Source: Borreliella chilensis | GTDB lineage: Bacteria; Spirochaetota; Spirochaetia; Borreliales; Borreliaceae | Direction: 5' to 3' | DNA length: 64,000 nt | Assembly: GCA_000808095.1 (NCBI GenBank) | Contig: CP009910.1 | Location: 372,001 to 436,000 of the forward strand | Shown here: piece after piece, positions 1 through 64,000 of the stretch | Layout: every line of letters begins with the position of its first letter | Position numbering within the stretch: position 1 is the stretch's first letter | Position numbers and translations under genes: made by a program | Notes under the pieces: model-generated | Told to the model about the DNA's origin: nothing | The model's database searches: none | Seen by the model: the letters and a program-made list of their open reading frames with translations, nothing else

Positions 1-530
1 TTAAGAAAAGTCTTGGCATCTGGATTGCTCTCATCTACTGTAACTTCTAATTTTGAATTTTTAATATCAAGATCTCTAAAAGTACCAATAAGATCGCTTT
101 TTGCACCATGTAAATTGCTATTTATAATCTTTGTAAAATCAGAGGTAATCCCAACAAAAATAAAAGCTTCTTTGCCAGAGATACTAATTGGAGCTTCTCC
201 TGCATATATATTGTCATAAAAATAAACTATTAACTTTGCATCCTTCTTTGAAGGTATTGTTTCAAAATATCCATCTTTTTCAGAAAAATAAAAAACCTTT
301 ATATTTTTCCCCAAACTTTTTCGATCATTTTTTGAATGAACTACTCCCATAGCATGAAAAATATGCCCAATGGTGTGTTCATCTATTTTAGAGGCCTCAT
401 TAAGCTCAGAAGGATTGTCAACTTCTTGCTCTTCAACATACTCACTTGAGCTGTCTTTTGAAGTACACCCAATTATTAAAAATAATAAAAAACCTATTAA
501 ATAGTTTTTAAAAAAACCATTCTTATACAT
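1..530 (-). CDS. la7: LA7-family lipoprotein, 3' end cut by window edge
   Basis: About 176 codons are visible and the frame is still open at the left edge, so the C-terminus is missing. The start is the ATG at 528-530 with GGGAG just upstream. The N-terminus has a basic start, a hydrophobic core and a lipobox ending at Cys22 (LIIGC), so this is a lipoprotein exported by Sec and lipidated. The mature part starts with an acidic, Ser/Glu-rich tether. It matches my memory of the Borrelia 22-kDa antigen LA7 (P22, BB0365, about 194 aa). The molecular function is not evident from sequence. Confidence 0.88.
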
Positions 531-653
531 AAAAATTCTCCCTTATGATTTATTTATCATATTAAAAATTAAAGGTAAGTTTACAATAAATAATTTATTT
601 TGTACACACTTTAAAAACAATTAAATGTTAGAATAAAATAGGAGGACTTAGTA

Positions 654-2030
654 ATGAAAAAACAAAATCCATGGATATCTTTAAACGAAGAAGAAAAAAA
701 TCAAATTTTCAATTTTTCTGAAAATTATAAAAAATTTATAAGTAAATTTAAAACAGAAAGAGAAGTTATAGCCTATGCTCTCGATAAAGCTAAAAAAAGA
801 GGGTTTTTTAACGCTGAGGAGAAAAAAAATCTAATACCAGGCGATAAAATTTTTTATACCTGTAGAGACAAATCTGCTGCTTTTGCTATTATTGGTAAAA
901 ATCCTATTGAAAATGGAATAAATTTCATTGTTTCTCACACAGATTCACCAAGGCTTGATGCAAAACCTTCTCCAATCTCTGAAGAAAATGAACTTGCATT
1001 TCTTAAAACCAACTATTATGGGGGAATAAAAAAATATCAGTGGCTATCTACTCCCCTTTCAATAAGAGGTGTGGCATTCTTAAAAAATGGAGAAAAAGTT
1101 GAAATCAATATTGGCGACAATGAAAATGATCCTGTATTTATAATTCCCGACATTTTGCCTCATCTTGACAGAAAAATACAAAGAAACAAAAAATCCGATG
1201 AAATTATTGAAGGAGAAAATCTAAAAATTTTAATTGGAAGTCTACCAATTGACACAAAAGAAAAAAATAAAGTTAAATTGGCAATTCTTCATCTCATAAA
1301 AGAAAAATACAAAATAGAAGAAGAGGATTTCGTGTCATCAGAAATTGAAATAGTACCAGCAGGAACAGCAAAAGACATTGGATTTGACAGAGCTTTAATT
1401 GGTGCTTATGGACAAGATGACAAAATTTGTGTTTATACCTCATTAGAATCTATATTTGATCTTGAAGAGATCCCAAACAAAACTGCTATTTGCTTTCTTG
1501 TAGATAAAGAAGAAATTGGTTCAACAGGTTCAACTGGACTAGATTCAAGATATCTTGAATATTTTGTTTCTGACATAATATTTAAAATTAAAAATTCAGA
1601 ATACAACAACCTTCATGTTCAAAAAGCTTTATGGAATTCAAAAAGCATTTCTGCTGATGTTTGCGCAGCAATAAATCCACTATTCAGCTCAGTTCATGAC
1701 GAACAGAATGCCCCCAAGCTTGGCTACGGTATACCCATAATGAAATATACAGGACATGGCGGAAAAAGTATGGCAAGCGATGCTGATGCTGAGCTTGTTT
1801 CTTACATTAGGCAATTATTAAATAAAAACAGCATTGCTTGGCAAGTAGCAACACTTGGAAAAGTAGAAGAAGGGGGAGGGGGAACTGTTGCCAAATTCTT
1901 AGCTAGCTATGGAATAAGAACAATAGATATGGGACCTGCTGTTATAAGCATGCATTCTCCAATGGAAATAACTTCTAAATTTGATTTATACAATGCTTAC
2001 TTAGCATACAAAGCCTTCTACAAGGAATAA
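654..2030 (+). CDS. M18-family aminopeptidase
   Basis: A 458-residue cytosolic zinc aminopeptidase of family M18 (aminopeptidase I type), which trims N-terminal residues from peptides. Metal-site motifs are present in order: SHTDSPR (His95, Asp97), GQDDK, DKEEIGSTG, SADVCAA and the C-terminal MHSPME. Length is usual for bacterial M18 enzymes. The start is fixed by GGAGG at 641-645, eight bases before ATG. The next gene follows after 7 bases, suggesting cotranscription. A bacterium that imports most of its amino acids as peptides would need such an enzyme, which is inference from general Borrelia biology. Confidence 0.93.
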   Translation: MKKQNPWISLNEEEKNQIFNFSENYKKFISKFKTEREVIAYALDKAKKRGFFNAEEKKNLIPGDKIFYTCRDKSAAFAIIGKNPIENGINFIVSHTDSPRLDAKPSPISEENELAFLKTNYYGGIKKYQWLSTPLSIRGVAFLKNGEKVEINIGDNENDPVFIIPDILPHLDRKIQRNKKSDEIIEGENLKILIGSLPIDTKEKNKVKLAILHLIKEKYKIEEEDFVSSEIEIVPAGTAKDIGFDRALIGAYGQDDKICVYTSLESIFDLEEIPNKTAICFLVDKEEIGSTGSTGLDSRYLEYFVSDIIFKIKNSEYNNLHVQKALWNSKSISADVCAAINPLFSSVHDEQNAPKLGYGIPIMKYTGHGGKSMASDADAELVSYIRQLLNKNSIAWQVATLGKVEEGGGGTVAKFLASYGIRTIDMGPAVISMHSPMEITSKFDLYNAYLAYKAFYKE

Positions 2031-2037
2031 AATTACT

Positions 2038-2316
2038 ATGGTGGATTTAGAAAAAACAAACAAAATCAAAGTAGCAGAGCATATTGTAGAATGTTTTGGG
2101 GGAATCAAAAACATTAAAAAAATAAACAAAGACATAACAAGAATAAAAATTTTAGTAGACAGCAATTCTTTGGTCAAAAGAGACGATCTAACAACAAATG
2201 AAAACATAATAGGAACTATTAAATCTAACGAACTTACAGAAATTGTAATGAATTTTGAAATAATTGAAGATGTTTATAACAAAATTTTATATATGATGAA
2301 CGAACAAAAACAATAA
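2038..2316 (+). CDS. Small EIIB-like protein without the phosphorylated cysteine
   Basis: A 92-residue protein resembling the stand-alone EIIB domain of glucose/N-acetylglucosamine PTS permeases. The stretch FGGIKNIKKINKDITRIKI aligns with the EIIB motif GGKENI..LDAC.TRLR. The residue at the phosphorylated Cys is Asp32, so normal phosphotransfer through a cysteine is not possible. There is no EIIC partner nearby. It probably shares a transcript with the aminopeptidase upstream and ends at a strong hairpin. It could be a regulatory or sugar-sensing relic; no function can be assigned. Confidence 0.7.
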   Translation: MVDLEKTNKIKVAEHIVECFGGIKNIKKINKDITRIKILVDSNSLVKRDDLTTNENIIGTIKSNELTEIVMNFEIIEDVYNKILYMMNEQKQ

Positions 2317-2337
2317 AGCCTCTAAAGAGGCTTTATT
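2312..2337. terminator. Bidirectional hairpin terminator
   Basis: A perfect 11-bp stem (AATAAAGCCTC paired with GAGGCTTTATT) with a 4-base loop lies between two convergent genes, with T-rich sequence on both sides. It overlaps the stop codon of the EIIB-like gene and abuts the gpsA stop, so it can end both transcripts. Confidence 0.8.
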
Positions 2338-3396
2338 TTATTGAATAGCATCTCTCATATAATCAAGTATAGATTCAGGTCCCAACTCTTTATTCAAAAT
2401 TTTATATATAACACTTAACAAACTATTAGGATTTAGATCACGATTTGATTCTTTTAAAAGGACAAAAATTGATTTAGCAGCTAAAACTCCCTCTGGCAAA
2501 TATCCAATTTTTTTAATATTGCTTATCAAATCGTCTATATTTGAAAACCTCTCTAAAACATTTTTGCTAACAATTTCACTTCCCAATCGTCTATTTCTTC
2601 CAAATATACTTCTACAAGTAACATCTAAATCTCCAGAACCAGCCAAAAATAACAGCGTTTCAACATTTCCTCTTCCAAGCTCAATTGCAATATTTCTCAT
2701 ATTATTCAAGGATATTGCAAACAAAAATGATTCTGTATTATTACCTATCAAATTAGGATAATTTAATTTATACTCATATAAAATTCCAAACGCAATTGCA
2801 AAAACATTTTTCAAAGATGCTGCTACTTGCACTCCAAAAACATCATTACTATAAAACATAGAAATTGGCGTTTTACGAAACAAATTGATAAACGAATATG
2901 CATTTTCTCTGTTATTGCTAGCCGCAACAAGCCCTGTTATCACACCAAGTCCAACCTCCTCAGCATGACTTGGACCAACAATGTAAGTAATTTCATCTTC
3001 ATACCCTTGCATAACCTTCTCAGCAACTTCAACAACTGTCTGAGTTTTTCCATTAAAAGTAATAAATCCTTTTGTAAGTACTGCTAATTTTGGCCTTATC
3101 CCCAAAGAATAAAAAAACTGGTCCAATTTTTTTAAAATATCAACAGTAAAAAGAGAAGGCGTTGCAATGAAAATATAATCAGACATTGATACAACTTCAA
3201 ATAAATCTGAACTTGCAACTAAATTTTTTGGCAATTTGATTTCCTTTAAATACTTGTCATTAACATTATTATTATTAATACTATCCTTAACATCTTCTTC
3301 AAAAGACCATAAAAAAATATTAAAATCAAATTTATCTGCCAAAGACTTTGCAATAGCTGTTCCCCAAGCGCCTGCCCCTATTATTGATATCTTCAT
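2338..3396 (-). CDS. gpsA: Glycerol-3-phosphate dehydrogenase [NAD(P)+]
   Basis: Cytosolic enzyme that interconverts dihydroxyacetone phosphate and glycerol 3-phosphate, linking glycolysis to lipid head-group and lipoprotein synthesis. The N-terminal Rossmann motif MKISIIGAGAWGTAIA is intact. The substrate-domain motifs ASLKNVFAIAFGI and GSGDLDVTC (family form GxGDLxxTC) follow. I chose the ATG at 3394-3396, which has GGAG five bases upstream. An in-frame start 12 bases earlier would place its ribosome site too close. 352 residues is slightly longer than typical GpsA. It reads away from the ClpA-like gene 16 bases upstream. Confidence 0.94.
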   Translation of the reverse strand: MKISIIGAGAWGTAIAKSLADKFDFNIFLWSFEEDVKDSINNNNVNDKYLKEIKLPKNLVASSDLFEVVSMSDYIFIATPSLFTVDILKKLDQFFYSLGIRPKLAVLTKGFITFNGKTQTVVEVAEKVMQGYEDEITYIVGPSHAEEVGLGVITGLVAASNNRENAYSFINLFRKTPISMFYSNDVFGVQVAASLKNVFAIAFGILYEYKLNYPNLIGNNTESFLFAISLNNMRNIAIELGRGNVETLLFLAGSGDLDVTCRSIFGRNRRLGSEIVSKNVLERFSNIDDLISNIKKIGYLPEGVLAAKSIFVLLKESNRDLNPNSLLSVIYKILNKELGPESILDYMRDAIQ

Positions 3397-3412
3397 AAAT
3401 ACTCCCATAACC

Positions 3413-5713
3413 TTACAAAAACTTATATTTTATTGTTTCATCTAAATAGATTTTTATTTTACCAGAATTTTCAATTTTCTTAAAAAGAATTTCATCTATT
3501 AAAACCTTCCCTACTTCTTTGAATATAAACTTTTTAACACTTTTTAATCCATAACCCTTTCCATAAATCTTTTCTCGAATATAATCAACAACACTTTTTT
3601 CAAAAAAAACATCAAATTTTCTATCTCTCAATATCTTTGCAAAACTACCAAGTTCATTAAAAATCACTTTTTCAAAATTTACCTCATCAATAGATTGAAA
3701 AACAAACACATGATCTATTAACTCTAAAAATTCATTAGGAAATCTCTTCTCTAATACAAGATTAAAATCATCTCCCATTCTCATTCTATTTTTAAAACCA
3801 ATACTATTAAGTTCTTTGTTCTCAACATTAATACCTATCACTATTAAACTTTCTGATAAACTTGCCTTTTTACCAAGACCATCAAAAATTCTACCTGTTT
3901 TAAACCCTTCCAAAAAAAAATTTAAAACCCTTTTATTACATTTATCAAAATCTGATAGAAAAATTATAGAATTAGTAGATTTATTCAAAAATTTGAAAAA
4001 TCGAGCAGATTCATAGTGACCATCATTATTTAAAACAGGACCAATCAATCTATCAAGAGAACTAAAATCACTATACTCGCCCATATTAATATTAAATTTT
4101 GGAATTTTAAACTCTTCTGACAAAATATCTGTCAACTTACCCTTACCCACTCCAGAAGAACCAACAAAAGCAAATATTCCAATAGTACTTCTGTTAGCAA
4201 GCAAATTAAATTTTAATAGCTTGATATTTAACATCAAATCAAATACCAAACTATCGTGCACAATGAGTTCTTTTTTTATTCTATTTTCTAAATTAATTAG
4301 CAATTCACTATCATACTCTTCAAAATTAAAAATATTAGAGCCAACAACAGATTTAATCAAATCACAAACATCATCTTTTGTTATGCTTCTTTTTATGTTT
4401 TCGAGCTTAAATTTAGAACCTAGTTCATCTAAAATATCAAAAGCCTTATCTGGAAGAAACCTATCTTTAATATATTTTTGAGACATAGTAATGCAAGCTT
4501 GTATTGCCTCGTCTGTATATTCCACATTATGATATCTCTCATAATCTTTTTTAATCTCCTGCAAAATATTATAAGTGTCGTCAAAACCGGGCTCTTTAAG
4601 CTCTATGCTTTGAAACCTTCTCATTAAAGCCTTATCTTTTAAAAAAAATTTTCTATATTCATATTCTGTAGTAGCTCCAATAAATTTGATTTTTCCTAAA
4701 GTAAGAATAGGCTTTAACAAATTAGAAACATCCATACTACCAAATGAAGTAGCTCCTGCCCCTACTATCATATGGATTTCATCAATAAAAAGCATAACTT
4801 TTTTTCTTGAATTTAAAAAATCTAAAACCCTATTTATTCTACTCTCAAGATCTCCCCTGTATTTGGTACCCGAAATAAGTCTGCCAATATCAAGAGAATA
4901 GATTTCATACCCTATTAAATCCTTTGGAACATTTTCTATTTTTATCTTATATGCAAGACCTTGGATTAATATTGTTTTTCCAACACCAGGTTCTCCAAAT
5001 AAAATAGGATTACTTTTATGTTTCCTAAGTATTACTTGAATTAACCGAGATAATTCTCTATTTCTACCAATCAAAGGATTGTGCTTTAAATTCAAATCCA
5101 AAGCATCAATAACGTTTGTTAAAAAATTACCAATAGAGTTTTTATTTTCTAAGAAAATATTATTTTGATCCAGTTTATCACGATTATCATCAAAAATATG
5201 AAAGCCTCCTTTACTTTTTAGCGAATTATTATGAATATATTCTGCAATCAATTCACTATCACGACCTGAATCAGAATTAGTATTTATTCCCAAATAATCA
5301 TGAACTTCAATAAGTTTATCAAAAATAGTTAAATTAAAGCCTGAGTTAAGCAAAGCATCTAAAATGCTATTTTTTCTTTTTTTGACAAGAACCCACAATA
5401 AATCTTTTTCTTGTATTTTATAAGGCTTTTTATAAAAAAAAAGAGTGCTGATTATATCATCATATAAATAATCCATACTAGAAACATACTCTAAGATATA
5501 ATCACCTCTTAAAGGAAGCTTACTAAAAAATTCTTCTAGCTGTTTATTAAGTTTATAAAAGTCAATTGCACACAAATTTAATAGTTCTTTAACCTTATCG
5601 CTTTTAATCAGTCCATAAAAAATGTGTTCTTCAGTAAAAACAAGATGCTTAGATTCCATGAAAAACAAAAATACATTAAAAAATAAACAATTTAAAGATC
5701 TTCTATCATACAT
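3413..5713 (-). CDS. clpA: ClpA-like AAA+ unfoldase with altered second ATPase domain
   Basis: A 766-residue Hsp100 protein of the ClpA/ClpC type, expected to unfold substrates and feed them to ClpP. There is a weak N-domain (about 20-145). D1 looks functional: Walker A GEPGVGKT at 240-247, Walker B LFIDE ending at Glu312, and an RRF arginine pair at 365-367. D2 is altered: Walker A reads GSSGVGKG (518-525, Thr to Gly), Walker B reads FLSDF (Glu to Phe589), the Arg-finger position is Leu665 and sensor 2 is Lys724. The ClpP-docking loop motif SIGF (637-640) is kept. The gene begins 10 bases after tyrS. The start is uncertain; a weak site precedes the first ATG. Confidence 0.85.
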   Translation of the reverse strand: MYDRRSLNCLFFNVFLFFMESKHLVFTEEHIFYGLIKSDKVKELLNLCAIDFYKLNKQLEEFFSKLPLRGDYILEYVSSMDYLYDDIISTLFFYKKPYKIQEKDLLWVLVKKRKNSILDALLNSGFNLTIFDKLIEVHDYLGINTNSDSGRDSELIAEYIHNNSLKSKGGFHIFDDNRDKLDQNNIFLENKNSIGNFLTNVIDALDLNLKHNPLIGRNRELSRLIQVILRKHKSNPILFGEPGVGKTILIQGLAYKIKIENVPKDLIGYEIYSLDIGRLISGTKYRGDLESRINRVLDFLNSRKKVMLFIDEIHMIVGAGATSFGSMDVSNLLKPILTLGKIKFIGATTEYEYRKFFLKDKALMRRFQSIELKEPGFDDTYNILQEIKKDYERYHNVEYTDEAIQACITMSQKYIKDRFLPDKAFDILDELGSKFKLENIKRSITKDDVCDLIKSVVGSNIFNFEEYDSELLINLENRIKKELIVHDSLVFDLMLNIKLLKFNLLANRSTIGIFAFVGSSGVGKGKLTDILSEEFKIPKFNINMGEYSDFSSLDRLIGPVLNNDGHYESARFFKFLNKSTNSIIFLSDFDKCNKRVLNFFLEGFKTGRIFDGLGKKASLSESLIVIGINVENKELNSIGFKNRMRMGDDFNLVLEKRFPNEFLELIDHVFVFQSIDEVNFEKVIFNELGSFAKILRDRKFDVFFEKSVVDYIREKIYGKGYGLKSVKKFIFKEVGKVLIDEILFKKIENSGKIKIYLDETIKYKFL

Positions 5714-5723
5714 TCAAAATCAA

Positions 5724-6941
5724 CTATAAAACAATTCGTAAAAATTTTTTTTTACCTACTCTTAGCTCAATTTCATTGTTATTAAAATCCTTTCCAATAA
5801 GACAATGATTCTGATTTTCTATCCTTTTACCATTAATATATACCCCTCCAGAATTAATTAATCTTCTGCCTTCTGACTTGCTAGACACAATTTTTGAATC
5901 TAGCATTAAATCAATCAACAATACTCCTTCTTCTAAACCAGAAAAACTAAATTTAAAAAAAGGAATATTGCTTCTATCTCCGCTCCCTCTAAATGCTGCA
6001 AAGGCCGCCGCTTGAGCTTTTAAAGCTTCTACTTCTCCATGAACAATTTTGGTTACCTCAAAAGCCAAAATCTCTTTGGCTTTATTCAAAGCATTACCCT
6101 TAAAATTTGAAATTAACTCAATCTCATCTTCTTCTAAAAAAGTAAAAAGGTATAAAAAAGTTTTTACATCAGAATCTGAAGTATTTCTAAAATACTGATA
6201 AAAATCATAGATACTGTAAAGATTAGAATCAAGATAAACAGCACCTTTTTCTGATTTGCCCATCTTTTTCCCATCACTTCTTGTAATCAATGGGAACGTA
6301 AGCCCAAAAGCTTCTATTCCAAATTTTCTTCTAAGCAAATCGACACCCGAGATGATATTCCCCCATTGATCATCACCACCAATTTGAAGTCGACAATTTT
6401 TCATTTTATTAAGCATATAATAATCATAAGACTGTAAAAGCTGATAATTAAACTCAATAAATGAAAGTCCAAAATCTAGCCTTCTTTTATAAGTTTCAAA
6501 GCTCAACATACGATTAACAGAAAAATGAACGCCAATGTCTCTTAAAAATTCAATATAATTGAGATTATCTAACCAATTTGAATTGTTAATAAAACATCTT
6601 GAACTAAAATTTGTAATTCTTTGAAGTTGATTTTTTATCGACAAAGCATTATTGTTAATCTCTTCTGAGGATAAAATCTTTCTCATTTCACTTTTCCCAG
6701 AAGGATCACCTATTTTAGCTGTAGAATCTCCAATCAAAACAATTGGTATGTGGCCATATTTTCCAAGATGCATCATTGCTAAAAAAGGAATCAAATGACC
6801 AATATGAAGAGAACTAGATGTTGCGTCAACTCCTGCATAAAAAACTATTTTTTCTCTATCCATTAAATCACTTAAAACTTTTAAAGATGTGCATTGCTTT
6901 AAAAATCCACGCTTATGTAAAATACTCAAAGCAAGATTCAT
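5724..6941 (-). CDS. tyrS: Tyrosyl-tRNA synthetase
   Basis: Class I aminoacyl-tRNA synthetase that charges tRNA-Tyr in the cytosol. 405 residues. It shows the HIGH motif at 46-49 (LHIGHLIPF), the tyrosine-site stretch QIGGDDQWGN (186-195) and the KMSKS-type loop KMGKS (226-230). A C-terminal S4-like RNA-binding domain contains GRRLINSGGVYINGKRI. The ATG overlaps the glyS stop codon (ATGA at 6938-6941), indicating translational coupling. Confidence 0.97.
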   Translation of the reverse strand: MNLALSILHKRGFLKQCTSLKVLSDLMDREKIVFYAGVDATSSSLHIGHLIPFLAMMHLGKYGHIPIVLIGDSTAKIGDPSGKSEMRKILSSEEINNNALSIKNQLQRITNFSSRCFINNSNWLDNLNYIEFLRDIGVHFSVNRMLSFETYKRRLDFGLSFIEFNYQLLQSYDYYMLNKMKNCRLQIGGDDQWGNIISGVDLLRRKFGIEAFGLTFPLITRSDGKKMGKSEKGAVYLDSNLYSIYDFYQYFRNTSDSDVKTFLYLFTFLEEDEIELISNFKGNALNKAKEILAFEVTKIVHGEVEALKAQAAAFAAFRGSGDRSNIPFFKFSFSGLEEGVLLIDLMLDSKIVSSKSEGRRLINSGGVYINGKRIENQNHCLIGKDFNNNEIELRVGKKKFLRIVL

Positions 6942-8275
6942 TTATTAAAATCCTCTTTGTAATTTAAAATCTCTGTTTTAATGTATGAATATAAATCATT
7001 AATAAAAATTCTCTTCTGAGTCATATTATTTCTCTCTCTAACCGTAACTGTTTCATCTTCGATAGTATTGTAATCTACTGTTACACAATAAGGAGTCCCT
7101 ATTTCGTCTTGGCGTCTATACCTTTTGCCTATTGTTCCACCATCGTCGTAAAATATATGAAAATCATCACAAAGTTCTATATAAATCCTTCTAGCAATCT
7201 CTACAAGCTCAGCTTTTTTTACAAGAGGGAATATCGCAATCTTATAAGGAGCCAACTTGGGATGCAATCGAAGAACAATACGCTTATCTCCATCTGAAAG
7301 ATTCTCCTCAGAATAAGCATCACAAAGGGTCATTAGAACAGACCTTGTAAGCCCAACAGAAGTTTCAATAACATAAGGCACATATCTTTCTTTTGTCAAT
7401 AAATCATGATACTCAAATATTTTAGGTTTGTTAGAAAATTTAGAATGCTGAGTTAAATCATAATTACCCCTGTTATGAATACCTTCTACTTCTTGAAATC
7501 CAAACGGAAATTCATATTCAATATCAAATGCAGATTTTGCATAATGAGCAAGTTGAGTTGAGTCATGAGCCTTAAATCTTAATCTATCAGGCCTAATCTT
7601 AAGAGTTTCTACAAAAAAATTCATTCTATTTTGCTTCCAATAACAAAACCATTCATCTATTTGTTTAGGATGAACAAAAAATTGCATTTCCATTTGTTCA
7701 AATTCACAAGTTCTAAATATAAAATTTTTCGTAACTATCTCATTTCTAAACGCTTTACCAACCTGAGCAATACCAAAAGGAACCTTAAGTCTTGAAGAAT
7801 CCAAAACATTCCTAAAATTAACGAAAATTCCTTGTGCTGTTTCGGGTCTTAAATAAATTTCACTAGAACTACCCTCTACTACCCCAATATGAGTCTCAAA
7901 CATTAAATTAAAACTTCTTGGAGAGGTAAAATTATTCCCAACTTTGCAATTCGGACAATTTTTTGACAAATCAACAAAATCTGACCTAAATCTACCTTTG
8001 CAATCTTTGCAATCAACCATAGAATCTGAAAAACCATCAACATGCCCTGATGCTTTCCAAATTTCAGGTCGCATAAAAATCGCACTATCTAAACCCACAA
8101 TATTTTCATGCAAATACACCATGCTTTTCCACCACTCTCTTTTTATATTTTCCTTAAGTTCAACTCCCAAAGGACCATAATCCCAGGCTCCAGAAAGGCC
8201 TCCGTAAACCTCTGAAGACTGAAATACAAATCCTTTTCTTTTTGCAAGAGAAATAATATCTTCCATTCTAACCAT
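6938..8275 (-). CDS. glyS: Glycyl-tRNA synthetase, single-subunit dimeric type
   Basis: Class II synthetase charging tRNA-Gly. 445 residues, the alpha2 type found in eukaryotes, archaea and some bacteria, not the alpha2-beta2 E. coli type. Class II motifs are visible (FRNEI, CEFEQMEMQFF, SVGLTRSVL). A four-cysteine zinc ribbon lies at Cys89, Cys92, Cys107 and Cys110. The C-terminal anticodon-binding domain starts near PYKIAIFPLV. The start ATG has AAGGA seven bases upstream. It lies between gltX and tyrS in an apparent synthetase operon. Confidence 0.97.
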   Translation of the reverse strand: MVRMEDIISLAKRKGFVFQSSEVYGGLSGAWDYGPLGVELKENIKREWWKSMVYLHENIVGLDSAIFMRPEIWKASGHVDGFSDSMVDCKDCKGRFRSDFVDLSKNCPNCKVGNNFTSPRSFNLMFETHIGVVEGSSSEIYLRPETAQGIFVNFRNVLDSSRLKVPFGIAQVGKAFRNEIVTKNFIFRTCEFEQMEMQFFVHPKQIDEWFCYWKQNRMNFFVETLKIRPDRLRFKAHDSTQLAHYAKSAFDIEYEFPFGFQEVEGIHNRGNYDLTQHSKFSNKPKIFEYHDLLTKERYVPYVIETSVGLTRSVLMTLCDAYSEENLSDGDKRIVLRLHPKLAPYKIAIFPLVKKAELVEIARRIYIELCDDFHIFYDDGGTIGKRYRRQDEIGTPYCVTVDYNTIEDETVTVRERNNMTQKRIFINDLYSYIKTEILNYKEDFNK

Positions 8276-8292
8276 AAAAATATCCTTAATAG

Positions 8293-9765
8293 CTATACAT
8301 TTATTCTTAAAAATTCCTGTGCTAATTTTATTCTTTTAAAAACTTCAGACTTACCTATCAATTTTAAAGAATCAAAAAGCGGCGGAGAAACTTTGCTGCC
8401 AAGCACTGCAATTCTAATAGGAAGAAGAATTTCTCCCAATTTAAAACCATTTTTCTCAGCAAAATCGTAAAAAATTTTATCATTTTCTTCTGACGACCTT
8501 TTTTCAAATCCCTCTAAAATAGGCTTTATTAATTCTAAAATAGAATAAACATCATTAGCTGTTTTTTTCTTACCCAAAAACTCATCTAAATTCCAAGATT
8601 TAATGTCCTCATAAAAAAATTTAGCCATGTTTAAAGCATCACTTAACTTTTTAATTCTACTCTTTATAAGAGGAACTAATAATTTTAATTTTTGAACCTC
8701 TTCTAAAGTACCAAGCTTAGAAACATATCCTTTTTTTTGAAAAAAAGGAAGCAAAAGATTAAACAAATCTTCATCCTTCTTTTCTCTAATATAGTGACTA
8801 TTGAAAAAATCCAACTTATGATAATCAAAAATCGCAGGAGATTTATTAATCCTTTCAATTAAAAAAAATTGCTCAAGGTCCTTTTTTGAAAAAAATTCTC
8901 TCTTATCATCATAAGACCACCCAAGCAAAGTAACATAATTAATAATAGCTTCTGGGAGATACCCATCTTCAATAAATTGCCTTAAAGCTGTTGATCCATG
9001 CCTTTTACTTAATTTTTGACCATCATTTCCCATAACCATTGGAAGGTGACAATAAATAGGCAAATCCCATTTAAAAGCCTTGTAAAGAAGCACATGTAAT
9101 GGACCTGAAGAGACCCATTCTTGGGCCCTTAAAACATGAGTAATTTTCATTAAATAATCATCAATAACATTCGCAAGATGATAAGTCGGAAGTCCGTCTG
9201 ACTTGAGAATAACAGGATCAGGACTAATATCTTTATTCGCCCATGTAATCTTGCCAAGCAAAATATCATCAAAGCTAGTCTCTCCTTCTAAAGGAATTTT
9301 AAATCTGACAACAGGTGCAATTTTTTGAGTTAGTAAATTTTCAACTTCACTATCACTTAAATTCCTACAATGCCTATCATATCCAGGCGGCATCTTATTA
9401 ATATTTTGAATTTTCTTAATCCTTTCCAACCTTTCAGGACTACAATAACAATAATAAGCGCGCCCAGATTCAATTAAATCTTTAGCATATCGCTTATATA
9501 TCACACTTCTTTGAGACTGAACATAAGGAGCATAATCACCCCCCACAACAGGACCTTCATCGAAAGAAATACCAAGCCACTTAAGACTTGAATAAAGATC
9601 ATTTTCAGCTTCTGGAGAATATCTACTCTGATCTGTATCCTCAATTCTAAGTAAAAATTTACCCCCACAAGACTTTGCAAAAAAATAATTAAACAAAGCT
9701 GTTCTAATCCCACCAATATGTTGCAAACCCGTTGGAGAAGGCGCATAACGAACTCTTATACTCAA
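8293..9765 (-). CDS. gltX: Glutamyl-tRNA synthetase
   Basis: Class I synthetase for glutamate, 490 residues. The HIGH-type motif is HIGG (16-19) in [14 protein letters not shown], as usual for GltX. The KMSKS-type loop is KLSKR (251-255). A Cys-rich insert (Cys106, Cys108, Cys133) resembles the zinc site of many GluRS. The start is a TTG with GAGG seven bases upstream; no suitable ATG lies nearby. From general knowledge Borrelia lacks GlnRS, so this enzyme is probably non-discriminating, also charging tRNA-Gln for GatCAB. That is inference. Confidence 0.97.
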
Positions 9766-9777
9766 AACTCAACCTCT

Positions 9778-10545
9778 TCAATAAAAAATATCTTTTTTAG
9801 AAAAATCATAAATATAATAAAAAACAACAAAAAATAAATTCGAACGAAGCAACCTTGTATGCTTAGAATCTATCCTATTTTTAAATTTATAATATCGATT
9901 TCTAATCTTAATTTTTTTACTTTCAAGCAAATCAAAAGACATTTTCGATTTTTGCAATAAATAATAAAAATAAATAGTAAAAATATCATTTTTTAAAAAA
10001 AACTTATCTAAAAGATTTACCAAATCTTTTAGTTTTAAGTGCTCTTCAAAAGACAACATGCTAAGAGCCTCACAATATTTCACCCACTTATTTCTACTGC
10101 CCTTGTAATTTAAAATCAAACTAAAAGCCTTTTCTTTTTCTCTAAAGCTAATAAGAACAGAATAAAGCTCTATTATCGTTTTATGTCCTAATCTATTGTC
10201 TTTTAAATAAAAATAAAGCTCATCAAGACTTTTCTTATCTTGTTTTATTAAAATAAATCTAAGAAGAATAGATATTTCGAAAATACTTTTAAGCTTCTTA
10301 CGAATCATTTTAAGCTTTAAAAAAGTAAATGTGTCTTCTATTCCATTTAAAATAAAATACAACCTGGAAGAAAAATATTGAGAATAAATAATATTAAAAA
10401 CAATAACTAATAAAAAATAGATTACAAAGAACTGATAATTAAACAAAATAAAGCTTAATTTCATTTGAAATCTTAAAATTACCAAAAAATAAATAAATAA
10501 TCCAAGAAATATAATATTAAAACCTAAGCGTATTTTTTCTACCAT
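9778..10545 (-). CDS. Membrane protein of unknown function
   Basis: A 255-residue protein starting at an ATG. Two hydrophobic segments near the N-terminus (about 9-26 and 33-54) suggest two transmembrane helices, followed by a highly basic cytoplasmic region rich in Lys, Leu and Phe. I recognise no enzymatic motif. The helical, repeat-like pattern of residues 80-215 resembles TPR-like solenoids only loosely. It is the first gene of the run gltX-glyS-tyrS-clpA on this strand, 12 bases upstream of gltX, so it is probably cotranscribed with the synthetases. Confidence 0.75.
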   Translation of the reverse strand: MVEKIRLGFNIIFLGLFIYFLVILRFQMKLSFILFNYQFFVIYFLLVIVFNIIYSQYFSSRLYFILNGIEDTFTFLKLKMIRKKLKSIFEISILLRFILIKQDKKSLDELYFYLKDNRLGHKTIIELYSVLISFREKEKAFSLILNYKGSRNKWVKYCEALSMLSFEEHLKLKDLVNLLDKFFLKNDIFTIYFYYLLQKSKMSFDLLESKKIKIRNRYYKFKNRIDSKHTRLLRSNLFFVVFYYIYDFSKKDIFY

Positions 10546-10609
10546 AAAAATCTCTTCAAAAAAGCTTAATCCAAAAATTGAGATATAATAAATACATTAT
10601 ACTAATAGA

Positions 10610-10638
10610 TGGACAATTAATAAATAATGTGATATACA
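10610..10638 (+). promoter_or_regulatory. Predicted sigma-70 promoter for pdeB-pfs-metK-luxS
   Basis: TGGACA at 10610-10615 and TATACA at 10633-10638 are separated by 17 bases. They would place the transcript start about 25 bases upstream of the pdeB ATG, leaving room for AAGGA at 10660-10664. The spacing is ideal, but the background is AT-rich. Confidence 0.5.
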
Positions 10639-10669
10639 TGGTTAATAGAGCTTAATTTCAAGGAAATAA

Positions 10670-11809
10670 ATGCAAAATTTTGAAAGCATTATCAAAAATA
10701 TAAAAAATTTATCATATTTGATAGACAAAGAATTTTTAGTCTGGCCTGAAAATGCATTTATTGAAGACAAAAATATTGAGCTTATTGAAAAATGGGGCTT
10801 AAAATCATATATTAAAGAGAGAACAAATTTTTTCAGTGATGATTCTGTTAAAAAAGAATATGAAGAAATACATAAAAAATTTAACGAAGAGGCTATCTCT
10901 AGTTATCATGTAATAATAAGCAATTTAGAAGAAATTTATGAAAATTGCAAAAGAAATAAAAAAATCTACTACCAAGATATTACGCCTACTGTAAAAAAAG
11001 TAATAGAGTTTTATAAGAAACACAAAAAAATTTTTATCAAATATTTTAGAATTCCCAAGCTTACTGCAGCCTATCATATCATCCATTCAGTAAATACAGC
11101 AATCTTAACAGTAGCCCTTGGCAATGAAATGGGATTAAACAATTACAAAACAGTAGAACTCTGTAGTGTTGCTCTTTTACATAAAATAGGATTTCTATTC
11201 ATACCCTCAGAAATCAGTGAAAAAAAAGAAACATTAACTGATAAAGAATTAGAAATAATAAAAAAATATCCCATAATAAGTTATCAAGTAGCTTCAACAA
11301 GTAATTTGTCAAGATCAATATGTTTAACCCTTCTAACACATAAAGAAAATCTAGACGGAACAGGCTATCCTAAAGGGCTAACAAGTGAAAACATCAGCAT
11401 AGAATCAAATATAATAGGCGCTGCTAGTGCATACTCTGCTATCATCCTAGATAAAACATACAGAAAATCTTTTAATTCTGGAGCATCTATTATTGAATTA
11501 ATTAAAGATGCGGACAAAAAATTTGACAAAAGAGTTTTAAAGTTAATAATCAGCGCAATATCTTCTTGTCCTATAGACTTTATTGTAGAGCTTAATGACA
11601 ATTCTATAGCCAAAATAATAGATATAGACGATTCTGATCCAAATCTCCCATATATAAACTACATAATAAAAAATGGAAAAGTTGTAGACAAAAATGAGCA
11701 ATCTAACGTTCAATCCGTACCAAATACAGACACAGGAATAAAAAAAATATTAAATCAAAATGAAATAGAAATAATTAAAAATAAATATTCTTTAACAAAA
11801 AATATGTAA
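10670..11809 (+). CDS. pdeB: HD-GYP-type c-di-GMP phosphodiesterase PdeB with altered metal ligands
   Basis: A 379-residue cytosolic protein. Residues 1-130 are a unique helical region and about 135-300 form an HD-GYP domain. Its B. burgdorferi ortholog (BB0374, PdeB) has been reported as a c-di-GMP phosphodiesterase affecting motility. GYP is intact (232-234) within DGTGYPKGL. Several canonical ligands are changed: the HD pair reads His171-Lys172, the later HP is Tyr200-Pro, HHE reads Thr-His-Lys (223-225), and the final Asp is Ser253. There is a good ribosome site (AAGGA). It is the first gene of a probable operon, 23 bases before pfs, so c-di-GMP turnover is linked genetically with the methyl cycle. 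Confidence 0.88.
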   Translation: MQNFESIIKNIKNLSYLIDKEFLVWPENAFIEDKNIELIEKWGLKSYIKERTNFFSDDSVKKEYEEIHKKFNEEAISSYHVIISNLEEIYENCKRNKKIYYQDITPTVKKVIEFYKKHKKIFIKYFRIPKLTAAYHIIHSVNTAILTVALGNEMGLNNYKTVELCSVALLHKIGFLFIPSEISEKKETLTDKELEIIKKYPIISYQVASTSNLSRSICLTLLTHKENLDGTGYPKGLTSENISIESNIIGAASAYSAIILDKTYRKSFNSGASIIELIKDADKKFDKRVLKLIISAISSCPIDFIVELNDNSIAKIIDIDDSDPNLPYINYIIKNGKVVDKNEQSNVQSVPNTDTGIKKILNQNEIEIIKNKYSLTKNM

Positions 11810-11832
11810 AAACACGTAAAAGGAGAAACAGC

Positions 11833-12546
11833 ATGATTTTGATCATATCAGCTATGCAAGAAGAATCAGAAGAAATAAATAAAATGATTGATAATAAAGA
11901 AGAAGTTGTATTAAACAGCTGCTTAGAAAATAAAAGAATTTATAAAGGGAAAATTTCGGGAAAAGATGTAATATCTTTAACTACAGGAATTGGAAAAGTT
12001 AACGCAGCAACTTGGAGTAGTCAAATTATATCTAAATACAAAATTACTCATATAATAAATTCTGGAAGTTCTGGTGGAATAAAAGAAAACTCTAACCTTA
12101 AAATATCAGATATCATAGTATCCTCAGAAGCAGCATACTATGACTTTGATTTAACCAAATTTGGACATAAAATAGGACAAGTCCCTAATTTACCACAAAA
12201 GTTTAAAGCAGATGAAGATCTGTTGAAAAAAGTTGCCGATATTGTTGAAAGCAAGCTTTTAAACATCGATATCCATATTGGCTTAATACTAACAGGAGAT
12301 CAATTTGTTGACAATGAAAAAAATCTTGAGACAATCAAAAAAAATTTCAAAGATGCTTTAGCTGTAGATATGGAAGGAGCCGCAATAGCTCAAGTAGCCC
12401 ACATGTTTAAAATACCATTCATAATAATCCGTTCAATTTCTGATTTACCAAACAGTAAAGATAACCATATAGACTTTAATAAATTTTTACAAACATCATC
12501 AATAAACTCTAGCAAAATGACAAAGGAGCTTATTAGGCTAATATGA
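11833..12546 (+). CDS. pfs: 5'-methylthioadenosine/S-adenosylhomocysteine nucleosidase
   Basis: A 237-residue enzyme that cleaves the glycosidic bond of S-adenosylhomocysteine and methylthioadenosine, supplying S-ribosylhomocysteine to LuxS. PNP/UDP-family motifs are present: ISAMQEE at the N-terminus, [29 protein letters not shown] (substrate Glu) and RSISDLPN (catalytic Asp). There is no signal peptide, so it is cytosolic, unlike other Borrelia Pfs paralogs reported as exported. AGGAG lies upstream of ATG. The last codons overlap the metK start (ATGA). Confidence 0.95.
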
Positions 12547-13721
12547 ATAAAATAATAGCAGCTAACCAAACTTCAACTTCCGAAGCTGTATCTGAAGGGC
12601 ATCCAGATAAAATTGCAGATCAAATTTCTGATGCTATTCTTGATGAAATACTAAAAATAGATAAAAATGCACAAGTAGCTTGCGAGGTCATAATTGCACA
12701 AAATTTAGTAGTAATAGCAGGAGAAATAAATAGTCCTGTAAAAAAAAATATAGATATAAAAGAAATTGCTAAAAACATCATTAAAGACATAGGCTATACA
12801 AATATTGATTATGGACTTGATTACAAAACAATAACGGTAATAGACGTTATTGGCAATCAATCAAGCGACATTATAAGCGCAATTAAAAAAAAAGGATCTA
12901 CTACCCTTGGAGCCGGTGATCAGGGAATAATATTTGGATATGCCTGCGATGAAACAAAAAATTTTCTACCTGCTCCTTACGAACTTGCCAACTCAATTCT
13001 AAAAAAAGCTAGCAATCTTAGAAAATCAGGAGCAATAGAATGGTTGAGACCCGACTCAAAATCTCAAGTTACAATAGAATATGATAAAAACAGAAAACCT
13101 GTAAAGATAAAAAATATTATAGTCTCTCACCAGCACCATCCAAACATCTCCCAAAAGCTAATAAGACAAACAATAATTGAAGAAATTATTAAGCCTACCA
13201 TTCAAGACAAATCAATGCTTGATGAAAATACTACTTATTACATTAATCCTTCTGGAAATTTTGTAATTGGAGGGCCTACTGGAGACACGGGCCTTACAGG
13301 AAGAAAAATTATTGCTGATAGTTATGGAGGATTTGCAAGACACGGGGGAGGAGCATATAGCGGAAAAGACGCCACAAAAGTAGATAGATCGGCCGCCTAC
13401 ATGGCAAGATATATTGCAAAAAATATGGTAGCAGCCGGGATTTCTAAAGAATTTGAACTACAGCTTGCATATGCAATCGGAATTGAAAACCCAATATCTA
13501 TTCAAATAACTGCAGGAATAAACGATCCCAAATATGCAAACAAAATACTAAATTTCATTATCAATAACTTTGATTTAACTCCCAATGGTATAATTGAAAA
13601 ATTAAAACTAAAACAACCCATATATCTTAAAACTTGCACTTACGGCCATTTTGGAAAAAATGAATTTGAGTGGGAAAAACTAGATTTTGTAAAAAAAATA
13701 CAAACGGTACTAAAAAAATGA
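12543..13721 (+). CDS. metK: S-adenosylmethionine synthetase
   Basis: A 392-residue enzyme making S-adenosylmethionine from methionine and ATP. Family motifs are intact: [15 protein letters not shown] near the N-terminus, [12 protein letters not shown], the loop [12 protein letters not shown], and [18 protein letters not shown]. Start and stop both overlap the neighbouring genes by ATGA, giving tight translational coupling of pfs, metK and luxS. Confidence 0.98.
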
Positions 13722-14191
13722 AAAAAATAACAAGCTTTACAGTAGATCATGCAAAATTAAAACCTGGAATATATGTCTCAAGAAAAGATATCTTTGAAAA
13801 TGTAATATTTACTACAATAGACATTAGAATCAAAGCTCCTAACATTGAACCAATCATCGAAAACGCGGCAATACACACAATAGAGCACATAGGAGCAACT
13901 TTACTTAGAAATAATGAAGTTTGGGCTGAAAAAATAGTATATTTTGGTCCAATGGGCTGCAGAACTGGTTTTTACTTAGTGATTTTTGGAAACTATGAAA
14001 GCGAAGATCTTGTTGACTTAATATCATGGCTTTTTTCCGAAATTATAAACTTTTCAGAACCTATTCCAGGTGCAAGCCACAAAGAATGTGGAAATTACAA
14101 AGAACACAACCTTGATATGGCTAAATATGAATCTGCTAAATACTTACAAATATTAAACAATATTAAAGAAGAAAATCTAAAATATCCCTAG
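13718..14191 (+). CDS. luxS: S-ribosylhomocysteine lyase
   Basis: A 157-residue zinc/iron enzyme that converts S-ribosylhomocysteine to homocysteine and the AI-2 precursor DPD. Metal ligands are His53 and His57 (HTIEH) and Cys124 ([10 protein letters not shown]). Catalytic Cys81 lies in [11 protein letters not shown] place the start at the ATG overlapping the metK stop; a longer in-frame start 48 bases earlier would run inside metK and adds a non-conserved tail. It is the last gene of the pdeB-pfs-metK-luxS run. I see no clear terminator between it and the convergent neighbour. Confidence 0.97.
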
Positions 14192-14201
14192 ATCATAAAA
14201 T

Positions 14202-14864
14202 TTACAAAATAGAAAGTATCTCTTTGTCATTTTCTGTTGCTACATCAAACTGAAAAATAAAGCCTAGAGTTACTTTATGCATCTGATTTAAAAGTAAAAG
14301 CCTGTTGTAAAAAATTGGAGAAGCTGAATATTCCAAAAAGATAAACTCTATATTAATTCTAGCTCCAATATCTACACCAAAAAAAACATTATTCAGCAAT
14401 GTCCAACCATTTGAATCTATGAAATAAGTTTTTGCCCCAATATATGAAAATTTTAAGCCTGTAAAAAAGATTAAACTAAACATTGGGGTATAGGGTAAAA
14501 AGAAATAATTGCCATACATTCTCACTGAAACTGAAACATCTTTTACTATAAAATAATTTGAAGGATACTTCCAATATGTTTGATTATCCAACATAAACAT
14601 AATCTCTTTAGCATAAGAAGTATAGCTTGGCAAAAATTTAATATCTAAATTAAATTCTCCACCAAATGCAAAATTTTGAGAAACATTAACACCAAGACCA
14701 CTAAAAAATTGATACTTGAGTCTTTCATAAAAAAATAAATCTTTAGTGAAATTATCAACTCCAACTCCAACTCCATTGTATACATTAAGATAGCCAGGAA
14801 CTCCTGAATAAATTTTTAATACACTAAACATAAAAACAAAAAAGAAAAAAAAGTTTCTTCTCAT
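14202..14864 (-). CDS. Exported protein, possible outer-membrane barrel
   Basis: A 220-residue protein with an N-terminal signal peptide (MRRNFFFFFVFMFSVLKIYSG). It is followed by aromatic, alternating hydrophobic/polar strands such as VSVSVRMYGNYFF and RINIEFIFLEYS that suggest a small beta-barrel or periplasmic beta protein. There is no lipobox cysteine. I recognise no family. It is convergent with luxS (10 bases apart) and about 26 bases downstream of the HIT gene, so it may be the tail of that transcript. Confidence 0.7.
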   Translation of the reverse strand: MRRNFFFFFVFMFSVLKIYSGVPGYLNVYNGVGVGVDNFTKDLFFYERLKYQFFSGLGVNVSQNFAFGGEFNLDIKFLPSYTSYAKEIMFMLDNQTYWKYPSNYFIVKDVSVSVRMYGNYFFLPYTPMFSLIFFTGLKFSYIGAKTYFIDSNGWTLLNNVFFGVDIGARINIEFIFLEYSASPIFYNRLLLLNQMHKVTLGFIFQFDVATENDKEILSIL

Positions 14865-14890
14865 AAAAAATCCCTTTTGGCTAAATAAAC

Positions 14891-15310
14891 TTAAATGTTC
14901 ATACTTATTTGAATAGACAACTGTTTAAATTTTTCAACTTCAAGGTTAAGCTTGTCACTTCTTTTAAAAACAAAACCATCATTTTTAAATCTTGGAATTA
15001 CATGAAAATGGGTATGAAAAACCTCTTGCCCAGCATCAGCCCCTAAAGAAGAATGAATATTTATTCCGCTACAAATGCTTAAATTCATTTTTTTTAAAGC
15101 ATTTGAAATTTTTTTACAGACTTTTAAAACTCTCTGATTAAATTTATCATCCATGCTCAATAAATTCTCGCTATGCTCTTTAGGAATAACAAGAGTATGA
15201 CCAACGCTTAAAGGATTAATATCTAAGAATGCTAAAACTAAATCATCCTCATAAACTTTATAACAAGGAAGCTCTTTCTTTATTATTTTACAAAAAATAC
15301 AATTATACAT
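14891..15310 (-). CDS. HIT-family nucleotide hydrolase
   Basis: A 139-residue histidine-triad protein, expected to hydrolyse nucleoside phosphoramidates or adenylated compounds in the cytosol. The signature HTHFHVIPR (99-107) holds the catalytic triad. CIFCKII at 4-10 and HTLVIPKEH are also typical of Hint-type members. The old name pkcI (protein kinase C inhibitor) for such genes comes from homology and is misleading. It lies 50 bases downstream of mgtE. Confidence 0.95.
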   Translation of the reverse strand: MYNCIFCKIIKKELPCYKVYEDDLVLAFLDINPLSVGHTLVIPKEHSENLLSMDDKFNQRVLKVCKKISNALKKMNLSICSGINIHSSLGADAGQEVFHTHFHVIPRFKNDGFVFKRSDKLNLEVEKFKQLSIQISMNI

Positions 15311-15360
15311 TAAAAATATCCTATTATAAAAAAATAGAAATTAACATATTTAAATGAAAT

Positions 15361-16725
15361 TCAAACAGCATAACTAACCAAAACCCATTTTGCTATATTA
15401 AAATAAGCTATCAAAGTAATAGCATCTGCAATCGTAGTAATCAAAGGACCTGCCATAAGTGCCGGATCCAATTTAAAAATTTTAGCAACAATGGGTAAAA
15501 GACCTCCCAATATCTTTGCTACTGTCAAACTTACCATCAAGCAAGCTGAAACTACAAAAGCTATTTTCAGTTTATCAGAATGTTGTGGAGCCACAAAAAA
15601 TACAATTCTTAAAAAATTAACACTAGCAAGAATTGCTCCCACAAGAATACTAACACATATTTCCTTTAAAAAAACTTTAAAAAAATCTTTTATTTTGACA
15701 GTACCAAGAGCAAGTTCACGAATTATTAATGCGGATGCCTGAGAACCAGCATTACCTGAAGTGTCCATTAAAAGGGGAATAAAACTAGCCAAAATTACTA
15801 AAGACAACATTAAATTTTGATAACTTGAAATTATTGTTGCTGTAAAAGTAGAAGATACCATAAGAACTAAAAGCCAAATTATCCTATTTTTAGTCATAAC
15901 CAAAATAGACGTATCAAGATACGATGTATCCAAAGGTTTAACAGCAGCAATCATTTGAAAATCTTCAGTATTCACAGATTGAATAACCTCTAAAATATCA
16001 TCAATAATAATGACCCCTATCATTCTTCCTTCATTATCAACAACAGGAACACTAGTAATATCATACTTTTGAAAAAGAAGCGCAACATCTTCTTTCTCAT
16101 CGTTAACCCTTACAATATAAAATCCACTATTTCTCATTATTGATGAAAGAATAACGTCATCTTTAGCTAATATTAAATCCTCAATTTTTATAACTCCTTT
16201 TAAATGCTTTTCATCATCTGTAATATAATAAGTGTAAATATCTTCTTTGGTTTTAGCCACTCTTCTAATATAGTCAAGAGCTTGCCCAACAGTATAATCT
16301 TCTTTAAGCTCAACATACTCAATTGTTACAATTGAACCGGCAGAATCATCACTGTAAGACAAAAATTTATTAATAATCTCTCTATTCTCTTCTGTAGAAC
16401 TTGCTAAAAATCTCTGAACAACATTTGCAGGAACTTCTTCTAAAAGATCAATAACATCATCAAGATTTAGCTCATCAATCATTTCGCTTATTTCTTTATT
16501 TGTAAAAGAATTTGCTAATTTGTTTTTCGTAGATTGGTCAAAATTAGAAAAAGTTTCAACTGCTATTTTCTTGGGTAAAAATCTGTAGAGTAAAATCAAT
16601 TCAGACCCATTAAGTCTTTTAAGAGCCTCAGAAATATCAAAAGAATCGTGCTTTAAAAATTTTTCTTTAATTTTAGAATAACTCTTCTGTTTAAGAAAAA
16701 TTCTCAATTCATCAATATCTATCAT
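15361..16725 (-). CDS. mgtE: Magnesium transporter MgtE
   Basis: A 454-residue inner-membrane Mg2+ channel. Domains in order: helical MgtE N-domain (about 5-130) with the DLLEEVP motif, a pair of CBS domains (about 135-255) that sense cytosolic Mg2+, a linker helix, and five transmembrane helices from about residue 283. The pore signature DTSGNAGSQAS is in the second half. Length matches the family. The 53-base gap to the treA-like gene upstream leaves cotranscription possible. Confidence 0.95.
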   Translation of the reverse strand: MIDIDELRIFLKQKSYSKIKEKFLKHDSFDISEALKRLNGSELILLYRFLPKKIAVETFSNFDQSTKNKLANSFTNKEISEMIDELNLDDVIDLLEEVPANVVQRFLASSTEENREIINKFLSYSDDSAGSIVTIEYVELKEDYTVGQALDYIRRVAKTKEDIYTYYITDDEKHLKGVIKIEDLILAKDDVILSSIMRNSGFYIVRVNDEKEDVALLFQKYDITSVPVVDNEGRMIGVIIIDDILEVIQSVNTEDFQMIAAVKPLDTSYLDTSILVMTKNRIIWLLVLMVSSTFTATIISSYQNLMLSLVILASFIPLLMDTSGNAGSQASALIIRELALGTVKIKDFFKVFLKEICVSILVGAILASVNFLRIVFFVAPQHSDKLKIAFVVSACLMVSLTVAKILGGLLPIVAKIFKLDPALMAGPLITTIADAITLIAYFNIAKWVLVSYAV

Positions 16726-16778
16726 TAAAAGGCCTCCAAAAGTTTAAATTTTACAAGACATTTAATGAATCTAATTCA

Positions 16779-18203
16779 TCAAAGCTTATCTAACAACATA
16801 GAACATCTTCCTGAAGGAATAGGAAGGGTTTTTTCTTTTTTATTTAATATATTTATTGTAAAATAATAAAGTTTCTCAGATTCCATTTTTATTTCCCAAC
16901 CTCTTTTCCCTTTATTGCAAATTATTGTAGTTTGATTCTTTTTAAGAGATAAGCTTTCTATTCCCATAATCTCAAGAGTGGGTATATTCCAGTATACAGT
17001 TTTATCAGGCAAACTAATTGTAAGTCCAATAATATTTTCTATCATCAAACTAATGCTAAAAAGTGCAAGATAACAAATAAGATCTCTTTCTGTATAAGTT
17101 TTTTTATTAGAATCAAAATATGCAGGTCCTTCTTGCATAGGCTTATAAGCTTCCCAAATGTGGCCTTTAATTTTATTAAAAGGCATTAAAGTATCTAATA
17201 TATAATATAAATGCCTTATAGTAAATTCTCTTGCAATATTTGCACGACCACAATATTCAAGACCTTTGATTACAAAAAAATTCATGTAAGTGTAAACTGA
17301 ACCATAATACCCATTACCACATTCACTAAACCCCGGCTCACTCACAGAAAGCGTTGGAAAAGGATTTGGAGTACCAAAATGCTTATTACTTTTTAAGTAA
17401 AAAAGCATTCTCTCTATTCTGTCTTCACTGGGAATCTCAGAAAGCATTGGGAAAAAACCCACTATTGTCTTAATTTCAAGAATATTTTCATTAACATCAA
17501 GATCATAATAAAATCCATCTTTTTCACTCCACATTAAAGAATTAATTTTAGCCTTAAGAGAAAAAAATCGTTTTTTATATTCAAGCGACAAATTTTTATC
17601 ATTTAGAATGTCTGCTAATTTAGAAATACAATATGCACTATGAACTTGTAATGAATTAAAATCTACAGGATAGTATGCATCTACTCTTGGAGAGTTTTTA
17701 TAAAAAATTTTATTTACATCAATTGAATAAAGACCATTTCCCTTTAAAAATTTGCTCTCTATCCATTTATAATACTTATCAAGAATTGGCAAAACTTCAG
17801 AAATTCTCTTTTTATTCCCTGTTTTATGATATAAATTATATTCAGCCCACGCAAAAATAGGAAATCCAATATTCTCTTCATTCTCATCAAGATCAATAAT
17901 AGTATTTTGATTGTCGTACCTAGCCCTGATTGCACCAGATTCTTCCTGCAATTGATAAAATTTATCAATTGCAGATGTAGATGAATATTCCCCATTGCTA
18001 TAAACAAGAAAAAAGCTTGACATACAAGCTTGCATCTGATCTATATAATTACAATTTTCTGAATAATAATTTTTATCTTTTTTACTTTTATCAGAAACTT
18101 TTTGAAAAATAATCTTATCTTGAATCCAAGACAAACTTTTGTTATAAATATCAATAAAGTCTTGATCATAATAGTAAATTTTGGGAAACATTTTTTTATT
18201 CAA
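16779..18203 (-). CDS. treA: (alpha/alpha)6-barrel glycosidase, annotated as trehalase in relatives
   Basis: A 474-residue protein with the repeated helical pattern of GH37/GH63/GH15-like (alpha/alpha)6 barrels, for example AYCISKLADIL, MWSEKDGFYYD, GYYGSVYTYMNFFVIKGL and GHIWEAYKP. Borrelia orthologs are called trehalase, but I do not see the two classical GH37 signatures (PGGRFxExYxWDxY and QWDxPxxWxP), so the substrate is uncertain. There is no signal peptide. The start is a TTG with GAGGA eight bases upstream; the ATG 12 bases later has no ribosome site. Confidence 0.75.
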   Translation of the reverse strand: MNKKMFPKIYYYDQDFIDIYNKSLSWIQDKIIFQKVSDKSKKDKNYYSENCNYIDQMQACMSSFFLVYSNGEYSSTSAIDKFYQLQEESGAIRARYDNQNTIIDLDENEENIGFPIFAWAEYNLYHKTGNKKRISEVLPILDKYYKWIESKFLKGNGLYSIDVNKIFYKNSPRVDAYYPVDFNSLQVHSAYCISKLADILNDKNLSLEYKKRFFSLKAKINSLMWSEKDGFYYDLDVNENILEIKTIVGFFPMLSEIPSEDRIERMLFYLKSNKHFGTPNPFPTLSVSEPGFSECGNGYYGSVYTYMNFFVIKGLEYCGRANIAREFTIRHLYYILDTLMPFNKIKGHIWEAYKPMQEGPAYFDSNKKTYTERDLICYLALFSISLMIENIIGLTISLPDKTVYWNIPTLEIMGIESLSLKKNQTTIICNKGKRGWEIKMESEKLYYFTINILNKKEKTLPIPSGRCSMLLDKL

Positions 18204-18316
18204 TGCTAAAATCCTCTAAAACAATAGAAATATACTTCTACTTATTATAACACAATAAATGCAACATAATTAAAAAATTAAAAACTAGAAAATTAAAATC
18301 TTTTTATCTGGAAAGC

Positions 18317-19342
18317 CTACAGCTTTAATACTTGCTCTATAAAAATCTCATATCCTTCCTGATTATAAGGAACAACAATCTCTTTATTGATTATTTTCCT
18401 TTCAAGAACTCTTATGTACTCAAATTCATCTGCATTGGATAAACCAACAACACCCTCTCTTAATCCCATTTGAACAACCCTACCACCTTCCCAAACGCTA
18501 TTATTCTCAAGATATTCACTAGTAATCAAGTATAACGCGTCACCAATGTTTTTAATAACAGAAGTAATAAAATTTTTAGGAGCAAGATGGGATTGATCTT
18601 GATCAGCTCCAATAACATAGTAACCATCGCCAAGTCCTTTTGCAGCCTCAATAACACCGACTCCTGTCAAACCGGCTGCAAAGTGAATTATATCTACTCC
18701 TTGAGAATACATTTTATCAGCCATCACTCTACCAATACCAATATCAGTAAACGAATTAGAGTATTCACTTACAATCTCTATACCTTTATTAGCATACTTT
18801 GCACCAGCTTCATAACCATAACGAAATGCATCTACTATGTCTCCTTTTACTCCTCCTATAAAACCTATTTTTCCAGAAACACTCTTTTTAGCCGCAATAT
18901 AGCCAGCCAAAAAAGCGCCTTGCTCTATTCTAAAAACAACAGCAATCAAATTTTTAGGAATCCGCACATCACCACTATAAACAGGATCTATTATTCCGTA
19001 ACTAATTTTTGGATTCTCTAACGGAACAGATAAAGAAACATCTGTAAGCATATACCCTACAAGCCAAATCAAATTTGAACCATTCATTTTTAAATTATCA
19101 AGATCTGAAACATAGCTAGAATAAACTCCAGAAGCAGCCTTAGAAAAAACTTTTTCAATTCTTTCTGGGAAATCCTTTTCCAAACGCAATAAAGCCTTAT
19201 TAGCAGTCGAATTAAAAGATTCATCATCAAGAATACCATCTACCAACATAGATATCTTGATTTTACTCGAACTAGATTCTATTTCATTCTCATTAAAACA
19301 AGAAATAAATAAAATGCTGAAAATAAAAATTACAATTCCCAT
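18317..19342 (-). CDS. bmpB: Basic membrane protein B, PnrA-like lipoprotein
   Basis: A 341-residue lipoprotein of the Bmp/PnrA family, substrate-binding proteins for purine nucleosides. The signal sequence ends in a lipobox at Cys15 (LFISC). Family motifs include [51 protein letters not shown] and AADQDQS-type GADQDQSHLAPKNF. I chose the ATG at 19340-19342 with GGAG upstream; a TTG 30 bases earlier overlaps that ribosome site and disrupts the signal peptide. It is the last gene of the bmp cluster, separated from bmpA by a palindrome. Confidence 0.94.
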   Translation of the reverse strand: MGIVIFIFSILFISCFNENEIESSSSKIKISMLVDGILDDESFNSTANKALLRLEKDFPERIEKVFSKAASGVYSSYVSDLDNLKMNGSNLIWLVGYMLTDVSLSVPLENPKISYGIIDPVYSGDVRIPKNLIAVVFRIEQGAFLAGYIAAKKSVSGKIGFIGGVKGDIVDAFRYGYEAGAKYANKGIEIVSEYSNSFTDIGIGRVMADKMYSQGVDIIHFAAGLTGVGVIEAAKGLGDGYYVIGADQDQSHLAPKNFITSVIKNIGDALYLITSEYLENNSVWEGGRVVQMGLREGVVGLSNADEFEYIRVLERKIINKEIVVPYNQEGYEIFIEQVLKL

Positions 19343-19384
19343 ACAAAACGTTTCTCCATTTTTATCATTCAAACAAAATAAATA

Positions 19385-19410
19385 TGTATTTTTAAATATT
19401 TAAAAATACA
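19385..19410. repeat. 26-bp perfect palindrome between bmpA and bmpB
   Basis: The half-site TGTATTTTTAAAT is followed directly by its exact reverse complement. It sits in the 89-base gap, just upstream of the bmpB ribosome site and 22 bases after the bmpA stop. It may be an RNA hairpin that reduces read-through or stabilises the bmpA mRNA end, or an operator. It has no GC-rich core and no clean U-run, so it is not a standard terminator. Confidence 0.6.
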
Positions 19411-19431
19411 ACATAGAAATTGATTCTTTAT

Positions 19432-20451
19432 TTAAACAAATTCTTTAAGAAATTTTTCATAACTTTCTTTATTATATGGAACAATAAATTCTTCATTGAT
19501 TATTTTGCTAGAAAGACTCTCAATTTCTTTTTCAAGCTCAAAGGAAATCATCTTGGGATTTCTTACAAATCCTACAACTCCTTCTTTAAGGCCATAATTT
19601 ATTAATTTTCCACCTTCAAAAGTATTAGTTTTTAAGTAGTTAGATGTAAAAATATTTAAAGATCTGCCAACATCTTTGGTTGTAGATGTAATAATATTAT
19701 CGGGAGCAAGATATGATTGGTCCTCATCAACTCCAATAATGTAATGTCCAGAACCAAGTTCTTTTGCAACTTCAATAGCCCCAATTCCCCCAAGACCTGC
19801 TGCATGATGAATAATATCCATTCCATCAGAATACATTTTAGTAGCAATACTTCTTCCAGCTTCAATGTCAAAAAAACTACCAATATACTGAATAGATACC
19901 TTTATATCCTTATTGGCATACTTAGCACCAGCTTCATACCCATACCTAAAGGCTCCTACTATTTCGCCTTCCATTCCCCCTAAAAACCCAATTTTACCTG
20001 TCTTAGAAATCTTTGCAGCAATATAACCTGTCAAAAACGCACCCTCTTGAGCTCTAAAAGTCATACCCACTAAATTTGCAGGAATAGGTTCATTAAAAGA
20101 AACAGGATCAATAATTGCATATTTCATCTCGGGATTTTGCAAAGAAACAGCCTTGGCCACATCACTAAATTTATATCCAATAAGCCAAATTAAATTTGAA
20201 CCTGCATCCTTGAGACCTTCAAGATCAGATAAATAAGAATTTGTTGAAGACTCTTTTAAAACAAGATCGATATTAAACTCCTCTTTAACTTTTTTTGCAC
20301 CATTAAAAGCACTCTCATTAAAAGATTTATCATCAAAAGTACCATCAATGATTAAAGATACCCTAGAAACTCCATTATCAAGGCTACCTTTGCCACTACA
20401 TGATAAAAAAACGATACTTTCAAACAAAATCAACAACAATAATTTACCCAT
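19432..20451 (-). CDS. bmpA: Basic membrane protein A (P39), laminin-binding lipoprotein
   Basis: A 339-residue surface lipoprotein, the immunodominant P39 antigen, reported to bind laminin; its fold is a PnrA-type nucleoside-binding protein. Lipobox Cys18 (VFLSC). Conserved pocket motifs: [60 protein letters not shown] and [13 protein letters not shown]. The ATG has GGGAG eight bases upstream. It is close to B31 BmpA but clearly not identical, with many changes in surface stretches. It lies 42 bases downstream of bmpC. Confidence 0.97.
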
Positions 20452-20493
20452 AATCTATTCTCCCTTTTAAAATCACAATTGCATTTACTTAGT

Positions 20494-21555
20494 TTATAAC
20501 TTTGATTTAAATAAATCAAATGCATATTCACTATCAGGAACAATAATCTCTCCATTTATTATTTTATTTTCTAGATCAATAACTTCGTCAACCAACCTAC
20601 TATTTAAAACATCAGGATCCTTAACAATTTCTATTACCCCTTCTTTTAAACCTCGATCAATAACAACTCCGCCTTTAAAAACACCATTTTTAATATAATC
20701 TGCCGAAACAGAATAAATAACCTTGCCAATATCTTTAAGTATTGAAGTAATAACATTTTGAGGCGCAATATATGATTGGTCTTGATTTAAACCAATAATA
20801 TAATATTTAGATCCAAGTTCTTTAGCCGCATCATAAACTCCAAGACCAGTTATACCAGCTATTGGAAAAATAACACCTACTTTATCCTCTTTATACATAA
20901 ACCTAGCCATTGCTTTACCTTTCTCTTTATCAAAATAAGAAGGTGCTTTTTTTGAAACTAATCTTAATTTGGGGTTGGCATAAAAAATTCCAGCCTTAAA
21001 ACCAAACTTAAAATCATTTAAAGATTCACTTATAGGGCCTGTTAAAAATCCAATCTTTTCCCTTCTATTCATCTTGGCAGCAATATAGCCAGCTAAAAAT
21101 GCGGCCTCTTCATTTCTAAACTTAATAGCCAAAGAATTCTTGGGAACTTGAATATCCCCATAATCAAAAGCATCTATAATCCCATAGCAAATATCTGGAC
21201 GCTCATATGAAAGCTTAACCGATAAATCGGAGAATTGATATCCAACCAACCAAAAAAGATTTAAAGGACTCTTTTGAACCTCATAAGCATCCTCTACCAT
21301 TGCCTCATTGACAGTAAGAAGTCTTTTTCCTTCAATAGGGTAAGGCCTTAAAGATTTAGTTATAAGCTTTACTCCAAAATCATCTCTAAGATTTATAACA
21401 CCATCAAGAGCACTTTGATTATAGCCTTTATCGTAAAAACTACCATTAGCCAAAACACCTACAACAGCTTTATTAGAGTTAATAGACTTACTATTAGATT
21501 TAAAGCAAGCCAATATCAATAACGATGAAGCAATAAAAATAAAATTTTTAAACAA
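20494..21555 (-). CDS. bmpC: Basic membrane protein C, PnrA-like lipoprotein
   Basis: A 353-residue Bmp/PnrA family lipoprotein with lipobox Cys17 (LILAC). It is the most divergent of the four: the pocket motif reads GVLANGSFYDKGYNQSA and an insertion of about 12 residues (around PYPIEGKRLLTVNEAM) is absent from the other three. The sites GYQFSDLSVKLSYERP and GLNQDQSYIAPQN are retained. The start is TTG with AGGAGAGG seven bases upstream. It is 303 bases downstream of bmpD, so it may have its own promoter. Confidence 0.94.
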   Translation of the reverse strand: MFKNFIFIASSLLILACFKSNSKSINSNKAVVGVLANGSFYDKGYNQSALDGVINLRDDFGVKLITKSLRPYPIEGKRLLTVNEAMVEDAYEVQKSPLNLFWLVGYQFSDLSVKLSYERPDICYGIIDAFDYGDIQVPKNSLAIKFRNEEAAFLAGYIAAKMNRREKIGFLTGPISESLNDFKFGFKAGIFYANPKLRLVSKKAPSYFDKEKGKAMARFMYKEDKVGVIFPIAGITGLGVYDAAKELGSKYYIIGLNQDQSYIAPQNVITSILKDIGKVIYSVSADYIKNGVFKGGVVIDRGLKEGVIEIVKDPDVLNSRLVDEVIDLENKIINGEIIVPDSEYAFDLFKSKL

Positions 21556-21858
21556 AATTAATCCTCTCCTTACAAAATTTATTTAAAAAATTCTAAATTT
21601 TAAAATATTAACTTTATTTTACTAACAAATATTATTTTATTCATTTATAAAATAATAACTTTAATAAACTACTTTACAAGTATGCCAGCCAATACATTTA
21701 ATGTTAATAAAAATACAGTGGTAGAAAAAATAACTTTTCCCCACAGCACCATAATATCTAAATTTAAACCCTTTTGCAAGATAAATGTAATAATATATCT
21801 TGCAACGATTAAAAGACTCTCTACAATCTCTTTAAGGAATTTAAAACATTTTTACAAG
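21556..21858. other. bmpD-bmpC intergenic region with an AT-only inverted repeat
   Basis: 303 bases without a supported gene. It holds a perfect 10-bp inverted repeat (ATTATTTTAT / ATAAAATAAT, 6-base loop) at 21631-21656, which could end bmpD transcripts or be chance in such AT-rich DNA. A bmpC promoter is expected here but I cannot single one out. The gap is much longer than the 42- and 89-base gaps in the rest of the cluster. Confidence 0.45.
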
Positions 21859-22884
21859 TTAATTTTCTATTTGCGAAACAAAGTTGTCATAAGATACCTT
21901 ATCATAAGGAACTCTAATTACACCATCGATTATACTTTTTCCAATTTTCAATGATTTATTATACACCTCAGAATAATTTGATTTTAAATTCTCATTTAAA
22001 ATCAAACCAAGTCCATCTTCTTTAAGTCCAAGCAAGATGGTATCTCCCCCATTCCAAGCTCCAACTTCTAAATACTTTTTTGTTAAATCATAAATCAATG
22101 AATCAACCTTTTTTACAGCAGAAACAAGCACATTATTAGGAGCCAGATATGATTGATCCTGATCAACTCCAACAATATAATGATCGGGTCCTAATTCCTT
22201 TGCTGCCTCAATTACCCCTATACCAGAAAGCCCTGCAGCAGCAAATATAATATCAACTCCATCTCGATACATATTAGATGCCGTTGATCGACCAAGTCCA
22301 AAATCGCCAAATGTGCCAACATATTGAGAGATCACTTCAATATTAGAATCTGCATACTTAGCACCAGCTTCGTACCCATACATGAAAGATTCTAAAACTT
22401 TTCCCCTTACTCCCCCAATAAATCCAATCTTGCCGGTTTTAGAAGCTTTTGCCGCAAAATATCCTGCCAAAAAAGCCACCTCTTCAGATCTAAAATTAAT
22501 ATTAAGAAGATTTTTGGGTATTTTAATTTCATTATAAACCCCTTCTATGATTGCATAATTAACAGAAAAATTCTCGTCAGCTCTTTGCAAAATAACATCA
22601 GACAATCTAAATCCAACTCCCCAAATCAAGCTTGAGTTACCATCCTCTAAGTTTACAATATCTCCCAAATGAGAATTACCTGTAGATGATTTTTCAATTA
22701 TATTTATATTAAAATCTCTTTTTAATTTTCTTAATGCCTTAGAAGAACTTTCATTAAATCCTTTATCATCAAAAGCACCATCAACTATAAGAGAAACAGT
22801 TTTTGACGCTGACTTACTATCATTAGAACCAGAACAGGCCACAATAAATAAAAAAATTAAAAAGCAATAAACTTTTTTTAACAC
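21859..22884 (-). CDS. bmpD: Basic membrane protein D, purine-nucleoside-binding lipoprotein
   Basis: A 341-residue lipoprotein, first of the bmpD-C-A-B series. Lipobox Cys17 (FIVAC). Pocket motifs: [56 protein letters not shown] and [13 protein letters not shown]. The related Treponema PnrA and, as I recall, Borrelia BmpD bind purine nucleosides, which this purine auxotroph must scavenge. The start is GTG with GGAGG eight bases upstream; an upstream extension of 34 codons would run through the rpsG terminator. It lies just after the rpsG terminator, so it needs its own promoter or read-through. Confidence 0.95.
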
Positions 22885-22953
22885 AAAAATATCCTCCTTT
22901 GCTTTTAACAAATAATAAAAAAAATATCCCCAATAACGACATATATAAATAAC

Positions 22954-22981
22954 AAAAAGACACCTTAAAAGGCGTCTTTTT
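22954..22981 (-). terminator. Rho-independent terminator of the rpsL-rpsG end
   Basis: In the minus-strand transcript an 11-bp stem (AAAAAGACGCC with GGUGUCUUUUU, one G-U pair) with a 6-base loop is followed by a U-rich run. It overlaps the rpsG stop codon and ends the long transcription/translation cluster before bmpD. Confidence 0.8.
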
Positions 22982-23453
22982 ACCATCTATAATGAGTAAA
23001 AGCTTTATTTGCTTCAGCCATTCTATGAGTGTCTTCTTTCTTCTTAAAAGCAGCCCCAGTAGAATTATATGCATTTAAAAGCTCGTTTGACAACTTTTCT
23101 TTCATAGACTTGCCACTAGATTTCCTAGCAGCAAAAATAATCCACTTCATAGCCAAAGCTTCTCTTCTTTCTTCTCTAACTTCAACAGGAACTTGGTATG
23201 TGGCACCCCCTACCCGCCTACTTCTTACCTCTACCAATGGCTTAATATTATCTAAAGCTTTATAAAAAACAGCCATCTTGTCGCTATCTTCAAGCTTCTC
23301 AGAAAGCAAGTCAATAGAACTATAAAGTATACTCTCGCTTATTGATTTTTTTCCATCATACATCATTCTGTTTGCAAACTTTGCAACAATCCTAGAATTA
23401 TACCTGGTATCAATAAAAATTTTCTTTTTGATTTTTTTATTCTTTCTTGACAT
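22980..23453 (-). CDS. rpsG: 30S ribosomal protein S7
   Basis: A 157-residue protein that nucleates folding of the 16S rRNA 3' major domain. Typical stretches are [38 protein letters not shown] and [17 protein letters not shown]. Length matches the family. It follows rpsL by 24 bases and is the last gene before the terminator. In many bacteria fusA and tufA come next, but here the bmp lipoproteins do. Confidence 0.98.
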
Positions 23454-23477
23454 ATCTAATATTAATCCACCTTTTAA

Positions 23478-23852
23478 TTAAGCTTTAGGCTTTTTTGTTC
23501 CATACTTAGATCTACCCTTTTTCCTATTGTTAACACCAAGAGTATCTTTAGCTCCTCTAATAATATGGTATCTCACCCCAGGCAAGTCTTTAACCCGACC
23601 CCCTCTAATCAAAACTACAGAATGTTCTTGCAAATTATGACCAATTCCTGGAATATATGCTGTTACTTCAAATCCATTTGAAAGTCTAACACGAGCTACT
23701 TTTCTTAAAGCTGAATTAGGCTTTTTAGGAGTTACAGTCATTACACGTGTGCAAATTCCTCTTCTTTGAGGACAATTTTGAAGCGCAGGAGATGCGGTCT
23801 TCTCCGTTTGACTTTTTCTAGGCTTTCTAATTAACTGATTAATTGTAGGCAT
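23478..23852 (-). CDS. rpsL: 30S ribosomal protein S12
   Basis: A 124-residue decoding-centre protein. The conserved loop [12 protein letters not shown] and the segment [15 protein letters not shown] are intact, including the lysines whose replacement gives streptomycin resistance in other bacteria, so no such mutation is seen. It lies 67 bases downstream of rpoC and 24 bases upstream of rpsG. Confidence 0.98.
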
Positions 23853-23919
23853 TTATCAACGCTCTCCTTTTCTTGAAATTATTAATAAAATGGTAGCAAA
23901 TATATCACTTATTTTCAAG

Positions 23920-26900
23920 TTAAACTTCAGAATCGACATTTTCCCTAACTTTAATTTTTTTATAAAGACCCATACCAGTTCCAGTAGGAATTAAATGACC
24001 AATTACAACATTTTCTTTCAATCCTCTAAGATCATCTATTTTCCCAGCAATAGAAGCATCTGTTAGTACTTTTGTTGTCTCCTGGAAAGAAGCTGCAGAA
24101 ATAAAAGAATCTATATTAAGAGATGTCTTAGTAACTCCTATAAGAATAGGACTTGCTATTGCTGGCTCACCGCCTTGTTCAATTACTTTTCTATTTTGCT
24201 CATAAAAAGCATGCTTATCTACCTTTTGCCCATAAACAAAATTAGTATCACCAACTGCCACAATCTTAACCTTTTTCATCATTTGTTTGATTATTACACC
24301 AATATGTTTGTCATTAATACTAACACCTTGTTTACGATAAACATCCTGAATTTCTGCCAAAAGAAACTCTTGCAAACTAATCCCACCTAAAATTTCAAGC
24401 ACATCATGAGGATTAATCCTACCATCACAAAGCATATCTCCTGCTCTAACAACATCTCCATCTCTAACCAAAAGATGTTTGCCAGCTGGAATATAATGCT
24501 TATGCTCAACTCCATACTCATCTAAAATATTAATAAGTCTTTTACCTTTTTGAATTGATTTAAATTGAACAATGCCACTTACTTTAGCCATTTCAGTCAA
24601 ATTTTTAGGTATTCTCGTTTCAAAAAGATCATTAACACGAGGCAATCCTCCTGTAATGTCTTGTGTTTTTTCAGAACCCTTGGAAAGTTTAGCAACAACA
24701 TCCCCTATATTAATATTTTGACCATCTTCAACTTGAAGATAAGCATCCCCTGGCAATACATAAGATGCAACCTCCATACCACTACTATCAACGATAAAAA
24801 TTCTCGGATCAAGAGATTCAAAAACATTGTCTGTAATTCTTTTCTCAACATTACCTGTTTCAGTATTTATTTCTTCTTTAAGAGTAGTTCCTAAAATAAT
24901 ATCCTTAAATTTAATTTTTCCCTTAACCTCTGCAATAATAGGTTCTGCAAATGGATCAAATGTGCCGATAACTTTCCCCGATTCAACATAATCGCCAACC
25001 CCAATTTCGAGCTTTGTACCAGCTTTCAAGACAACTTCTTGTTCTTCTGATACTATGAAAAAATTATCGTCTCTTAATTTAACATAACCAATATAAGAAG
25101 AGAAAATCTCCACACCATTTTTATTAACAAACAAAGGAATTCCTTTGATCACCCTTTGAGAATCTAAAACTTTAATTTCTTTTATGTTCTTGATTTTTTC
25201 ATCATAAAAAACATTAATTATTTTTAAAGTTCCTTTCCTTGTAAAAAGAATTCCATTATCAACCTTAACATTAAAACCCTCTATTCCATTCAATATAAAG
25301 GCATTCTTTAAAGATATTTTATCATCCTCACTGCCAGCCTGAGCAACACCACCAATATGAAAAGTTCTCATGGTCAATTGAGTTCCTGGTTGCCCTATGG
25401 ACTGAGCAGCAATTATTCCTACAGCCTCACCAATGTTAACAGGCTTGTTTTTTGAAAAGTCTCTCCCATAACATTTTTGACAAACACCGTGTTCAGCTTC
25501 ACATGTTAAAACAGATCTAATAACAAGTTTTTCAATACCAATTTTTTCTAATAATTCTATTTTAGTTTCTGAGATTTCTTCATTTACGTCTAAAACAATC
25601 TCACCGGTAATTGGATTTTTTATTCTTTCAATAGAATAACTCCCAACAGCTTTTTCTTTCAAAGATTCTAATATTTCCTCACCATTTTTTACAGTTTCAA
25701 CTTTTATTCCATTTATAGTCCCACAATCTTCTGTTCTAACAACAACATCTTGGGCAATATCTACTAATCTTCGAGTTAAATATCCAGCATCAGCTGTCTT
25801 AAGAGCAGTATCTGCTAAACCTTTTCTTGCTCCATTTGTAGATATAAAAAACTCTATCACAGAAAGACCTTCTTTAAAGTTGGAAATAATTGGAAGCTCA
25901 ATAATATCTCCAGAAGTTTTTGCCATCAATCCTCTCATACCAGCAAGTTGCCTTATTTGATTTCTACTGCCCCTAGCACCAGAATCTGCCATCATATAAA
26001 TAACATTAAATCCATCTCTGTCTTTTTTTAAAATTTCCATCATCTTATTAGTAAGCTCTTCATTTGTCTTTAACCAAACAGAAACTACATTGTTATAACG
26101 CTCTTCACCAGTAATAACACCCTTAGCATAATCATTTTGAATTTTAGCAATCTCTTTATTAGCTCTTTCCACATAAGCCCTCTTTTCATTAGGAACAATA
26201 ATATCACTCATACTAATTGTGCACCCAAACCTAGTAGCATACCTAAAACCTAGTTCCTTGACAATATCAAGCATTTCAATTACAGTGGAAGAACCATGAA
26301 CCACATAAACTTTTGATATCAAAATTTGCAACTCCAAATCACTAAGAGTTTTATTTACAAATTCAATCCCATTAGGCAAAGCCTCATTAAATATTACCCT
26401 ACCAGCTGTGGTCTTTTTGTATTCACCATCGATTTTAACATAAATAGAAGCATTGTAATCTAAACTCCTATTATTTACAGCAAGAATAACATTATTAAAG
26501 TTTAAAAACTTTTTACCTTCTCCAACAACATTCTTTTTTTCCATTGTTAAATAATATAAACCCAAAACAATATCTTGAGATGGGAAAACAATAGGATGCC
26601 CATTAGCAGGATTTAAAAGATTATTCGTTGAAAGCATTAAAGCCCAACTTTCAGCTTGTGCTGCTGGAGTAAGGGGCACATGCACTGCCATCTGGTCACC
26701 ATCAAAATCAGCATTATAGGCATGACAAACAAGAGGATGCAATTTTATTGCCTTACCCTCAACTAAAACCGGCTCAAAGGCTTGAATTCCAAGCCTATGA
26801 AGAGTAGGCGCCCTATTTAAAAGAATGGGGTGCTCTTTAATAACAAGATCTAAAATTTGCCATACTTCATCAACTTCTTGTTCAATTAAATTTTTTGCTC

Positions 26901-28053
26901 TTTTGATATTAAAAACTGCTTCACTCTCAATTAACCTTCTTACTACAAAAGGCTTAAACAGCTCAAGAGCCATCTTTGCAGGCAACCCACATTGATGCAG
27001 TTTTAATTCAGGCCCAACAACAATAACAGAACGACCAGAATAATCTACTCTTTTACCAAGAAGATTTTGTCTAAATCTTCCCTGTTTACCCTTTAATGCA
27101 TCAGAAAGAGACTTAAGGGGTCTGCTAGACGAACCTTTAACAACCTTTCTTTTATGAGAATTATCAAAAAGAGAGTCTACCGATTCTTGAAGCATTCTTT
27201 TTTCATTTCTTACAATAATCTCTGGTGCATTCAGAAGAAGCAACTTTCTTAAACGATTATTCCTATTTATAACTCTTCTATAAAGATCATTAAGATCAGA
27301 TGTTGCAAAACGGCCTCCATCAAGCTGCACCATTGGCCTAATTTCTGGAGGTATAACAGGAAGAACGTCCATAATCATCCATTCTGGCTTATTCCCAGAA
27401 ATTTTAAAATTTTCAATAATTTCAAGACGTCTTAACAGTTTCTTATCAGTTTTGTCATCTTTATCTATCATTTGAACCCTAAGTTTAGAAGAAAGCTCAT
27501 CAAGATCAAGATTTTCAAGAAGAGTTTTAATAGCTTCAGCTCCCATAGAAGCATTAAAAGACATTCCATATCGCTCTCTAGCCTCTATGTACTCATCCTC
27601 ACTTAAAAGTTGCATTTTTTTAAGATCGGTATCACCTGGTTCAATTACCACATATTTTTCATAATAAAGAATAGAATTCAAACTAGACGCCGTAATATCA
27701 AGCAAAAGCCCAATTCTAGAGGGTATATACTTGTAATACCAAATATGAGCAACTGGAGCTGCTAACTCAATATGCCCCATTCTCTCGCGTCTCACCTTAA
27801 AATGAGTAACCTCTACATTACAACGATCGCAAATAATACCCTTATATCTAACTGATTTAAATTTTCCACAATAACATTCCCATTCCTTTGTAGTACCAAA
27901 AATCCTCTCACAAAAAAGTCCATCCTTTTCGGGTCTCAAAGTTCTATAATTAATAGTCTCAGACTTTTTAACCTCTCCATAAGACCAATTTCTAATTTGA
28001 TCAGGAGATGCTATTTTAATTTTTATTCTTTCAAAATCTTTTATCTCTTTCAT
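23920..28053 (-). CDS. rpoC: RNA polymerase beta' subunit
   Basis: A 1377-residue catalytic subunit of RNA polymerase. The N-terminal zinc site is Cys60, Cys62, Cys75 and Cys78. The active-site magnesium motif NADFDGDQ is at 447-454. The bridge-helix/trigger-loop region contains ESLEKAVGS-type and [15 protein letters not shown] sequences, and the second zinc cluster includes [13 protein letters not shown]. Length is ordinary for a spirochaete and no large insertion is seen. It lies 15 bases after rpoB. Confidence 0.99.
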
Positions 28054-28068
28054 AAAAACTCCAAAAAC

Positions 28069-31000
28069 CTAGTTTTTATTAATCAATTCTTCTTCCTTTT
28101 CTGTCAAAGGAACTTGATTCCCATTATCATCGTAAATTGACAAATCAAGTCCAAGTCCTCTAAGCTCTTGCATTAACACATTAAAAGACTCAGGAATTCC
28201 TGACACATTAGTAGGAATACCTTTCACTATATTTTCATATATCTTAACTCTACCCGTCATATCATCAGATTTGACTGTTAAAAGTTCCTGAAGAGTATGA
28301 GCTGCACCATAAGCTTCAAGAGCCCAAACTTCCATTTCTCCAAGTCTTTGTCCACCAAACTGAGCTTTTCCTCCAAGAGGCTGCTGAGAAACAAGAGAAT
28401 ATGGTCCTGTTGATCTTGCATGCATTTTATCATCAACAAGATGATGTAGCTTAAGCATATAAATCACTCCAACCATTACTTCATTTTCAAACGGCTCTCC
28501 TGTATAACCATCATATAAAATCTCTTTAGAAGTTGCATTAAATCCAGCTTTTTTCAATTTTTCTTGGATTTGTTCATTTGTAGCAGACTCAAAAACAGGA
28601 ACATTATAAGATTCACTAAGATATTTACCAGCAAGGCCTAATTGCGATTCCATTAGCTGTCCAATATTCATTCTAGATGGAACTCCTAAAGGATTTAAGC
28701 ATATATCAAGAGGAGTTCCATCTGCAAGATAGGGCATATCTTCAACAGGAAGAATTTTTGCAACAACACCCTTATTGCCATGTCGCCCAGCCATTTTGTC
28801 ACCCTCTTTAAGCTTCCTTTTTTTAGCAACGTAAACTTTAAGTATCTCCTCAACCCCAGGAGAAAGATTCCCAACATCCTCTTTAGTAATCCTTTGAACA
28901 TCAATAACTGTGCCTTCGGTACCATGAGGAACTTTTAATGAATTATTTTTAACATCTTTTGCTTTTTCTCCAAAAATTGAAGTCAAAAGCCTAAATTCAG
29001 GGGTAATGTCTCCTTCTGACTTTGGAGTAACTTTACCAACAAGAATATCGCCAGGCTTCACATATGTTCCTATCCGTATAATTCCATTTTCATCTAATTT
29101 ATTTAGTATTTTCTCACTAACATTAGGTATATCCCCCGTAACCTTTTCAGGCCCAAGTTTAGTTTCTCTTACTTCTATGCTAAATTCTTTAATATGAATA
29201 GATGTATAAAGATCTTCCTTTACAATTCTATCAGAAATCAATATAGCATCCTCATAATTAAATCCATTCCAAGGAATAACTCCTAACAATAAATTATTGC
29301 CAAGAGCAAGCTCTCCATATCTAGTAGCAGGACCATCAGCTATTATCTCACCCTTTTCAACTTCTTGTCCCTCTTTAACCAAAACAGATTGATTAAAACA
29401 AGTATCTTGATTTGTCCTTTCATATTTAACAATATGATACTCATCTACATCTTTAGAATTCTCTGATTCAAAAGGTCTAATAACTATTTTATTACTTGTC
29501 GCAAAAATAACTTCCCCACTTCTTTTGGCCTTAATTACTACTCCTGAATCCTTTGCAACAATACTTTCCATACCAGTACCAACAATAGGCGGTTTAGGAA
29601 AAAGCAAAGGTACCGCTTGTCTTTGCATATTAGAACCCATAAGAGCTCGATTTGCATCATTGTGCTCAAGAAAAGGAATTAATGCTGAAGATACTGAAAT
29701 TAACTGTCTAGGAGAAACATCCATATAATCTATATTTTTAGGATTTGTTGTAGTATAATCACCAGAAATTCTAACAGAAACTAAATCTTCAAGGTACTTG
29801 CCGTCAGAATTAAAAGCAGCATTAGCCTGAGCAATACATTTCTTCTCCTCATCAATAGCAGATAAATATTCCAATTCATCAGTCACTTCTCCATCAATAA
29901 CTTTCCTATAGGGAGTTTCTAAAAATCCATAATCATTAACTCTAGAATAAGTAGCTAAAGAAACAATAAGTCCAATATTTGGTCCTTCGGGAGTTTCAAT
30001 AGGGCACATTCTCCCATAATGGGTGTAATGAACGTCTCTTACTTCAAATCCTGCTCTATCTCTTGAAAGCCCTCCTGGTCCAAGAGCATTAAGACGCCTT
30101 TTATGAGTAAGTTCGGCCAAAGGATTGACCTGATCCATAAACTGAGAAAGTTGGCTAGTCGCAAAAAATTCTTTCACAGCAGATACAATAGGCTTAACGC
30201 TTATTAATTCTTGAGGTTTTAGATTAAAAACTTCCTTATTAGACATTCTATCCTTAGCGATTTTTTCAACCCTTGACATCGCACCTTTATATATATTGGT
30301 AAGCAGCTCTCCAACAGAACGCACTCTTCTATTTCCCAAATGATCAATATCATCAAGAACATCGTGACCTTCATATATTCTTAAAAGATGAGATATGGTG
30401 TTAACAATGTCACCCATAGTTAAAACTGATGTGGTTAAATCATCAAACCCAAATTTTTTAGAAAGCTTATAACGACCTACACGTCCAAGATCATACCTTC
30501 TTTCAGAAAAGAATATAGTTTTTAAATCGTTTTCAGCATTATCAATTGATATTGGCTCACCAGGTAAAAGAGCACTATAAACAGCAAGCATAACTGATTC
30601 TCTTGAAAGCTCTTTAGAACCATCTTTTAAGGCAAAAAAAGCATCCTCTTTCTCAAGACAATTTAAAATAACATCTGAACTTACAAAGCACTTTCCAGGA
30701 ATAGCATCATAACCATCAAAATCAACAAGCTCTATTTCATTTACTCCATTTTGTAAAAAGTCTTCAACATCTTGTAGTGTTATCTTATCTCCTGCTCGAT
30801 AATACATATTTTCTCTTATACTAATACTTTTGGCTAAATATTGTCCTGGAAGATCTCTTTTTGTAACGTCTTCAACTTTAATTTTTTTAATGTTGTAAAA
30901 AGTCTCTATTATTTTTTCTCTTGTATCAAACCCTAAAGCCCTTAAAAAAAGAGTTATGAGTATTCTTTTTTTTCTATCTATTTTTACATAAAGATAATCT

Positions 31001-31536
31001 TTTTTAGAATCAATCTCAAATTCCAACCAAGAACCGCGATAAGGAATTATTCTAGCAGAATACAAATCTTTTTCTTTATAAAAAACAACTCCTGGAGATC
31101 TATGAATCTGAGAAACGACAACTCTTTCAGCCCCATTAATAATAAAAGTGCCCCTTTCTGTCATTAAAGGAATAGTTCCCATGTACACATCTTTTTGCCT
31201 TATTTCCCCAGTAGTCAAAAATTGCAAATTTAGTCTTACTTTTAAAACAGCTTCATAACTTTGCCCTTTTCTTTTACATTCTTTTTCTGTAAAATCAAGA
31301 GCATCCTTTTCTATATAGTATCTTTCATACTCAAGAGCAACATCTCCATTGCCGCTTTTAATGGGAAATATATTTCTAAAAACAGACTCAAGGCCTTCAT
31401 TAAGTAAAGGCTTTTTATTTTTTAATTTATCAAGTTGTAAAAATTTTTCATAAGAATTTAATTGTATTTCTATCAGGTTAGGTAAGTCTAAAATCTCATC
31501 AGCTCTTCCTTGTCCCAGATGAACTCTTTTTATCAT
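28069..31536 (-). CDS. rpoB: RNA polymerase beta subunit
   Basis: A 1155-residue subunit forming the other half of the polymerase active-site cleft. The rifampicin region reads [12 protein letters not shown] then [12 protein letters not shown]. Asn483 sits where E. coli has Ser531, a change linked in published work to the natural rifampicin resistance of B. burgdorferi. The C-terminal [13 protein letters not shown]-like region and the [14 protein letters not shown] active-site motif are intact. Cotranscribed with rpoC. Confidence 0.99.
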
Positions 31537-31566
31537 TAAAAGACTCCTTTTTTAAGACATAACAAG

Positions 31567-31589
31567 CCGCATATCACAACGACATGCGG
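31567..31589 (-). promoter_or_regulatory. Possible attenuator hairpin between rplL and rpoB
   Basis: CCGCAT and ATGCGG form a 6-bp stem with an 11-base loop in the 82-base rplL-rpoB gap, with no U-run after it. Many bacteria have a partial terminator or RNase III site here to lower rpoBC expression relative to the L7/L12 genes. The position fits, but the hairpin is weak. Confidence 0.35.
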
Positions 31590-31618
31590 AATAACAACTT
31601 TGATATATTTTTAATCTT

Positions 31619-31996
31619 TTATTTAACTTCAACTTTTGCGCCAACTGCCTCAAGTTTCTTTTTCAATTCTTCAGCATCTGACTTAGAAAGGCCTTCTTTA
31701 ATAGCTTTAGGAGCAGATTCAACTAAAGTCTTAGCTTCACCCAGACCAAGCCCTGTAATAGCTCTAACCTCTTTTATAACATTTATTTTGCTATCACCAA
31801 AAGACATAAGAATTACATCAAATTCGGTTTGTTCTTCAGAATCAGCTGAACCTGCTGAAACAGCACCTACCCCAACCGCAGCAACAGCAGCAGCAGTTAC
31901 TCCAAATTTTTCCTCAATAGCTGTCACAAGATCAACAACTTCTATGGTTTTTGCACCCTCAAGCCAGGTTAAAATATCTTCTTTATTTAGTGCCAT
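31619..31996 (-). CDS. rplL: 50S ribosomal protein L7/L12
   Basis: A 125-residue stalk protein that recruits translation GTPases. There is an N-terminal dimerisation helix ([28 protein letters not shown]), an Ala/Gly-rich hinge (about 34-55), and a C-terminal domain with [27 protein letters not shown]. Acidic and alanine-rich, as expected. It lies 69 bases after rplJ. Confidence 0.98.
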
Positions 31997-32065
31997 ATTA
32001 ACTCCTTATATATTCATTTTACAGTGATAGCATGCACTTAAAAAATTAAGACTAACACTGTTATA

Positions 32066-32554
32066 TTAATTTTTAACATCGGCCAAAGCTTTCAATGTTC
32101 TTGCAAGCTTAGAAACTGGCGCTTTTAACACACTAGCAAACAAAGAAATAGCCTCTTTTTTGGTAGGAAGCTTGCTATAAGCTTGAACTTTAGCCTCATC
32201 ATAAAACTCTCCTGAAACAAAACCTCCCTTAACTTTTAAAGTACTACTTTTAACAAAATCATAAAAAATTTTCGCTATTACATTAGCCTCTTCTAACGCT
32301 GCAACAACAACTGTAGGACCAACCAAGCAAGAATCAACAACATCAATATTTTTTTCTTTTAAAACTCTCTTCATTATATTGTTTTTAACAACTTTTAAGG
32401 CTCCGTGTTCGCTTTCTATTTTATTCCTAAGATCTGTTAACTGAGCCACACTCAAGCCTCTATAATCCAAGAAAAAAAGATTTTCCTTACTATCTATAAA
32501 TGATTTCAACAAATCAAACATTTCTAACTTTTTAGAATTTACCTTTGCGCTCAT
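32066..32554 (-). CDS. rplJ: 50S ribosomal protein L10
   Basis: A 162-residue protein anchoring the L7/L12 stalk to 23S rRNA. Conserved segments are [31 protein letters not shown] and [14 protein letters not shown] chose the ATG at 32552-32554, with GGAGG seven bases upstream; an in-frame ATG 24 bases earlier would put that ribosome site inside the coding region. It overlaps nothing and begins 4 bases after rplA ends. Confidence 0.97.
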
Positions 32555-32558
32555 AATG

Positions 32559-33239
32559 TCACCTCCAAACAAAATCAACTTTTATAGAAGGCCCCATAGT
32601 AGATGAAATATAAACACTATCTATAAAAGCTCCCTTTAAGTCACTTGGTCTTTTTTTGACAACTTCCTTGATAAATTCCTCATAATTTTCTTTTATCTTG
32701 TCATTGTCCATAGAAGATTTACCAAAAGAAAAGCTTATCACACCATTTTTATTTGCTCTAAATTCTGTACGACCTTTTTTAAGACTATTGATCGCATCCT
32801 TAAGATTATTTGTGACTGTTTGAGTCTTTGGATTGGGCATTAAGCCTCTTTTCCCTAAAATAGGACCAAGTCTTCCAACATCCTTCATCATATCAGGAGT
32901 CGCAACAACAATGTCAAATTCATCCCAACCACTTTTAATTTTATTTATAAGGTCATCATCTCCAACATAAGTTGCACCAAAGGTTCTAGCTTCATCTGCA
33001 CGGTCACCTTTTGCAAAAACAAGTATTCTTTTTGGCTTCATAAACTGATTTGGCAAAACTACAGTATCTCTAACAGTATGATTTTTCTTTAAATTAAGAT
33101 TAATAGATATATCTATAGTTTCATCAAATTTAACAAATTTAATTTCCTTCAACAATGAAATTGCATCTTCAATGCTATAAAATCTGTTTTTATCTACTTT
33201 GGAAAAAGCTTCAATATATTTTTTACCCTTTTTTGACAT
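32559..33239 (-). CDS. rplA: 50S ribosomal protein L1
   Basis: A 226-residue protein of the mobile L1 stalk near the E site, and in many bacteria a translational repressor of its own operon. The signature [16 protein letters not shown] is intact. [15 protein letters not shown] and [14 protein letters not shown] are also typical. The ATG shares its A with the rplK stop, indicating translational coupling. Confidence 0.98.
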
Positions 33240-33670
33240 TATTTCTCTACCTCAACACCCATTGAACGTGCACTTCCAGCAATAATTTTAAACGCTGCTG
33301 ATTCTGATTTTGCATTTAAATCAGGCATTTTAATTTTTGCTATCTCCATCAATTTTTCTTTTGATATAGTTCCAACTTTATCAGTATTGGATTTTTTAGA
33401 TCCTGACTCTATCCCAATAGCTTTTTTAATTAAAACCGAAGCGGGCGGGGTCTTTACAATAAAAGAAAAACTTTTGTCGCTATAAACAGTAATAATAACA
33501 GGAACCACAATACCGGGATCCATCTTTGAGGTTCTCTCATTAAATTCTTTTACAAACTGAGGACCACTAACTCCATGAGGTCCAAGAGCTTGTCCTATTT
33601 TAGCTCCAGGAGCTGCTTGAGCAGCTGGAACCTGCAATTTAATCCAAGAAATTGCTTTTTTTTTGGCCAT
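33239..33670 (-). CDS. rplK: 50S ribosomal protein L11
   Basis: A 143-residue protein of the GTPase-associated centre. The N-terminal domain has [23 protein letters not shown], carrying the proline helix of the thiostrepton site. The C-terminal rRNA-binding domain has the signature [31 protein letters not shown]. It follows nusG by 50 bases and overlaps rplA by one base. Confidence 0.98.
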
Positions 33671-33720
33671 ATTGTCTCCTTATGGTAATAACGCTTTTAA
33701 AGCTCCCATTAGCATCAAAT

Positions 33721-34275
33721 TTAAATTTTTTCTATATGTTGGAAATCAACTTCAACAGGCGTTGACCTTCCAAAAATTTGAACTGCAACTTTTAATTTCT
33801 TTCTTTCATAATCAATAGAACTAATAAGTCCTTCAAAAGAATCAAAAGGTCCACCTTTAATTCTAACCCTTTCTCCTTCTTCAAAATCATAAAGCATAAA
33901 AATAGACTTATTTGCTTTAATCTCACCAGTAAGCATAAAAACACTTTTTACTTCTTCATCATTAATAGGTAAAGGTCTTTGCCCCTTACTGGCCCCAACA
34001 AAACTAATAACACCTTGAACTTTAATAATATTAGCAACAACATCTTTCCAGCCTACTTCTGGAAGATCTAACTCAATAAGAATATAACCTGGCCAAATTT
34101 TCCTCTCTCTTATTCTTTTCTTGCCATTTCTTATCTCTTCTACTTTTTCAATAGGAGCCTTAACATCTAAGACTACGCTACCAAAAACACCTTCACTTAT
34201 TAAAAGCCTTATGTCTTGCTCTATCTTTTTCTCATATTGAGAATAGGTTTGAACTACATACCAAGCTCTAGACAT
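33721..34275 (-). CDS. nusG: Transcription elongation factor NusG
   Basis: A 184-residue factor that binds the RNA polymerase clamp and couples transcription to translation and Rho. The NGN domain begins WYVVQTYSQYEKKIEQDI and contains WPGYILIELD. The KOW domain has EGERVRIKGGPFDSFEGLI. Length is standard with no domain insertion. It lies 23 bases after secE. Confidence 0.98.
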   Translation of the reverse strand: MSRAWYVVQTYSQYEKKIEQDIRLLISEGVFGSVVLDVKAPIEKVEEIRNGKKRIRERKIWPGYILIELDLPEVGWKDVVANIIKVQGVISFVGASKGQRPLPINDEEVKSVFMLTGEIKANKSIFMLYDFEEGERVRIKGGPFDSFEGLISSIDYERKKLKVAVQIFGRSTPVEVDFQHIEKI

Positions 34276-34298
34276 AAATTACCCTTCTTACAATAAAA

Positions 34299-34469
34299 CT
34301 AAAATACATAAGTTACAACAAGAAACATAAGGTAATCAACTACACCCAAGAAGATTGAAACAAAAAATACCAACCAAAAAACTTGCTTTCCATTGCCAAC
34401 CACCTCATTATACTTAGGCCATGTTATCTTCTTAAGCTCTAAGATACTCTCTTTGATAAACCTAAACAC
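34299..34469 (-). CDS. secE: Preprotein translocase subunit SecE
   Basis: A 56-residue single-span inner-membrane protein of the SecYEG channel. It has a short amphipathic helix (FIKESILELKKITWPKYNEV, the conserved KKxxWP motif) and one transmembrane helix (about 30-53). The start is GTG with GAGG five bases upstream; there is no ATG alternative. This is the minimal form of SecE seen in most bacteria. It is located in the usual place before nusG. Confidence 0.93.
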   Translation of the reverse strand: MFRFIKESILELKKITWPKYNEVVGNGKQVFWLVFFVSIFLGVVDYLMFLVVTYVF

Positions 34470-34494
34470 TTAAGCCTCACTTTAATTCTAACAA

Positions 34495-34567
34495 CAGGTC
34501 AGGAGGGATTCGAACCCCCAACATACAGTTTTGGAGACTGTCGTTCTACCGTTGGAACTACTGACCT
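34495..34567 (-). tRNA. tRNA-Trp (CCA)
   Basis: A 73-nt cloverleaf with acceptor arms AGGTCAG and CTGACCT, discriminator G, anticodon stem ACAGT/ACTGT enclosing CTCCAAA (anticodon CCA), and T-arm GGTTCGAAT. The 3' CCA tail is not encoded. It sits between rpmG and secE on the same strand, so it is probably processed from the ribosomal-protein transcript. Confidence 0.96.
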
Positions 34568-34575
34568 ATTATTTA

Positions 34576-34755
34576 TTATTTTATTTTTCCTTCTTTATGA
34601 AGAGTATGCTTTCGTAACTTTGGACAATATTTCATCAACTCTAACTTTTCTTGCTTATTACGTCTATTCTTAGTAGTGGTATAATTCCTAATTCCTGTTT
34701 CTTCGCAAATCAAAGATATAAGCTCAACAGCTCCTTTTCCCTTCTTTTTACCCAT
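34576..34755 (-). CDS. rpmG: 50S ribosomal protein L33
   Basis: A 59-residue large-subunit protein: [19 protein letters not shown], then YTTTKNRRN and [19 protein letters not shown]. The family's zinc-binding form has two CxxC pairs. Here each pair keeps one Cys (Cys17 and Cys44) and loses the other, so it is a zinc-independent (C-minus-like) form. It lies between tRNA-Thr and tRNA-Trp. Confidence 0.95.
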
Positions 34756-34783
34756 ACAACAAAACTCCTAAATACCAACATAA

Positions 34784-34856
34784 AGCCCTCAATCGGACTT
34801 GAACCGACGACCCCCACCTTACCATGGTGGTGCTCTACCAACTGAGCTATAAGGGC
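34784..34856 (-). tRNA. tRNA-Thr (GGT)
   Basis: A 73-nt cloverleaf: acceptor GCCCTTA with TGAGGGC, D-arm AGCTCAGTTGGTAGAGC, anticodon stem CCACC/GGTGG enclosing ATGGTAA (anticodon GGT) and T-arm GGTTCAAGTCC. The CCA tail is not encoded. It is the first element of the rpmG-secE-nusG series on this strand. I could not pick out a convincing promoter in the 74 bases upstream. Confidence 0.96.
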
Positions 34857-34930
34857 ATTAATTCCTTATAGAACTCTTTACTATATTAGTTGATTGTTTA
34901 GAAAAAAACAAGTACCAAGTTTACATTTTC

Positions 34931-35779
34931 TCACTTTATTACAACAAGTTTTCCGTCTTGCAAAAGTTTAATATTGTTACTATTTGAAAACAACTTATTA
35001 ATAGAATACTCATCAAGTATAATGTCTGTGTTGTTTTTGCCATAAATATTCTTAGCAACTAATTTTAAAGGACGATATCCAACCCTATTTTTATTATTAT
35101 AAAGAAGATCATTACTATACTCAAGCATGCCCCATTTTCTTAAAGCTTCTGGAGAAACCATCCTCTTATCAAAATATGGCCTAATATTTTCATCATAAAT
35201 TTTTATAAAAAAAGAATCTTCTAATTTTTTAGAGCCAAAAGCATTGCTATAGACTTCACCTACATAAATAACAATTCCTGTATAATCAGTTTTGTCAACA
35301 TCAGAATTTACTAACGGATAAAAAGTTTTATAGGGCTCTTCATGTGAAAAAAATAAATTTATAAAATCGGGAAAAAGACTAAGCTCATATCTAACAGTTA
35401 GGCTTCTTAAATCTTCTGAATATTTTATATAAGATCTTTTCAAAATGCTATTGGGACCTGAAAAATTAAGTATTAAGCTGGGATTCAAGTCAAAATAATT
35501 CTTAAAAGTATTCTCAGAATCCATAATTATCTTAAAAAGAGACTCTCGTATTAAAGTATCTTTAAAATCATTAATGGTTGCTATTAATTTAGATGCTGTA
35601 TTCAAGCCTACTGGTCTAAATTCATTCTCATTTATTTCCTTAATAATATCAAAGCAAATAACTTTCCTATCCCAATCAATTATTCTATGCACACTTGTCT
35701 CAGCAATTTCATCTGTTATTACAGAAACATTAGAATAAAGCAGAAATAAACACCTAAAAAGCAATTTAAGAAAATTCAC
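34931..35779 (-). CDS. Exported protein of unknown function
   Basis: A 282-residue protein with an N-terminal signal-like hydrophobic segment (MNFLKLLFRCLFLLYSNVSV) and an otherwise soluble, charged body. The start is GTG with GGAGG five bases upstream; a GTG 12 bases earlier lies on the ribosome site itself. Residues about 155-200 (YTGIVIYVGEVYSNAF and FIKIYDENIRPYF) look beta-rich, but I cannot name a family. It is coupled to the lipoprotein gene upstream (13-base gap), and the pair probably functions in the envelope. Confidence 0.75.
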   Translation of the reverse strand: MNFLKLLFRCLFLLYSNVSVITDEIAETSVHRIIDWDRKVICFDIIKEINENEFRPVGLNTASKLIATINDFKDTLIRESLFKIIMDSENTFKNYFDLNPSLILNFSGPNSILKRSYIKYSEDLRSLTVRYELSLFPDFINLFFSHEEPYKTFYPLVNSDVDKTDYTGIVIYVGEVYSNAFGSKKLEDSFFIKIYDENIRPYFDKRMVSPEALRKWGMLEYSNDLLYNNKNRVGYRPLKLVAKNIYGKNNTDIILDEYSINKLFSNSNNIKLLQDGKLVVIK

Positions 35780-35792
35780 TATTTCCTCCACA

Positions 35793-36824
35793 CTATTTTT
35801 TGCCTAAATATACACCTATCCAAGTCCAACCATTATTAATTTCTGGATCTTTCGGATAAGCAATTCTTTTAAAAACAAAATACCATTCTCGAATATGATC
35901 CCAACCACTTGATTCAAGATAAGATATATCATCACTAGAATCCGCTTCAAGATGGTTTGCAAATTGTATTCCGTTTTTTCTTCTACCCCCTAGTCTAATC
36001 ATCGTAGTCAAAAAACTATTAGTATTAATGGAATTACTTTTTCCACCCTTTTGATCCCAGCTTTGAATAAAAAAATTATTCTTATCTCTTATATTAAGCA
36101 ACTTGGTAGTATTTCCAGAAAGAACAAAATTTTTAACATCTTGGATTAAATCTCCTAAATTTCTATAAACAACAAAATCTGGATTATTAAAGTAATTAAT
36201 CTTTGTAACAACATTAAAATAATCCCTGGAATCTATTTTCAAATATGATCTTGGAATTGAAAGAAATTTTTTATAGTAAAAATAAGATTCATCATAATCT
36301 TGAATATCTTCTAAGCCCAATGCTAGGTTATAAAAATAATTACCCTTTTCCTCATTATTCAAGTTATCAATTTCTTTATTTAATATAAATTTGTAATAAT
36401 CAATCTTATCGATTGAATCAATATTTAAATTAATAATCTTTTTTGCCACCCTTGTTTTCACTGAGTAATTTTCATAAACATAATCACCAAAATTGTCAAC
36501 AATATTCTTGTAAATACTAAAAGCTACAAAATCTTCTCCCATAGAACAATAAATATTACCCATTAAATAAAGATACAAAGGATAATACTCTCTAGACTCA
36601 TCATTAATAATCCCACTATTTACAATTTTTAAGGCATCTTCATGATTTTTATTTGCAATATATATATTAACCACCCTATCAATAATGAGAAACCTATCTA
36701 ATCCATTTTTATTAGAAGATTTTAAAAGATAGGTAAGATTTTGAATCTCACTTTGTTTTTGTTTGCAAGAAACAAATAAAAGTAAAATCAAAAAAAAATT
36801 AGCAATTCCAAACAATAGGTTCAT
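35793..36824 (-). CDS. Lipoprotein with TPR-like helices
   Basis: A 343-residue protein with a signal sequence and lipobox at Cys20 (LFVSC). Residues about 40-190 have paired helices spaced like tetratricopeptide repeats, for example YYPLYLYLMGNIYCSMGEDFVAFSIYKNIV and NYFYNLALGLEDIQDYDESYFYYKKFL. This suggests a protein-protein interaction scaffold in the periplasm. The C-terminal 150 residues are unrecognised. It precedes the exported-protein gene by 13 bases. No strong ribosome site is seen before the ATG. Confidence 0.75.
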   Translation of the reverse strand: MNLLFGIANFFLILLLFVSCKQKQSEIQNLTYLLKSSNKNGLDRFLIIDRVVNIYIANKNHEDALKIVNSGIINDESREYYPLYLYLMGNIYCSMGEDFVAFSIYKNIVDNFGDYVYENYSVKTRVAKKIINLNIDSIDKIDYYKFILNKEIDNLNNEEKGNYFYNLALGLEDIQDYDESYFYYKKFLSIPRSYLKIDSRDYFNVVTKINYFNNPDFVVYRNLGDLIQDVKNFVLSGNTTKLLNIRDKNNFFIQSWDQKGGKSNSINTNSFLTTMIRLGGRRKNGIQFANHLEADSSDDISYLESSGWDHIREWYFVFKRIAYPKDPEINNGWTWIGVYLGKK

Positions 36825-37236
36825 GCCATTATTTTACAATATAAATTATACATAATAAAATATACACCTTAATTGAAAAAATTATTGAAATTTTATCAAT
36901 ATTAGCTTAGCCTAACACCTTTTTTATTAATACCAATCAAATAAAACATTAAAAAAATAAAACAATACATAATTTACAATAATACTCAAATATCTATCTA
37001 CACAAAAATTCACAACAATAGAGTTAAATATTAAATTGGGAATTTACTATAAAGATATACAATATTAAAGAATAGGTAAAAATTGCTTTATGATTGACTA
37101 TAATAACTATAAAAACATTGAAAAACAGTCTTATAATAACCTATAATAGGTATAAATTTTACTTATTAAAAAACAATCATCTAAAATTAAATACAATTAA
37201 ATACTTTTTATTAAAGGAACGTAAAGCTCACAAAAA
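36825..37236. other. 412-base divergent intergenic region
   Basis: An AT-rich gap between divergent genes with no supported reading frame. It holds the predicted promoter and dyad listed separately, and a 10-bp direct tandem repeat (AATTAAATAC twice) at 37185-37204 next to the ribosome-site region of the ankyrin gene. A promoter for the lipoprotein gene on the other strand must also lie here but cannot be singled out. Confidence 0.5.
37118..37151 (+). promoter_or_regulatory. Predicted promoter with an overlapping dyad
   Basis: TTGAAA at 37118-37123 and TATAAT at 37142-37147 are 18 bases apart. A 13-bp dyad, ACCTAT-A-ATAGGT (37139-37151), is centred on the -10 box and could bind a repressor. 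The transcript would start about 80 bases upstream of the ankyrin-protein ATG. Confidence 0.45.
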
Positions 37237-37896
37237 ATGAGAAAAGAACTCATTATACTTTTACTGCTATTGCAAATAATAGCAAATTTAAATTCAACCA
37301 AGACCGATACAATCGATTCAATAGTAAAAGAATTGCAAAAAAATTTATACACTTTCAATAGCAAGGAATATCAAAGCAATAAAGACACTTTAAATAACTT
37401 TATAAATTCAATAAACATAAATGACAAAAAAACCTTACAAAATCTAGGAAAAATTAAAAATGCTCTTTTTATAACATCTGCATTTTTAAACAATAAAAAA
37501 GGCGTTTTAATTGCGCTAAATCTTGGAGCAGAAATAAACTTTAAATATAAAATATCTCCAATTTCAATTTCAATAATAAATAATGAATTTGAAATAATAA
37601 AAATATTGGTAGATTATGGGATTAACCTTAATCAAATAGACGAAACCGGTCATTCTCCAATATTTTGGGCAATATATACTAATAACGAAAAAGCATTTGA
37701 ATTTTTAAAAGAAAGCGGAGCTGACTTAAGTTCTACACTTGAAAATAGAAAAACACCAATGCAAGCCGCAATAGAAACAGAAAATATAAAATTAATTAAG
37801 TCTCTAGCAAAGAAAAAAATCTACATTGATGACAAATACATAAAAGAACTTAAAACACTTAAAAACAAAGAAATAACTAGGATTCTAACAAAATAG
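37237..37896 (+). CDS. Exported ankyrin-repeat protein
   Basis: A 219-residue protein with an N-terminal signal peptide (MRKELIILLLLLQIIANLNS). About four ankyrin repeats span residues 75-205, such as LIALNLGAEINFKYKISPIS, ILVDYGINLNQIDETGHSPIFWAI and LKESGADLSSTLENRKTPMQAAIE. Ankyrin repeats bind proteins; here the site would be the periplasm. The ribosome site is odd: AAAGGA (37213-37218) is 18 bases before the ATG, and an in-frame stop excludes an earlier start. It converges on the lipoprotein gene downstream. Confidence 0.82.
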   Translation: MRKELIILLLLLQIIANLNSTKTDTIDSIVKELQKNLYTFNSKEYQSNKDTLNNFINSININDKKTLQNLGKIKNALFITSAFLNNKKGVLIALNLGAEINFKYKISPISISIINNEFEIIKILVDYGINLNQIDETGHSPIFWAIYTNNEKAFEFLKESGADLSSTLENRKTPMQAAIETENIKLIKSLAKKKIYIDDKYIKELKTLKNKEITRILTK

Positions 37897-37910
37897 AACA
37901 CAAAATAAAT

Positions 37911-39464
37911 TTAATACCCATCAGATACTTGAATATTTTTATCTTTATCAATAAGATCCTTATATATAAAAGATTTTTTAGCAAGCATTTCTTTTAAATT
38001 TTTAGAAAAGGGTAGATTTCTCCACATTACACCACGCACTAATTTCTCAAGCTTTTGAATTCCTTTGCTTTCTTTATCTATCCAAAGAAAATAATCTTCT
38101 AGAAAAAAATTTTTAACGTTTCCTTTTTTAATAAATTTAACATAATAATCGTAATATTGACCTGTAATTCCTGTTTCCATCCACCTGAAAGAAGCTTGCT
38201 CTTTCGCAAGTTCCCAAACAAAATCACCAATACCTAAAATAACAGCTTTTCTTAAATCTTTAGCATACATAGGTATTAATATTTTACCCCTACCATTTGC
38301 TCTATTCTTAACATCAATTGATTCCCAACAAATTCCTCTATCACCATAAGAAGGTATTAATATAAAATAAGGAACAACCCTAAGCAAATCCCCTCTATAA
38401 GTTCTTTGAAAAAGCCTAGGCTGAATATCTTCAATTTCCCAAACAAGCTGCATAATTCTTTCTCTGCTTCCAAAAAATTGAGGATTAGCAATCACATTGT
38501 TTCTTAAAAGAATAGGAAAATGATTGCCCCTTGGCCCTATTGCAAGCTTATTAGCACTTCTGATAACCTCAACCTCATCATGTGCAATAGTCGATTCAAC
38601 AGACATCCCAATATTATTCATTTTATTTTGAATTTCAAAAAGCTCTCTGTTAGCATCTTCGATCTTATTGATAAAAACATTAATATCTCGATTCGACTTA
38701 ATAAGGTCATCAACATAATCACCAGCAAAATTTAAAGGCTTGAGAATCGAATTAGAATAAGGACTTTGTACTCCATATTCAGGCATATAGATTAAATCAT
38801 TATGACTATCATTTGAAAATAAAAATTCAAACATACTTCTTAACTTACAAAGAGCCTCTTCCCTAATCTTACCGGTTCTCTTAAGACTGCTTTTTGCAAA
38901 ATCAATATTTGCTAAAAGTTTTTCTTTCTTATTAAGTAAAATTTTTTTCATATCTTCTTCTTTAAGACTATCCATCGGCGAATCAGTTGCCAATCTACTA
39001 AGCTTAAAACTATTAACACCATAAAGCCATTCATCAAAATAAATAAAAGACTCATTATAATGATTGTCCCAAATAGTTTTTGAAATTAATAACTGAATTT
39101 CAGACCCAAGTGCATTTGGAATAAGAGCAGCAAATCTAAATAAAATTTTCTGCTCCATTGTTAATGTTGAAATGTTTTTTGCAATCGATCTGAGAAAAGA
39201 CCAATAAATGCTAATTACTTGATTATACCTTAAAACCCTATCAACCTCTTCTGACTGAGGATTTAAATAATCTACTAAAACTTTATGAAGCTTAAGACCA
39301 ATTTCCTTATTACTTGAAATAAGATTCTTATAAAAATCTTTAGTGAAAAATTGCTTATCATGCTCCTCTAAAGTCAAAATATTAGGCAATCTTGAATCTA
39401 AATCTGTATCTACATAATCAGGATATTTATACAAACAACCCCCAAAAACACCCAAAAGCAACAC
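37911..39464 (-). CDS. Putative lipoprotein of unknown function, start uncertain
   Basis: A 517-residue protein, conserved as a hypothetical in Borrelia. The N-terminus LLLGVFGGCLYKYPDYVD contains a plausible lipobox cysteine, but no positively charged n-region is encoded before it. The only in-frame starts are GTG (39462-39464) or the next TTG, with no ribosome site, and an in-frame TAG lies shortly upstream. The body is soluble and helical, with no family I recognise (for example WEIEDIQPRLFQRTYRGDLLRVVPY). An unusual start, leaderless translation or a missing exported N-terminus are all possible. Confidence 0.65.
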   Translation of the reverse strand: MLLLGVFGGCLYKYPDYVDTDLDSRLPNILTLEEHDKQFFTKDFYKNLISSNKEIGLKLHKVLVDYLNPQSEEVDRVLRYNQVISIYWSFLRSIAKNISTLTMEQKILFRFAALIPNALGSEIQLLISKTIWDNHYNESFIYFDEWLYGVNSFKLSRLATDSPMDSLKEEDMKKILLNKKEKLLANIDFAKSSLKRTGKIREEALCKLRSMFEFLFSNDSHNDLIYMPEYGVQSPYSNSILKPLNFAGDYVDDLIKSNRDINVFINKIEDANRELFEIQNKMNNIGMSVESTIAHDEVEVIRSANKLAIGPRGNHFPILLRNNVIANPQFFGSRERIMQLVWEIEDIQPRLFQRTYRGDLLRVVPYFILIPSYGDRGICWESIDVKNRANGRGKILIPMYAKDLRKAVILGIGDFVWELAKEQASFRWMETGITGQYYDYYVKFIKKGNVKNFFLEDYFLWIDKESKGIQKLEKLVRGVMWRNLPFSKNLKEMLAKKSFIYKDLIDKDKNIQVSDGY

Positions 39465-39566
39465 AACAGCACATGTACAATTGTAACTCTAAAGTTTATA
39501 TTTACAAAAAAATTTAGTACTATTTATTATATACAGTATCTTTAAATCTCTGAAAGGAGAAGCCAT

Positions 39567-40757
39567 ATGAACGTAAAAATCAATTTTTTTTTCACTCTGC
39601 CCATCGGAATCTTTTTGGGATTGTTTTTCCCTCTTGGAATTTATAGTTCTTTATCCCATGCTTTTATCAGATTGTCATACCTATCTCTTGTTCCTTTTTT
39701 GATATTTTCAATTCCATTAGGAATTGAAAATATCATTGAAAATAAAAACTTTAAAAACCTCTTTAATAAAACCATTTATTATGGGATTTTGATTAACTTG
39801 TCTGGAGTTGCTGTATCAATAACAGCTGCAATAATATATCTCCCACAAAGAATTCCAATACTAGAAAAAAACATACAAAACACATATTTTTTTGAAAAAG
39901 AGGCTTTATTAGAAACATTTTTCCCAAAAAATATTTTCAAAATATTTACGTCTAGCAATCCAAATCTACTAAGCATCTATATGATTTCAATAATAATAGG
40001 CATCAGTTTTTATTATGCAAAACAAAAAGGCAGAATAGCTAGAGAGCTAATGCTAAGCGCATCTAATCTTTTTTACCATACAAATGGATTTATTGTAAAT
40101 ATACTAAATGTAGGAATTATTTTTATAGCAGCAGATTACACCACAAACTTGAAAAGCTTTAAGGATTATCAAAATTATACAAATAGCATAACATTCTTTT
40201 TGGTATGGACAATTATCATTTTATTCGTAATATTACCAACAATTAGCTATAGATTAACAAAAAGCTTTGGTATGGTATATAAAGGAATCTTTGCATCATT
40301 TCAAAACATAATATTTTCAGGATTAACAAAAGACTCTTATTCCCCTTATGCCATATTAATAGAAAATATTAAAAATGAAAGAATAAACATAAAAAAATCT
40401 ATAATTATTAATATACCTTTAATAAATTTTGTTTCTAAATTTGGGACTATTTTTATTTCAGTAATATCATTCTTTATAATTTTGAAATCATACTCCAGCT
40501 TACCTATTTCAATATATGAAATAAGCTACATGAGCATTTTATCATTTTTCTTTGTCTTTGCATTTCCTCATATACCAAATAGCTTGATTTATGTAATCAC
40601 AATGCTTTGCTCTACTTATACAAAAGGAATAGAACTAAATGTTTCTAATATCACGCCAATGCTACCAATATTAACCTCATTAGCTTTAATGATAGACTTC
40701 GCTTTTAATATTGCAATCATTCATATAATAAACTTTAAAGAATTAAAAGAACAATAA
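39567..40757 (+). CDS. Divergent dicarboxylate/amino-acid:cation symporter family protein
   Basis: A 396-residue inner-membrane protein with about eight hydrophobic segments in the arrangement of the SDF/DAACS (GltP) family. N-terminal IGIFLGLFFPLG and the following helices match. Expected ligand motifs are changed: the serine-rich hairpin reads SGLTKDSYSPYAIL (251-264), NMDGT reads SKFGT (290-294), and the last helix lacks the Arg/Asn pair. It probably transports something other than glutamate or has altered coupling. The ATG has GGAG seven bases upstream. A long intragenic hairpin is listed separately. Confidence 0.75.
   Translation: MNVKINFFFTLPIGIFLGLFFPLGIYSSLSHAFIRLSYLSLVPFLIFSIPLGIENIIENKNFKNLFNKTIYYGILINLSGVAVSITAAIIYLPQRIPILEKNIQNTYFFEKEALLETFFPKNIFKIFTSSNPNLLSIYMISIIIGISFYYAKQKGRIARELMLSASNLFYHTNGFIVNILNVGIIFIAADYTTNLKSFKDYQNYTNSITFFLVWTIIILFVILPTISYRLTKSFGMVYKGIFASFQNIIFSGLTKDSYSPYAILIENIKNERINIKKSIIINIPLINFVSKFGTIFISVISFFIILKSYSSLPISIYEISYMSILSFFFVFAFPHIPNSLIYVITMLCSTYTKGIELNVSNITPMLPILTSLALMIDFAFNIAIIHIINFKELKEQ
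39700..39735 (+). repeat. 16-bp perfect inverted repeat inside the symporter gene
   Basis: TGATATTTTCAATTCC, the loop ATTA, then its exact reverse complement, lie about 45 codons into the coding region (residues FSIPLGIEN). The RNA would form a stable 16-bp stem with a 4-base loop, long for coding DNA. The protein is unaffected. Confidence 0.7.
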
Positions 40758-40780
40758 AAAAATAATTAAAGCTAAACAAA

Positions 40781-42247
40781 TCAATAAGATTTGGCAAACA
40801 AAACAAAATATTTGGCTTTAGAAGAGCAATAAATACAAGTCATGCCTGTTAAATCTTTAGTTTTAAAATCATCAGGAATACACCTTATTGTGGCTTTAGT
40901 TTCATTCTTAATAATATTTTCACAATTCAAGTCACCGCACCAACAAGAAAGCACAAATCCAGAATAATTATTCACATGAGCTTTGAACAACTCATAACTA
41001 TCTTTTCCGCTTCTAAAAATCTCTTTAGTATTTAGGGTTCTAAAATTTAATGCTCTTTTAAATAAATCTTTTTGCATCGAATCGAGTTCTCTCCTAATAT
41101 TGTTGACAAGAAAATCAAGTGACATTTGATACTTAAACTTCCTATCTTTGTCTCTTCTTGCAATAGTAACAGAATTTAAAAGAACATCATTTATTCCTAC
41201 TTCAAGACGTATTGGAATGCCTTTAAACTCAGCAGATGAAAATCTAAATCCTGGAGAAGTTCTAATATCCTTATCAATCTCAACTCTAAATTGTGCTTTT
41301 TTTAAAGTATGCACAATGCAGTTAGAATAATCCAAAATTTTTTTATTAATTTCATCTTCTTTTTTAAAAATGGGAAGAACAATAATTTCTATTGGAGCAA
41401 CACGAGGCGGCAAAATTAAACCTTTCTCATCAGAATGAACCATAATCAAAGCGCCAATCAATCTAGTAGAAACACCCCAGCTACTAGCAAATACATACTT
41501 CATCTCACCATCTTTGTCTTGAAATTTTACATCAAATGCCTTTGCAAAATTCAACCCCAAATAATGAGATGTCGCAGCTTGAAGGGCTTTTTTATCTTGC
41601 ATCAATGTCTCAATTGAATAAGTAGAAACAGCCCCTGCAAATTTTTCCTTTTCGGATTTTTTACCACAAAAAACTGGAATAGCTAAATAATCTTCTATAA
41701 ATCTTTTATATACATTTAAAATAAGTAGAGTTTCTTCTAATGCCTCCTCCTCAGTAGCATGGGCAGTATGTCCTTCTTGCCATAAAAATTCCGTAGTACG
41801 CAAAAAAGGTCTTGTTCTTTTTTCCCAACGAATAACATTTGCCCATTGATTAATTTTAATAGGAAGATCCCTGTATGACTTGATCCACTTACTATACATG
41901 TTCCAAATAATTGTCTCAGAAGTGGGCCTTAAAACCAAAGGCTCTACTAAGCTCTCTCCACCAGCATCCTTAATAATAGCAAATTCTGGTGAAAATCCAT
42001 CAATATGATCCTTTTCTTTTTCTAAAAACCCATAAGGAATAAGCATAGGAAAATAGGCATTTTCATGTCCTGTCTCTTTAAATTTTTCATCAAGTATGCT
42101 TTGGATTTTGCTCCAAATAGAATATCCATAAGGCATAATCACCATGCATCCTTTTACAGGACTGTAATCAGCAAGTTTTGCTTTTTGAACTATGTCTAAA
42201 TACCATTTAGAATAATCATCTTCTTTTGATGTTATAAAATCACTCAT
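40781..42247 (-). CDS. proS: Prolyl-tRNA synthetase, archaeal/eukaryal type
   Basis: A 488-residue class II synthetase of the short ProS type 3, lacking the editing insertion of E. coli ProRS. Motifs are NAYFPMLIPYGFLEKEKDHIDGF, VLRPTSETIIWNMYSKWI, RTTEFLWQEGHTAHA and ATSHYLGLNFAKAF. The C-terminal zinc-like domain has CWCGDLNC and CIYCSSKA and ends in the Tyr typical of this type. The start ATG is at 42245-42247. Confidence 0.97.
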   Translation of the reverse strand: MSDFITSKEDDYSKWYLDIVQKAKLADYSPVKGCMVIMPYGYSIWSKIQSILDEKFKETGHENAYFPMLIPYGFLEKEKDHIDGFSPEFAIIKDAGGESLVEPLVLRPTSETIIWNMYSKWIKSYRDLPIKINQWANVIRWEKRTRPFLRTTEFLWQEGHTAHATEEEALEETLLILNVYKRFIEDYLAIPVFCGKKSEKEKFAGAVSTYSIETLMQDKKALQAATSHYLGLNFAKAFDVKFQDKDGEMKYVFASSWGVSTRLIGALIMVHSDEKGLILPPRVAPIEIIVLPIFKKEDEINKKILDYSNCIVHTLKKAQFRVEIDKDIRTSPGFRFSSAEFKGIPIRLEVGINDVLLNSVTIARRDKDRKFKYQMSLDFLVNNIRRELDSMQKDLFKRALNFRTLNTKEIFRSGKDSYELFKAHVNNYSGFVLSCWCGDLNCENIIKNETKATIRCIPDDFKTKDLTGMTCIYCSSKAKYFVLFAKSY

Positions 42248-42299
42248 ACATCATCCTTAATAAAATATTATACTTCTTCAAAACTATCAATAATCATTA

Positions 42300-42977
42300 T
42301 CAATATTTTTTAACTTCAACCATAAAGCGCTTGTATTTATTCCCAGAAGAATTTAGCATAGTTTTTTCCAAAACAAAAACAATCCCATCTTCATTTGGGA
42401 ATAAAACAATTTCCCTTATTTTGTAATCAATAACATTTTTTCTATAATAATTTCCTCTTCCAACAGTCAAATGTTTTGCTAAAGTTGAATTACAGTATCT
42501 AACAGATAAAAAAATATTAAAAGAAGAAGAAAGTTCTTGAGAGTTAATATCCTTATTTATAAAAATTTGATATTCATTTCCTGTTTTAAAATCAATAAAA
42601 TTTAAAAAATCTGTTTCTGAGATTCCACTATTAACATAAAAATAAATTTCTCTTCCTCTTCTTAAATGATTTATTTTAAATTCTTTAACTTTAAAGTTGA
42701 TTATCTTTAAAAGCTCATAAAGACTTTTATCATAACTGTCTGAATACTCAATGTACTCTTTAAAAATTCTAGAATGCATTCCAGAATCCGCAAAATTATT
42801 TTTAATAGTATCAACAAAGTATACAGCAGAATAATAACATCTATTTTCAAACCCATACTCGCCAAACATAAAATGTTGATCATTATTAGAGAATCCTAAA
42901 TTTTTAAAAAAAACATTTTCTGAAAACCCTAATAAAAAATAAAAAAAATAAAAAAAAACGATATACAGTTTAACCAT
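42300..42977 (-). CDS. Exported protein of unknown function
   Basis: A 225-residue protein with an N-terminal signal peptide (MVKLYIVFFYFFYFLLGFSENVF). The mature part is predicted to be mostly beta, with FMFGEYGFENRCYYSAVYFVD, YQIFINKDINS and GIVFVLEKTMLN. No family is recognised and there is no lipobox. Its 5' flank contains a 23-bp tandem duplication. It is 52 bases upstream of proS on the same strand. Confidence 0.7.
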   Translation of the reverse strand: MVKLYIVFFYFFYFLLGFSENVFFKNLGFSNNDQHFMFGEYGFENRCYYSAVYFVDTIKNNFADSGMHSRIFKEYIEYSDSYDKSLYELLKIINFKVKEFKINHLRRGREIYFYVNSGISETDFLNFIDFKTGNEYQIFINKDINSQELSSSFNIFLSVRYCNSTLAKHLTVGRGNYYRKNVIDYKIREIVLFPNEDGIVFVLEKTMLNSSGNKYKRFMVEVKKY

Positions 42978-43019
42978 AAGCTTTTTACAAGTTTAATAAC
43001 AGCAAATTATATACTAAAC

Positions 43020-43065
43020 TTATTTATATTTGAATTAGCCTTTTATTTATATTTGAATTAGCCTT
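43020..43065. repeat. 23-bp perfect tandem duplication
   Basis: The unit TTATTTATATTTGAATTAGCCTT (split here as TTATTTATATTT and GAATTAGCCTT) occurs twice, at 43020-43042 and 43043-43065, in the 187-base gap between two divergent genes. It contains AT-rich -10-like sequence on both strands, so copy number could change expression of either neighbour. Confidence 0.85.
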
Positions 43066-43164
43066 ACATTAAAATAATATCAAACAGTATTTCAAATTCA
43101 AAACTTTGATATATTATTTGTTTATAGATTAAAAATTTAATATTCAAATTTTTGGGATAAATTT

Positions 43165-43569
43165 TTGAACGAACTGGTCAATAATTTAAAATTAGCTTTA
43201 AAAAGCTTTAGGCAAATAAAGTTTTATTGCAAGTGCTTTAAAACAAGTCCTTACACTAAAACTTATTTAATGCAAATTCATCAATTTATACTTTTTTTAA
43301 AAATCAAAAACTCAAGGCAAAAATATCTTGCAGAAGATCTTATGCAAATAAACAACAAGATTAACAGCAATATCAAGTCAAGTAGTATAATAGTACCCGT
43401 GATTGTAATTAAAAATTTTTTGATAAACAAAGCAATAAAAAATTTAACAATAAAGTTTTGCTATCAAAATAAACAAAAAAATATTGATGTTTTTAATTTC
43501 TCACGCTTTATTAAAAATATTTTAAAGACAATATCTAAAGTTGGATATAAAAAAGGAGAATTTCAATGA
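43165..43569 (+). CDS. Small basic protein of unknown function
   Basis: A 134-residue, lysine-rich protein with no signal peptide and no family recognised. It contains a short hydrophobic stretch SSSIIVPVIVIKNFLI (about 72-87). The start is TTG with GGGA seven bases upstream, which is only modest evidence. The stop overlaps the ATG of the BB0405-like gene (ATGA at 43566-43569), so translation of the outer-membrane protein is probably coupled to it. That argues the frame is real. Confidence 0.6.
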   Translation: MNELVNNLKLALKSFRQIKFYCKCFKTSPYTKTYLMQIHQFILFLKIKNSRQKYLAEDLMQINNKINSNIKSSSIIVPVIVIKNFLINKAIKNLTIKFCYQNKQKNIDVFNFSRFIKNILKTISKVGYKKGEFQ

Positions 43570-44177
43570 GAATGCTATTAGCAACAATAATACTTATATT
43601 AACAACAGGCTTATTAACTGCCCAATCGAAAAGCAAAGCTATGGCCGAAGATGATTTTGACTTTGAGAAACTTCTTGCAAAAGAAGAGTCTGTGCGTCGT
43701 TTATTTGGCATAGGCTTTGGGGTTGGATATCCTCTTACAAACATTACAATATCTGTTCCATACGTAGACATAGACGTTGGATACGGAGGATTCATAGGGC
43801 TTAAACCTAACAACTTCATGTCATATGTTATTGTGGGAATAGATCTCTTATTTAAAGATGAAATACATAAAAACACCATGATTTCAGGTGGCATTGGAAT
43901 AGGTGCAGATTGGTCAAAAGGAAGTCCTGAAAAGTCGGGTGAAAAAGCTGACGATGAAGAAGAAAGTGAAATTCAACAAGCAAATTCTCTTCAAAATAGA
44001 ATAGGAGTTGTGATAAGGCTACCATTGGTGATAGAATACAGCTTTCTTAAAAATATTGTGATTGGGTTTAAAGCTGTTGCTACTATTGGAACAACTCTAC
44101 TATTTAGCAGCCCAATGTCATTTGAAGGAGCTAGATTTAATTTTTTAGGCACAGGCTTTATAAAAATATATATATAA
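43566..44177 (+). CDS. BB0405-like outer-membrane protein
   Basis: A 203-residue exported protein: signal peptide MRMLLATIILILTTGLLTAQS, an acidic stretch (ADDEEESEI near 138-147) and alternating strands such as VGYPLTNITISVPYVDIDVGYGGFIGLKPNN that suggest a small beta-barrel. Published work on the B. burgdorferi ortholog describes a surface-exposed protein that binds complement factor H. It ends with aromatic/hydrophobic FIKIYI, as outer-membrane proteins often do. GGAG precedes the ATG. It is the first of two paralogs. Confidence 0.88.
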   Translation: MRMLLATIILILTTGLLTAQSKSKAMAEDDFDFEKLLAKEESVRRLFGIGFGVGYPLTNITISVPYVDIDVGYGGFIGLKPNNFMSYVIVGIDLLFKDEIHKNTMISGGIGIGADWSKGSPEKSGEKADDEEESEIQQANSLQNRIGVVIRLPLVIEYSFLKNIVIGFKAVATIGTTLLFSSPMSFEGARFNFLGTGFIKIYI

Positions 44178-44187
44178 TGGAGAATAA

Positions 44188-44799
44188 ATGATAAAAAATT
44201 TTAAAAAAATGTATATTTTAACATTAATATTAGGTGTAATTCACCTTTCTTTTGCATCTGACAATTACATGGTCAGATGCAATAAAGAAGAAGATTCAAC
44301 CACTTGTATCGCAAAACTTAAAGGCATAAAAGAAAAAAAAAGTTATGACTTATTTTCAATGGGCATTGGTATAGGAAATCCTATTGCAAATATTATAATT
44401 ACAATTCCTTATGTCAATATTGATTTTGGGTACGGAGGCTTTATTGGTCTTAAGTCTAACAATTTTGAAAATTATCTAAACGGCGGAATAGATATTATTT
44501 TTAAAAAGCAAATTGGACAATACATGAGAATCGGTGGGGGTATTGGAGTAGGTGCAGATTGGACAAAAGCATCCCTTATACCTCCTGATGAAGACGAAGA
44601 GGTTAACTATGAGAGAATAGGCGCTGTTGTAAGAATACCTTTTGTAATGGAATACAACTTCGCAAAAAACTTATCCATAGGATTCAAAATTTACCCTGCA
44701 CTAGGACCAACAATACTGTTGACAAAGCCAAGCATTTTATTTGAAGGAATTAAATTCAATTTTTTTGGATTCGGATTCATAAAATTTGCATTTAATTAG
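44188..44799 (+). CDS. BB0406-like outer-membrane protein, paralog of the gene upstream
   Basis: A 203-residue exported protein with signal peptide MIKNFKKMYILTLILGVIHLSFA. The core VNIDFGYGGFIGLKSNNFENY and the C-terminal LLTKPSILFEGIKFNFFGFGFIKFAFN follow the paralog closely, while the loops differ. The B. burgdorferi ortholog is reported as a laminin-binding, porin-like surface protein. It begins 10 bases after the first copy, so the two are cotranscribed and probably arose by tandem duplication. Confidence 0.88.
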   Translation: MIKNFKKMYILTLILGVIHLSFASDNYMVRCNKEEDSTTCIAKLKGIKEKKSYDLFSMGIGIGNPIANIIITIPYVNIDFGYGGFIGLKSNNFENYLNGGIDIIFKKQIGQYMRIGGGIGVGADWTKASLIPPDEDEEVNYERIGAVVRIPFVMEYNFAKNLSIGFKIYPALGPTILLTKPSILFEGIKFNFFGFGFIKFAFN

Positions 44800-44824
44800 A
44801 CAAATAATTAAATTGGCAATTTAA

Positions 44825-44853
44825 AATTAAGCTTACATAAAGCAAGCTTAATT
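44825..44853. terminator. Hairpin terminator between convergent genes
   Basis: A 10-bp perfect stem (AATTAAGCTT / AAGCTTAATT) with a 9-base loop lies between the BB0406-like gene and convergent manA, overlapping the manA stop. It is AT-rich and lacks a long U-run, so it is probably weak. Confidence 0.55.
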
Positions 44854-45969
44854 GCAATCAAAACCAGCAATAAAAGCTTGACCATCCCCATTGACAAGCA
44901 AATTTTCAGCTTTTTTGCCTATAAAAACACTCTCACCTCTCTTAAGATCTAAGGATTTATTTATATTTACACAGCCATCTAAAACTAACAATATCATTGC
45001 ACTATTTCTCCTGATACAAATGCTCTCATTTATTTTTTTTTGAATTAATTTCAAATTAGTATTTGGAAGTCTAAATACACTAAAACCATTTTGAAAATCA
45101 GGATTTAAAAATGAAAATTTCCCCTCCTCGAATTGACCAACTCTCAACATCTCCTCTTTATCAATATACTTAGTAGTAAGACCAGCCCTAATAACATTGT
45201 CAGAATTAGTCATAAGTTCAATACAGTCCCCTCTAAGATATGCATGAACCTCTTGACTATTTGTATAAACAACTTCTCCTGATTTTAGCTTTAAGATATT
45301 CATGCCCAAAAATACTAAAAGGCCAACATCTATACCATAAATATTGTAAATTTCATTAAACCAATAGCTTCTAAGATTATCAATAAGCTCCAAATTTTTT
45401 AAAATTTTTACAATAATCTCCTCAAGTTCATGCCTTTGAAAGGCAAAAATAGTCTTTACAAAGTCTTTGTGTGATTTAAAGTCGAAATTTAATTTCAAAA
45501 TATCACAAATTTTTCTAATCTCCTCCAAAGGCAAAAAGCCCTTAAGAGCATAAAAATCACTCAAGGCATAAACAAGTTCAATTTTGGGGTTTTTATCTTT
45601 ATATATCCTTTTAGGATCATTAATATCTACCCCATTATTATTTTCTGATTCGTACCCTTTCAAAGCAATGTCTTTAGAAGGATGTATTTGAATAGACAAA
45701 GGCTTATTTGCAGACAACACCTTAAATAAAAAAGGAAATTCAGCATCACATCCTAAAAGCTCTTTATGAGCTTCCAAAAAATCACTTAAAAGCACATATT
45801 TATCCTCATATAAAATCTTACTAGAGAATGTCTTGTGCGCTCCAAGCCACATTTCAGCCTTAGGTTTCCCATCAATCTTATCACCTAAAAGGTGAGGAAT
45901 AAAACTAATCCCTCCCCAATCATATTCTTTAATATCATTTTTCATTAAAAAAATATTATCTTTATTCAT
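44848..45969 (-). CDS. manA: Mannose-6-phosphate isomerase
   Basis: A 373-residue type I phosphomannose isomerase interconverting mannose 6-phosphate and fructose 6-phosphate. Zinc-site motifs are visible: FPFLFKVLSANKPLSIQIHPS, DKNPKIELVYALSDF (family form NHKPEM varies here) and GEVVYTNSQEVHAYLRGDCIELMTNSDNVIRAGLT. The ATG overlaps the fruA stop codon (ATGA), so mannose or fructose entering through the PTS would be fed to glycolysis. Confidence 0.94.
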   Translation of the reverse strand: MNKDNIFLMKNDIKEYDWGGISFIPHLLGDKIDGKPKAEMWLGAHKTFSSKILYEDKYVLLSDFLEAHKELLGCDAEFPFLFKVLSANKPLSIQIHPSKDIALKGYESENNNGVDINDPKRIYKDKNPKIELVYALSDFYALKGFLPLEEIRKICDILKLNFDFKSHKDFVKTIFAFQRHELEEIIVKILKNLELIDNLRSYWFNEIYNIYGIDVGLLVFLGMNILKLKSGEVVYTNSQEVHAYLRGDCIELMTNSDNVIRAGLTTKYIDKEEMLRVGQFEEGKFSFLNPDFQNGFSVFRLPNTNLKLIQKKINESICIRRNSAMILLVLDGCVNINKSLDLKRGESVFIGKKAENLLVNGDGQAFIAGFDCN

Positions 45970-47846
45970 TCAGATTCCTTTAATTTTAAAGATTTCAAAA
46001 AAATTACCAAAGCTGTTGCAACTGCAACTCCAACAACAATTGCAATAATAAACTCAAATTTATTATCAACAACAGGAAGCACTATTGGTCCTCCATGGGG
46101 AGCATGATTAGCAACACCTAAAAAAGCTGCAATAATGCTTGATACAGCTCCTCCTACCACTACCGAAGGAATTACTCTTCCAGGATCACTAGCAGCAAAA
46201 GGTATAGCTCCCTCACTAATACCAATAAATGAAATTAAAAAGGCTATTTTGCCCGATTCTTTCTCTTCATTCTCAAACAACTTAGGTGCCAAAAAAGTAG
46301 CAAGACCCATAGCCATAGGGGGAACAGGAATTGCTGCTGCCACCATTCCCATTATTTCTGGTACTTGAGGGATTAGTCCTACACCAAAAAGAAATGCTAC
46401 CTTATTAAAAGGCCCCCCCATATCAATAGTTATCATTGAGCCTAGTACTAAGCCTAAGAAAATTTTACCCAACACACCAAACGTTTCTGAATTACTCTGT
46501 AGGGATTTAAGTCCACTCTCAAGTACCCCCATAAATTCTCCAATATAAACACCAACATATAACATAAAAAAGCCAACAATAATAGTGCTTATTAGTGGAA
46601 TTACAAATATAGGCATTACAGGCCTTAACCACTCAGGAACAGATCTCTTTGCCAAAAACTTTGCGACATAACCTGCAAGAAACCCCGCAAATATTGCACC
46701 CAAAAAACCTGCTTTTACATTCCCAGATATTACTCCACCAACAAGACCGGGAGCAAGACCAGGTTTATCAGCAATTGCCATCGAAATAAAACCAGCAAGT
46801 ACGGGCAGCATCATTCCAAAGGCAACAGAACCAATGTCTGCAATTTGTTTATAAAACGGATGATCAGAAAAATTAGGACCATCAGGCCCAATCCCAACAA
46901 AAGCAATACTAAGAGCAATTAAAATTCCCCCACTTGCAACAACAGGGATCATTGGAGATACTCCACTCATTAAATATTTATAAAAACTGGCTTTGCCTGT
47001 TGCAGTAGAACTTTTAGAGCTACTACTAACACTAGAATCTTGATTGCAAAAAAATACTGGAGCATTAAATGCCTCTTTAATAATATTTTCTGTATTGTTT
47101 ATCGCCTTTACAGTTGAAACCTTATAAACCCTTTTCCCCTCAAATCTCTTTTCATCAACATCCTTATCAACAGCAAGTATTACAATAGCCGCATTCCTAA
47201 TTTCTTCTTCTGTTAAGGCATTTTCAATACCAATAGACCCTTGAGTTTCGACCTTAATGTCGTAACCTTGCTTTTTAGCCTCACCCTCAATTTTCTTTGC
47301 TGCAATGTATGTATGAGCAACTCCAACAGGACAAGCAGTTACGGCCACTATTTTTTCTGACTTTGTAGCTCCAAAAATCTCTTCTTTAGAATTTCTTTCA
47401 ACATTTTCTATATAATAATAAATGTCATCAGCAGTAACAATCCCATTTAAAGCATTTTGAAAAGCATCATCTTCAAAAAGTTTAGCTATAAACGCAATCG
47501 ACTTGAGATGATCATTGCCTTGCTGCTTTTTTGACATACAAATTAAAAATATTAAATTAACAGGAGGATTTTCTTCAGACCACTTAACTCCAGCTCCTTT
47601 TATGTAAAGCAATGAAATAAAACTGGTCTTAACAACATCTCCTATAAAATGAGGAATTGCAACTCCATTTTCCCAAGAAGTGTCGCCTAGTTTCTCTCTA
47701 TCAAGAATTCCTTTAAGAAACTCACTTTTACTGTCTATATACCCCTTACCATTGACTTTTTCAACTAAAAAATCAATTACATCTTCTTTTGAATTTACTT
47801 CGGGCAAAATAAATACAAGATCTTTTTTCAAAAAATTAAAAAACAT
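45966..47846 (-). CDS. fruA: Fructose-family PTS transporter, EIIABC fusion
   Basis: A 626-residue phosphotransferase permease with domains in order EIIA-EIIB-EIIC. EIIA (1-150) has its phosphorylated His66 in AIPHF. EIIB (about 163-265) has Cys172 in VTACPVGVAHTYIAAKKIE. EIIC (about 288-626) has many transmembrane helices, with signatures APGLVGGVISG, DMGGPFNK and SEGAIPFAASDP. Both phospho-residues are intact, so it should be active. Paired with manA, mannose is a likely substrate besides fructose. Two palindromes lie upstream, suggesting regulation. Confidence 0.95.
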   Translation of the reverse strand: MFFNFLKKDLVFILPEVNSKEDVIDFLVEKVNGKGYIDSKSEFLKGILDREKLGDTSWENGVAIPHFIGDVVKTSFISLLYIKGAGVKWSEENPPVNLIFLICMSKKQQGNDHLKSIAFIAKLFEDDAFQNALNGIVTADDIYYYIENVERNSKEEIFGATKSEKIVAVTACPVGVAHTYIAAKKIEGEAKKQGYDIKVETQGSIGIENALTEEEIRNAAIVILAVDKDVDEKRFEGKRVYKVSTVKAINNTENIIKEAFNAPVFFCNQDSSVSSSSKSSTATGKASFYKYLMSGVSPMIPVVASGGILIALSIAFVGIGPDGPNFSDHPFYKQIADIGSVAFGMMLPVLAGFISMAIADKPGLAPGLVGGVISGNVKAGFLGAIFAGFLAGYVAKFLAKRSVPEWLRPVMPIFVIPLISTIIVGFFMLYVGVYIGEFMGVLESGLKSLQSNSETFGVLGKIFLGLVLGSMITIDMGGPFNKVAFLFGVGLIPQVPEIMGMVAAAIPVPPMAMGLATFLAPKLFENEEKESGKIAFLISFIGISEGAIPFAASDPGRVIPSVVVGGAVSSIIAAFLGVANHAPHGGPIVLPVVDNKFEFIIAIVVGVAVATALVIFLKSLKLKESE

Positions 47847-47873
47847 AAATGCAGTCTCCTAGCAATTAAACAT

Positions 47874-47890
47874 ATTGTATAATATACAAT
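47874..47890. promoter_or_regulatory. 17-bp dyad 27 bases upstream of fruA
   Basis: ATTGTATA-A-TATACAAT, centred about 35 bases before the fruA ATG and overlapping the expected -10/transcript start region. It is a candidate operator; AT-rich dyads arise by chance, but this one is long and well placed. Confidence 0.5.
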
Positions 47891-47911
47891 AAAATAGCAT
47901 AATCCAGCCAC

Positions 47912-47937
47912 TTAGTATAAAAATATTTTTATACTAA
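47912..47937. promoter_or_regulatory. 26-bp perfect palindrome between fruA and the divergent gene
   Basis: The half-site TTAGTATAAAAAT is followed directly by its exact reverse complement, with no loop. It lies in the 171-base gap between divergent genes. TATAAT at 47965-47970 is a likely -10 for the gene on the plus strand, so the palindrome lies just upstream of its -35 region and upstream of fruA on the other side. Confidence 0.6.
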
Positions 47938-48017
47938 AAATCAAAATTCAACTTGAATACATATTATAATTATTGAAAAGACAAAACTATTTTTATATTA
48001 TTTTAAATAATCTGCTT

Positions 48018-48644
48018 ATGAAAAAAACTCCAAATATTTATATTTCCTTAGCTTTGCTAGCCATTTATACTTTAAATGCACTTGCAAACGAAGAAGATAA
48101 TACTAATAAAAAAAACAATCAATCCGAACAAAGGTCCAATTTCTTTAGCTCAGAAAGAGGTTTCACCTACTCAACAGGAATTGGAACTGGAATTGGATTT
48201 TTCCTAAATTCAAATACCAAACATCTTATTTTTAGACCTTACTATACATTCTCTAGTAATAATTTTGATTTTCTAATCATTGCTATGATACTAATAAAGG
48301 AAAATCTTAATAATATTTCTAAAAAAATGCAATACTTTACATCTTACATTGGAGGAGGAATAAACTGGCACATTGCAAACCTAATTAAAAAAACAAAATA
48401 TTTTTCCTCTACCATTGGCATAGGTAGTCGTTTTTACTTATCTACAAACCTTATAGGAGACATTCAATTTTATGAAAAGTTGCCTTATATACTAGAGCCT
48501 TATATATTTATTGAACTTTCTACAAAAAAGTTAATCCCTTTAATGGGATTAGACTTTAAAATTGATTTCTTATTTTTAGATACATTTAACATTTCTTTTA
48601 ACTTTACTATTAGATATAATTTTAAGGTCGAAAAAGAGAAATAA
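48018..48644 (+). CDS. Exported protein, possible outer-membrane beta protein
   Basis: A 208-residue protein with a clear signal peptide from the ATG (MKKTPNIYISLALLAIYTLNALA). Its mature part is beta-rich with strands such as FTYSTGIGTGIGFFLNSN, FRPYYTFSSNNFDFLIIA and NISFNFTIRYNFKV, ending in an aromatic residue pattern reminiscent of small barrels. A TTG 45 bases earlier keeps frame, but it lies at the predicted transcript start and lacks a ribosome site. It is two bases before the nuclease gene. Confidence 0.7.
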   Translation: MKKTPNIYISLALLAIYTLNALANEEDNTNKKNNQSEQRSNFFSSERGFTYSTGIGTGIGFFLNSNTKHLIFRPYYTFSSNNFDFLIIAMILIKENLNNISKKMQYFTSYIGGGINWHIANLIKKTKYFSSTIGIGSRFYLSTNLIGDIQFYEKLPYILEPYIFIELSTKKLIPLMGLDFKIDFLFLDTFNISFNFTIRYNFKVEKEK

Positions 48645-48646
48645 AT

Positions 48647-49528
48647 ATGAAAAAAAACTCAAAATTTTTTCTTTATTGCTATATTTTATGTTTAACAGGA
48701 TTTTTATTTTTTTCCTTAAATCCAAAAGCACTAAAACAAATTAAACACAAAATTTATAATTATTTAGAAATAATAGAAAATAAATACATTAACATTACAA
48801 AATCTATTCCAATAAAAGAATCCCAGTTAATACCAAAAGGATATCTTACCACCCAAATAATAAGTAAAAAACACTATACTTTAGGGTACGCTGAAAGCGC
48901 AAGACAATCCGAATGGGCTGCTTATCCTCTTAAAAGAGAAATGGTAGAACTAGCATTAACCTTGCTAAAATCAAAAAAAATTAAAAGGAGTCCTAAATTC
49001 TTTGAAGATACAAATATCAAAGGAATTTCCCCAAAACTTAAAGATTACTTTAAAAGTGGTTACGATAGGGGTCATATAGTAAATTCTGCTGACATGTCTT
49101 TTTCTGAGAATGCAATGAAAGATACATATTTCTTATCAAATATGTCACCTCAAAAAAGCGAATTTAATTCTGGAATTTGGCTAAAACTTGAAAAATTAGT
49201 AAGAGAATGGGCAATCTTAAAAGGATATATATATATTATTAGCGCTGGAATTTTAACAGAGAATAAAGGATTTATTGGAAAAAACAAAATTTTGGTACCT
49301 AAAAATTTTTATAAAATAGTGTTAGCAATTAACAATAATAATTTTTATGATATAATCTCTTTTATTATCCCAAATGAAAAAGCAAAAGACTTAGATTTAA
49401 AAAATTACATCGTTAATGTCGATTCAATTGAAAAAAAAACAAAAATAGATTTTTTTGAAAAACTTGATTCAAAAATTAAAAAAAATATTAAAAAAATACA
49501 AAACACACATTCTTGGAAGTTTAAATGA
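48647..49528 (+). CDS. nucA: DRGH-type DNA/RNA non-specific endonuclease
   Basis: A 293-residue nuclease of the beta-beta-alpha-metal (NucA/EndoG) family. The catalytic motif DRGH is at 140-143 with His143 as base. LSNMSPQ (Asn165) and FNSGIWLKLE (Asn174, Glu182) supply the magnesium site. An uncleaved signal-anchor (about 7-25) points to export or membrane attachment, so it may degrade environmental nucleic acid for nucleotide salvage in this purine and pyrimidine auxotroph. The stop overlaps the next gene's ATG (ATGA). Confidence 0.92.
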   Translation: MKKNSKFFLYCYILCLTGFLFFSLNPKALKQIKHKIYNYLEIIENKYINITKSIPIKESQLIPKGYLTTQIISKKHYTLGYAESARQSEWAAYPLKREMVELALTLLKSKKIKRSPKFFEDTNIKGISPKLKDYFKSGYDRGHIVNSADMSFSENAMKDTYFLSNMSPQKSEFNSGIWLKLEKLVREWAILKGYIYIISAGILTENKGFIGKNKILVPKNFYKIVLAINNNNFYDIISFIIPNEKAKDLDLKNYIVNVDSIEKKTKIDFFEKLDSKIKKNIKKIQNTHSWKFK

Positions 49529-50304
49529 AATCAATATTTACAAAATTAAACATTTCTATTAATCTTTTTCTCTTTATAATTTTTATTTTAGCAATGCTAG
49601 TTATACTGATTTTTTCTTATAAAATAAAATATAATGAAAATTATCAAAATTATTTTCTAGAAATTTACAATAATAATTTTATACTATTGATTAATAAGTT
49701 TGTCATCTTTGTTATTGGAATCTTAGGCTCACTATGGGCATATATTAACTATAAAAGAACCAATAATATACAATTTATACTTTTTTATTGCTTTATTAGT
49801 TCGTATACATTAGAACCTATTTTGATCTCTGAAGATTTTTTTTTAAAAAATAATCTAAATTCAAATTATTACTTATTTACAAAATTTATCCTTTTTATTA
49901 ATGCTTTTTCATTATTAAACTTATTTTTTTTAAGCTTATATATATGTGACTTCAAAATTAAATCGATACATTATACAATTTACATTATTTTGACCTTTGC
50001 CTGCATATATAGTTATACAATGCCTATTAATTCATACGAAAATAGCCAAGACTACAGCATTCTTAAAATCGAAAGTACAAAATTTTATATAAACGCATTC
50101 TTGTTGCTTATTTCAACAAACTTCCTAGTAGCCTTTTTAAGGAAAAAAAATTTTGACTATTTTTTCCTTTTTATTTCAATGATTTTAATAGTAAGCGGAA
50201 TTTACTTAAATTTACTTAAAATACCCTACTCCTTTCTACCAATCTCAATAGGAATACCAATCTACTTAAAAAAATCAAGAAAAATTTTCTTTCACTGGTT
50301 ATAA
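49525..50304 (+). CDS. Multi-pass membrane protein of unknown function
   Basis: A 259-residue, very hydrophobic protein with about six or seven transmembrane helices (first at about 12-36). It contains several aromatic residues and a central charged loop (SYENSQDYSILKIESTKF), and no signature I recognise. It is translationally coupled to the nuclease gene by ATGA overlap, which suggests a partner role such as export or uptake of nucleolytic products, though that is speculative. Its 3' end overlaps the convergent gene by 13 bases. Confidence 0.7.
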   Translation: MKSIFTKLNISINLFLFIIFILAMLVILIFSYKIKYNENYQNYFLEIYNNNFILLINKFVIFVIGILGSLWAYINYKRTNNIQFILFYCFISSYTLEPILISEDFFLKNNLNSNYYLFTKFILFINAFSLLNLFFLSLYICDFKIKSIHYTIYIILTFACIYSYTMPINSYENSQDYSILKIESTKFYINAFLLLISTNFLVAFLRKKNFDYFFLFISMILIVSGIYLNLLKIPYSFLPISIGIPIYLKKSRKIFFHWL

Positions 50305-50912
50305 AAAATAAATGTCAAAAAATACGACGAAGCTGAAACAACAAGTGGTAAAAATAAATTGTCATAATTTGCATCAAAAAGCTCTACTAATGCTGCTAAA
50401 ATTCCTAAAATTAAAGCTGGCGTTAAATAGGGAAAAAAATAATAATATGAAAAAAAAGTAACGAAAAATACAACAAAGCTGCCAGAAATCGTTTTATTAT
50501 TGACAAGCTTAAAAGAAGGAACTAGCTTACCAGCAAGGCTTGCAAATCCATCGCCAAGACATACTGAGAATATCCCAATATAATTAAAAGGCTCCATAGC
50601 AAAGCAATATGATACCAATATGCCTAAAAACAAATAAACAGGCGAAAAAGATACTTTATTAGGCAATATTTTCCTTGATCTTAATATTATATCTGAAATA
50701 TTTTTAAAAAAAAGTAATTTTTTTTCGGTAATCCTAAAAATTTCAGAACTTAAATATAAAATCATAAAAAGTAAATTAGAAACAATCCCTATCCAAAAAT
50801 TTATTCCATAAAAAACTAAAACTATTAAGCTAAAAATATGAAAAAATTTTCTAAAAATTTCATACTTGATATCCTCTCTAAGAATTATTCTTTTAACCTC
50901 ATCAAACATCAT
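50292..50912 (-). CDS. Polyprenol/phytol kinase-like CTP-dependent membrane kinase
   Basis: A 206-residue integral membrane protein with six or so helices. It has the features of the dolichol/phytol/diacylglycerol kinase (CTP-using) family: EIFRKFFH (18-25), GDGFASLAGK (120-129) and NKTISGS (139-145). The likely role is phosphorylating a lipid alcohol such as undecaprenol or diacylglycerol with a nucleoside triphosphate. The substrate cannot be read from sequence, and the related cytidylyltransferases are the main alternative. Confidence 0.75.
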   Translation of the reverse strand: MMFDEVKRIILREDIKYEIFRKFFHIFSLIVLVFYGINFWIGIVSNLLFMILYLSSEIFRITEKKLLFFKNISDIILRSRKILPNKVSFSPVYLFLGILVSYCFAMEPFNYIGIFSVCLGDGFASLAGKLVPSFKLVNNKTISGSFVVFFVTFFSYYYFFPYLTPALILGILAALVELFDANYDNLFLPLVVSASSYFLTFIFYNQ

Positions 50913-51164
50913 TCAATCTTCTTTAACACGATATTAAATAGATCCCAGTTTATTTTTATAGTATCCATTAAACTTTCCTATTTATTGCATCACTAACAAA
51001 ACTAAATTAAAAAACATAAAAGCCTTTTTGAAAACCCATATCTTATAATAGAATTACTTATATTGATTTTACAATTTTTTTCAAAAAAAATATTCTTACC
51101 TAGAAATTTATTATAAATAGGCAATACTTATTTATAAAGAGAATAATTAAGCGGGTTCCTAAAA

Positions 51165-52022
51165 ATGCTAGAAATTGAAAATAAACTGTTTTTAAAATTT
51201 TGCAACTTTATATATAACAATAGCGGAATGCGCTTTGATGAAAAAAATAAATTTATTCTTCAAAGCAGAATTAACGACGCAATACGGGAACTTGATCTTG
51301 AAACTCCATCGCAACTTTACAATCTAATAATTGGCGATAAATTAAAAAAAGAATATTTCTTGGATTTAGTAACAACTAATTTAACAAGATTTTTCAGAAA
51401 TTCACTGCATTTTCAAACTTTTGAAAAATTTGTAATTCCTAATTTAATTAATATTAAAAACAAAGAAGAAAACAATAGGATTATTATATGGTCTGCAGGA
51501 TGCTCAACAGGAGAAGAGCCTTATTCATTGGCATTCGTACTTAAATCAAAGCTTCCAAAAGGAATAGATTTTGTTATTATTGCTTCTGATTTAAGCTTAA
51601 AATCTTTAATGATAGCAAAAGAAGGGTATTACTCCTCAAACAAATGTGAAAATATTCCTAAAGAATATCGACACTATATATATTCGCATTCAAATGGATA
51701 TAAAATTAAAAATGAAATTAAAAATCACATAAGATTTGATTATCATAATCTAAACTTTGAAAGCAATTTTTCACAAATTGATGTTATTTTTTGTAGAAAT
51801 GTATTAATATACTTTGATGAAAAATCAAAAATCAAAGTACTTAAAAAATTTTACAATAACATGTCTAAAAACAGCTATTTATTTATAGGGCACTCAGAAT
51901 CTCTTTTTGGACTTAATCTTCCTTTTAAATTTTTAAAAACTCCCTGGGCAATAATATATGAAAAAAAAGATACTGGCTATCCAAAAGAAAAATTTAAATT
52001 CCAAAATAAACATAAGTTATAA
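51165..52022 (+). CDS. cheR: Chemotaxis methyltransferase CheR
   Basis: A 285-residue enzyme that methylates glutamates on chemoreceptors using SAM. N-terminal helical domain (about 1-75); SAM-binding domain with WSAGCSTGEEPYSLA and ASDLSLKSL; FCRNVLIYFDEKSKIKVL; ending with GHSESLF. It corresponds to CheR2 of B. burgdorferi. The ribosome site is weak. The 252 bases upstream hold no gene and no promoter I can single out. It is the first gene of a plus-strand series with cheB, traB, adk and the porin gene. Confidence 0.95.
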   Translation: MLEIENKLFLKFCNFIYNNSGMRFDEKNKFILQSRINDAIRELDLETPSQLYNLIIGDKLKKEYFLDLVTTNLTRFFRNSLHFQTFEKFVIPNLINIKNKEENNRIIIWSAGCSTGEEPYSLAFVLKSKLPKGIDFVIIASDLSLKSLMIAKEGYYSSNKCENIPKEYRHYIYSHSNGYKIKNEIKNHIRFDYHNLNFESNFSQIDVIFCRNVLIYFDEKSKIKVLKKFYNNMSKNSYLFIGHSESLFGLNLPFKFLKTPWAIIYEKKDTGYPKEKFKFQNKHKL

Positions 52023-52055
52023 TTTAACAAAAATTCAATAGGAAAAAATGTAATA

Positions 52056-53183
52056 ATGGAAACAAAAATTTCTGTACTTATCATAGAATACTTTGCTGTA
52101 AAGAGAAAGCTTATGTCAGAACTTGTTAATTCATCTCCTCAGCTCCAAGTCATTGCAACTGCTTCTAATAGCAAATTTGCAACAAATAAGCTTAAAAAGC
52201 ATAGCCCTGAAGTAATATTAATGAATTTAGAAGAAAACAATATTAAAGATATTATCTTTTTAGAGAAAAAAAACAATATAAACAAAACCATACCAATTAT
52301 TGTCACATCTTCAAACCAAAACTTAATAAACATTGCAGCTTTAAAGGGCGCTGATGACCTTATATTGGTATCTAAAAATAAAAAATCGCATGAAAACATA
52401 AAAGACCAAATTATTAATTCTCTTCTAATCTATGGATCAATATCCATAAAAAACAAAATTGCTAACAATAAGGATATAAAAACAAAAAACTATGAAAAAG
52501 ATAAATTTTCTTTAAATAGCAAAAATGACATTTTTTCATTAACTAAACTTGAAGAACATACAAAAGAAAAAATATTAAATGAAAAAGAAATAAAAAAACT
52601 TAAACTAAGAAAATTCGACATAATAGCAATTGGAGTATCAGCAGGGGGACCTGCAGCCTTAAAATCAATATTACCGGAAATCCCTGAAAGCTTTCCGCCA
52701 ATAATCATTGTTCAACATATGCCTAAAGGATTTACAGAAGAATTTGCAAAAAACCTTAATAACCTTTGCAAAATAAACGTAAAAGAAACTACCAATAAAG
52801 AAATATTAAAACAAGGATATGCATACATAAGCTCGGGCGGATATCACACAAAAATCAAAAAAATCGACGGCAACTATCAAATACAAACCTTCGATGGCAA
52901 ACATATAAATGGCCACAAACCATCTATTGGAGTATTGTTTCAATCTATTGCAGAGATTTCAAAAGATAAAGCGATTGCCCTAATAATGACTGGAATGGGA
53001 AACGATGGCTCAAGAGAAATTGGCGATATAAAAAAAGCTGGAGGACTAACTATTGCGCAAGACAAAGAAAGTTCCATGGTTTTTGGAATGCCAAAAATAG
53101 CAATAAAAGAAAATAATATAGACTATATCGTTCCACTAAACCATATGGTAAAATTATTAAAAGCTATACTAAATGATAGCTAA
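52056..53183 (+). CDS. cheB: Chemotaxis methylesterase CheB with altered receiver
   Basis: A 375-residue protein. The C-terminal methylesterase (about 185-372) is intact: Ser195 in GVSAGGP, His221 in VQHMPKG and Asp317 in TGMGNDGS. The N-terminal receiver domain (1-125) lacks the usual residues: the phosphorylated Asp is Asn57 (PEVILMNLEE), and the acid pair is Glu11-Tyr12. So control by CheA phosphorylation is doubtful, while demethylation should be possible. The ribosome site is GGAAAA, not strong. It corresponds to CheB1 of B. burgdorferi and lies 33 bases after cheR. Confidence 0.93.
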   Translation: METKISVLIIEYFAVKRKLMSELVNSSPQLQVIATASNSKFATNKLKKHSPEVILMNLEENNIKDIIFLEKKNNINKTIPIIVTSSNQNLINIAALKGADDLILVSKNKKSHENIKDQIINSLLIYGSISIKNKIANNKDIKTKNYEKDKFSLNSKNDIFSLTKLEEHTKEKILNEKEIKKLKLRKFDIIAIGVSAGGPAALKSILPEIPESFPPIIIVQHMPKGFTEEFAKNLNNLCKINVKETTNKEILKQGYAYISSGGYHTKIKKIDGNYQIQTFDGKHINGHKPSIGVLFQSIAEISKDKAIALIMTGMGNDGSREIGDIKKAGGLTIAQDKESSMVFGMPKIAIKENNIDYIVPLNHMVKLLKAILNDS

Positions 53184-53207
53184 ATTTTTCAAAACAAGGA
53201 ATACTTT

Positions 53208-54422
53208 TTGGATAACAAAAAAGACAATACCAAAACAGCAGACTGTTTTTCTCATGTAAGTAAATTTAATATGTACAATAAAACAATATATATACTAGGA
53301 ACTGCTCACGTGTCGAAAAAAAGCTCAGAAGATACTGCAAATTTAATAGAAATCTTAAAACCAAACTATATTGCCGTTGAACTTGATGAAGCTCGCTATC
53401 ATTCAATCTTAAACACTGATGAAAATGAAAAATGGAGAAACTTAGATATATATAAAGCGTTAAAACAAGGAAAAGCTTTCTTTTTAATAATAAATATAAT
53501 TCTTAGTAATTTTCAAAAAAAATTAGCAAAAGAACAAGGAATAAAACCTGGTGAAGAAATGAAAACAGCTGTTTTAAAAGCCAAGGAGCACAATATTCCA
53601 CTAATTCTTGCTGATAGAAAAATTGAAACCACTCTAAAAAGAGCTTGGATATCTATCCCAATATTTGAAAAAGTAAAAATAATATCTAGCCTTTTTTCCT
53701 TAACAGATACAAAAATCACAAAAGATGAAATTGAAAAACTAAAAGAACAGGATGCTCTTTCAAAAATAATGGAAGAACTTTCCAAAGAAATACCCAAAGT
53801 AAAAAAAGCTTTAATTGACGAGAGAGACGAATTTATTACAAGCAAAATACTTGAAGGAACAGGAATTATCCTTGCCATTGTAGGCGCAGGTCATGTAAAT
53901 GGAATAATAAAAACTCTAAAAGAAATAAACCAAAATAATAAAACAATAAACATTGAAGAACTCGTTAGAATACCTAAAAAATATTTTTCACTTAGTAAGG
54001 CAATATCTTACTTGATCACAATTTCAATAATTTTGCTAATAACAAGCTCTTTTTACTTTAAAGGATTTGATTTTGCTTACAAAAATTTAGAACTTTGGAT
54101 AATATCTAACTCTTTTTTTTCAGGCATTGCATCCATTTTACTAAAATCTCACCCTTTAACAATTTTAACTGCTATTATAGGCTCTCCAATATTCTCTTTA
54201 ATACCATTTATCGGAACAGGAGTGGTTGCGGGTCTTGTTGAAGCTTACATCAACAAACCAAAGGTCAAAGATTTTGAGAACCTACAAGAAGAATTGTCAA
54301 CAACAAAAGGATATTTCAAGAACAAAGTTACAAGAATTTTATTAATAGTAATCTTTGTAAACCTTGGATCTACAATTGGAACAATTGTGGGACTTAAATT
54401 TCTATTAAATGTTTTCAAATAA
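53208..54422 (+). CDS. traB: TraB/PrgY-family membrane protein
   Basis: A 404-residue protein of the TraB (pheromone-shutdown, Tiki-like) family. Signature GTAHVSKKSSEDT (31-43), VELDEARY and GAGHVNGI lie in the N-terminal domain, which resembles metalloproteases of the EreA/Tiki group. Three or four transmembrane helices follow from about residue 265. The start is TTG with AAGGA seven bases upstream; no nearby ATG fits. In enterococci PrgY limits peptide pheromone activity, but the Borrelia role is unknown. It lies 24 bases after cheB. Confidence 0.88.
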   Translation: MDNKKDNTKTADCFSHVSKFNMYNKTIYILGTAHVSKKSSEDTANLIEILKPNYIAVELDEARYHSILNTDENEKWRNLDIYKALKQGKAFFLIINIILSNFQKKLAKEQGIKPGEEMKTAVLKAKEHNIPLILADRKIETTLKRAWISIPIFEKVKIISSLFSLTDTKITKDEIEKLKEQDALSKIMEELSKEIPKVKKALIDERDEFITSKILEGTGIILAIVGAGHVNGIIKTLKEINQNNKTINIEELVRIPKKYFSLSKAISYLITISIILLITSSFYFKGFDFAYKNLELWIISNSFFSGIASILLKSHPLTILTAIIGSPIFSLIPFIGTGVVAGLVEAYINKPKVKDFENLQEELSTTKGYFKNKVTRILLIVIFVNLGSTIGTIVGLKFLLNVFK

Positions 54423-54463
54423 ACCCTTAAAATAATAAATATCTACACAAGGAGAGTATATAT

Positions 54464-55099
54464 ATGGGGCTTGTATTTTTAGGTCCTCCAGGCTCTGGAA
54501 AGGGGACTATTTCAAAAATTATTTCTAATGAATTTAAATACTATCACATTTCAACAGGAGATTTATTTAGAGAAAATATTTTAAATTCTACAACCCTTGG
54601 GAAAGAAATAAAAAAAATTGTTGAAAGAGGAGAACTGGTCCCCGATTCAATTACAATCAAAATAGTAGAAGACAAAATTAAAGCTATTGAAAAGAAAAAA
54701 AATTTTATTTTAGATGGATTTCCACGCAATATTTACCAAGCCAAAGCTCTTGACAAATTTCTACCAAATGTAAAAATAATAAACTTTTTAATTAATGAAA
54801 AATTGATAATAAAAAGACTCTCGGGAAGAAGAATTTGTAAATCTTGCAATAATATTTTCAACATATATACCCTAGCAACAAAAAAAATTAATATCTGCGA
54901 TGTTTGCGGGGGAAATCTTTACCAACGAGAAGATGATAAAGAAGAGTGCTTAAAAACAAGACTTAAAGAATATAAATTGCAAACAAAACCACTAATAGAA
55001 TTTTACTCAAAACGCGCTAGACTTAACAATATTGATGCATCCGCTAGAATTGATGAAATGAGAAAAAAAATAATTGAAATAATGTCAAAAGAAAATTAA
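54464..55099 (+). CDS. adk: Adenylate kinase
   Basis: A 211-residue enzyme balancing AMP, ADP and ATP. P-loop GPPGSGKGT (7-15), the AMP-site segment HISTGDLFRE, GFPRN, and a LID domain with a four-cysteine zinc site (CKSC and CDVC). GGAG lies upstream of the ATG. Length is usual. It is followed directly, with no gap, by the porin gene. Confidence 0.97.
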   Translation: MGLVFLGPPGSGKGTISKIISNEFKYYHISTGDLFRENILNSTTLGKEIKKIVERGELVPDSITIKIVEDKIKAIEKKKNFILDGFPRNIYQAKALDKFLPNVKIINFLINEKLIIKRLSGRRICKSCNNIFNIYTLATKKINICDVCGGNLYQREDDKEECLKTRLKEYKLQTKPLIEFYSKRARLNNIDASARIDEMRKKIIEIMSKEN

Positions 55100-56137
55100 A
55101 TGAAAAAAATATTAATAAAAAAAATTTGCTTTTGCTTGCTATTTTTGCAAGCAAAAATAATTTTCGCCCAAGAACAACAGGACTTAGAATTAAATAAAGA
55201 ATATTTTTACTTTAATTTTAAATCTGCTTATTACCCTCCTCACGAGCTAGGAACGAATGGAAACAACTTTTCACAAAGCTTTAAACATCCCAACTTCAAA
55301 AGTATCAAACCAAGTTTAAAAATTCCAGATAATTATTGGGGAGGAATAAAATTAATATCATACTTAGGATACTATAAAAATTTTAAAGCTCTAAACAATC
55401 CCAATTCTATATTTTTTAAAGACAACGGTATAGACATCGATTTAAATATCGGATTATCTCCTGTCAGTATTTCGTTTAAAAGCATGCTAAGTTTTATTCC
55501 TATTGCTTTTTTAAATTTATATGCATCAACTGAAATTGGTATAGGTTGGGAAGCTTTTGGATTTAAGGGAATCGGTGTACACATCGAAAATGGAAAATAT
55601 TCAAATTCTATTGAATTTTATTCAGAAATAACAACAGGAGGACGATTACAATTTGATTTAAACGCTATTTTTCAAGGAGAATGGACACACATTATTACGG
55701 TTATCGGCAATGATTTTACATACTTAATTAATCCTCACGCCAATAAAGACCAGCTTTGGAAATACAAAGCTGACGAAGGCAAAAATCTAAATGGAATACT
55801 AATAAACCCCTATGCCCTTTTAGCTTACAAAATGCCAATACCTCTTAATACCATAGGTCTTCTTTACAAAGGAAAAACACAAATTGGGAAAGAACGAAAT
55901 ATAAGCTCATGGGAAAACAAGGGTTGGGGAAGCGATATTTTTTATCACAATATTTCGATTATTGCTAATTTTGAAGTCATCAAGCCTTTAACAATTGGCC
56001 TTAAGTTTAAATTATCTACAAACCCCACATACACAAATGATACAGCTGGGCTGGCTGACATTTCAAAAAGAGAAGCAACTGGTAATTCTTATTTTTACTA
56101 TGATTCTGTTGGAATCTCTGTAACCTATAAATACTAA
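55100..56137 (+). CDS. dipA: DipA-like dicarboxylate-selective porin
   Basis: A 345-residue outer-membrane protein with signal peptide MKKILIKKICFCLLFLQAKIIFAQ. The mature part has many short amphipathic strands (IKLISYLGYYKNF, FDLNAIFQGEWTHIITVIG) and the terminal strand SYFYYDSVGISVTYKY. It matches BB0418, a B. burgdorferi porin described as selective for dicarboxylates. The ATG follows the adk stop immediately. It is convergent with rrp1, 20 bases away, with no clear hairpin between. Confidence 0.9.
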   Translation: MKKILIKKICFCLLFLQAKIIFAQEQQDLELNKEYFYFNFKSAYYPPHELGTNGNNFSQSFKHPNFKSIKPSLKIPDNYWGGIKLISYLGYYKNFKALNNPNSIFFKDNGIDIDLNIGLSPVSISFKSMLSFIPIAFLNLYASTEIGIGWEAFGFKGIGVHIENGKYSNSIEFYSEITTGGRLQFDLNAIFQGEWTHIITVIGNDFTYLINPHANKDQLWKYKADEGKNLNGILINPYALLAYKMPIPLNTIGLLYKGKTQIGKERNISSWENKGWGSDIFYHNISIIANFEVIKPLTIGLKFKLSTNPTYTNDTAGLADISKREATGNSYFYYDSVGISVTYKY

Positions 56138-56157
56138 AGTTTAATAAATATAAAATT

Positions 56158-57075
56158 TTAACATCTAAACTGATTCCTTCCAGAAACCTTAGCCTCATAA
56201 AGTTTGCTATCAGCAAGTTTAATAATATTGGTAAAATTATTATCAATAGGAATTTCTTGAGCAAGACCAATAGAAACGGTCACAATGCTAGAAATACTGC
56301 TATGCTCATGAACTATCCTCAAACCCTTTATATCATTAATCATTACCTTAATAATGCTAATCATTTCATCTAGGCTTTTGTTAACAGAAAAAAAAATAAA
56401 TTCTTCTCCTCCATACCTAGCGACATCTATTTTATATTTTGAAGAAACCTTATACAAGGTCTTAGCAATCAATTTAAGACACTCATCACCATTGGTATGA
56501 CCATAATTATCGTTGTAATTTTTAAAATTATCAATATCTAACATCCCAACAATTATTATTTCTTTACTTTCTAAAGCTTTCATCCAAGACTTAGAAAATT
56601 TATCCATAAAAAATCTTCTGTTTGGAATCTGAGTAAGCCCATCAATTCTAGATAAACTTTTAAAATAATCTCTTAATCTTTTCAACTCAAGATGAGTCTT
56701 AACTCTAGCATCAATTATTCGGCTATTAAAAGGCTTTAAAATATAATCCACTCCACCAACGTTAAATCCCTCAAGTTGAGCATCTGTAGAACCTCGTGAA
56801 CTAATAAAAATTACAGGAATCTCTTTAGTATCAGGATCGCTTTTTAGCTTTCTGCATACCTCATAGCCATTAATATCTGGAAGACCGATGTCAAGAAGCA
56901 CAAGATCAGGACTATCTTTTTCAACCTGCTTTAAAGCATCAAGCCCATTTGTTGCAACTTCAACCTCATAAGCATCTTGCAATATATTTACCAATAAATC
57001 CAAATTGGTGGGAGAATCATCCACAATTAAAAGCTTCTGACTCTCCACTTCAAAAGCTTTGTCTTTAATTATCAT
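56158..57075 (-). CDS. rrp1: Diguanylate cyclase response regulator Rrp1
   Basis: A 305-residue regulator. The N-terminal receiver domain (about 12-130) has Asp62 in LVLLDIGLPD. The GGDEF domain has RYGGEEF (motif 222-226) with DIDNFKNYNDNYGHTNGD (180-197). The inhibitory I-site RxxD is not present; the position reads Tyr214-x-x-Asp217, so product inhibition is not expected. It is reported as the only diguanylate cyclase in B. burgdorferi and needed for tick survival. The ATG at 57073-57075 overlaps the end of hk1. Confidence 0.96.
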   Translation of the reverse strand: MIIKDKAFEVESQKLLIVDDSPTNLDLLVNILQDAYEVEVATNGLDALKQVEKDSPDLVLLDIGLPDINGYEVCRKLKSDPDTKEIPVIFISSRGSTDAQLEGFNVGGVDYILKPFNSRIIDARVKTHLELKRLRDYFKSLSRIDGLTQIPNRRFFMDKFSKSWMKALESKEIIIVGMLDIDNFKNYNDNYGHTNGDECLKLIAKTLYKVSSKYKIDVARYGGEEFIFFSVNKSLDEMISIIKVMINDIKGLRIVHEHSSISSIVTVSIGLAQEIPIDNNFTNIIKLADSKLYEAKVSGRNQFRC

Positions 57076-60000
57076 TTCCACTATTAATATCTCTATTACT
57101 AAATGTTTCAATAATCTCTTCAAGAATTTTAGAACTCTCAGCAAATCTATATAACCTTAAATTCTTGCGAAGATCACTAAATAATACCTGAATATTATCG
57201 TCTAAAACATACTTATCAATGCTCTTAAGAATTTCTTTGTATTCCCTTGGCTTTCTGGTTTTAATACTAATTAAAAGCTTGTTGAGAAGATCTAAAAATT
57301 GACCATTGTTTTTAAAGTATAGCTTGCTCTGACTGACAATCTCAGGCTCAAACAAAACACTCTCCTTTATATCGCTTATGAGCTGCAATAAATCATCTTT
57401 TACAAAAGAATACATTTTTTTCAACTCATAAATTGAATCTTTACTTGTTTCAATTTTTTTAAAATTTTTATACAGTTCACTGCGCATATTAGAAAGAGCC
57501 CCAGATATTAAATGCGATATGTCCCTAATTAAAAATAAATTTTCCTCATCAAAAGCTTTTTCTAAATCAATAATATTGATAGATATAAAATCAACAAGTC
57601 CTTTGCATAACTCAGAATATGATGCGTATGAAAGATTTAATTCTTTTAAAGCCTTATTAATATCTAAATTGGGAAACTTAACAAGCTGACTCAAATCCTC
57701 ATTTTCTAAAATCTCATCAACTTCAAAATGGAAATATTTTTTGAATATGATTTTAATTGAACTTATGTGTATTGGTTTTGAGATGTAGTCATCCATCCCA
57801 CTTGCAAAACACTTGTCTTTATACTCTTGCAAAGCATGAGCTGTTACAGCGACCAAAATACATGACTCTAAATTCTTTGCCTTTTCAAATTTTCTAATTT
57901 CTTTAGCTACTGAAAATCCATCATATCTTGGCATTCGTATATCAATAAAAGCGATAGAATATTTTTTCTCTTTTAAAACTTTTAAAGCCTTGACTCCATC
58001 ATCTACAACATCAATAAAATCCTTATTAATACCTATTACAACAAGAATGTCTTTCAATACCTTTTGATTTACTTGATTATCTTCAGCTATTAGCACATTA
58101 ATAGGTTCTTTTATCTTAAAAGAACCATCTATTATTGGAAGAAATTCTTCAAAATCCCTTTCTACTTTAAACTCTTTTTTATTCTTAGAAAGAATAGAGC
58201 ATATATCAAGTCCCATTAAAGGCTTTTTAACATACATATATTTTAAATTTATTAAAGTTTTATTATCTAAATAATAAAACAAAAAAACGATTTGTACATC
58301 AGAATTTAGTTTTTCGATATTATTAGCGAATTGAATACTCTCTTGAATATTATCGTTATTTACATTTACACAAACAAAATCGTAAAAAGGGTGTTCCTTA
58401 AAGAATTTATAAGCATTCTCAAAAGATGCTACATAATGCACATTAGAAGAGCAACCCAACAAAGCAGAGCAGTGTTCAAAAATTTTAATAGACTTTTGGC
58501 TTAAGAGCACATTCAATACTTTATTATTACTATTTATTAATTGAAATCTATTAATTGATAAATTTTCACTTCTAAGCTCATTTCCTAAGAAAAAGGGCAA
58601 CATAAATGAAAAAGTTGTACCCTCTCCAACCTTGCTATCAACAGTAATGCCAAGACCACCCATTAGTCTTACAAGCTCTCTAGATATTGACAATCCCAAT
58701 CCTACACCTTCATGAACTCTTGAAGAAGAATCATCTTCTTGTTTAAATATTTCAAATATCTTAGAAAAATTTTCCCTTTTAATACCTTTGCCTGTATCTA
58801 TTACTTTAAATTCAAGTGTAACCAATACCCTATTATTATCCTTTATTCTGCTTATTTCTTCATAGTTTAAAACAATCACGCCATCATCTGTAAACTTAAA
58901 AGCATTTCCTATTAAATTAATTAAAACTTGTTTAATTTTTACAATGTCACCCTTAATGTAATTTTTAAAAATAGATTTAGAATAAGAGAATAAATCAATA
59001 TTTTTCTTTACACATTGTGATTGAAAAGTTTTCAAAACTATTTCCATTTCACTTTCTAGGTCAATCTCTTGACTCTCAACATGTAATTCATTGACATCTA
59101 TTTGAGATAAATACAATATATCATCAATCAAAGAAAGCAAAGAATCAGACGAATAATTTATCATCCTAACATAATCTTTTTGAACATTAGTAAGAACGGT
59201 TGTATCCAAAAGCTCAGTAGCTGCCATTATTCCATTAATAGGGGTACGAATATCATGACTGATGTTGGCTATAAAAATGGTTTTAGCAGCATTAGCAGCT
59301 TCTGCAATTTTTTTTTCATTTATTACAAAAGAGTATCTTCTTTTCTGCTCAAGTGCTAATTTAAACATAAAAATTATCACAAATCCTAAAAAAGTAAAAT
59401 AAAATATAAAAAATGTTAACGCTAAAAATTTTAAATTTATAAACCCAACACTTTTGGATTTATAATAAATATCAAATTTCCAATCATTTAAATATGTTCG
59501 ACTATCAACATTCGAGCGCAAAACAGCTTTATGAATAATTTCTTTCAAGATATAATCTTGATTATAAATAGCAAGACTCAAATCAAAAGCCAAATCTCTA
59601 AAAGTAGGAAGTTTTTCAACATCTATAATATTTAATTCTTCAAAAACAGCAGCAGCTGTATACTCATCGCTAATAATCCCATCTACTTTACCTTTATAAA
59701 GCAGAAGTAAAGCTTCTTTAAAGCTACTTACAAGAAACAACTTTGATTTAATATTAGAAGCCAAATTTTTACTATATAAAAAATCAAGTATAGCAAACCT
59801 TCCTAAAGATCTAGATGGAAGCACTCTTTTCTTATTTGAAAAAATATAAAGTGGAATTCGAGAATTTAATCTTATATTAAAAACATTATCTAAATTTGAA
59901 TCAACTGTACTAGTATTTATAATATCGATTTTTCCAGATTTAATTAATTTTTTAAGATCTGAATTACTATATGTTTCAATTATGTCAAACTCTATGCCTG

Positions 60001-61573
60001 AAAACATTTTAATCTTATCAAGCAAAAATTGATTTATTCCTTTATAATTATTTGCTTTAACATAATCTATTGGATACCAATTTTTAACAGCAAGATTTAA
60101 TTTATTATTTTTTAATAACCAAATTTTCTCTTCTATATTAAATTTAAGCTTATTCATAATTTTATAGCTATTTATTCGAGAATTACTAATCTCTTCTTTA
60201 TCTAACCAATTTTTATCCACTTGGAGCAAAGATTCAATTGAAATATCATCAAATATAGCATTAAGAATATATTTAATAAATTTATAAACCCTATTATCAA
60301 TAGCTAAAACTAAAAACCTATTTTTATTAAAAATCGAATCGTAAGATTTCAATTTACCATTATATCCATTTAATTTTAATAAATATTTTGTTGTTATTGA
60401 ATTTTCTATAAATCCATATGAATTATTAGCAATATCTATAAAGTTATTAACAATATCTTGATTTTTATTTAAATGAATATTTTTAAAATCAAAATCAATA
60501 AACTGAGAATTTATTGGACCAACACCATTGTTTAAACCTTTAGAATAAAATTTAAAATTAAGAGGATATATGGGCTTACTTACTACGTAATTAACATTTT
60601 TAAATACACTATCATTACTAATAATTCCCCCAAAAATGTTTACTGACTTTCCATCTAATGATTTTTTAATATCCTCTTTAGGAAATCCCTTAAAAATAGG
60701 TTTAAATATATACTGTTTTGAGAGAAGATTCCATAAATCTACTAAAATGCCAGACAAGTTTTCATTTGAATTAATAAAACTTAAAGGAGGATAATCGCTA
60801 TATAAACCAACTTCAATAAAATTCCCCTTATAAGCTTTGTCTAAAAAAGAAAAAACATACTCATCGGGCATTTCCATCAAATATGAAAATAAATCCAAAT
60901 TTAAATTCTTTATTATCTCAGGAGCATTTCTACTAATAGCTACTCTATTTTTTATGCTATAAAAAATATCTCCATTAAAAATGACAAGATCTTCACCTAA
61001 AAAACGCTTTGCAATATAATCTAAGGTCTTACAATCGCCATATATATAATCAACTTTGTCATTTTTTAAAGCTAATATTAAATTTTGGACATTATCAACC
61101 AAGCAAATATTGTTAACACCTCTTAGTCTTAAGATATCTTCATATATTGTATTTTTAATAACCCCTATATTAAAATTTGATAAAAATGTTGAATGGGTAT
61201 TTTTATATTTTTTATTAGAGCTTTTAGAAAATAAAATTGCAATGCTTCTAGCTAACTCACTTTTAAAATAAAACAAATCATTCAATTTTGTATTGTAAGT
61301 CAATCCTAAATATATTGCTTCATCTTCAATTTCGCTTTCATTTAAAATATCAATAGGCTCAACCCTAATATCAACATTATTATCTTTTGCCCATTTATCT
61401 AGAATAGAAAAAATAAGTCCAACATATTCCTTTTTATTATTTTTATAATAAAAAGGAAAATTTTGACCTATAAGCTTGAACTTGAAAATATCCTTGGAAA
61501 ATAAATTAGCATGAACAAAGCAAACCAAAAGCAAAATTAAGAAATTAATACTTAAAAAATTTGCTTTTCTCAT
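57065..61573 (-). CDS. hk1: Hybrid sensor histidine kinase Hk1
   Basis: A 1502-residue inner-membrane kinase that phosphorylates Rrp1. Domains in order: signal peptide (1-24), three periplasmic bacterial solute-binding domains (about 27-250, 252-455, 490-700), a transmembrane helix (about 712-740), HisKA with His773 in ISHDIRTPINGI, HATPase_c with LIGNAFKFT, DTGKG and GVGLGLSIS, a pseudo-receiver (about 1018-1125; Asp replaced by Asn1070), a true receiver (about 1158-1280) with Asp1211, and an Hpt-like domain with His1354. The sensing domains should bind small molecules such as amino acids. Confidence 0.96.
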   Translation of the reverse strand: MRKANFLSINFLILLLVCFVHANLFSKDIFKFKLIGQNFPFYYKNNKKEYVGLIFSILDKWAKDNNVDIRVEPIDILNESEIEDEAIYLGLTYNTKLNDLFYFKSELARSIAILFSKSSNKKYKNTHSTFLSNFNIGVIKNTIYEDILRLRGVNNICLVDNVQNLILALKNDKVDYIYGDCKTLDYIAKRFLGEDLVIFNGDIFYSIKNRVAISRNAPEIIKNLNLDLFSYLMEMPDEYVFSFLDKAYKGNFIEVGLYSDYPPLSFINSNENLSGILVDLWNLLSKQYIFKPIFKGFPKEDIKKSLDGKSVNIFGGIISNDSVFKNVNYVVSKPIYPLNFKFYSKGLNNGVGPINSQFIDFDFKNIHLNKNQDIVNNFIDIANNSYGFIENSITTKYLLKLNGYNGKLKSYDSIFNKNRFLVLAIDNRVYKFIKYILNAIFDDISIESLLQVDKNWLDKEEISNSRINSYKIMNKLKFNIEEKIWLLKNNKLNLAVKNWYPIDYVKANNYKGINQFLLDKIKMFSGIEFDIIETYSNSDLKKLIKSGKIDIINTSTVDSNLDNVFNIRLNSRIPLYIFSNKKRVLPSRSLGRFAILDFLYSKNLASNIKSKLFLVSSFKEALLLLYKGKVDGIISDEYTAAAVFEELNIIDVEKLPTFRDLAFDLSLAIYNQDYILKEIIHKAVLRSNVDSRTYLNDWKFDIYYKSKSVGFINLKFLALTFFIFYFTFLGFVIIFMFKLALEQKRRYSFVINEKKIAEAANAAKTIFIANISHDIRTPINGIMAATELLDTTVLTNVQKDYVRMINYSSDSLLSLIDDILYLSQIDVNELHVESQEIDLESEMEIVLKTFQSQCVKKNIDLFSYSKSIFKNYIKGDIVKIKQVLINLIGNAFKFTDDGVIVLNYEEISRIKDNNRVLVTLEFKVIDTGKGIKRENFSKIFEIFKQEDDSSSRVHEGVGLGLSISRELVRLMGGLGITVDSKVGEGTTFSFMLPFFLGNELRSENLSINRFQLINSNNKVLNVLLSQKSIKIFEHCSALLGCSSNVHYVASFENAYKFFKEHPFYDFVCVNVNNDNIQESIQFANNIEKLNSDVQIVFLFYYLDNKTLINLKYMYVKKPLMGLDICSILSKNKKEFKVERDFEEFLPIIDGSFKIKEPINVLIAEDNQVNQKVLKDILVVIGINKDFIDVVDDGVKALKVLKEKKYSIAFIDIRMPRYDGFSVAKEIRKFEKAKNLESCILVAVTAHALQEYKDKCFASGMDDYISKPIHISSIKIIFKKYFHFEVDEILENEDLSQLVKFPNLDINKALKELNLSYASYSELCKGLVDFISINIIDLEKAFDEENLFLIRDISHLISGALSNMRSELYKNFKKIETSKDSIYELKKMYSFVKDDLLQLISDIKESVLFEPEIVSQSKLYFKNNGQFLDLLNKLLISIKTRKPREYKEILKSIDKYVLDDNIQVLFSDLRKNLRLYRFAESSKILEEIIETFSNRDINSGNDN

Positions 61574-61673
61574 ATTATTTTAAAATTTCCTTATTAAAAT
61601 ACAATAATTTTACTAATGCTACGCAAAAACAAATATATACAATAAAATCAAGACTTAAAATATAAAATAAAAA

Positions 61674-61785
61674 CCCTGGCAATAACTTACTCTCCCGCGA
61701 ACTCGCAGTACCATCAGCGAATAAGAGCTTAACTTCTGTGTTCGGAATGATAACAGGTGTTTCCTCTCTTCTTTAACCACCAGGG
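61674..61785 (-). rRNA. rrf: 5S ribosomal RNA
   Basis: 112 bases with terminal stem CCCTGG/CCAGGG and the conserved core CCGAACACAGAAGTTAAGC. It is transcribed downstream of the 23S gene. The terminal stem is followed by a run of five T on the transcript, which could also serve as the terminator. Confidence 0.96.
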
Positions 61786-61809
61786 TTTTTATAAGGAAGA
61801 TAAAAATAT

Positions 61810-64000
<2,191 letters not shown>

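Follow-up and report, generated by a model that had tools for sequence, protein, structure and literature searches.

The 171-bp intergenic region between fruA-1 and a divergently transcribed gene on the chromosome of Borreliella chilensis VA1 contains a 19-bp dyad that is nearly invariant within the genus, overlaps the best-supported predicted −10 box of fruA-1, occurs as a single copy and is absent from relapsing-fever Borrelia. This dyad is strongly conserved and is a candidate operator for a sugar-uptake operon. We lean, by a modest degree, towards reading it as the operator of a dimeric repressor, with BadR as the likeliest protein, which would block RNA polymerase at the fruA-1 promoter, and towards reading the longer palindrome nearby as an UP-type element. 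Transcription factors are very few in Borrelia, and the near-invariant 19 bp on the predicted fruA-1 promoter offer a precise target for testing direct control by BadR or another factor. The features of this region are listed in Table 1, in which coordinates refer to the window, i.e. the whole stretch of 64,000 nt that was analysed.

Table 1. Genes, predicted promoters and inverted repeats at the fruA-1 locus of B. chilensis VA1 (window coordinates)
Feature	Position	Strand	Evidence or description
manA (BB0407 homologue), mannose-6-phosphate isomerase	44848..45969	minus	PMI_typeI_cat, E=3e-24
fruA-1 (BB0408 homologue), PTS EIIABC-type transporter	45966..47846	minus	PTS_EIIA_2, E=3.5e-35; PTS_IIB, E=1.5e-19 (Pfam)
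fruA leader with ribosome-binding site AGGAG	47847..47872	minus	sequence and alignment
19-bp dyad TATTGTATAATATACAATA (fruA sense TATTGTATATTATACAATA), candidate repressor operator	47873..47891	.	9-nt arms, 1-base centre; conservation
Predicted fruA promoter	47879..47907	minus	−35 CTGGAT (47907-47902), 17-nt spacer, −10 TATTAT (47884-47879)
26-bp perfect palindrome TTAGTATAAAAATATTTTTATACTAA	47912..47937	.	13-nt arms, no loop, 100% complementary
Divergent-gene promoter-like site TTGAAA, 17 nt, TATTAT	47973..48001	plus	10/12 matches; count of such sites at shuffle level
Divergent gene (BB0409 homologue), predicted exported protein	48018..48644	plus	signal-like N-terminus

The fruA stop codon overlaps the start of manA, which is the next gene on the minus strand. 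The initial annotation had described the 171 bases as separating fruA from a divergent exported-protein gene, and this is correct, given the EIIA and EIIB domains found with Pfam on one side and the signal-like N-terminus on the other. The product of the divergent gene matched no Pfam family, and a search for an intrinsic terminator found none. A transposon mutant of fruA-1 showed low infectivity for mice in a screen (PMC3485029).

The dyad is built of two 9-nt arms flanking a single base (TATTGTATA-A-TATACAATA). It had been annotated as a 17-bp element at 47874-47890; the element exists, but its true length is 19 bp (47873-47891). The 26-bp perfect palindrome at 47912-47937 is present exactly as annotated. 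When the 171-bp region was shuffled 5,000 times with dinucleotide composition preserved, an arm of at least 13 nt arose in 2 shuffles and an arm of at least 9 nt in 89, and the two never arose jointly; the locus thus carries inverted repeats beyond chance, as expected of a repressor operator. In the B. chilensis genome, the palindrome has no second site at up to 3 mismatches, and every other site resembling the dyad has at least 3 mismatches. Both are therefore single-copy, which rules out that either is a member of a dispersed repeat or regulon. A 25-mer from the region upstream of fruA was sought across a bacterial collection and matched exactly only in nine Borreliella records.

The two repeats differ in their conservation. 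fruA-1 was located in all 18 Borreliella genomes and in 17 of the 18 genomes of relapsing-fever Borrelia, the sister genus, and the upstream regions were aligned. The dyad (TATTGTATATTATACAATA in the fruA sense) is identical in 17 of the 18 Borreliella species and carries a single substitution in B. lanei. Among the 16 Borreliella species without a deletion of the palindrome, 19 of 19 dyad columns are invariant and the pairwise difference is 0.000, compared with 0.22 at the fourfold sites of fruA-1 (of which 28% are invariant), 0.27 in the spacer at 47938-47969, 0.132 in the linker, and 0.127 in the leader. The longest invariant run upstream of fruA-1 includes the dyad, spanning 25 columns and ending at 47870. 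In the two species that have lost the palindrome, the dyad is retained, intact in B. californiensis and with its one change in B. lanei. Both dyad arms are thus under purifying selection, as a repressor operator would be. Among the 17 relapsing-fever species aligned, neither the dyad nor the palindrome was found, and most retain a TAnAAT hexamer, without the dyad, at the corresponding place.

Promoters were scored with our own weight matrices, built from general knowledge. The predicted fruA promoter is among the top scorers in most Borreliella species, with a weak −35 box; since scores are only modest and some species have higher-scoring sites, its placement counts as a prediction, as does that of the start site. 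The dyad covers the predicted −10 box and part of the promoter spacer, and the −10/spacer region is a classic location of repressor operators. In B. lanei and B. californiensis, a different −35-like hexamer, TTCAAT, comes to lie 17 nt from TATATT as a result of the deletion, so a promoter is still readable in these species. The seven dyad bases that fall in the fruA promoter spacer show a pairwise difference of 0.000, whereas the difference is 0.093 in the part of the same spacer outside the dyad and 0.151 across the spacer of the divergent promoter. The invariance of the dyad is hard to account for by promoter function alone in light of these values, and this contrast in the sequence alignments is the main argument for more than polymerase binding.

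The conserved block might nonetheless be a mere core promoter of fruA-1, in which several −10-like hexamers (TATATT, TATTAT, and TACAAT) overlap within the dyad and the symmetry is incidental, with no repressor involved. The occurrence of TAnAAT without the dyad at the same place in most relapsing-fever species is consistent with this explanation, but the spacer bases vary no more than the −10 box, unlike those of the divergent promoter, and no base of either arm is changed in 17 of 18 species; we regard it as an unlikely account of the block. It is very unlikely that the dyad is transcribed and folds into a small hairpin close to the ribosome-binding site of the fruA-1 leader. A transcript starting just 3' of the fruA-side arm of the palindrome (−10 TATACT/TATATT) would place the dyad in the leader, and the stem is present in the predicted fold of the 171 nt, which is stabler than that of shuffled sequences (z −2.28, plus strand folded). 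However, the stem is weak, consisting of A-U pairs and a single G-C pair, the dyad hardly varies and compensatory changes are consequently absent, the sole substitution (in B. lanei) breaks a pair, and the dyad is kept in the two species that have lost the upstream arm.

The 26-bp palindrome has fared differently. Among the 18 Borreliella species, it is perfect in three (L001, L004, and L010), imperfect in 13, and deleted in two (B. lanei and B. californiensis; L005 and L016), and its centre lengthens from 0 to 2 or 3 bases between species, so that neither arms nor spacing are consistently kept. Ten of the 13 columns of the fruA-side arm are invariant (pairwise difference, 0.053), compared with six of 13 in the distal arm (0.139); the better preservation of the fruA-side arm is more in keeping with an element on the promoter side than with a symmetric site. 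Judged from its sequence, the palindrome is most likely an AT-rich upstream (UP-type) promoter element whose symmetry is largely incidental, and would be an accessory site at most. The palindrome resembles the UP elements and A/T tracts found 5' of bacterial promoters in its A5-6/T5-6 core immediately 5' of the predicted −35 box; UP elements do not require symmetry, whereas in three species the palindrome is perfectly symmetric. It is mostly a lineage feature, and it illustrates that a long perfect palindrome in a single genome may mislead; here the short repeat is the conserved one. The window contains three perfect palindromes with arms of at least 13 nt, compared with a mean of 0.05 in whole-window shuffles. 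A second 26-bp perfect palindrome (TGTATTTTTAAATATTTAAAAATACA) is located at 19385-19410, with similar lipoprotein-like genes of the minus strand on either side, and a 29-bp perfect palindrome with a one-base centre lies at 17946-17974, within the ORF at 16779-18203.

These data bear on the proposal in the initial annotation that the two repeats are operators near both promoters, read by a regulator common to sugar uptake and envelope. The dyad hardly varies among close relatives and is placed as a fruA operator would be, which upholds one half of the operator claim; the palindrome largely fails the same comparison. The placement near both promoters is only partly right: the predicted fruA promoter is overlapped by the dyad and has the palindrome just upstream of it, but the divergent promoter-like site, five of whose six −35 columns are invariant, starts 36 bp past the palindrome, on the side away from the dyad. 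That both repeats lie in a divergent intergenic region and both exceed chance would agree with a single regulator serving fruA and the divergent gene, but their sequences differ, and the palindrome is missing from two species and eroded in others, its centre having changed in length. The notion of a matched operator pair is accordingly unsupported. The main text and tables of the badR/csrA RNA-seq paper (PMC6117026) make no mention of BB_0409, and with the dyad lying off the divergent promoter, control of sugar uptake and envelope by one regulator at this locus is likewise without support; we consider such a shared operator highly improbable. Between its predicted promoter and the ATG at 48018, the divergent gene has only a very short leader with no clear ribosome-binding site, and the layout of promoter and start (47973-48018) seems similar in Borreliella and relapsing-fever Borrelia.

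If the dyad is an operator of fruA-1, a dimeric repressor bound to it would block RNA polymerase at the promoter; binding of repressor and polymerase would be mutually exclusive, since the dyad takes in the −10 box together with part of the spacer. In the presence of a sugar signal, the repressor would be released and the fruA-manA operon transcribed. ROK-family repressors such as XylR, NagC, and Mlc act at palindromic operators in sugar-gene promoters. The dyad is likewise palindromic and on a sugar-gene promoter, but is shorter than those operators. The genome encodes two ROK proteins. In BadR, the ROK domain begins at residue 90, leaving space for a DNA-binding domain, whereas in the second protein (307 aa) it begins at residue 4, which leaves no room for one; from its sequence, the latter looks like a sugar kinase. 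BadR, alone among the ROK proteins of this genome in having an N-terminal extension fit for a DNA-binding domain, would be the likeliest repressor. A GntR or DeoR repressor was ruled out as the reader of the dyad, because searches for these two families found neither in the genome.

BadR had been named as a candidate regulator in the initial annotation, and this was a reasonable choice: published RNA-seq values for a B. burgdorferi badR mutant include fruA-1 among the altered transcripts, up by log2 1.36 (2.5-fold; padj 1.8e-8; PMC6117026). In the csrA mutant of the same report, fruA-1 is up by log2 1.50 and manA by log2 1.18. Since fruA-1 rises as much in the csrA mutant, the badR effect may be indirect, and CsrA could instead act directly on the mRNA at the leader AGGAG, whose AGGA core could by inference be a putative CsrA site. 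The increase of both fruA-1 and manA in the csrA mutant is in line with direct action of CsrA, but such action leaves the invariance of the dyad unexplained, and there is dispute over further roles of CsrA in Borrelia (PMC12472547); we regard an indirect badR effect combined with direct control by CsrA as distinctly unlikely.

The fruA-1 region resembles BadR targets in having AT-rich repeats at a sugar-uptake promoter and in being derepressed in the badR mutant (PMC6117026), but differs from them in its motifs. The published BadR motif, TAAAATAT, given in the title of Ouyang and Zhou 2015 as cited in PMC6117026, does not occur exactly in the 171 bp. Copies with one mismatch number 7, compared with 3.0 expected from mononucleotide shuffles (p ~0.03), a weak excess in such AT-rich DNA. 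Scored with a weight matrix of the half-sites at chb, the strongest target of BadR, the dyad reaches 7.4 of 19.4 bits and ranks 23rd in the window, a weak likeness; the best match in the 171 bp falls outside the dyad and was equalled in 25 of 400 shuffles, and the matrix was rejected as a link to the dyad for lack of a significant match. Alignments of the glp, badR, bb0677, and chb promoters were likewise discarded as a source of a common BadR site, as each contains AT-rich repeats with no dyad shared among them. The ospC operator of B. burgdorferi, cited in PMC6117026, is likewise an inverted repeat beside a Borrelia promoter. BadR also occurs in relapsing-fever Borrelia, which are without the dyad. 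Taken together, BadR is the leading candidate for the reader of the dyad, though a tentative one. Alternatively, the dyad might serve a single gene as an operator that arose in the Lyme-group branch (or disappeared from relapsing-fever Borrelia), read by a protein that is not a recognised sugar repressor, forming a separate switch for mannose/fructose uptake, which we consider unlikely.

Three further observations were made outside the fruA-1 region of B. chilensis. In one relapsing-fever genome (G024, a single 0.9-Mb contig), fruA-1 had no match at E 1e-200, the manA match contains two stop codons, the short ROK protein is missing and BadR is retained, which probably represents the joint decay of one sugar pathway. 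Upstream of glpF (L096), a 36-bp inverted repeat (TCAATAATTTAAAAATTAAAATTTTTAAATTATTGA) overlaps the glp promoter TTGACA in B. chilensis and is partly retained elsewhere. In the chbC/chbA intergenic region on cp26 (L116:4911-5119), three half-sites of the type ATATATCTTATAA vary in concert across Borreliella species, i.e. TTATATTTTATATT / AATATAAAATATAA in B. chilensis and GATTTATT / AATAAATC in other species. This concerted change suggests that the promoter region on which badR has its strongest effect may contain an operator made up of these half-sites.
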